A stretch of DNA of 34,311 nt from an uncultured Thiotrichaceae bacterium. Lineage in GTDB: Bacteria; Pseudomonadota; Gammaproteobacteria; Thiotrichales; Thiotrichaceae. A model generated the notes under the pieces. The model ran no database searches and was not told the origin of the DNA. It saw nothing but the letters and a program-made list of their open reading frames with translations. The stretch lies in assembly GCA_902727985.1 (NCBI GenBank), contig CACVAY010000050.1, positions 1-34,311 of the forward strand. Direction: 5' to 3'. A program made the translations under genes and the position numbers. Below are positions 1 through 34,311 of this stretch, one piece after another (the first letter of the stretch is position 1; every line of letters begins with the position of its first letter).

Positions 1-986
1 ACATCATGACAGACTTCACGAATGATTTTTGCACGTGGGTCGTAGGTTTTATAAACACGGTGACCAAATCCCATTAATCGGAATGGATCTTCCTTATCTT
101 TAGCTCGCGCAACAAAATCTTCAACGGGTTTGCCAGAGTCAATAATCTCCTCAAGCATATGAATCACTGCTTCATTGGCACCACCATGTGCTGGTCCCCA
201 AAGCGTAGCAATACCTGCTGAAATAGCCGCAAAAGGATTCGCGGCAGAACTACCTGACAATCTTACTGTAGATGTTGATGCATTTTGCTCATGATCAGCA
301 TGCAACAGCATTATAAGATCGAGGGCCTTGGAAAACTTCCTATTGACTTTATACTCTTCTGTCGGAGTCGAGAACATCATGTACAAAAAGTTTTGTGTAT
401 ATGGCCGTGAATTATCAGGGTATACAAATGGCAAGCCATTAGCATAACGATAACTCCATGCAGCAATCGTTGGCATTTTTGCAATTAAGCGATTAGCAAC
501 GATCTTTCTATCTTCAGGATCACGAATATTCATATGATCGTGATAGAAGGCAGATAAAGCACCTGCAACACCCATCATAATCGCCATTGGATGCGCATCG
601 CGACGGAAGCCATTAAAGAAACTTTTTAAGGCTTCATGCACCATGGTATGACGACGAATAACATGCCTAAACTCAGCATGCTCTTCTTCAGTAGGCAATT
701 CACCATAAAACAATAAATAACACGTCTCGATATAGGTACTTTGCTTGGCTAGTTGCTCAATAGGATAACCACGGTAAGCTAAAACACCTTTTTCGCCATC
801 CATATACGTTATTTCACTTTCACAACTCGCAGTGGCTACAAAGCCAGGGTCGAATGTGAAATAACCCATTTCTTTGTACAATGCACCAATATCAATTGTT
901 GGGGGACCAATCGTCGGCTGGAGAACTTCCATCACCAACTCTTTTCCCGTCTCATTGTCAGTCAACGTGACTGTTTTGTTTTTCAT
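1..986 (-). CDS. gltA: citrate synthase, C-terminus cut by window edge
   Basis: This enzyme condenses oxaloacetate and acetyl-CoA to citrate at the entry of the TCA cycle in the cytoplasm. The visible part is about 328 residues of a protein usually near 430. It contains the type II citrate synthase blocks HADHEQN (near residue 229), GPAHGGANE with the catalytic His (near 267), and [13 protein letters not shown]. The catalytic Asp of the C-terminal PNVDF-type motif should lie outside the window. The ATG at 984-986 is preceded by a good ribosome binding site (GGAGG) about six bases upstream. The gene follows sucD on the same strand but is separated from it by a strong terminator, so it probably has its own promoter in the 97-base gap. 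Identity is secure. Confidence 0.97.
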
Positions 987-1017
987 ATATCCTCCGTTTT
1001 ACTGTAATTCTTTCGAG

Positions 1018-1080
1018 GGGCCAAACTATTGCTCTAAAACCTTAAGCAACATTTAAATCCTGATCCTTCCCCTTTGGCCC
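1018..1080 (-). other. 8-bp inverted repeat in the gltA leader
   Basis: GGGCCAAA (1018-1025) and TTTGGCCC (1073-1080) are perfect inverted repeats 47 bases apart, between the sucD terminator and the gltA start. They could form a long-range stem in the gltA leader or mark two protein-binding half sites. No function is known to me and chance pairing is possible. Confidence 0.3.
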
Positions 1081-1082
1081 TA

Positions 1083-1114
1083 AAATAAAAACCTCTAAGA
1101 ACCTATTCTTAGAG
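1083..1114 (-). terminator. rho-independent terminator after sucD
   Basis: Read on the minus strand, a perfect 9-bp stem CTCTAAGAA / TTCTTAGAG with a 4-base loop (1093-1114) is followed by GTTTTTATTTT. It starts 14 bases after the sucD stop codon and should end the sucB-lpd-sucCD transcript before gltA. Confidence 0.9.
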
Positions 1115-1127
1115 ATTATCGATGCCA

Positions 1128-1997
1128 TTACTTGGATGCTTCTAGCACACCCTTCCCTAACTCAGATGGTGAACGAACGGTATGAACACCCGCTTTCTCC
1201 AACGCTGCAAATTTTTCATTCGCAGTGCCTTTACCACCAGCAATGATGGCACCAGCATGGCCCATACGTTTGCCTTTCGGAGCAGTTACACCGGCGATAT
1301 ATGCCACAACGGGTTTGGTCACATTACTCTGAATAAATTCAGCGGCTTCTTCTTCCGCAGTTCCACCAATCTCACCAACCATTAAAATAGATTCAGTTTG
1401 AGGATCTGCTTCGAATAAGGTCAATGTATCAATAAAGTTGGTACCCGGAATGGGGTCACCACCAATACCAATACACGTACTTTGACCAAAACCAATATCT
1501 GAGGTTTGCTTCACACATTCATAAGTCAATGTTCCTGAGCGTGAAACAATACCCACCTTGCCTGCTTGATGAATCGCACCCGGCATAATGCCGATTTTAC
1601 ATTCATCGGGCGTGATGATACCTGGGCAGTTTGGACCAATAAGGCGTACGCCTGCTGCATCAGCAATCATTTTTGCTTCCAACATATCCAATGCTGGAAT
1701 GCCTTCTGTAATACAGACAACCAAACCAATACCCGAGTCTACAGCTTCGATAATTGAATCTTTACAGAAAGGGGCTGGTACATAAATCACACTCGCATCC
1801 GCTTGAGTTTGATCAACGGCATCTCTTACCGTATTAAATACGGGTAGATTCAAATGTGTTTGACCACCTTTACCTGGAGTGACACCACCCACCATCTTTG
1901 TACCATATGCAATGGCTTGTTCAGAATGGAATGTGCCTTGTTTTCCAGTGAAGCCTTGGCAGATAACTTTGGTATCTTTGTTTACAAGTACGCTCAT
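1128..1997 (-). CDS. sucD: succinate-CoA ligase (ADP-forming), alpha subunit
   Basis: The alpha subunit of succinyl-CoA synthetase binds CoA and carries the phosphohistidine intermediate. With SucC it converts succinyl-CoA to succinate with nucleotide triphosphate formation in the TCA cycle. The 289-residue length is standard. An N-terminal CoA-binding Rossmann domain is followed by the ligase domain, and the phosphorylated His lies in [12 protein letters not shown] (about residue 247). Its ATG overlaps the sucC stop codon by four bases (ATGA), which implies translational coupling and 1:1 subunit production. A strong terminator follows. Identity is secure. Confidence 0.98.
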
Positions 1998-3163
1998 GAG
2001 GCTTCTCCTACTGCTGCTACAATCTTATTCGCTGCATCAGTCAAATCCGTGGCACTAATTAAGTCTAGCCCACTACCATCTAACAATGCTGTACCTTCTA
2101 CTGCGTGATTACCTTCTAAACGCACCACCAACGGTACTTGGATATTGACTTCTTTAACCGCCGCGATAATACCCTCGGCAATCAAATCACAACGTACGAT
2201 ACCACCGAAGATATTCACCAGAATACCCTGCACTTTGTCATCAGATAGAATGATCTTAAGCGCTTCAGCCACACGTTCAGCGGTAGCAGTACCACCAACA
2301 TCCAGGAAGTTTGCAGGGTCTCCACCTTGCAACTTGATAATATCCATCGTACCCATGGCAAGACCCGCACCATTCACCATACAACCGATATTGCCATCAA
2401 GTGCTACATAGTTAAGCTCCCACTTTTCAGCACGTAGCTCACGCTCATCTTCCTGGCTTTCGTCTTGTAGAGACTTAAGCTCTGGGTGACGATATAAGGC
2501 ACTACTATCAACGTTGATTTTTCCATCCAGGCAAAGCAAATCACCTTCTTGGGTCACAACCAATGGGTTGATTTCAACCAGTGACAGGTCTTTTTCAATA
2601 AACAATTTGCCTAGACCAATAAGGATCTGTGTAAACTGTTTGACCTGTGCACCTTCAAGCCCTAAACCAAATGCGAGCTCACGCCCTTGGAAAGGCATCA
2701 CGCCAGTGACAGGGTTAATTTGTACTTTCAGGATTTTTTCAGGCGTATTTTCAGCAACATCTTCGATGTTCATTCCGCCTTCCGTTGAAGCCATGATCGT
2801 CACACGGCGTGTTGCACGATCAAGTACCGCACCGAGATACAACTCACGATCAATGTTGCACGTCTCTTCTACCAAAATCGTATTGATAGGTTGACCTTCA
2901 GCATCAGTTTGGAAAGTCACAAGGTTTGTACCTAAAAGACCCTCTGCTACCGCTTTCGCTTCGTCAGCAGTATCAACAAGCTTTACACCGCCTGCTTTTC
3001 CGCGTCCACCAGCGTGAACCTGTGCTTTTACTACGACCTTTTCCGTGCTTAGGGAGGTTGCAGCTTCTGCTGCTTCGTCTGCACTCGTAGCAATTTTACC
3101 AACGGGCGTTGACATTCCGTAATCGCGGAATAGTGCCTTAGCTTGGTACTCATGTAAATTCAT
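1994..3163 (-). CDS. sucC: succinate-CoA ligase (ADP-forming), beta subunit
   Basis: The beta subunit of succinyl-CoA synthetase holds the ATP-grasp nucleotide-binding site and the succinate site. The protein begins MNLHEYQAK, the usual family N-terminus, and has the glycine-rich [10 protein letters not shown] segment near residue 53. Its 389 residues match the family length. The ATG has a good ribosome binding site (AAAGGAT, about eight bases upstream). It lies 116 bases downstream of lpd and overlaps sucD by four bases. The gap before it holds a hairpin, so expression may differ from the sucB-lpd part. Identity is secure. Confidence 0.98.
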
Positions 3164-3184
3164 ACGTTTATCCTTTAATAACAG

Positions 3185-3208
3185 CCTTGGAACTCCTCAG
3201 AACCAAGG
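3185..3208 (-). other. intercistronic hairpin between lpd and sucC
   Basis: CCTTGG (3185-3190) and CCAAGG (3203-3208) form a perfect 6-bp stem with a 12-base loop that can partly pair further. No T-run follows on the minus strand, so it is more likely an mRNA processing or stability element than a terminator. Confidence 0.35.
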
Positions 3209-3279
3209 TCTACAACGTTGAGACAAATAGTTACTCAACAGATCCACCGCCTATCATCAACTACTAACTAACATCCTCC

Positions 3280-5911
<2,632 letters not shown>

Positions 5912-5925
5912 GCTTATTCTCCTTT

Positions 5926-5943
5926 GGTATTTTGACTAATACC
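5926..5943. other. inverted repeat in the sucB leader
   Basis: GGTATT (5926-5931) and AATACC (5938-5943) form a perfect 6-bp inverted repeat with a 6-base spacer, immediately upstream of the sucB ribosome binding site. It could be an operator or a hairpin that affects translation. I cannot assign a regulator. Confidence 0.3.
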
Positions 5944-6054
5944 CTATCATTCCACGGCATCAATAATGCAAACAAGAATTGCTCCCAGCAAGAAAGCCAC
6001 GTAACAGTGACCATTTGTAATATGATTTTCTTCACACCTAGCAACCTCTGCTGT

Positions 6055-6068
6055 ACCTGATGTCAGGT
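6055..6068. promoter_or_regulatory. 14-bp palindrome, possible operator for the sucB operon
   Basis: ACCTGA-TG-TCAGGT is a perfect 6-2-6 palindrome about 145 bases upstream of the sucB start. Its short spacer fits a dimeric DNA-binding protein better than an RNA hairpin. I do not recognise the regulator. Confidence 0.35.
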
Positions 6069-6110
6069 TATTTATGAGGATTGGATCACTTTTAGTGGGT
6101 AAATAAAAAA

Positions 6111-6209
6111 GTGAGTCCTGAATGTATTCGAGATTTAGGTATTGAAGTTAAGGCGGATAAAAATGACGTTCAGCTTTTATTCGCCATCCATTCATACCAA
6201 ACTCTGTAA
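6111..6209 (+). pseudogene. short coding-like scrap, 32 codons
   Basis: From GTG at 6111 a 32-codon frame runs to TAA at 6207-6209, with protein-like composition (for example ECIRDLGIEVKADKND). It has no clear ribosome binding site and is preceded by an in-frame stop. It may be a remnant of a lost gene, a very small peptide gene, or chance. I do not recognise a family. Confidence 0.2.
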
Positions 6210-6240
6210 TTAGTATAGGCACTACGTATGGGGTGACTAA

Positions 6241-6450
6241 CAGAATTTATCAATACTTAGTATTTGTATTATTGGAAAAGCATTATGCTTAGAAAAAAGC
6301 CTTCGAAACCATCTCGCCAAAGCAGCACATGCGAGGCGTAATCGCATACTACAATACCTTCGCCAAAACCCAAAGGAAATGACCACATCACACAGTCAAT
6401 TTGATCCAACAGATCTGCGTTGGCGCTCTACTTCGAATGGACTGGATTAG
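6241..6450 (+). pseudogene. open frame without start codon, possible gene remnant
   Basis: A 69-codon frame is open from just after TAA (6238-6240) to TAG (6448-6450) with no ATG until codon 49. Its second half looks like real protein: basic and helical (RNHLAKAAHARRNRILQYL) and then FDPTDLRWRSTSNGLD. Its end overlaps the convergent permease gene by four bases. It could be the 3' end of a gene whose front was lost, for example from a mobile element, but I cannot name the family. Confidence 0.25.
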
Positions 6451-7331
6451 CTTAAAACAAACCACAATACCATCGGCATGATGGCTATACTCGCTAAATT
6501 CCCCAACATGACTATCGATGCAACTCTTTCTGGCTCCTGCTGATATTGTTCTGCGACCAGTACATTAAGCACTGCTGGTGGTAATGCAGCGAACACTAGC
6601 AGCACTGCGGTTTGCATCTCACCTAGTTCAAGAAACGGCAATATTGCAACTACCGATAAAACGCCTGCCAATGGCCCTGCAAACGCCCCAAACATTCCCT
6701 GTTTCCAGTCGTTGAAATTTACATCTAACAAGCGCACTCCGAGAGAGAACAACAATAGCGGTATAGCAACCTGTGCTAACAACTCAATGGTGTTATCAAC
6801 AGGTTCAGGCAGATGTATATCAAACACGCTAAACAAGATACCCAACACGGTTGCCACAATCATCGGCATTCGCAACAACGTGAGGAAACGTGTTTTGTGA
6901 TCCAGCATATAAACGCCAACCGTAAAATGCAGCAGCATTTCAATAATGAATAGCACGACGGCGGCTTGTAGCATCTCTTCACCAAAGGCAAACAACACCA
7001 GCGGTAAGCCCATATTGCCTGAGTTGTTGAACATCATGGGCGGCAGAAAAGTTTTCAGATTTAGCTTGAACAGTTTCACCAAAGGAAATAACAACAAGCC
7101 TGATCCTAAAACAACAACGGCTCCTCCAATAGCTAACCCTGTATAGCCACCAAAATCAAAAGGCTTATCGGTTAGCGCCCAAAAGATCAGCAAGGGCGCA
7201 AAGACATCCATATTCAGTTTATTGACTACGCTCATATCAGGACGATAGCGCGAACCATAAAGTGCCCCTAAACCTGCACAGGCGAAAACCGGGAAGATGA
7301 TACCTATGATGCGAAGCGCAGTTTCGAGCAT
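6447..7331 (-). CDS. AEC-family transporter (auxin efflux carrier / malonate permease type)
   Basis: The protein is an inner-membrane secondary transporter of 294 residues with about ten hydrophobic helices spread along its whole length, as in the AEC (Mem_trans) family. Family-like features are the N-terminal small-residue helix (FPVFACAGLGALYG), the FNNSGNMGLPLVLFAFGEE motif in the middle (about residues 101-119) and a C-terminal helix starting near MLGNLASIA. Substrates in this family include malonate and other organic anions, and none can be assigned here. The gene stands alone, 65 bases downstream of the HExxH protein gene on the same strand, and may share its transcript. No strong ribosome binding site precedes the ATG. 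Confidence 0.85.
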   Translation of the reverse strand: MLETALRIIGIIFPVFACAGLGALYGSRYRPDMSVVNKLNMDVFAPLLIFWALTDKPFDFGGYTGLAIGGAVVVLGSGLLLFPLVKLFKLNLKTFLPPMMFNNSGNMGLPLVLFAFGEEMLQAAVVLFIIEMLLHFTVGVYMLDHKTRFLTLLRMPMIVATVLGILFSVFDIHLPEPVDNTIELLAQVAIPLLLFSLGVRLLDVNFNDWKQGMFGAFAGPLAGVLSVVAILPFLELGEMQTAVLLVFAALPPAVLNVLVAEQYQQEPERVASIVMLGNLASIAIMPMVLWFVLS

Positions 7332-7396
7332 GGTGATAGGAATTTGAGATTAAAGACGAAAGAGCTTACGCGAGATAATTCGACAAGGCCAACCCT

Positions 7397-8077
7397 TCAA
7401 CTCTCACCCCATGGCGGATGTATTAAATACTCATCGAGTGCTTTACCCGGAGCACAAAGATTCGTGTAGTAAGGATGTTTAGGATAGACCGTCGTGTAAA
7501 ACTCTTCCGTATGGTCTTTGGCTATATGTTGTGGAACCCCTAATATTACTGCTGCTTCTACATCACGCTGTAGCGCCTGACAGTCTGTTCTTTGCTCTAC
7601 CATTTCACCACGAATATGCATCGCCTCATGGGTAAACATATGCATGCTGAATTTCGCCTCCTGATTAGCACCCATGGGGTCTTCAATATAGCGCATTAGT
7701 GCATCACACCATCCAACCTGAAACACGACTTTCTTTGTATAAGGGTTCGCATGCCCAGCCACACCTAAGTCGTTATCGAATATTGAGTCAAAGGCGGAAT
7801 TACAATGAAAACTCACACCTGCTACGCCTGTTAATTGGGTTACATTACGTGCCATTTCACGCTCAAAACTCCAATATTTAATGGGTAGCCATGCTGATGC
7901 TATCAACAATACGAACACCCCCCCTAGATATATTAAGTTAAAACGATCAAAGCGTTCAGGGCAAAAACGATTTCCCACCACTTCTCGATAGATAAGCCAG
8001 CAGAAAAAAAGTGATAGTAGCGTAAGGAAAAACATGAGCGTTGATATGATGAAGCCACAAAAAATCAAGCTTAGCAA
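7397..8077 (-). CDS. membrane-anchored HExxH putative zinc metallopeptidase
   Basis: The protein has two hydrophobic N-terminal segments (about residues 5-29 and 49-65). A soluble domain follows, with a zincin motif THEAMH (His150, Glu151, His154) and downstream acidic candidates for a third ligand (Glu158, Glu161, Asp165 in GEMVEQRTDCQ). Four or more cysteines in the soluble part suggest a periplasmic or disulfide-bearing fold. It resembles small, uncharacterised gluzincin-like proteins, and neither a family name nor a substrate can be given. The longest frame starts with TTG at 8077. An ATG at 8035 would remove 14 residues of the first membrane helix, and neither start has a clear ribosome binding site. 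It is divergent from the OmpA-type lipoprotein gene. Confidence 0.7.
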   Translation of the reverse strand: MLSLIFCGFIISTLMFFLTLLSLFFCWLIYREVVGNRFCPERFDRFNLIYLGGVFVLLIASAWLPIKYWSFEREMARNVTQLTGVAGVSFHCNSAFDSIFDNDLGVAGHANPYTKKVVFQVGWCDALMRYIEDPMGANQEAKFSMHMFTHEAMHIRGEMVEQRTDCQALQRDVEAAVILGVPQHIAKDHTEEFYTTVYPKHPYYTNLCAPGKALDEYLIHPPWGES

Positions 8078-8272
8078 TAACCATTCAAGCGACTAATTAA
8101 ACGTCGACATAAGGTCAGAACAACTCAGCAAAAAGGAAATATCACTGCTCGCTTGCCTTCGTAATAACGCTCTGAATGAATGACATTGCTCATAAAATAA
8201 ACAATTCATAACTGAACTATCATGTCTATGTGAGAAACTAATAAGCAATAACTCATACAGAAGAATATAAAA

Positions 8273-8953
8273 ATGATTATGAAAATGAAACGTACTTTAC
8301 TCCTAACGGGCTTATTAGGTGTATCACTTTCAGCCTGTACTACTAGCGAGTTAAGCAAAACTCAACAAGGCACTATTATCGGAGGCGTTACGGGCGCGAT
8401 TCTTGGGAAAAGTACCAGTAACCATGATGATAAACGCGCGGTTATCGGTGGTGTGGTAGGTGCTGCTGCTGGCGCTGCAATTGGTTCCTACATGGATAAA
8501 CAGGAACAAGAGCTTCGCACTGAAATGGAAGGAACAGGTATCGAGATCGACCGTCAAGGTGACAATATCGTATTGAGTATGCCTGATAGCATCACTTTCG
8601 ATACTGCACAATCAAATCTCAAACCACAATTCTATAACACGTTGAATACGCTAGGCTCGACGCTTAAGCAATACGACCAGACCCGTATCCGTATTGCAGG
8701 GCACACGGATAGCCGCGGTTCTCTGGAATATAATCAGCAGTTATCCGTCAATCGGGCGAATAGCGTGCGTACTTATTTGCAATCACAAGGCGTTCCGCCT
8801 ACGCGTATGTATGCACAGGGTTTTGGTGAAACGCGACCTATCGCTGATAACAATACCGATATGGGTATGGCCAAGAATCGCCGTGTAGAAATCACTCTTA
8901 TTCCTGTACAACAACAAACTCAACAACAGCAAACGTCCAATCAATACCATTAA
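8273..8953 (+). CDS. OmpA/YiaD-type outer-membrane lipoprotein with glycine zipper
   Basis: This is a peptidoglycan-binding outer-membrane lipoprotein. A signal peptide ends in a lipobox, LSAC (Cys22). Next comes a glycine-zipper segment with two Gly/Ala-rich stretches (about residues 33-75), then an OmpA C-terminal domain (about 105-212). That domain holds the peptidoglycan-binding GHTDSRGSLEYNQQLSVNRA and a C-terminal KNRRVEI. The order matches YiaD-family proteins, which link the envelope to the cell wall. The ATG at 8273 has AGAAG nine bases upstream, and an in-frame ATG at 8279 is equally possible. The Gln-rich tail ends at a TAA that forms the first bases of the MITE at 8951, so the insertion may have set the present C-terminus. 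Confidence 0.9.
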   Translation: MIMKMKRTLLLTGLLGVSLSACTTSELSKTQQGTIIGGVTGAILGKSTSNHDDKRAVIGGVVGAAAGAAIGSYMDKQEQELRTEMEGTGIEIDRQGDNIVLSMPDSITFDTAQSNLKPQFYNTLNTLGSTLKQYDQTRIRIAGHTDSRGSLEYNQQLSVNRANSVRTYLQSQGVPPTRMYAQGFGETRPIADNNTDMGMAKNRRVEITLIPVQQQTQQQQTSNQYH

Positions 8954-9084
8954 GGAATCTCTGATCAAGTCCAAACAATATTGAAACTGAGACTTTAGCC
9001 TCGCCTAACGTATTGAAAATAAAATACGAAGGGCGGGACTGAAGCCCCGATTCCAAAAAAATAGACTTAATCAGAGCTTCCTTA
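8951..9084 (+). mobile_element. 134-bp MITE-like element, copy 1
   Basis: This non-coding element has imperfect terminal inverted repeats. The left end reads GGAATCTCTGATCAAGTC, and the right end on the other strand reads GGAAGCTCTGATTAAGTC (16 of 18 identical). TA lies at both outer edges (8951-8952 and 9083-9084), as expected for a TA target duplication. Near the right end GGGCGGGACTGAAGCCCCG can fold as a hairpin. A near-identical copy of the same length lies inverted at 33596-33729. TA duplication suggests mobilisation by an IS630/Tc1-type transposase, but no transposase is in the window. The rest of the 311-base gap (9085-9264) shows only the ribosome binding site of the next gene. Confidence 0.85.
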
Positions 9085-9264
9085 ATTCCCCCCCCTATCG
9101 TAACCATTCTTGCAGTGGTGGTTATGACCCTGCATCCTTTTCTTTTATCTCCTCGTAAAATCTCATAGAGAAGGCGGGATTAGAACCTTGGCAGTAGTTG
9201 AATCACTCATTAACTGCTAGGTTATAGATGCCACTATAACGTTTAATGCTAAGAAGGATATTGT

Positions 9265-9735
9265 ATGAAAAAACTCTTTGCCCTCACAATTTCACATTTG
9301 GTATTTGCGGCGATCGGCTTTGCCGCTGGTATCTATTTCTTACCGATTCTGACTGCGCCAGCCGCTCCCTCAGTATCACAAATGATGACGGCTGAAAGCC
9401 AAGCGATATACACAGGGGCATTCAAGAAAGACCTTAAAGGTAGTGATTTCTTGCATTGGGGCGAAGGTACGGTCTCTATCGGTAAAGAATATATTTCCCT
9501 AAAGGGAAGCCTCGCGCCCGGCCCAGATTATAAGCTTTATCTATCGCCCGATTTTGTTGAAACAGAAGCTGAATTTGCAACCCTTAAACCTAAGATGCTG
9601 CCAGTGGGCGATGTGAAAACGTTTGAGAACTTTGTCGTTAAATTACCTGAAAATATTGATCCTGCACAATACACTTCAGTCATTGTCTGGTGCGAATCGT
9701 TTGGTGAATTCATTACCGCAGCAACTTACCAATAA
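9265..9735 (+). CDS. DM13-domain exported protein
   Basis: The 156-residue protein has one N-terminal hydrophobic segment (about residues 8-30) acting as a signal anchor. It continues into a DM13 domain (about 48-153) whose hallmarks are ALL-like GSDFLHWGEGTVSI at the front and the conserved cysteine in VIVWCESFGEFIT at the end. DM13 domains occur in animal and bacterial proteins and have been proposed to act in redox or electron transfer through that cysteine; the bacterial function is not established. The ATG has a good ribosome binding site (AAGAAGGA, seven bases upstream). It stands alone between the MITE and the convergent RIO kinase gene. Confidence 0.8.
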   Translation: MKKLFALTISHLVFAAIGFAAGIYFLPILTAPAAPSVSQMMTAESQAIYTGAFKKDLKGSDFLHWGEGTVSIGKEYISLKGSLAPGPDYKLYLSPDFVETEAEFATLKPKMLPVGDVKTFENFVVKLPENIDPAQYTSVIVWCESFGEFITAATYQ

Positions 9736-9783
9736 AGGACGACGCTAAACAGCACGTCATCTCGCACATAATAATGCATCAAA

Positions 9784-9802
9784 ACATGTCATTGTGACAT
9801 GT
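9784..9802. other. hairpin between convergent genes
   Basis: ACATGTCA-TTG-TGACATGT is a perfect 8-bp stem with a 3-base loop in the gap between the DM13 gene and the RIO kinase gene. No strong T-run follows on either strand. It could be a weak bidirectional transcription end or an operator. Confidence 0.45.
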
Positions 9803-9903
9803 GGCTTTCAGTATATTGAAGATAGAACTGATTTACTCGGCACCGAAGAGAAAACGCTCAAATATTATACGAGAAAATCACTTGCTCTACAGCATGAGAG
9901 TTC

Positions 9904-10755
9904 TTAGACACCACTCTCTTTCAAACGCTCTAAACGGGCTTGCTCCTCATCATACGCCGCTTTGATTTGCGCCTTCACTGCGCCAACATCTGCTTTTTTA
10001 GTCTTATCTTGGTACTCACCTGTCAACATGCTCTCGGGATGCAATGTGCCAAGCTCGAATAATTCCCACATTTCCTTATCATATTGAGTAGCGAGTAATT
10101 CTGGAGCAAATTGCCCGAAATAATGACGCATGTTTTCAACATCACGTTGCAACATAGCCTCTGCATTGTTGTTTGCGGCAGCATCAACGGCTTGTGGTAG
10201 ATCGATAATAACGGGGCCAAACTGATCGAGTAAGACATTAAACTCAGACAAGTCACCATGCACAACACCGACACAAAGCATTCGCACCACATCCTGTATT
10301 ACCATGGCATGATATAGCATTGCCTCATCACGAGTCATGCTTACATCCCCCAAACGCGGTGCTATCTGCCCTTCCCCATCGGTCACCAATTCCATCAATA
10401 ATACACCATCCACACAGGTTGACGGTTTTGGAACACGCACACCTGCAGCCGCGAGTTTATACAGCGCATCGACTTCGGCATTCTGCCAAATTTCTTCTTG
10501 TTCTTTGCGCCCGAAATTAGAACCTTTCTGAATGGCTCTGTTACGACGACTATTGCGTACTTTACGACCCTCTGTGTATTGCACGGCTTTTTTGAAATTA
10601 CGCTTTGAGGCTTCCTTGTAGACTTTTGCACAGAGTATTTCTGAGCCACTGCCAACAACATAAACATCGGCTTCTTTACCACTCATCATACGACTAATAA
10701 CTTCATCAACGAGTCCATATTCAACAAGTGACTGTATTCTTTTTGGTATTTTCAT
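9904..10755 (-). CDS. RIO1-type serine/threonine protein kinase
   Basis: This is a cytoplasmic atypical protein kinase of the RIO family (PA4780/YaaA-unrelated bacterial RIO branch), 283 residues. Visible kinase features are the nucleotide-binding MSGKEADVY (about 24-32), the ATP-anchoring Lys45 in CAKVYK, the catalytic loop VVHGDLSEFN (Asp168, Asn173), and the metal-binding IIDLPQAVD (Asp185). The N-terminal helix-rich part and the basic segment RKVRNSRRNRAIQKGSNFG are usual for bacterial RIO1 proteins. Targets are not known. It ends the minus-strand run after phoR but is separated from it by 146 bases. Identity as a RIO kinase is secure, its role is not. Confidence 0.92.
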   Translation of the reverse strand: MKIPKRIQSLVEYGLVDEVISRMMSGKEADVYVVGSGSEILCAKVYKEASKRNFKKAVQYTEGRKVRNSRRNRAIQKGSNFGRKEQEEIWQNAEVDALYKLAAAGVRVPKPSTCVDGVLLMELVTDGEGQIAPRLGDVSMTRDEAMLYHAMVIQDVVRMLCVGVVHGDLSEFNVLLDQFGPVIIDLPQAVDAAANNNAEAMLQRDVENMRHYFGQFAPELLATQYDKEMWELFELGTLHPESMLTGEYQDKTKKADVGAVKAQIKAAYDEEQARLERLKESGV

Positions 10756-10901
10756 CCTTTCCCATCGTTACTACACAATATATTCCATGCAATGATTACA
10801 TTGCTGAACACAGGTATCACTACCCGTAAGAATATTATGCATTTACACTCGGCGGTTGCAATGGCTTTTGTATTAATAATTCTCTATTCGACTAATTTCA
10901 G

Positions 10902-12203
10902 CTAACTACGGCTAACACGTATGGCAGGAAAAAATACAGTAAAAGTTGTTCCTTCACCCACCGTACTATTAATAAGCAAGCTTGCCTCATGCAACTGCAC
11001 AATATGCAGCACAATGGCCATACCTAAACCTGTACCCCCTTTGCCTTTTGAACGGCCTTGGTCAACCCGATAAAAGCGCTCGGTAAGTCTTGGGATATGC
11101 TCAGCAGGAATACCATTACCAGTATCTCTTACGATGAAACAAGCTTCATTGGTGGCAAGTTGTTTCCAGGTCACATGCACTTCTGTACCGACCGGTGTGT
11201 GGCGTATGGCATTATGGATAAGGTTGACACATACGCTGGTTATATCAACTTCAACACCTTTTAAATTCAAGTCTGGGTCCGTATCCAAGATAATTTTATG
11301 CGTATCATTGGAGATCAGTTGCGCTTCACTATTACAGATTGAGTTAATAATACTGGCAACAGATAGCACCTGATCTTGATTCTTACTAAGCCCTACATTT
11401 TCAAGACGTGACAAGGTAAGCAAGTCCTCGATGATCATCTGCATTCGTGCTGACTGTTCTGCAGCAGACGTTACCGCTGGCTCTAAGTGCTCTGGTAAAG
11501 ACGCATCGTCCTGAATGATTTCAAGATAGCCAGCAATAACCGTTAGCGGAGTACGTAACTCATGCGATGCATTAGCAATAAAGTTTTTACGCATCTGCTG
11601 AAGTCTTACTTGCTCACTAATGTCGCGAGCAATTAACAATTTTAGATCTGAATGCACCGGAATCAGTTGTAAGGACAGCTTGATCTGCTCGTTGTAGGGC
11701 GAGTTAATCTCAATTTCTTTTTCTGAATATTTCGTTAGTAAGCGTTGCACTTCAGGCATGCGAATAAGATTATCAATTCGCTGACCTCTATCTTTTTTGA
11801 GATCAAGCCTAAGTAGTTGCATGGATGCTTTATTCGCCCAATCAATCTCATTGTTACCATTCAAGACCACGGTAGCGTATGGCAAGCTTTTGATGATTCC
11901 CTGAAAACGCTTAAGCAGCTTTGACATGCTTTTTTTTCGCTGTGCGCTCTTGCGCTGCGTGTATTGTATTTGCTGGGTAATATGCTCCCAAGCACCATCA
12001 CTATCGGGGACATGTAAAGGCTTAGCCCCGTCTTTTAACCAAACATGGAGTTGCTGTAATTTATAAAGCAACCACGCGATATATGCTGCTAATGCAACAA
12101 TTAAACTCATTTCCCAGTAACCCGTTACGATGCCACCAGCAATACCAGCAAGCAGTACAAAGATAATACGCCAGATTTCAGTACTCTTAGACTCACGATC
12201 CAT
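10902..12203 (-). CDS. phoR: phosphate regulon sensor histidine kinase
   Basis: This inner-membrane sensor kinase phosphorylates PhoB when phosphate is scarce and is held inactive by the Pst transporter with PhoU. With the ATG at 12203 the protein has 433 residues. It has two N-terminal membrane helices (about 10-30 and 33-49), a basic linker, a PAS domain (about 95-195), the dimerisation/phosphoacceptor motif NASHELRTPL (His214), and an HATPase domain with DTGNGIP and GKGGTGLGMAI. The longest frame begins with GTG at 12236 inside phoB, without a ribosome binding site. The ATG at 12203 gives the short N-terminus usual for PhoR and an 11-base overlap with phoB, so I chose it. Confidence 0.93.
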   Translation of the reverse strand: MDRESKSTEIWRIIFVLLAGIAGGIVTGYWEMSLIVALAAYIAWLLYKLQQLHVWLKDGAKPLHVPDSDGAWEHITQQIQYTQRKSAQRKKSMSKLLKRFQGIIKSLPYATVVLNGNNEIDWANKASMQLLRLDLKKDRGQRIDNLIRMPEVQRLLTKYSEKEIEINSPYNEQIKLSLQLIPVHSDLKLLIARDISEQVRLQQMRKNFIANASHELRTPLTVIAGYLEIIQDDASLPEHLEPAVTSAAEQSARMQMIIEDLLTLSRLENVGLSKNQDQVLSVASIINSICNSEAQLISNDTHKIILDTDPDLNLKGVEVDITSVCVNLIHNAIRHTPVGTEVHVTWKQLATNEACFIVRDTGNGIPAEHIPRLTERFYRVDQGRSKGKGGTGLGMAIVLHIVQLHEASLLINSTVGEGTTFTVFFPAIRVSRS

Positions 12204-12888
12204 CAGCAGAATCCACAAACCGATAGCCCATGCCACGAATCGTTTCTAACATTGAATCAGCACCAGATGGTTTAAGCGTTTTCCGTAAACGCATGACGTG
12301 CGTATCGACGGTGCGTTCTTCGATAAAAGTACTCTGCCCCCACACACTATCCAGCAACTGAACACGAGTGTATAAGCGATTGGGGTTAATCATGAGAAAG
12401 TGCAGCAGACGAAACTCAGTCATACCTATTTTTACTGGTTCGCCATTGATGGTGAGTTTTTGATTTTCCGGGTCTAAGGTTATTGGACCTTGCTGGATAA
12501 GATTCTGTTCGTTTAATCCTTGTGCGCGACGGATTAAAGCACGGATACGTGCATCAAGTTCCTGAAGAGATACTGGCTTGGTCATGTAATCATCCGCACC
12601 AACATCCAAGCCCTTTATTTTATCCGCCTCTTCTGCTCGGGCTGTCAGCATCAGCACCGCTAATTTTTGATGAATGGGGTTATTACGGATACGGGTTAAC
12701 AATGTTGGACCATCGGTATCCGGCAACATCCAGTCCAATAACATCACATCGGGTGTCATCTCAGATAAGGCCTCTAATGCTTGCTTACCATTCTCGGCAA
12801 TTTTGACTTCATACCTCTTAGAAGTAAGAAACATGTTCAGCATATCGCGGATAGCATGGTCATCTTCAACAATTAAAACTGTAAACAT
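12193..12888 (-). CDS. phoB: phosphate regulon response regulator
   Basis: PhoB is the OmpR-family activator that binds Pho boxes. The receiver domain has the acidic pair ED(D) at residues 8-10, the phosphoacceptor Asp52 in MLLDWMLPDTDG and the conserved Lys in DDYMTKP. The C-terminal winged helix (about residues 130-228) contains the transactivation/DNA-binding region ending in GMGYRF. The 231-residue length is normal. It overlaps phoR and lies 136 bases downstream of phoU on the same strand. I found no convincing Pho box directly in front of it, so its autoregulation may depend on read-through from the pstS promoter. Confidence 0.96.
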   Translation of the reverse strand: MFTVLIVEDDHAIRDMLNMFLTSKRYEVKIAENGKQALEALSEMTPDVMLLDWMLPDTDGPTLLTRIRNNPIHQKLAVLMLTARAEEADKIKGLDVGADDYMTKPVSLQELDARIRALIRRAQGLNEQNLIQQGPITLDPENQKLTINGEPVKIGMTEFRLLHFLMINPNRLYTRVQLLDSVWGQSTFIEERTVDTHVMRLRKTLKPSGADSMLETIRGMGYRFVDSADGS

Positions 12889-13024
12889 TTTAGCGACTAG
12901 AAACCTGGGGAATATTTTCTGATTTGAATGAGTATGACCGATCTATTTACTATTCACAAGACCTCTAACCCTTGCTTATTTCACCAAAGATACTTCAGCA
13001 GGAAACCTACTAAATACTTATTTA

Positions 13025-13735
13025 TCAGACCTCTGGGAAATATTTACGACGCACATGTTCAAGATTCGTATGGCGAATATCCTTACCATTGACTAGATAA
13101 ATAACATATTCACAAAGGTTCTGTGAATGAGCGCCGATTCTCTCCAGAGAACGTGCACACCAATTAACCTGCAAAGCCTGCTTGATATTACGCTGATCTT
13201 CCATCATGTGCGTAATCGATAACCTGGAAATCACATTAAACTCTTTATGAAGCTTAATATCCTGACTCAAGATTTTGATCGCCTGTTCTGAATCCAAGCG
13301 CGCAAAAGCATCCAGTGAATCCTGCAACATACTCATAATAAGCTGGCTTAAATGAGAGAGCTCAGCATGCATCCCCGTAACGGTTTCTTTCTTGGCAAGC
13401 TTCTTCGCATAATGAGCTATTTTAGCTGCTTCATCACCAATACGTTCCAGATCCGTAATCACCTTAACCACCGCGATAACTAAACGTAAATCCCCAGCAG
13501 TAGGCTGACGCAGCGCGATTACACGCGTACATTCTTCATCAATATCGACTTCCATCTGATTGATCACATCATCGGAGGAAGCGACTTCATTTGCCAATTC
13601 ACCATCACGATCTAACAATGCTTTAATCGCCTCACTCGTTTGCTTTTCAACAAGCCCTCCCATTGTCATTACTTTATTCCGGATATCTTCAAGCTCTGCG
13701 TTATAGCGTTGAGAAATATGCTGACCAAGTTCCAT
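13025..13735 (-). CDS. phoU: phosphate signalling complex protein PhoU
   Basis: PhoU is a cytoplasmic protein of two three-helix bundles that links the Pst transporter to PhoR and represses the regulon when phosphate is plentiful. The 236 residues are all helical in composition and show two repeats of the metal-binding signature, seen here as ERIGDEAAKIAHY (first bundle) and SLERIGAHSQNLCEYV (second bundle). The ATG has AAGGT eight bases upstream. It follows pstB by 57 bases, the standard order in pst operons. Identity is secure. Confidence 0.97.
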   Translation of the reverse strand: MELGQHISQRYNAELEDIRNKVMTMGGLVEKQTSEAIKALLDRDGELANEVASSDDVINQMEVDIDEECTRVIALRQPTAGDLRLVIAVVKVITDLERIGDEAAKIAHYAKKLAKKETVTGMHAELSHLSQLIMSMLQDSLDAFARLDSEQAIKILSQDIKLHKEFNVISRLSITHMMEDQRNIKQALQVNWCARSLERIGAHSQNLCEYVIYLVNGKDIRHTNLEHVRRKYFPEV

Positions 13736-13792
13736 GATGAATTACCTTATATACACTTTCTAATTATAGTTAGACTTTTATTTTTACTTTGA

Positions 13793-14635
13793 TTAGCCAA
13801 AACGACCTGTGATGTAGTTTTCAGTTAATTGATGTTCTGGATTGGTAAACACGGAATCCGTATCATTCACTTCTACCAATTTACCCATGTGGAAATACGC
13901 GGTACGAGACGAAACTCGCGCCGCCTGTTGCATAGAATGCGTCACAATGGCAATCGTATACTTTCCACTCAACTCAATCATCAACTCTTCGATTAAAGCG
14001 GTAGCAATCGGATCAAGCGCCGAAGTTGGTTCATCCATCAAGATCACTTCAGGATCAACCGCAATGGTACGCGCAATGCATAAACGTTGTTGTTGACCAC
14101 CTGACAATCCGGTTCCAGGCTTATGCAAATCGTCTTTCACTTCTTTGAACAAGCCAGCCCGGATGAGACTCTTTTCGACCAAATCGTCCAATTCTGCACG
14201 ATTTGAGGTCAAACCATGTAAACGTGCCCCGTAGGCAACATTGTCATAGATAGACTTTGGAAATGGGTTTGGCTTCTGGAAGACGATGCCGACTCGAGAT
14301 CGTAATAGAACCGGATCTTGGTTTTTCGCATAAATATCTTCACCATCAAGCTTAAAGTCACCCGTCACTTTACAGATCGGAATCGTGTCATTCATACGAT
14401 TGAGACAACGAAGATAGGTAGACTTGCCACAACCTGAAGGGCCTATCATGGCAAGCACTTCATTTTTGCCAACATCCAAGTCCACACCAAAAATTGCTTG
14501 CTTATCACCATAGTGAACATCAACATTACGCGTCGTGAATTTAGGGTCATCAATCAACGGCTTGCCTACCGTGCCATTAATTTCGACGTTAAATTCGTCG
14601 CGGTTTTCAATATTATGTGTCATTGCTTCTGTCAT
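13793..14635 (-). CDS. pstB: phosphate ABC transporter ATP-binding protein
   Basis: PstB is the ATPase that drives phosphate import through PstC-PstA. It has a Walker A motif GPSGCGKS (65-72), the PstB-typical LRCLNRMND right after it, the ABC signature LSGGQQQR, and Walker [14 protein letters not shown]. The 280-residue length includes an N-terminal extension of about 30 residues before the core domain. It follows pstA after a 120-base gap containing two hairpins and precedes phoU. Identity is secure. Confidence 0.98.
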
Positions 14636-14695
14636 CTTGTTGCTCTTGATTAAGGGGCAAGCCTTTCATTAAGTTGCCTGTTCAAACCTGTATTC

Positions 14696-14745
14696 GCCTT
14701 TAAAAAAGGCTTATTCCTTGAGATACCTCTAATAAGTGCTATTAG
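14696..14745 (-). other. two small hairpins in the pstA-pstB gap
   Basis: GCCTTT-AAA-AAAGGC (14696-14710) and CTAATA-AGTGC-TATTAG (14729-14745) are both perfect inverted repeats just after the pstA stop codon. Neither is followed by a T-run on the minus strand, so they may slow 3' decay or tune the ratio of permease to ATPase mRNA rather than terminate. Confidence 0.4.
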
Positions 14746-14755
14746 ACATTATCTC

Positions 14756-16039
14756 CTACCACTTACGTTCAAATTTCTTGCGTAACATCACCGCGATAAA
14801 GTTCATCACGACCAAGAAAGCAAGCAGAACCATAATAGCTGCTGATGTTCTCTCAGTGAATGCGCGCTCGGGACTATCTGACCACAAATAAATTTGTACG
14901 GGCATGACCGTTGCAGGATCCAAAATACCTTGAGGAACATCTGCAACAAACGCAACCATACCAATCATCAATAGCGGTGCGGTTTCACCTAATGCCTGCG
15001 CCATACCAATGATACTACCCGTCAAAATACCTGGCATTGCCAGTGGTACAACATGCCCAAAGGTGGTTTGTACTTTCGATGCACCTAGTCCTAAAGCAGC
15101 TTCGCGAATTGACGGAGGGACTGATTTAATGGCCGCACGACTGGCAATAATGATGGTCGGCAAGGTCATCAAGGTTAAAACCAGCCCCCCCACCAGAGGG
15201 GCGGATCGGGGCACACCAAATAAGGCAATAAATACGGCGAGCCCCAATAAACCAAATACAATTGAGGGCACAGCCGCCAGATTGTTGATGTTGATTTCAA
15301 TAATATCTACCCAACGATTATTCTGTGGCGCGAACTCTTCAAGATATACCGCAGCTAATACACCAATTGGGAAAGACAGCGCCATCGTGACCAACATGGT
15401 TAGTAATGAGCCAATCAATGCGCCTTTAATACCAGCTTGCTCAGGCTCACGCGAATCACCTGAGGTAAAGAAGGTGGTATTGAAACGCTTCTCTAAACGC
15501 CCTTCTTCTTGTAATTGATCGATCCATGTTAGCTGAAAGTCTTTAATACGACGATCGTCTTCTGGCAAATTACGATCAATTTTACCTTTCATGTAAACAT
15601 CGACGTCATCTTTAGCAAGAAACCAAAAAGACTGGGTTGTGCCAATAAGTTCAGGGTTCTCGATAACATGGTCACGAAGATCATAGCTAGCAGAGTTACT
15701 AACCAACTTATTTCTAGCACGCTTTTCTTTACGCGTTTTTGCATCAGGGAACATTTCTTTCAAGGTGCCCTTTACCAGCTTACTGTAGTTTGCACTAAAC
15801 AACGCCTCTCTATCAGACGCTTTTGTGACACCTAACACTTCAGCGTCAATATGAATATCAAGCTTGATATAGCTTTGCTGGAATGCTGGCAACCCCGTAC
15901 TGAAAATATTAACCATCAAGGTCAATAAAAACAGAAAACTGATAGCTAACGATGCGATGCCATACGCACGGAAACGCCTCTCTTTTGCATAACGCTTCTT
16001 TAGCTTGGCTTTGATCTTGTCAGTATTATGTGTAGACAT
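14756..16039 (-). CDS. pstA: phosphate ABC transporter permease PstA, long form
   Basis: PstA forms the inner-membrane phosphate channel with PstC. At 427 residues it is longer than the enterobacterial protein (about 300). The extra length is at the N-terminus: one membrane helix (about 28-50) and a charged, probably periplasmic domain of about 150 residues, corresponding to the DUF3333-type extension found in many gammaproteobacterial PstA proteins. The permease core with the inner-membrane component signature (EAALGLGASKVQTTFGHVVP) lies in the C-terminal half. It sits between pstC and pstB, with gaps of 70 and 120 bases. Confidence 0.95.
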   Translation of the reverse strand: MSTHNTDKIKAKLKKRYAKERRFRAYGIASLAISFLFLLTLMVNIFSTGLPAFQQSYIKLDIHIDAEVLGVTKASDREALFSANYSKLVKGTLKEMFPDAKTRKEKRARNKLVSNSASYDLRDHVIENPELIGTTQSFWFLAKDDVDVYMKGKIDRNLPEDDRRIKDFQLTWIDQLQEEGRLEKRFNTTFFTSGDSREPEQAGIKGALIGSLLTMLVTMALSFPIGVLAAVYLEEFAPQNNRWVDIIEININNLAAVPSIVFGLLGLAVFIALFGVPRSAPLVGGLVLTLMTLPTIIIASRAAIKSVPPSIREAALGLGASKVQTTFGHVVPLAMPGILTGSIIGMAQALGETAPLLMIGMVAFVADVPQGILDPATVMPVQIYLWSDSPERAFTERTSAAIMVLLAFLVVMNFIAVMLRKKFERKW

Positions 16040-16109
16040 GGTAGTTAATATTCCTAATCTAAATGCTTAGAGACAAGCTCTATTCATGGTTGCTCTGATT
16101 CGTAATGAC

Positions 16110-17492
16110 TTAATCGTATTGCTCGCGATACTTACGTACCACATGCAGTGAGATGATATTCAAGATCAACGTCACCATAAATAAACCTAAACCTAAGGCG
16201 AATGCAGCTAGTGTTTTCGGACTATCAAACTCTTGGTCTCCCGTTAGCAAGGTTACGATTTGTACCGTTACGGTGGTAACCGCTTCCAGAGGATTTACAG
16301 TAAGATTGGCAGCGAGTCCCGCCGCCATTACCACGATCATGGTTTCACCAATAGCACGTGATGCCGCTAGCAACACCCCCCCAACAATCCCTGGTAATGC
16401 CGCTGGAATAACAACCTGAGTAATCGTTTCAGATTTTGTTGCCCCCATGCCATACGAACCATCTCGCATTGCCTGAGGAACGGCTGAAATGACATCATCA
16501 GAAAGTGAGGATACAAAAGGGATAATCATGACACCCATAACGATACCCGCAGCTAAAGCACTTTCAGAGGACGGCTCTAAGCCAATCGATTCCCCAAAAC
16601 TCCGAATAAATGGAGCAACGGTCAAGGCCGCGAAGAAGCCATAAACCACCGTTGGGATACCCGCAAGAATTTCTAACATGGGTTTTGCAAACGCTCTGAA
16701 TCTTGCGCTTGCATATTCCGATAAGTAAATAGCCGACATCAACCCAAGTGGAACAGCAATCGTTAATGCAATCAGGGAGATTAGTAAAGTACCCACGAAC
16801 AGAGGAATTGCACCAAAGCTGCCCGAACCTCCAACCTGATCAGCGCGGATAGCCGTTTGTGGACTCCAATGGGTGCCAAATAAGAATTCGGTAACTGGAA
16901 CCGCTTTGAAGAATTGAATTGCCTCGAAAATGACTGAGAAGACAATACCGACAGTGGTTAATATCGCGATGGATGCACACGCAATCATCAACCATGTCAT
17001 CACTCTTTCTACATGATTACGCGCTTGTAATGTTGGTTTTATCGAACGTAAAGCAACAAGGATGATCAAGACCGCAATGACAAACACTACGACCGTTTTC
17101 GCTAAAAGGCTAATTTCAGACAGTCGCTTATAATGTTCAGCGGCTATTTGTTTATTGGTATCGTCGGAGACATTGCCCGAATCGACAATATTCTTAACCT
17201 CGTTCATAAAGAGACTAAGTTTCCCTTCCGACAAGGCCTGCACATCTTCAGGCAACTGCGAGACCGTCAAAGCACTAACAACGGTGGAGTCGAATGCTGT
17301 CCACAGAAATAGGATCAATAAAGCAGGAAGACCAGCCCACAATACAACCATCATCCCATAGTACTGAGGGCGAGAATGCAGATTGTAACGTCCCTTGCTT
17401 AGACTCGCTGTCGCTATAGAACGTTTACGACCCGTGAAATAGCTGAAAGCCAGCAATGCAAGCAAGGTGATAATGATAATGTGAGTTTGCAT
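16110..17492 (-). CDS. pstC: phosphate ABC transporter permease PstC, long form
   Basis: PstC is the second inner-membrane subunit of the phosphate importer. It has 460 residues, against about 320 in enterobacteria, because of an N-terminal section with extra membrane helices (about 2-20, 45-75, 130-150) and a soluble segment between them. The permease core follows with the binding-protein-dependent transport signature (DGSYGMGATKSETITQVVIP). Pairing with a long PstA suggests that the two N-terminal extensions contact each other or PhoR. It starts 257 bases downstream of pstS, beyond an intercistronic hairpin. Confidence 0.95.
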   Translation of the reverse strand: MQTHIIIITLLALLAFSYFTGRKRSIATASLSKGRYNLHSRPQYYGMMVVLWAGLPALLILFLWTAFDSTVVSALTVSQLPEDVQALSEGKLSLFMNEVKNIVDSGNVSDDTNKQIAAEHYKRLSEISLLAKTVVVFVIAVLIILVALRSIKPTLQARNHVERVMTWLMIACASIAILTTVGIVFSVIFEAIQFFKAVPVTEFLFGTHWSPQTAIRADQVGGSGSFGAIPLFVGTLLISLIALTIAVPLGLMSAIYLSEYASARFRAFAKPMLEILAGIPTVVYGFFAALTVAPFIRSFGESIGLEPSSESALAAGIVMGVMIIPFVSSLSDDVISAVPQAMRDGSYGMGATKSETITQVVIPAALPGIVGGVLLAASRAIGETMIVVMAAGLAANLTVNPLEAVTTVTVQIVTLLTGDQEFDSPKTLAAFALGLGLFMVTLILNIISLHVVRKYREQYD

Positions 17493-17693
17493 AATTTTAT
17501 TCTGCGTTTATCAAATAGATTTAAAGAATCAAGATCTTCACTGATGACGGCAAAACATAGCCTGCACCACTATTGGCAAACTACCCAAAACGCTACCCAA
17601 CCGCCCTGCCGTTGATTCACTAAGGTCTGGATCGTAATGTGTCGCTGCTAGCACGAACTAATCATTTATCGACCCAGGCCTTAGTAAACCATT

Positions 17694-17720
17694 CAGGCCA
17701 AGATATTACTTCTTGGCCTG
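17694..17720 (-). terminator. strong hairpin between pstS and pstC, likely attenuator
   Basis: CAGGCCAAGA (17694-17703) and TCTTGGCCTG (17711-17720) form a perfect 10-bp stem with a 7-base loop, 30 bases after the pstS stop codon on the minus strand. No long T-run follows, so it is probably a partial terminator or 3' stabiliser that gives more binding protein PstS than permease, as is common in binding-protein operons. Confidence 0.65.
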
Positions 17721-17749
17721 AAATCGTTTCTAAAAGAACACCTAGCGTT

Positions 17750-18841
17750 TTACTCAGCTTCGAAAACGAGTGGTATTAAACCATTCGCAGATTCAGCCAT
17801 TGCCGCACGTTTTTCATCAGAGAGTGGAATTAAACCTTTATCAGTCAGATAACCTTCTTCACCCCACGTATCTTCATCGGTGAATTCAGCGATGAACTCT
17901 TTGATGCCCGGAACGGTATCAACATGGCTCTTCTTAACATAGAAGTAAAGAGGACGAGAAACCGGATATGAGCCATCGGCAACCGTTTCGAAATTCACAT
18001 CAATACCATCAATCTGAGAGCCTTGAACCTTATCTGAGTTTTGATCCAGGAAGCTGAAACCGAATATCCCTAGCGCTTTAGGGTTAGCTCTTAGCTTATC
18101 CACAATCAGGTTGTCATTTTCACCCGCTTCTACATAGGCACCATCTTCGCGGACCGTGTGGCAAATCTCTTTGTGCTTATTCTTAAGCTCTGTTGATTTT
18201 TCTTTATCACCAGCTTTCTTAGCGGCTTTAGAATCAGACTTAAGCTGCTTGATCCAATCAACCTTATTACAACCGCCTTCTAATGCTAGCTCAGCAAATG
18301 CATCACGCGTACCTGAAGTAGGTGGAGGACCTAGAACCTCGATTTTAGTATCAGGTAATGCTGAATTAACCTGTTTCCATGTTTTGTATGGATTCTCGAT
18401 CAACTCACCTGCTTTTTCACCAGGTACCTGCTTGGCAAGCGCTAAGAAAAGGTCTTTTGTGCTTAATTCCATCTTAGGCGCAGATTTTGCGTTGGCAATG
18501 GCAATCCCATCAAAACCAATCTGTACTTCGATGATATCCTTAACACCATTCTTCTGACAGCTATCAAACTCGCTCTTCTTAATACGTCGAGAAGCATTGG
18601 TAATATCGGGAGTCTCAATACCATTACCTGCACAGAAAAGCTTCATTCCGCCGCCAGAGCCCGTTGCTTCGATCTTCGGTGTCTTCTTACCTGTTTTCTT
18701 ACCGTACGTTTCTGCAACGACAGTTGAAAAAGGGTAAACCGTAGATGAACCCACGATATCGATGTGATCACGTGAATTAGCAGATGCAGTTGCTACAACT
18801 GAACCAAGGCTCAAAGCAATCATAAGGGGTAGTGCTTTCAT
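17750..18841 (-). CDS. pstS: phosphate ABC transporter substrate-binding protein
   Basis: PstS is the periplasmic phosphate-binding protein that feeds PstC-PstA-PstB. The mature part begins near DHIDIVGSSTVYPF, with phosphate-contacting family motifs GSSTVYPF, GSGGGMKLFC and the mid-protein GPPTSGTRDAF. A longer frame with TTG at 18898 or ATG at 18868 is open, but the TTG lies in the Pho box and the ATG at the likely transcription start. The ATG at 18841 gives a normal cleavable signal peptide (cut after ATASA, residue 21) and a 363-residue protein. No lipobox is present. No strong ribosome binding site precedes this ATG. Confidence 0.95.
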   Translation of the reverse strand: MKALPLMIALSLGSVVATASANSRDHIDIVGSSTVYPFSTVVAETYGKKTGKKTPKIEATGSGGGMKLFCAGNGIETPDITNASRRIKKSEFDSCQKNGVKDIIEVQIGFDGIAIANAKSAPKMELSTKDLFLALAKQVPGEKAGELIENPYKTWKQVNSALPDTKIEVLGPPPTSGTRDAFAELALEGGCNKVDWIKQLKSDSKAAKKAGDKEKSTELKNKHKEICHTVREDGAYVEAGENDNLIVDKLRANPKALGIFGFSFLDQNSDKVQGSQIDGIDVNFETVADGSYPVSRPLYFYVKKSHVDTVPGIKEFIAEFTDEDTWGEEGYLTDKGLIPLSDEKRAAMAESANGLIPLVFEAE

Positions 18842-18875
18842 ATTTTTACTATCGCGTTTATTTAACATGCCAGGC

Positions 18876-18909
18876 AGTATAAAAAAGCTATATGGCAAGT
18901 TTATGACAA
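18876..18909 (-). promoter_or_regulatory. Pho box and -10 element of the pstS promoter
   Basis: On the minus strand TTGTCAT-AAAC-TTGCCAT (18909-18892) matches the 7-4-7 Pho box of direct repeats, the PhoB-binding site. Ten bases further is TATACT (18881-18876), a near-perfect sigma-70 -10 element. The Pho box takes the place of a -35 element, as at known PhoB-activated promoters. Transcription should start near 18869, about 28 bases upstream of the chosen pstS ATG. Confidence 0.9.
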
Positions 18910-18946
18910 AACGATAATAGTTTTGTGAAGCCTTCCATCACTCTTC

Positions 18947-19837
18947 TTATGCATTCTCCTGGAGCATCTGGAAGTACTTGTCTACATTGGTTTTTAGCTC
19001 TAGCATTTCTTTGTTGATTTGCTGTTGCTCAGGCCCGTCATATTTTAATTCTTCGAGTAAGATTCTTGATAGATTCTTATTAATGCGTTTCAGGGGACTT
19101 TTTAAGAGCGTGTACTCTTTGGGTAATGGGATCAGGTTATCGGCCTCTTCATGCGCAGCATCAATGCCACCTGATTTGGCGGCTTGAATAATCTTCTTTG
19201 CTTCTTTGACCGTTTTATCAGCAATCAGCGGCAAGACTTCTTCCTGGGTATCTTTGTCCAGGCGGATGATTTCATTGGTTTGGCTAGCATTGAGATCGCC
19301 TTCACTACGTGCTTTCTTCACCGACGCTGATGCCAGCTCATCACGCTTAATCGCACCTTTAATGACAGACTTTGATAGCCCTGTTTTTTCTGCCGTGATC
19401 GCCGCAAAGGAGTTCGTGTCCAACTTCTCTTTTTCTTTCTGCTTCTGTTTCAGCTCAGCCGACAGGTCTTCATTTGAAAGATCAACCTTAGTGACCGTAG
19501 GATTAAGTGTTTCATAGATTTCGCGCCCGCGATTCAAACACTTTTCCAGTTCCAGATTGTTTAATGGCGCACGCACAAGGTTTTCATCAATAGAAATCAA
19601 CTCTTGCTCAAGCGTACCTCTATCAACAATATGCACAGGCACATCTGCCCATCCAAGATCAGTGACAGCCTGAAAACGCCTTGCCCCTGCGAGTAATTCA
19701 TTCTCCTTATTAATGGTAATCGGATTGATCAATCCAATTTTTTCGATGCTTTTCTTCAGCGCATCAACATCGGTTTGGATACGTAGATATTCACTATTTC
19801 TTTTAATATCAGAGAGGTTACGAGTTGTTATTTCCAC
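18947..19837 (-). CDS. orphan ParB/Spo0J-like DNA-binding protein
   Basis: The 296-residue protein has a ParB N-terminal (CTPase-type) domain in residues 1-100, with LLAGARRFQAV (48-58; canonical ParB has GERRFRA) and a second block IDENLVRAPLN. A helix-turn-helix part follows (about 135-215), then a charged C-terminal region likely to dimerise. In the highly conserved box the usual Glu of GERR is Ala, as in some plasmid and orphan ParB-like proteins. There is no parA next to it and I noticed no parS-like palindrome. It starts with GTG at 19837, preceded by AAGGA six bases upstream. It lies 38 bases upstream of the pstS Pho box, so read-through into pstS is possible. Confidence 0.8.
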   Translation of the reverse strand: MEITTRNLSDIKRNSEYLRIQTDVDALKKSIEKIGLINPITINKENELLAGARRFQAVTDLGWADVPVHIVDRGTLEQELISIDENLVRAPLNNLELEKCLNRGREIYETLNPTVTKVDLSNEDLSAELKQKQKEKEKLDTNSFAAITAEKTGLSKSVIKGAIKRDELASASVKKARSEGDLNASQTNEIIRLDKDTQEEVLPLIADKTVKEAKKIIQAAKSGGIDAAHEEADNLIPLPKEYTLLKSPLKRINKNLSRILLEELKYDGPEQQQINKEMLELKTNVDKYFQMLQENA

Positions 19838-20023
19838 GGAAGTATCCTTAGATGTCTAGACTGAAAGGAGCGCTATTGTAGGGAAAAAGAAAGCATCTTC
19901 CTATGGAAAACAAAGAAAAAACTGTCATTAACATAGAGGCTCTTTGTAAACTTTTGCGAAAACCTTTGAACGTCTCTTTTTTATACCGCCCTAAAAGATA
20001 ACAACAACACGGAAGACATCACT

Positions 20024-20653
20024 ATGCTTACTGTCCGCTACACCATCCTATTAACGCTTGCCTTCTCTCTTATTGCTTGTAGCAACAACGCAAGTCATAT
20101 GCCTAATGTCTTCCAATTACCTGGCGCTGTAGTTGGTTCAGCAATAGATAACGCTGTTTACAACGCACGACGCAACAAAGTCACAGCATTTGTTAAAGAA
20201 CATTATTCTGAGATTCACCAAGATGTTATGGCAAGAGGAGGACAGCACTTACAACAAGCTCTTTTAGTCGCAGAGATTCCTGAAACCAAACACAAGCAGG
20301 TTATACAACAATTGATTAGCGATCAGACTCTGTATTTCAATCCTTCAGAGAAAGTGGCGAATCAACTCATGCATGGTTTTGCCGCTTTGTACCCAGTGAG
20401 CCAAGCAAGCAAAACCATCAATGGATTTAGCTATTCACAGGCACACCAACTAATTGAGAATTATGCGAAGACACACTCAGAAGCATTAAAAGTGGCAATC
20501 CAACAAGGGCAAGGAGATGCCCTTCTCGGATTAACTAAGATACTAAACATCTCAAACTCTGCAACACAACAACAATTCAATGCTTCAGCAAAAGCGGCAT
20601 ATGTAAGGATTTATATTGAGCCACTCGTTGTGTTTTTTATGGTTCAGAAATAA
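20024..20653 (+). CDS. putative lipoprotein of unknown function
   Basis: The 209-residue protein begins with a signal peptide ending in lipobox LIAC (Cys19), so it should be a lipoprotein. Ser at +2 (CSNN) predicts sorting to the outer membrane. The rest is mostly helical and soluble with many Gln and His residues and no cysteine after the lipobox. I recognise no family. The ATG has GGAAG eight bases upstream. It is divergent from the ParB-like gene and convergent with the RNB exoribonuclease gene, with only seven bases between their ends, and appears monocistronic. Confidence 0.75.
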   Translation: MLTVRYTILLTLAFSLIACSNNASHMPNVFQLPGAVVGSAIDNAVYNARRNKVTAFVKEHYSEIHQDVMARGGQHLQQALLVAEIPETKHKQVIQQLISDQTLYFNPSEKVANQLMHGFAALYPVSQASKTINGFSYSQAHQLIENYAKTHSEALKVAIQQGQGDALLGLTKILNISNSATQQQFNASAKAAYVRIYIEPLVVFFMVQK

Positions 20654-20660
20654 CCAGCAA

Positions 20661-22529
20661 TTAATCACTCACAATTTTGAAATGCGCATGCAGATCAGGA
20701 ATATTCACTGATTTCACTTGCATCGTTAGACTGGTATCCAAATCATACGTTTTTTCTTTACGCAGACGTGGCTCCATCGCTATTTCAGGGAGAATGATAT
20801 AGGTTTTACGTTCATCCTGATTCACGACGATAGCCTCGCCTTTCCAATCAGGGTTTTGATGCAGATAAAGTAACGTCCAATGTTGAGTTGAAGTACGTTC
20901 GGCTTTACGCGCAGCAAAAGATCCCTCATCGGCTAAACCAATGCGTTCCACTAAAGCCTCATGATCAAGCATCGGTTGTTCTGTGATAAACGCCCGTAGT
21001 TGTTGATGCACAATCAAATCCAGATAACGTCGCATCGGGCTGGTCACCCGCGTGTAATGTGGCAAGCCTAAGCCGAAATGAGAGTCGGGTTCTGTTGCAT
21101 GACGAGACGCTTTGAAACAACGTCGATACGCATAATGCTCAGATAATTTTTCAGGATGCTGAATCTCTTCAGGCTCAGGCTGAAAAGCAAAAGGAATGGG
21201 AATATTGTTATCTGTCGCAAACTGCGCAATAGCTTCACCCGCCGCCAGCATCGACTCAGCAACTAACTGACGACTACCACCTTTGCTGTAGGGGTGAATC
21301 GAAACCTTGCCTTCTTCATTAACCTTGATATTCACTTCAGGCAAATCAAGCATCGCAGCATTATTATCAAGCCGGCGCTGTTGATAGCGATCTGTAATTG
21401 CTTTCAAATCAGCAAACGTCGTATCTAATTCCTTATCTGCATCATCGTAGGTCGTACGCGTCACTTTAAGCACAGAAAAACAAACGTCTATATCCTCTAA
21501 TTCACCGTTATCAGCAACACGGAAACTAATCGATAGTGCATTGCTTTCATCTTGCAAACCCAAGCCTAAGACTGGCGTTGCTTCCGCAGGTAGCATATGA
21601 ATAGTTTGATCTGGGAGATACACATTCGTGCCTCGTGAACGAGCTTCAATATCCAACTCTGAGTCAGGGGTAACTAAAGATGATGCATCTGCTATATGAA
21701 CCCACAAACGATCACCCTCAAGTGAAATCGCATCATCTGGGTCTTGATTACCCACATCGTCAATTGCCCATGCTTGCAAGTGTCGAAGATCTCGGCGTTC
21801 CGTTTCAACAGGTTCTGGAATGGCTAACTCGGGATTTGTCATTATCACACCATGGCGACGTGGCCAAGGATTATACTCTTCAAGCCAATAACCCAATTTT
21901 ATCAACAAGGCATGAGCCGCTTCAGGAGTTTCAGGTATTCCAACCGTTTTCAGAATCCGACTATTCTCTCGCTCACCACAGGCAACCTGCTCAACTTCGG
22001 TCAAGTCTTTATAATCCGTTTCTTCTATTTGCCCATTTTTGATGCGCGCAATTAGGGAATTCCAATGTTCCTGCTGCTGACGCCTGGCATCACGTTTTTC
22101 TTTTTCAACCTTGACCAAATCCAAAGGGCGGGCCCTGATTTCATCGGGCTCACCTTCAAAGTACAGGTCATCTTTGAGCAAAGCCCAGGTTGACCAAGCG
22201 GTTTGTGGCGTGAAGTCACCAAACAATAATTCCGCTAACTCCTCTAATGGCACGGCTTCGCCATCTAGTAATTCAATGGTTTCTTCCAAACTCTCAAGTG
22301 CTTCTGGCACATTGACATTCAACGTCGAAACATCACTGACTGGCCCAGGATGAATGAACGTAATATCTTTATCTCGTACCCGCTTTATGTGCTTAAAAAA
22401 AAGAATATCGATCTTGTCACTAACAGCGTCAACAATGGCTGGCTTGCTTTTGTAGCAGACCAGAGTGCCTTTTTTATAATCCGTCATTTGATCCGTAGCA
22501 TAATTTTGAGGGTGGATATGATAATGCAT
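20661..22529 (-). CDS. RNB-domain exoribonuclease (RNase II/R family)
   Basis: This is a cytoplasmic 3'-to-5' exoribonuclease-like protein of 622 residues. The N-terminal 240 residues carry helical and small beta domains unlike the paired cold-shock domains of RNase R. The catalytic RNB domain starts near 245 and keeps all four metal-binding aspartates in AIDDVGNQDPDDA (Asp257, 263, 265, 266; spacing as in E. coli RNase II). The RNB C-terminal signature is TSPMRRYLDLIVHQQL. A short beta-rich S1-like tail ends the protein. It is shorter than RNase R and fits the RNase II-like group seen in other gammaproteobacteria. The start is uncertain: ATG at 22487 (MTDYKKGT) has a GGA closer upstream. Confidence 0.88.
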   Translation of the reverse strand: MHYHIHPQNYATDQMTDYKKGTLVCYKSKPAIVDAVSDKIDILFFKHIKRVRDKDITFIHPGPVSDVSTLNVNVPEALESLEETIELLDGEAVPLEELAELLFGDFTPQTAWSTWALLKDDLYFEGEPDEIRARPLDLVKVEKEKRDARRQQQEHWNSLIARIKNGQIEETDYKDLTEVEQVACGERENSRILKTVGIPETPEAAHALLIKLGYWLEEYNPWPRRHGVIMTNPELAIPEPVETERRDLRHLQAWAIDDVGNQDPDDAISLEGDRLWVHIADASSLVTPDSELDIEARSRGTNVYLPDQTIHMLPAEATPVLGLGLQDESNALSISFRVADNGELEDIDVCFSVLKVTRTTYDDADKELDTTFADLKAITDRYQQRRLDNNAAMLDLPEVNIKVNEEGKVSIHPYSKGGSRQLVAESMLAAGEAIAQFATDNNIPIPFAFQPEPEEIQHPEKLSEHYAYRRCFKASRHATEPDSHFGLGLPHYTRVTSPMRRYLDLIVHQQLRAFITEQPMLDHEALVERIGLADEGSFAARKAERTSTQHWTLLYLHQNPDWKGEAIVVNQDERKTYIILPEIAMEPRLRKEKTYDLDTSLTMQVKSVNIPDLHAHFKIVSD

Positions 22530-22732
22530 CAGAAGAAGTTTATCTGTGAATAATCACTAAATAATCAAGGTGAATATCACAAGTGACTTTAATCATACTT
22601 TTCACCATTATAGTAGCCATTAAATTAACTTTTCCTATATCTCTTTTTGGCCATTGATTTATACACACTTCTGTTGCACAATTATTCTACAACTCTAGCA
22701 CGCAGAGTGTCAGATTAGAGTTATCATTTCAA

Positions 22733-23260
22733 ATGGCAGGTGTAATCGTGGCTAGGGCTTTCTTCTTAGTAGGACTTATTGGAGTTTCGTGCTCCATCTC
22801 AACATATGCGAGTGATTTTGGTTTGGCGTCTGAGCTTGATGCTTTTGAACAAAGCGATCAAAAAACAGCCATAAAAATTCATGTTAAACAGAATGTTGTC
22901 GATAATGCATACACCAAGGAACTACTCACAGACCAACACCCTACTGAACAAATCATGGACAAAGATGAGGCGTTTATTGGTATCGACTTTCAACCAAAAA
23001 AACTTCACACCCACGTGCAGCCTCACCCATTTTCATCCGAAAATCAGGATAAAATCGACCCAAGCAAAAAACCATCGTTGCAAAGCAATATTATGCACCA
23101 AGATATTTATGAAGGAAAAATAAGTACTCCCAAGCTTCATAGTGATATGCATTTTCCTTTAAAAGGCGATTGGCCGATTTCTATTGACTACTTATCCGGT
23201 AAACCAAGCAAACGTAATGCTAATGATTCTTTATTGTTTGATACTTCTAAAGACCACTAG
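22733..23260 (+). CDS. exported protein of unknown function
   Basis: The 175-residue product starts with a signal peptide (hydrophobic about residues 7-22, likely cut after TYA or nearby), followed by a polar, His- and Lys-rich chain without evident folded-domain signatures. I recognise no family and it may be lineage-specific. The ATG at 22733 lacks a ribosome binding site. An in-frame GTG at 22748 has AGGTG six bases upstream and still leaves a full signal peptide, so it is a serious alternative start. It stands alone between the RNB gene (divergent) and the ABC exporter operon (convergent). Confidence 0.6.
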   Translation: MAGVIVARAFFLVGLIGVSCSISTYASDFGLASELDAFEQSDQKTAIKIHVKQNVVDNAYTKELLTDQHPTEQIMDKDEAFIGIDFQPKKLHTHVQPHPFSSENQDKIDPSKKPSLQSNIMHQDIYEGKISTPKLHSDMHFPLKGDWPISIDYLSGKPSKRNANDSLLFDTSKDH

Positions 23261-23338
23261 CAGCTTCATAATACAATAATATTCATTCTGATATTTAGAG
23301 AAATAACAGCACTTAACTCGATGTATTATCACACTGAT

Positions 23339-24538
23339 TTATTCGCTACGAAGCGCTTCAACCGGTGCCATAGAGGCCGCTTTCCGTGCTGGAAGTAAAC
23401 CCGCGACCATTCCCGTTGCGATCGCAATAATTTCCGCAAGCAAGACATAATCCCAAGAAACACTCACGGGCAAGGCTGGAATAAAAAAATGCATCAGCCA
23501 AGCAATACTTAAACCCGTCAACATTCCGGCAACTCCCCCTAAACCCGACAAGACTGCCGCCTCAAATAAAAACAATAACGTGATTTGCCGTTTCGAAGCA
23601 CCCAAGGCACGCAACAGGCCGATTTCTTTTATACGCTCGTTCACTGCAATACTCATAATAGTGAAAATGCCAACGCCTCCAACCAATAGAGAAATACTAC
23701 CCAAGCCAGCCACAACCGCTGTTAAGATCGTGAGAATTGAACCTAACGTTCCAAGAATGTCGGTTTGCGAGGTAATCGTAAAATCTTCACCACCGTGACG
23801 TTCGATAAGGTATTTTTTGATACGTTCAACAATCTGTTTTTCATCACGCCCAGCCGCATATAATAGATCAACTTCCATCAAGCTTTCACGATTATAGAGC
23901 GACATCGCGCGATACACAGGAATATACACGATGTCATCCATATCAAAACCCAGCACCTGCCCTTTACTTTCCATCACGCCAATGACACGAAAACGTTCTT
24001 GCCCGATGCGGATGAATTCTCCCAAGGGGTTTCTGCCAGGGAACAACTCTTGTTTAATCTTATAACCGATAACAGCAAGGTTACGTGCTTGTTCTAGTTT
24101 CTCATTGGGCAAAAACCTCCCCTGTGCCACATTGATTTTCCACGTCTGAGGTACTTCATGATTGACACCAATAACAAATGTCCAACGTGTACGATTCCCA
24201 TGCTCGACGGGTGAATTTCCTTGCACCACTGGCACACTACTTCGCACATTTGGAATACGTCGCAGACCTTCCGCATCTTCTAATGAAAGTGGTCGTATAT
24301 TGCTAATAACGGCACCTGAAACGCCCATGGTTGTCGTTTTACCAGGATTGACAGCAATGATATGCGCCCCAAACTGCGTAAATTGCCCCAGCATATAATC
24401 CTGTGCGCCGCCGCCTAAAGCAGTTAGCAATACCACCGCCGCAATTCCGACGGCAATACCTAAGGCAGTAAGATACGTTCGTAAACGGCTAAAGCGTAAA
24501 CTGGAAAATGCCAGCATGGCGTAATCAGCAGTGCGCAT
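23339..24538 (-). CDS. MacB/FtsX-type ABC transporter permease, second
   Basis: This is an inner-membrane permease of the type VII (MacB/LolCE) ABC group, 399 residues. It has an N-terminal membrane helix (about 17-40), a periplasmic MacB_PCD domain (about 45-240) and a C-terminal FtsX domain with three helices (starting near 270, 325 and 360) holding GLLRALGASKRQI. These machines do not move substrate through the membrane but use ATP to act on periplasmic or envelope molecules. It is the last gene of the four-gene operon, 12 bases after the other permease gene. The two permeases are related but clearly different and probably form a heterodimer. Confidence 0.92.
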   Translation of the reverse strand: MRTADYAMLAFSSLRFSRLRTYLTALGIAVGIAAVVLLTALGGGAQDYMLGQFTQFGAHIIAVNPGKTTTMGVSGAVISNIRPLSLEDAEGLRRIPNVRSSVPVVQGNSPVEHGNRTRWTFVIGVNHEVPQTWKINVAQGRFLPNEKLEQARNLAVIGYKIKQELFPGRNPLGEFIRIGQERFRVIGVMESKGQVLGFDMDDIVYIPVYRAMSLYNRESLMEVDLLYAAGRDEKQIVERIKKYLIERHGGEDFTITSQTDILGTLGSILTILTAVVAGLGSISLLVGGVGIFTIMSIAVNERIKEIGLLRALGASKRQITLLFLFEAAVLSGLGGVAGMLTGLSIAWLMHFFIPALPVSVSWDYVLLAEIIAIATGMVAGLLPARKAASMAPVEALRSE

Positions 24539-24550
24539 AGAAGCTCTCCA

Positions 24551-25756
24551 TTATTTCCCTGACAAGGCGATGACTGGATTGAGTTTGGCGGCTTGACGCG
24601 CAGGAATACTGCCAAACACCAAGCCTGTCACAACCGTTACCAATAATGCAGCACCAATTGCCCACATTGGTGTTTGTACGGGGAAATCCGCAATCCAGAA
24701 CGTCACCATTTTTGCGCTGAATAGACCCAGCGCTAAACCGATCAATCCTCCTGCCAACGAAAGCATCAATGCTTCACTCAGAAATAGCGTCATCACCTGT
24801 CGTGTGGGTGCTCCCAATGCTTTTAACAGGCCAATTTCAGCCTTACGCTGGCTCACAGAAACCAGCATCACATTCATAATCAGAATGCCCGCGACAATAA
24901 GGCTAATAGCGGCAACTCCTGCTACTGCCCACGTCAGTGTTTTCAAAATACCATCGAAGGTTTTGAGCAATGCATCCTGACGTAAAATCGTCACATCATC
25001 ATCGCCATCATGACGAGCCCGAATGATCTTGATAACATCTTTCTCCGCCTGATCTAAGGCTTCCTTACTCCGCGCCTTTACAATAATACGGTACAGCGAA
25101 GGGATATTGAATAAGCTCTGGGCACTTGCAACGGGAATGATCACCACATCTTTCATATCCATGCCGATAGACTGTCCCTCAGAACTCAGCACTCCAATCA
25201 CTCGAAAACGATGATCACCAACACGAATCCACTCTCCCACAGGATGCTTTTTGCCAAACAACTCCTTGGCTAAGGTTTCGCCTAGCACACTGATAGATAC
25301 GGCATCACGCGGATCAGCCTCAGGTAAGAATTGCCCTTTCAGAATCTTCAACTCCACGGCATCGAACAACTCATTGTTGGTGCCAAAAACCATGACCTCA
25401 CGCTCTCTTGCTCCATAAGAAACCGGTGCTGCGCCGGTAACATTAGGGCTGACATATTGTACTGAACGACTGCGTTTCAAAGCGAGAGCATCATCAATTG
25501 TTAAATCACGTGGCGAAGTTCCCAAAAGCGGCGGGAGACCTCCTGTGGTTTCTGTTCTGCCTGGTAATACGAATAAAAGATGCGAACCCAACATCTGAAA
25601 TTGACCAACCACATACTGTCGAGCTCCCTCACCTAAGGTGGTAAGAATAATCACCGAAGCTACACCAATCGACATAGCCAATAAAATCAAACCAGTACGC
25701 ATTGGGTAAGCGGTTAAGGCGCGACCACTAAACTGTAAGTTGTCGCTCGCTCTCAT
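24551..25756 (-). CDS. MacB/FtsX-type ABC transporter permease, first
   Basis: A 401-residue relative of the preceding permease with the same plan: an N-terminal helix (about 20-42), a MacB_PCD periplasmic domain, and a C-terminal FtsX domain with three helices and the coupling motif GLLKALGAPTRQV. Its ATG overlaps the stop codon of the ATPase gene by four bases, so the two are translationally coupled. With the ATPase and the adaptor it makes a MacAB-like envelope export or extraction system. Unlike true MacB, the ATPase is a separate protein. Substrate unknown. Confidence 0.92.
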   Translation of the reverse strand: MRASDNLQFSGRALTAYPMRTGLILLAMSIGVASVIILTTLGEGARQYVVGQFQMLGSHLLFVLPGRTETTGGLPPLLGTSPRDLTIDDALALKRSRSVQYVSPNVTGAAPVSYGAREREVMVFGTNNELFDAVELKILKGQFLPEADPRDAVSISVLGETLAKELFGKKHPVGEWIRVGDHRFRVIGVLSSEGQSIGMDMKDVVIIPVASAQSLFNIPSLYRIIVKARSKEALDQAEKDVIKIIRARHDGDDDVTILRQDALLKTFDGILKTLTWAVAGVAAISLIVAGILIMNVMLVSVSQRKAEIGLLKALGAPTRQVMTLFLSEALMLSLAGGLIGLALGLFSAKMVTFWIADFPVQTPMWAIGAALLVTVVTGLVFGSIPARQAAKLNPVIALSGK

Positions 25757-26448
25757 GTTGCGCTTTCATTTGATCGCGAACTTTCATCCTGAACAATCTT
25801 GCCATCCAACATGCGAATGCGTCGGTGCGCACGTCTACCCAACGCCACATCATGCGTAACCACAACCAAAGTAATACCACTCACATTCAACGCTTCTAAA
25901 ATCTTAACCACCTCGGTGCCTGAATGTGTATCCAGATTTCCAGTGGGCTCATCGGCTAATAACATCGGTGGTTTGAGAATCATTGCCCGCGCGATTGCTA
26001 CACGTTGCTGTTGTCCTCCTGATAATTGTTTTGGCAAATGATGGGCTCGATCAGATAAGCCTAAATCCGCTAAAACTTTTGTCGATCGTTTACGACGTTC
26101 AGCAGGTGACATTCCCATCAACATCAGCGGCAACTCCAAATTCCCTGCGGCAGTGAGACGTGGAATAAGATGAAAGGATTGGAAAATAAAGCCAATATTT
26201 TCACGTCGAAAAGCAGCTCGTTTCTCTTCGGATAAAGTTGTCAGTTCTTTACCTTGGAATTGATAGCTTCCGGAATTCGGCTCATCCAGTAAACCCAGCA
26301 TATTCAGCAAGGTCGATTTCCCCGAACCAGATGCTCCCATAATGCTGATGTATTCACCCTTGGCAATATCCAGCGTTACATGATCCAGCGCATGTACGGT
26401 TTCATCACCCACCACAAATGAGCGGCAAATATCCTGCAACTCAATCAT
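25753..26448 (-). CDS. ABC transporter ATPase, MacB/LolD type
   Basis: A 231-residue nucleotide-binding protein. Walker A is GASGSGKS (38-45), the signature is [14 protein letters not shown], Walker B is MLLADEPTGNLD, and a switch His lies in VVTHD. The sequence between Walker A and the signature (FQSFHLIPRLTAAGNLELPL) is typical of the LolD/MacB group. It overlaps the adaptor gene by eight bases and the first permease gene by four, so all are on one transcript. It powers the two FtsX permeases. Confidence 0.95.
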   Translation of the reverse strand: MIELQDICRSFVVGDETVHALDHVTLDIAKGEYISIMGASGSGKSTLLNMLGLLDEPNSGSYQFQGKELTTLSEEKRAAFRRENIGFIFQSFHLIPRLTAAGNLELPLMLMGMSPAERRKRSTKVLADLGLSDRAHHLPKQLSGGQQQRVAIARAMILKPPMLLADEPTGNLDTHSGTEVVKILEALNVSGITLVVVTHDVALGRRAHRRIRMLDGKIVQDESSRSNESAT

Positions 26449-27616
26449 TATTTGGAGCCTCGTTTGCTGGTACGGCCTTAGTATCTAATTCAACCAAGGC
26501 ACCTTCTTTCACACCTTCCACACCTAAAGAAGTGACCAGTTGCTCGCCCTCTTTCAAGCCAGCAACAATCTCGGTAAAACTCCAATTGTGCAACCCTTTC
26601 TTGACCATTCGCTTCTCTAGCATTTTGCTATTTGGGTTAAATACCAAAACATGCGTGTCATCGAGAAAGGCTTCACTGGGAATACGTAATACATTTTGAT
26701 GTGTTTGCAGAACAATATCAGCATCCGCACTGTAGCCAACCAACAGAGCATCTAAATCAATAACATGTTTGAACTCCAGCTCAAGATCGACGGTACGCGC
26801 CTGCTTTTCTCTATCCACCACATACGAGCCCATTCTTGACACCTCAGCTTCGAATACACGACCACGCCACGCATCTAGTGTGACGCGTGCATGCATGCCC
26901 ATTTTCACTTTTGGCGCATCAACCTCATCAATCGGCACACTCACCAAAAAACAACCGGGTTCAATCAAATCAATAACAGGTGGCGTCAAAATTCCTGGAG
27001 GTGAAGGCGTCACATATTCATTGAGTTCACCGTTGATTTTCGCAACTACGCCATCAAAAGGTGCATACAAAATAGTGCGTAACAGCAAAGTCTCTGATGC
27101 CGCCAGACGCGCTCTTGCTACCGAGATATTCGATTTTGCGGCCTTGCAATTCGCCCTATGTACTTCAGCCCCAGTACTCACACGATCAAACTCTTCTTGG
27201 GATATTGTGCCCGCGCGACGTAAACGTATAGCACGGTCAGCGTTTCGCTTCGCGACTTCCGCTTGCAAACAAGTCGCTACAGCCGCATCCTGAGCAGCCT
27301 CAATGGCCTTTTCGTTATAGGTAACTTCAGCTTTTAAGTCCTCATTCCAGACTCTCAACAGCACCGCGTCTTTTTTTGCGAAATTACCTTCCTTAAAAGG
27401 TAAATCACTAATCTGCCCCCCAATGGATGGCGACAGCATAGCCCGCCGACAGGCTTTAATCGTACCCGCTCGTGTATTTGCAATAGTCGCCTCAACATCC
27501 CCCTTCTGCACGCTCGTCACCGTTACAGTAATAACCTCAGGATGTATTTTCTTCCAATACCAAGCATACGCAACAGCACCCACCAGAAGTGGAATAACAA
27601 TGTATGAAAGTCGCAT
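26441..27616 (-). CDS. HlyD/MacA-type periplasmic adaptor protein
   Basis: This is a membrane-fusion protein of 391 residues anchored by one N-terminal helix (about 5-20). A barrel-sandwich (lipoyl-like) domain is split by an alpha-helical hairpin (about 85-175, Ala/Arg-rich with heptad-like spacing). Beta-barrel and membrane-proximal domains follow (about 220-380). It should link the MacB-like permeases to an outer-membrane channel of TolC type, which is not encoded here. It is the first gene of the operon with AAGGAG seven bases before the ATG, divergent from nikR. Confidence 0.92.
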   Translation of the reverse strand: MRLSYIVIPLLVGAVAYAWYWKKIHPEVITVTVTSVQKGDVEATIANTRAGTIKACRRAMLSPSIGGQISDLPFKEGNFAKKDAVLLRVWNEDLKAEVTYNEKAIEAAQDAAVATCLQAEVAKRNADRAIRLRRAGTISQEEFDRVSTGAEVHRANCKAAKSNISVARARLAASETLLLRTILYAPFDGVVAKINGELNEYVTPSPPGILTPPVIDLIEPGCFLVSVPIDEVDAPKVKMGMHARVTLDAWRGRVFEAEVSRMGSYVVDREKQARTVDLELEFKHVIDLDALLVGYSADADIVLQTHQNVLRIPSEAFLDDTHVLVFNPNSKMLEKRMVKKGLHNWSFTEIVAGLKEGEQLVTSLGVEGVKEGALVELDTKAVPANEAPNND

Positions 27617-27732
27617 TTATTCTCCTTGTCTCTACACTGAGGATAGTGCAAACATCTATTTATTCATGGATACAAAACAGCTTGGTTAGCTATAGACCAC
27701 TAGAACTCTCTCAAAAGGAAATTTTTTACTGT

Positions 27733-27748
27733 GAGGATTGCTATCCTC
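27733..27748. other. inverted repeat in the adaptor/nikR divergent region
   Basis: GAGGAT-TGCT-ATCCTC is a perfect 6-bp inverted repeat with a 4-base spacer, about 125 bases upstream of the nikR ATG and 117 upstream of the adaptor gene. It may be an operator for either operon or a small hairpin. No regulator is assigned. Confidence 0.35.
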
Positions 27749-27827
27749 TTTGCGGTAAGGTGAATGATTTGTGAGTATCAGGTCGACCACCTACTATTTG
27801 GAAATAATGATTGTCTGTATCCTGCGC

Positions 27828-27840
27828 ATCATGTAATGAT
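27828..27840. promoter_or_regulatory. ATCAT-GTA-ATGAT palindrome before nikR
   Basis: A perfect 5-bp inverted repeat with a 3-base centre lies 34 bases upstream of the nikR ATG. Its position would suit autoregulation by a repressor, but it does not match the E. coli NikR operator (GTATGA, 16 bases, TCATAC). Function is inferred only from position. Confidence 0.3.
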
Positions 27841-27873
27841 AATTCGCTCTTATTGCTTGGTTTTTTAGATAAC

Positions 27874-28359
27874 ATGGAACGTATTACAATTTCTTTAGAA
27901 GATGAACTTGCTGTTCAGTTTAAAGCTTTTATTAATGAACGAGGTTACAAAAATCGCTCAGAAGCGATAAGGGATCTGATCCGAGAAAAAATTGAAAATG
28001 AACGGCTTGAACAAACAGAAGGTACCTGTATAGGAACATTGACTTATTTATATGATCACCACGAAAGGGAATTAGCCAAGCGTTTAACGCAGGAGCATCA
28101 TCACCATCATGATTTAAGTATTTCAACGCTCCATGTACATTTAGATCATGATAACTGTATGGAAACAGTTATCGTCAAAGGAAATATTAACGAAGTTCAA
28201 GAGTTTGCAAATAATGTTATCTCGCAATCAGGTGTTCGGCACGGAAAGCTTTATCTGATTCCTGTAGAGATGAAAAATAAGCATCATATTCATGGAGACC
28301 ATGCTCCTAAAGATGATCAGAAAGGACATTCCCACGAGCACATATCACCAAAATCTTAA
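27874..28359 (+). CDS. nikR: nickel-responsive transcriptional regulator NikR, with His-rich tail
   Basis: NikR is a ribbon-helix-helix repressor of nickel uptake genes. The N-terminal DNA-binding domain is MERITISLEDELAVQF and onwards (1-45), followed by the ACT-like nickel-binding domain. All four E. coli nickel ligands occur at the same residue numbers: His76 (within a run of five His), His87, His89 and Cys95. The frame can be extended to a TTG at 27811, but the family N-terminus shows that the ATG at 27874 is the start. At 161 residues it exceeds the usual 130-140. The extra C-terminal tail (about 134-161) contains seven histidines and could store or sense metal. It is convergent with hupE. 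Confidence 0.95.
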   Translation: MERITISLEDELAVQFKAFINERGYKNRSEAIRDLIREKIENERLEQTEGTCIGTLTYLYDHHERELAKRLTQEHHHHHDLSISTLHVHLDHDNCMETVIVKGNINEVQEFANNVISQSGVRHGKLYLIPVEMKNKHHIHGDHAPKDDQKGHSHEHISPKS

Positions 28360-28424
28360 GAAAGCTCTGCATCATTTTATTTCTGAAAAAATGAGTCACG
28401 AAGAAATTTGCGGCTGCTTACATA

Positions 28425-28468
28425 TGATTAGTAACCAGACCTCTACTTAGACGCCTAGTTACTAATCA
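28425..28468. other. 11-bp perfect inverted repeat between nikR and hupE
   Basis: TGATTAGTAAC (28425-28435) and GTTACTAATCA (28458-28468) are perfect inverted repeats 22 bases apart, between the convergent ends of nikR and hupE. It can form a long AT-rich stem and may be a bidirectional transcription end, although T-runs are weak. A binding site for a dimer is possible. Confidence 0.5.
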
Positions 28469-28476
28469 GATATTCC

Positions 28477-29070
28477 TTAAATTGCTCCTGTCAGGAAACC
28501 AACACCCGCCATAGCAATAAGACCACCGCCGGCTCGTAGAATTATGTCGCCTTTTGGCAAGCGAATCACTTCGCCAAATGCAATACCTGCCAAGTGGAGT
28601 AAACCTGTTGAAATAACAAACCCCGCACTGTAAGCCAATGGACTAACAGCTCCAGGTAATTCGGTTCCGTGCGCATGTCCATGGAAAATCGCAAAAGCCC
28701 CAACGATAACGGCAGCAACCCAAAGAGGTGCTTTTGTTGCAAAAACAATCAATAACCCAAGGACAATAGAGGAAACAGCAATACCCGTTTCAATGGCTGG
28801 AATTGGCACACCTAAAATTCCCAGAACTCCACCAAATGCCATTATCAGTGGAAATACAACTGGTAAAATCCAAATAGCTGGGCGACCAAGAAAAGCCCCC
28901 CAAATACCGACGGCAACCATTGCTGTCACATGATCCCAACCAAACAGGGGGTGCGTAAAACCACTAATAAAACCACTGCCACTATCGGCTCCAGAGTGAG
29001 CCATCGCAACTGATATGGTTGCGACAAGCAACACAAGAGTTTTGCTTACAAACTTCCCTAATAAAAACAT
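28477..29070 (-). CDS. hupE: HupE/UreJ-family nickel permease
   Basis: This is an inner-membrane secondary nickel (or cobalt) transporter of 197 residues with a cleavable N-terminal segment (cut after AMA, about residue 24) followed by His at the mature N-terminus. It then has about six helices. The two HupE hallmarks are present: HPLFGWDH (His40, Asp46, His47) in the first helix and FHGHAHGTE (129-137) in a later one. Both are proposed metal-binding motifs. The ATG has GGAGT about eight bases upstream. NikR next door supports nickel as substrate. Confidence 0.92.
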   Translation of the reverse strand: MFLLGKFVSKTLVLLVATISVAMAHSGADSGSGFISGFTHPLFGWDHVTAMVAVGIWGAFLGRPAIWILPVVFPLIMAFGGVLGILGVPIPAIETGIAVSSIVLGLLIVFATKAPLWVAAVIVGAFAIFHGHAHGTELPGAVSPLAYSAGFVISTGLLHLAGIAFGEVIRLPKGDIILRAGGGLIAMAGVGFLTGAI

Positions 29071-29117
29071 TCAAATACTCCATGGAAAAAGATACGGAAG
29101 AATTATAGCTCTAAATT

Positions 29118-29179
29118 TCATACAAAAAAAATATTTTGCTTACATTTATAGAAAGCATTGATACTATTCACTATCATAC
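29118..29179. promoter_or_regulatory. candidate porin promoter and regulator sites between hupE and the porin
   Basis: In this 153-base AT-rich divergent gap, TTGCTT (29136-29141) and GATACT (29160-29165) with an 18-base spacer form a plausible plus-strand promoter. An inverted repeat TGATA-N8-TATCA (29159-29176) covers its -10 element, a good place for a repressor. The E. coli NikR half site TCATAC occurs twice (29118-29123 and 29174-29179), each followed by a run of seven or more A or T, but in direct rather than inverted orientation. NikR control is therefore only a suggestion. Confidence 0.35.
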
Positions 29180-29223
29180 TTTTTTTATATTTTTCATAAA
29201 ATAGGATTAATCATATACGCAAA

Positions 29224-30120
29224 GTGCTGTCAAGCTTATTGGTTCTTAGCTGCTTTAGTAGTGTTATTTATGCAAATGAAACCACAAACACGACAAGTGT
29301 CAGTGGCCTGCTTGAAATTGAGGTCTCTTATAACGATGCAGCAAGTAGTAGTGATATTAATTTGGCGACCCTTGAGCTGGCCACTGAGCATCGTTTCAAT
29401 GAAAAAGTAGATGCCCAGGTGTTGTTCTTGTATGAAGAAGGTGAGAATGACGATAACATTGCTATTGATGAAGCGACTATCAACGTCCATCCCAATAACA
29501 CCACAAATGTCTCAGCTGGGCGGATGTATGTACCGTTTGGTAAATTTGAAAGCATGATGGTATCTGATCCTCAAACACTGGAACTTGCAGAAACTCAGGA
29601 AGAAGCGATTTTATTGGCTAAACAGTTCGGAAATATCACCGCGACAGCCTATGTTTTTAAAGATGATGAAGATGCTTCCGATAAAATTGATGACGGTGGC
29701 ATCAGCCTCGACTATGAAACAGATGGCTTCATGACAGGCATCTCCTATATCTCCGATGTAAACAACAAATCGAATGCAAATACCCAAGCCTCAGGTACTG
29801 CGATTTATGCTGTAGGAACGCGTAATCAATTAAGTTTAATAGCAGAGCATATTGCACTTGATACCACCTCCGATGGCGAAAAGCCGAAAGCTACCAATTT
29901 CGAAGTGGGTTTTGATTTCGGAAATGATAGAGCCATTGCGGCTTCATACCAAACGACCTCAAATGCCCTAGCGGCGGGATTACCCAAGAATGCAACAGGT
30001 CTCGCCTATAGCATGCCCGTTTATGACAATACGCAATTTGCAGCGGAATATATGCAAACCGAGAACTATGCGGGTGAGAATGATAAGACTGTCACGTTGC
30101 AAGTCGCTTACGAATTTTAG
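29224..30120 (+). CDS. LbtU-like outer-membrane porin
   Basis: This is an exported beta-barrel protein of about 298 residues ending in Phe (VAYEF), as outer-membrane proteins do. The sequence alternates beta strands with acidic loops. The block GRMYVPFGKFESMMVSDPQTLELAETQEE (about 100-128) fits the LbtU siderophore-porin family of Legionella. Placed between two HupE-type genes, it may pass nickel or a nickel chelate rather than an iron siderophore. Start problem: the first standard codon is GTG at 29224 with no ribosome binding site, giving a signal peptide without positive charge. An in-frame ATA at 29215 (IRKVLSS...) has AGGA eight bases upstream and would add Arg-Lys. Confidence 0.82.
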   Translation: MLSSLLVLSCFSSVIYANETTNTTSVSGLLEIEVSYNDAASSSDINLATLELATEHRFNEKVDAQVLFLYEEGENDDNIAIDEATINVHPNNTTNVSAGRMYVPFGKFESMMVSDPQTLELAETQEEAILLAKQFGNITATAYVFKDDEDASDKIDDGGISLDYETDGFMTGISYISDVNNKSNANTQASGTAIYAVGTRNQLSLIAEHIALDTTSDGEKPKATNFEVGFDFGNDRAIAASYQTTSNALAAGLPKNATGLAYSMPVYDNTQFAAEYMQTENYAGENDKTVTLQVAYEF

Positions 30121-30134
30121 CCTGAAAACGCCAT

Positions 30135-30160
30135 GGTGCTTCTCTAAAAAGCACCTTTTT
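30135..30160 (+). terminator. rho-independent terminator after the LbtU-like porin
   Basis: GGTGCTT (30135-30141) and AAGCACC (30149-30155) form a 7-bp stem with a 7-base loop followed by TTTTT. It lies 14 bases after the porin stop codon and touches the stop codon of the convergent HupE-like gene. Confidence 0.9.
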
Positions 30161-30734
30161 ACTTTTGTAAGCCAAGCACCAGAACCATCAAACTACTCGC
30201 TACCAACCAGGATCCTAATACTCTGACAGGAATTCCATGTAGCCACTTTCGGATCACTTCGGTCATACCAGCAACATAAACAACAAGAAAACTGACTCCA
30301 ACTACCGTCCCGAAAAGAGCGATGTAACGCTCCTCGCCCGAAAATGTTTCTTGGGAAGAATCAATACCGACAAGCAGTGCGGCCGTAAGAGCAGAAATTC
30401 TGAGTAGCATGATGGGCAACTGCCGCCCCCAAACAAGGACACTCCCTAATAGTATTGCAGTCGTCAGCAATATGGGCGCCACATCTAGATTGACTGCCCA
30501 TTGACTGAGTAGGACTCCCGCAATTACAGCCACCATAAATACTGGCACAGCCCCAGCAATCGCCTCATCTCCCTGACGACCAATTAATAGACCTGTTGCT
30601 AGTAACAAGATGATGTGCGCGGGGATTAAAACAGGATGCAATACCCCATTAAAAAAATGGTTCATTCCTTCGATAGGAGCATGAGCCAATGCGCTGCTTG
30701 GTATTAGAACAAGTAAAGTTAATATCAGACGCAT
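30159..30734 (-). CDS. divergent HupE/UreJ-like membrane protein
   Basis: A 191-residue inner-membrane protein with a signal peptide cut after ALA (residue 17), leaving mature N-terminal His as in HupE, then about six hydrophobic helices. The first helix has FNGVLHPVLIPAH (His33, His40), which parallels the HupE motif HP-x(4)-DH but with Ala in place of Asp. The second hallmark FHGxAHGxE is missing (that place reads GIDSSQETFSGEE). It is probably a HupE-like paralogue with altered metal binding, or a partner subunit. It is convergent with the porin, whose terminator touches its stop codon. Confidence 0.7.
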   Translation of the reverse strand: MRLILTLLVLIPSSALAHAPIEGMNHFFNGVLHPVLIPAHIILLLATGLLIGRQGDEAIAGAVPVFMVAVIAGVLLSQWAVNLDVAPILLTTAILLGSVLVWGRQLPIMLLRISALTAALLVGIDSSQETFSGEERYIALFGTVVGVSFLVVYVAGMTEVIRKWLHGIPVRVLGSWLVASSLMVLVLGLQK

Positions 30735-31067
30735 ATGTTACATTCTGCTAATCGCATTGTTCCAATTCTGCTAATTGAGTGGATAAAGTGAGGCACATTG
30801 TGTCCCGTAGATTAACAAGATGCAATATGTCACAGCATGCGTTCCAACTATTTCTAATCACATAGATGTTATATCACCCAGCGTTTACTGAAATTTCCTG
30901 CTCATCTACTACGTGCTATTCCCGCCTAAACAGTCACAACCATCGTGTTATTGATAAACACCACTTAGCAAACCTTCCAACAAAGTCTTTTCATTAAAAA
31001 TATCGATACCCCAATAAAAATAATAAAACCACGATATAATCAGCCTATCTAAACACGAATTAATAAC
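30735..31067. other. 333-base divergent intergenic region
   Basis: This region lies between the HupE-like gene and the SLC13 transporter gene, which are divergent, so it holds both promoters. A perfect -10 element TATAAT (31035-31040) lies 28 bases before the transporter ATG, but the -35 position (CAATAA) is poor. GTGTT (30945-30949) and AACAC (30957-30961) form a small inverted repeat. I see no coding sequence. Confidence 0.5.
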
Positions 31068-32885
31068 ATGCCCGATCCTCATGCCATTTTCGTCTTACTT
31101 CTGACTCTTGTTGCATTATTCCTGTTCACAAGGAATGAAATACCGATCGAAACATCCGCTCTACTCATCCTTTGTGTATTAGCAGTCACTTTTGAAGTCT
31201 TCCCTTACCCAATTGACGCTGGGCAATTCCATGCAGTTGATTTCTTCCATGGTTTTGGACACGAAGCTTTAATTGCCGTGTGCGGTTTAATGATTGTTGG
31301 CGCTGGCATTGTACAAACAGGCGCTTTGGAGCCAGTTGGCAGGATACTCGCCTCACTGTGGACTAAAAGCCCTGCACTCTCATTTCTCCTTACCCTGCTC
31401 CTAGCTGCATTGCTCAGCGCTTTTATTAACAATACACCCATTGTTGTTTTGCTTATTCCGATCTTAGTCAGTGTTGCCTTACGTACGGGCGGCAACCCCT
31501 CTTCCGTACTCATGCCCATGGGGTTTGCAACCTTACTGGGCGGAATGGGAACCACCATTGGCACATCCACCAACTTATTAGTGGTGACCGTAGCAACGGA
31601 TCTTGGTCTACCTCAATTTGGCATGTTTGACTTTGCACTGCCCGCTCTTATGGCAGGAAGTGTGGGCATCGCTTTTCTTTTATTCATAGCACCTCGCCTC
31701 CTTCCAAAACGTACGCTACTCCTTGATGAAAATAACCAGCGTGTCTTCACAGCTCATTTAGTGATTCCAGAAGGCAGTTTTGCTGCTGATAAATCACTTG
31801 GTGAAATAATCGCCAAAACAGCAGGGGAAATGTCAGTCGGTAAAATCCGCCGTACCGCTAGCACCTTCTTACCACCTCTTTCCGAAATGATCATCCAAGC
31901 CGATGATCGCCTGCTTGTTCACGACACTCCCGAAAAACTCAAGGAATACGAGCAGACTCTTGGGGCGCAATTGTACTCGGGTAGTAAACAAGTCGATGAT
32001 GAGCACCCTTTAGAAAGTAAAGACCAACAACTCATTGAAATTATTGTTCATGGGCGCTCACCATTAAAAAACCGCACGCTTAAAAAAATTCGTTTCATTG
32101 AACAATACAAACTGGTTGCGCTAGCTGTTCATCGAGGAGGAGAAAAAATCCAGAGTATGCCTCAAGGACTAGGCAATCTTCGTTTACTTGAAGGTGATGT
32201 TTTGCTGGTACAGGGCAGACGTGAAAATATTGATGCACTAAAAGCCCATCATGAATTCTTAGTCCTCGATCGCCAATTAGACGTGGCCCACACTAAAAAT
32301 GCCAACCTCTCCCTATTCATTATGCTCGCCGTTGTTGTCACTGCGGGATTTGGTATCTTGCCTATTGCGGTAAGCGCTATGGTTGGTGCATTAGCCATGT
32401 TGCTGACAGGCTGTCTAAACTGGAATCAAGCGACACGAGCACTCAGTGTTTCGGTCATCATGATTGTGGTAACCAGCCTAGCTTTAGGTTTGGCTATGCA
32501 AGTGACGGGGGGAAGTGAATGGATTGCTGATGGTTTCGTATCACTCACACGTGGAGCATCTCCAGCTATCGCCATCAGCGCACTTATTTTTCTCATGGCT
32601 GTTTTCACCAATATCATCTCTAATAACGCAGCTGCCGTGATTGGTACACCGATTGCCGTCAGTATTGCTCAATCTCTTGGGCAACCTGCCGAGCCCTTCG
32701 TACTGGCTGTGTTGTTCGGGGCAAATATGAGCTATGCAACCCCCATGGCCTATACCACCAACTTACTCATCATGAGCGCTGGCAACTATAAATTCTCGGA
32801 TTTTTTACGCGTGGGAATTCCACTAACATTACTGATGTGGTTGGTATATAGCTTGTTGCTACCGATGCTCTATGATTTGCATTAG
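31068..32885 (+). CDS. SLC13-family transporter with two TrkA-C domains
   Basis: This is a 605-residue inner-membrane transporter of the divalent anion:sodium symporter (ArsB/NhaD superfamily) type. The N-terminal half has about six helices (to about residue 215) with the family motif INNTPIVVLLIPI and GTSTNLLV. A cytoplasmic insert (about 220-405) carries two TrkA-C (RCK_C) domains, recognisable by LVIPEGSFAADKSLGEI and IIVHGRSPLKNRTLKKI. The second half has about six helices with the mirrored motif ISNNAAAVIGTPIAV and YATPMAYTTN. Related proteins move sulfate, dicarboxylates or other anions, and the substrate cannot be read from sequence. Transcription appears monocistronic. Confidence 0.9.
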   Translation: MPDPHAIFVLLLTLVALFLFTRNEIPIETSALLILCVLAVTFEVFPYPIDAGQFHAVDFFHGFGHEALIAVCGLMIVGAGIVQTGALEPVGRILASLWTKSPALSFLLTLLLAALLSAFINNTPIVVLLIPILVSVALRTGGNPSSVLMPMGFATLLGGMGTTIGTSTNLLVVTVATDLGLPQFGMFDFALPALMAGSVGIAFLLFIAPRLLPKRTLLLDENNQRVFTAHLVIPEGSFAADKSLGEIIAKTAGEMSVGKIRRTASTFLPPLSEMIIQADDRLLVHDTPEKLKEYEQTLGAQLYSGSKQVDDEHPLESKDQQLIEIIVHGRSPLKNRTLKKIRFIEQYKLVALAVHRGGEKIQSMPQGLGNLRLLEGDVLLVQGRRENIDALKAHHEFLVLDRQLDVAHTKNANLSLFIMLAVVVTAGFGILPIAVSAMVGALAMLLTGCLNWNQATRALSVSVIMIVVTSLALGLAMQVTGGSEWIADGFVSLTRGASPAIAISALIFLMAVFTNIISNNAAAVIGTPIAVSIAQSLGQPAEPFVLAVLFGANMSYATPMAYTTNLLIMSAGNYKFSDFLRVGIPLTLLMWLVYSLLLPMLYDLH

Positions 32886-33131
32886 CATCTGCCATTATCG
32901 TTACTTTGGATTACTGTTCTTTCTTGAAGATACTTTTGACTGCCCTTTAGACCTTGTAACCGATAAAGCTTTGCGCCCTGAATATGCCCTTATATAGAAA
33001 ATAGTCTCATCTACGCTGCAACCTTGAGGAATATAGCATTAAGCAGATATTCCAGAGCGACTTCTCAGCCTAAGAAATATATCAAAAACTTTAAGCTCTT
33101 AATTTGCATGATCAGTCAGCCGACCTAAAAA

Positions 33132-33518
33132 TCAGCTATAACTAACATCTATATCTAAGACTTCTTTTTGCAATGTGCCTTGCATCATAATGCCCATGCG
33201 GATCGACATTTTCATGATCTCAAGCGTTAGCAGCGATGCCAATTCTTGCTCAGCCTCTGATTCAGCCTGCCCTGTATAGGCTTGTAGTTGCTCAAGAATT
33301 TGCTGTAGGCCAGCCATAAGATCATCAAGTGACCCACCTTCGCTTCCCTGAAGCTGGTTAACTAGATCATTGATTAAATCAACAATATTATTGCCAACAG
33401 GACCATTTTGTAATGACTCAGCTTGATTACCAATACCTTGCAGGGTATTAGTCGCTGATCCTACTGCACTAGCATCAGTTGTGATTGGAGTTGTAAATGC
33501 CTGGCTGCCAATTTCCAT
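33132..33518 (-). CDS. small acidic protein of unknown function
   Basis: A 128-residue protein without a signal peptide. Its N-terminal half is Gln/Asn/Gly/Ser/Thr-rich. A helical region (about 45-90) is rich in Leu, Gln and Glu, and a C-terminal amphipathic Met-rich helix follows (LEIMKMSIRMGIMMQ, about 99-113). The composition recalls small secreted helical proteins, but no family is recognised. The ATG has a strong ribosome binding site (AAGGAAG, six bases upstream), which supports it as a real gene. It sits alone between the SLC13 gene and a MITE copy. Confidence 0.6.
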   Translation of the reverse strand: MEIGSQAFTTPITTDASAVGSATNTLQGIGNQAESLQNGPVGNNIVDLINDLVNQLQGSEGGSLDDLMAGLQQILEQLQAYTGQAESEAEQELASLLTLEIMKMSIRMGIMMQGTLQKEVLDIDVSYS

Positions 33519-33595
33519 TGTTCTTCCTTGAAAGGTCTTAGCAAAAATCGCTGTGGGGTTTGTGGTAAATAATAAGGCTATGGTCTATGTACCCT

Positions 33596-33729
33596 TATGG
33601 AAGCTCTGATTAAGTCTATTTTTTTGGAATCGGGACTTTAGTCCCGCCCTTCGTAGTTTATTTTTAATACGTTAGGCGAGGCTAAAACCTTGGTTCCAAT
33701 ATTGTTTGGACTTGATCAGAGGTTCCTTA
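33596..33729 (-). mobile_element. 134-bp MITE-like element, copy 2 (inverted)
   Basis: The reverse complement of this segment aligns end to end with the element at 8951-9084, with the same length and roughly nine of ten bases identical by eye. Its ends are TA-flanked (33596-33597, 33728-33729) with inverted repeats GGAAGCTCTGATTAAGTC and, on the other strand, GGAACCTCTGATCAAGTC. The internal hairpin is more perfect here (CGGGACT-TT-AGTCCCG). It lies 77 bases upstream of the small acidic protein gene. Confidence 0.85.
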
Positions 33730-33859
33730 TCTGACTTTGTAATAATAATGGAGCCCAAGATACGCATCCAAGTTCTGCAGATAAAAGAGCACTCTTAGGA
33801 GATACATGGCAGTTTCATGTAAAATGGTTCTCATACAAAGGGAGCAGGTTGCTACCTTT

Positions 33860-33880
33860 TTAAGGAATCACTGATTAAGT
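33860..33880 (+). repeat. solo terminal repeat of the MITE family
   Basis: The segment begins TTAAGGAATC and continues ACTGATTAAGT, matching the outer end of MITE copy 1 with two mismatches. I see no matching second end before the window edge, so it is probably a relic of a third element or a hybrid end left by rearrangement. Confidence 0.6.
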
Positions 33881-33936
33881 ACCAAGATTAGGACTCACAC
33901 ATTGTAGAACCGATAATAACAAGTGCACTCCTACAT

Positions 33937-34311
33937 TTATGCGCTTTTTGCCTTTGCAGCAAATATTCGCTCATCCATCAACGCTAATTCATTCTGCATA
34001 ATCGGCTCAAATTCCATCAGCGCAAGAATATCTCGTTGTAGATCAATTCCGGGGGCAATCTCGACCAGTTTAAGTCCTTCGGGGCTTAGCTCGAATACGC
34101 AACGCTCAGTGATATAAAGTACCTGTTGCTTATTGGCTAGGGCAATCTTGCCGCTAAAGGTGCGATGCTCAACACGGTTAATAAACTTGCGATGAATACC
34201 ATCCTTGATAACACTCAAACCTTCTGCTGAAATATCCAATTGCGCATGCACTGAAAAAGAACCAACAAAAACAACTTTACGCGCGCTCTGGCTGATATTG
34301 ATAAAGCCCCC
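33937..34311 (-). CDS. acyl-CoA:carboxylate CoA-transferase, C-terminal part
   Basis: The last 125 codons of a CoA-transferase run off the window edge; the frame is open through 34311, so the GTG at 34251 is not the start. The visible part, GGFINISQSARKVVFVGSF at its front, followed by VEHRTFSGK, LYITERCVFEL and IEIAPGIDLQRDILALMEFEPI, is typical of the C-terminus of single-chain acetate/propionate or 3-ketoacid CoA-transferases (YdiF/Pct type). These swap CoA between acyl-CoA and a free carboxylate. The catalytic Glu lies upstream, outside the window. The precise substrate cannot be given. Confidence 0.88.
   Translation of the reverse strand, partial: GGFINISQSARKVVFVGSFSVHAQLDISAEGLSVIKDGIHRKFINRVEHRTFSGKIALANKQQVLYITERCVFELSPEGLKLVEIAPGIDLQRDILALMEFEPIMQNELALMDERIFAAKAKSA

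What the first reader, a model, noticed from the sequence alone, without database searches (positions are those of the whole stretch)
27874..30734. Compact putative nickel-acquisition locus: NikR, HupE, LbtU-like porin and a second HupE-like protein
Seen: four adjacent genes encoding a NikR with intact nickel ligands, a HupE with both metal motifs, an outer-membrane LbtU-type porin, and a divergent HupE-like protein. Known: HupE and NikR act on nickel, and LbtU in Legionella takes up a siderophore. Inferred: the porin here gives nickel or a nickel chelate a path across the outer membrane, so the locus would be a two-membrane nickel import system built on a porin rather than a TonB receptor.
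Basis: partly seen in the sequence, partly recalled or inferred. Interest (0 to 1): 0.68.

Follow-up and report, generated by a model that had tools for sequence, protein, structure and literature searches.

The report
NikR-linked nickel porin beside HupE importer
A relative of the sulfur bacterium Thiothrix seems to let nickel through its outer membrane with a simple porin, placed beside a nickel importer under a nickel-sensing repressor, and a similar pairing of porin and repressor turns up independently in other bacteria.

Summary
The four genes are real: NikR (+), HupE (-), LbtU-family porin (+), divergent HupE-like protein (-). Strands alternate, so they are not an operon. The HupE/porin gap holds a direct repeat, TCATAC-N14-TCATAA, the genome's only match to a pattern (up to 1 mismatch) that stands before nikMN, hupE or an OprD-like porin in relatives: 10 of 12 NikR genomes of the order, this one included. 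It ends 15 nt before the likely porin start. Close orthologs of the porin sit in imelysin iron operons, so it was probably recruited from iron uptake. Independently, in a Chromatiaceae-like family, 7 of 8 NikR loci have a porin (LbtU 5, BBP2 1, OprB 1) beside nikR and divergent from nikK, with NikR-type repeats in the shared gap. The porin is modelled as an acidic 16-strand barrel without a TonB plug. The genome has a [NiFe] hydrogenase and a urease-alpha match, but no CbiM. Best reading: a NikR-controlled porin-plus-HupE nickel import unit. HupE2 lacks the HupE signature and an operator. H. pylori HopV/HopW are a precedent. An LbtU porin directly beside hupE was seen only here. Binding and transport are untested.

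The parts
27874..28359 (+). nikR, nickel-responsive ribbon-helix-helix repressor with a His-rich C-terminal tail
   Evidence: NF002815 197 bits; alignment of 10 NikR proteins
28477..29070 (-). hupE1, inner-membrane nickel/cobalt permease of the HupE/UreJ family, both motifs present
   Evidence: (PF04955 9.4e-58)
29118..29143 (+). second, weaker candidate operator (2 mismatches) 47 nt upstream of hupE1
   Evidence: this one and 29174-29199 are the only two direct-repeat matches with up to 2 mismatches in the 34-kb window
29174..29199 (+). candidate NikR operator TCATAC-N14-TCATAA in the hupE1/porin divergent gap, 15 nt before the likely porin start and 103 nt from hupE1
   Evidence: only match of the pattern, up to 1 mismatch, in the 3.54-Mb genome; distances
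29203..29206 (+). AGGA, likely ribosome-binding site of the porin
   Evidence: Read directly; inference
29215..30120 (+). LbtU-family outer-membrane porin; probable ATA start 29215 (GTG 29224 is the start listed)
   Evidence: NF033652 158.7 bits; alignment; 16-strand barrel, pLDDT 91.8
30135..30155 (+). terminator-like hairpin between the convergent porin and hupE2 genes
   Evidence: consensus match only
30159..30734 (-). hupE2, divergent HupE-like membrane protein without HPxxGxDH or the second His motif; no operator found upstream

Best explanation
A nickel import unit under NikR control. When nickel is scarce, NikR leaves the operator(s) between hupE1 and the porin gene, and both divergent genes are transcribed. 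The acidic 16-strand LbtU-family porin lets Ni2+ (or a small Ni complex) through the outer membrane without TonB; HupE1 carries it across the inner membrane to supply the [NiFe] hydrogenase and probably a urease. When nickel is plentiful, Ni-NikR shuts both off. The porin was recruited from an iron-uptake operon and brought under the nickel repressor. Shown by computation: genes, families, operator-like repeat and its conservation, recurrent nikR-porin linkage, barrel model. Inferred: NikR binding, repression, nickel passage, and any role of HupE2.
For: Operator: in 41 loci (624 kb, some overlapping; 12 of them hold a NikR neighbourhood) all 11 TCATAC-N14-TCATAC matches with up to 1 mismatch lie in the NikR loci; 10 of 12 NikR genomes of the order have it before nikMN (5), hupE (3: G029, G040, G043), an OprD-like porin (G016) or in the hupE1/porin gap (here). 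The window match is the only one in its genome. In congener G016 the order is nikR, operator, OprD-like porin, hupE on one strand. In the family of G275, 7 of 8 NikR loci have a porin beside nikR with NikR-type repeats in the porin/nikK gap. GTRNYAC-N13/14 repeats: 20 in 43 NikR loci (606 kb; at least one region counted twice, L153/L199) against 3 in 77 LbtU loci without NikR (1.0 Mb). Trees: the window porin falls among iron-operon porins, apart from the Chromatiaceae-like nikR-linked clade. Need for nickel: [NiFe] hydrogenase with neighbouring hyp-like ORFs, urease-alpha match, no CbiM. Barrel without plug, net charge -31.
Against: Close orthologs of this porin (42-53% identity) lie in imelysin/Fbp iron operons, and FeoB is within 5 kb in 12 of 80 LbtU loci; acidity is family-wide, so it does not single out nickel. 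With up to 1 mismatch the operator pattern is barely above background over whole genomes (45 matches against 38 for the reversed control, my tally; in this genome 1 against 1), so its weight rests on position and on the 7 exact copies, and the geometry was found after looking at these regions. The gap is shared with hupE1, which alone could explain the operator. An LbtU porin directly beside hupE was found nowhere else among the loci examined. In G042 the matching repeat is not in the nikR/hupE gap. One paper holds that porins pass cations poorly (PMC11247825, passage). No binding or transport data.
Confidence: 0.7

Rival explanations
1. The porin is still an iron or siderophore porin that happens to share a divergent promoter region with hupE1; the NikR operator acts on hupE1 only.
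For: Orthologs in imelysin-DHOR-imelysin-DUF1513-porin operons, in several genomes followed by FbpABC-like genes; FeoB near 12 of 80 LbtU loci; LbtU itself is a siderophore receptor (PMC8891985 passage).
Against: The operator ends 15 nt from the porin start but lies 103 nt from hupE1; in congener G016 the operator precedes a different porin; this genome has no imelysin match; a separate LbtU clade lies in nikR-nikK loci.
Confidence: 0.15
2. The unit imports cobalt, or nickel and cobalt, for cobalamin rather than nickel for hydrogenase and urease.
For: A HupE protein has been shown to carry cobalt (PMC7689651 passage).
Against: NikR is the adjacent regulator and the shared operator stands before CbiM/NikM genes that follow nikR in relatives; a [NiFe] hydrogenase and a urease-alpha match are present. 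I did not search for cobalamin genes or a B12 riboswitch.
Confidence: 0.08
3. A chance neighbourhood: unrelated genes with no shared control.
For: Alternating strands; the direct hupE-LbtU pair is unique among the loci examined; one-mismatch operator matches also arise by chance.
Against: The genome's single match falls in this 144-bp gap, and nikR-porin pairs recur.
Confidence: 0.07

Closest known systems
Helicobacter pylori NikR-regulated HopV/HopW (PMC5385501, passages read)
   Same: Porin-like outer-membrane proteins under direct NikR control; the hopV mutant derepressed NikR targets, suggesting less intracellular nickel.
   Different: Helicobacter-specific Hop proteins; here LbtU, OprD-like, BBP2 and OprB porins in other bacteria, beside nikR with hupE or nikK/nikM.
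NikR-controlled nikMN(QO)/nikKL import loci (PMC545781, passages read)
   Same: Same regulator; repeats with 13/14-base spacers, half-site orientation known to vary; relatives of this window have nikMN behind the same operator.
   Different: Here HupE stands in for NikMN, the repeat is direct (TCATAC-N14-TCATAC), and an outer-membrane porin is part of the locus; the passages read mention porins only under FUR.
LbtU siderophore porin of Legionella (PMC8891985, passages read)
   Same: Same NCBI family; TonB-independent outer-membrane protein.
   Different: I saw no siderophore genes in the window's ORF list; a NikR rather than an iron context.
TonB-dependent nickel receptors FrpB4, FecA3, NikH, CntO (listed in PMC11247825, passages read)
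   Same: Outer-membrane step of nickel uptake.
   Different: No plug domain, 16-strand barrel, no ExbB/ExbD/TonB genes among its four neighbours.
Passive entry of cobalt or nickel through general porins (PMC7689651, PMC11247825, passages read)
   Same: Metal ions crossing by porin.
   Different: Those are unregulated general porins; here the porin is placed under the metal's own repressor.

Membership tests
NikR | ribbon-helix-helix plus NikR_C domain with H/H/H/C nickel ligands | tested here: met
   ligand positions recalled, residues seen in the alignment
NikR | nickel-dependent binding to the operator | not testable with these tools
   Needs a binding assay
HupE/UreJ (hupE1) | PF04955 over cut-off and HPxxGxDH in the first helix | tested here: met
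   (195 bits); motif definition from PMC7689651
HupE/UreJ (hupE2) | HPxxGxDH signature | tested here: not met
   HPVLIPAH; the Pfam score is still over cut-off (53 against 23 bits), so a divergent relative, not a standard HupE
LbtU family siderophore porin (NF033652) | score over the curated cut-off of 90 bits | tested here: met
   158.7 bits in two stretches
LbtU family siderophore porin (NF033652) | uptake of a ferric siderophore | not testable with these tools
   Function of this member unknown
TonB-dependent receptor | plug domain within the barrel | tested here: not met
   only a Porin_O_P match at E up to 1; 16 strands fill residues 26-300
General/specific 16-strand porins (OmpT, OmpU, Omp32, OprP/OprO) | 16-strand barrel fold | tested here: met
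   (top eight rows: Z 24.4-25.3, rmsd 2.5-3.0 over 264-274 residues)

The most novel reading that the evidence does not exclude
Plain porins of several families (LbtU, OprD-like, BBP2, OprB) have been drafted repeatedly as NikR-controlled nickel entry channels of the outer membrane, giving a general TonB-independent route for nickel; the window shows one drafted out of an iron operon.
Probability: 0.6. Interest if true: 0.72.

Novelty: new variant of a known kind. Interest (0 to 1): 0.62.

Why it matters
Active nickel entry through the outer membrane is described mainly for TonB-dependent receptors. A porin kept in NikR loci, swapped between families while the operator stays, would point to regulated passive entry as a second common solution. 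It also gives a directly testable case of a metal porin changing its metal by changing its regulator.

Tried and rejected
Fur control of the porin: the best 19-bp Fur-consensus match in the hupE1/porin gap is 12 of 19; shuffled copies of the gap average 11.8, and 314 of 500 reach 12. The same consensus did not stand out before the relatives' imelysin genes either (9-12 of 19), so this neither supports nor excludes iron control.

Classical inverted NikR box (GTATGA-N16-TCATAC): only 2-3-mismatch matches in the window gap; the direct repeat fits better. A perfect inverted repeat (N15) occurs in G028 before a DUF4198 gene.

L103:6206-7231 was first taken as a gene under an operator in G042; it overlaps, on the other strand, an ORF of 259 codons that looks like the real gene, matches no family, and G042 is not counted.

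Sigma-70 scan: fewer promoter-like sites than in shuffles (5 against a mean of 9.7); not used.

The second structure job, the viral collection and the annotated phage, plasmid and E. coli collections were not used. Cobalamin genes and B12 riboswitches were not searched. The careful version of the 84-row tree did not finish; its quick version is reported.

Literature: searches (open-licence PMC only; titles, abstract starts and, for seven papers, passages seen) showed no paper on an LbtU- or OprB-type porin in a NikR locus; H. pylori HopV/HopW was found. In Sphingobium a HupE/UreJ-like gene is differentially expressed at high nickel and is discussed as up-regulated (PMC5557971 passages), a reminder that HupE need not be nickel-repressed.
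Full report
WHAT IS THERE. The window is contig C50 of a 3.54-Mb, 152-contig genome. Related genomes of the order and family include Thiothrix and Cocleimonas (named matches whose contigs equal fetched ones; Thiothrix is in Thiotrichaceae). The four genes are as described: nikR 27874-28359 (+), hupE1 28477-29070 (-), porin to 30120 (+), hupE2 30159-30734 (-), with family support. Because strands alternate, the pair that can share control is hupE1 and the porin, which diverge from one gap of 144 bp. The likely porin start is ATA at 29215, with AGGA eight bases upstream (read); one search lists GTG 29224.

AN OPERATOR IN THE GAP. Comparing upstream regions of NikR-linked genes in relatives gave a direct repeat, TCATAC-N14-TCATAC. 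In 41 loci (624,463 bases, some overlapping; 12 hold a NikR neighbourhood) all 11 matches with up to one mismatch fall in NikR loci. In whole genomes of the order (63) a slightly stricter pattern gave 45 matches against 38 for the reversed control (my tally), so one-mismatch matches alone are weak. The 7 exact copies are not: 6 stand before a CbiM/NikM gene (G044, G050, G053, G054, G056, G058) and 1 before hupE1 (G043). In this genome the pattern occurs once (as does the reversed control), at 29174-29199, in the hupE1/porin gap. A second, weaker copy (2 mismatches) lies at 29118-29143; these two are the only matches with up to 2 mismatches in the window. The repeat ends 15 nt before the likely porin start and lies 103 nt from hupE1; before nikMN in relatives the distance is about 14-37 nt (partly read from the printed sequences). 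Of 12 genomes with NikR, 10 have the repeat before a nickel gene or in this gap; G028 has an inverted form before a DUF4198 gene, and G042's match is misplaced. One exact copy is in G053, where no NikR was found.

A PORIN IN THE SAME PLACE IN A CONGENER. In G016 (same genus) the order on one strand is nikR, operator, an OprD-like porin (PF03573 9e-9), hupE. So two congeners put different porins next to the same operator. Neither has a CbiM match. In five other NikR genomes (G044, G050, G054, G056, G058) the operator precedes a CbiM/NikM gene; in G050 and G058 ExbB- and TonB-like genes follow.

WHERE THIS PORIN CAME FROM. LbtU-family matches occur in 21 of 63 genomes of the order. The close orthologs (42-53% identity) lie in a conserved cluster: imelysin, di-haem oxidoreductase, imelysin, DUF1513 and the porin, followed in several by an FbpABC-like iron transporter. 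In a 24-row tree the window porin groups (95/91) with two such porins, from G015 and G023; in an 84-row quick tree the smallest well-supported set around it is 7 imelysin-linked rows plus itself (95). This genome has no imelysin match. The porin was therefore most likely recruited from iron uptake. HupE lies 6-13 kb from the porin in four relatives (G048, G051, G052, G057), so the two were not always far apart.

INDEPENDENT RECURRENCE. In a class-wide sample 47 of 370 genomes have NikR, 51 matches. I fetched 40 of these neighbourhoods. Seven have a porin beside nikR: LbtU in 3, BBP2 in 1, Porin_4-type in 1, OprB in 2; TonB receptors lie beside nikR or one ORF away in 2. These are lower bounds, since only chosen ORFs were scanned, and the three LbtU loci and the BBP2 locus belong to one family, that of G275. 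In that family 8 of 11 genomes have NikR, and 7 of these 8 loci carry a porin next to nikR and divergent from nikK (DUF4198): LbtU in G172, G275, G421, G433, G435 (the last two by my own profile and a weak Porin_O_P match); BBP2 in G356; OprB in G434; none in G429. All 7 have NikR-type repeats (up to 1 mismatch) in the porin/nikK gap. The repeat class GTRNYAC-N13/14-GTRNYAC is denser in NikR loci (20 in 606 kb, one region counted twice, some far from nikR) than in LbtU loci without NikR (3 in 1.0 Mb), and other spacings are not; it resembles the published delta-proteobacterial signal (PMC545781, passages). Among 80 named LbtU loci (best 80 of 296) NikR lies within six ORFs in 3, imelysin in 8, and FeoB within 5 kb in 12 (FeoB by clustering, one member scanned); hupE in none. 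So the nikR-LbtU link recurs, while a direct hupE-LbtU neighbourhood was seen only here. The window porin and the G172/G275/G421 porins form one clade in 0% of 200 bootstrap trees.

THE PROTEINS. The porin model has mean pLDDT 91.8 and 16 strands with no plug; nearest solved folds include OmpT, OmpU, Omp32, PorB and OprP/OprO. The segment PFG...SDP.TLELGET, between strands 5 and 6 and so probably the loop that folds into the pore, is the family's most conserved part. The protein is acidic (net -31), as is the whole family (-20 to -64 in 52 rows), which suits cations but does not single out nickel. HupE1 has both metal motifs; HupE2 does not. A strong and a weak HupE match lie within 2 kb in at least 24 of 63 genomes, and several pairs are followed by DUF1007. 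HupE2 is thus an old companion of HupE1, but here it is convergent to the porin and has no operator.

DEMAND. The genome has one [NiFe] hydrogenase large subunit, with neighbouring ORFs that look like its small subunit and hyp maturation genes (identities by eye), a urease-alpha match (122.6 bits), no CbiM match and 3 TonB-receptor plug matches, none on the contig with the genome's only operator match.

MECHANISM AND LIMITS. I conclude, at about 0.7, that NikR represses hupE1 and the porin from the shared gap when nickel is sufficient, and that the porin is the outer-membrane entry. Binding, repression and transport are inferred. The nearest precedent is H. pylori NikR control of porin-like HopV and HopW (PMC5385501, passages). 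The kind, a NikR-controlled outer-membrane nickel channel, is therefore known; the LbtU/OprD/BBP2/OprB porins, the direct-repeat operator and the recruitment from an iron operon are the new variant.

Noticed in passing
window 28273-28356 (C-terminal part of nikR): NikR carries a His-rich C-terminal tail with a shared H.H..P-like end in several Thiotrichaceae NikRs, missing in shorter ones.
   Followed up: no
window 27803-27821: A 15-of-19 match to the Fur consensus upstream of nikR, hinting at iron control of the nickel regulator; not tested against relatives.
   Followed up: no
window 29215: The porin's best-placed start codon is ATA, a rare start, 8 nt after AGGA.
   Followed up: partly
window 23339-27616: MacAB/HlyD-like efflux genes flank nikR; a similar set lies near nikR in G028 (L099).
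   Followed up: no
L267:6990-7015: An exact copy of the operator before a CbiM gene in a genome (G053) in which no NikR was found.
   Followed up: partly
L166:9960-11078, L171:5306-6409, L182:6261-7190: NikR lies near molybdenum-cofactor (MoaA-type) or molybdopterin-enzyme genes in three class-level loci.
   Followed up: no
G016:C196:4253-4567: A HupE copy with an internal TGA in the congener G016, possibly a pseudogene.
   Followed up: no
G000:C47:770-1519, G000:C141:63329-64072: Two further LbtU-family porins elsewhere in the genome, with no nickel gene recognised beside them.
   Followed up: partly
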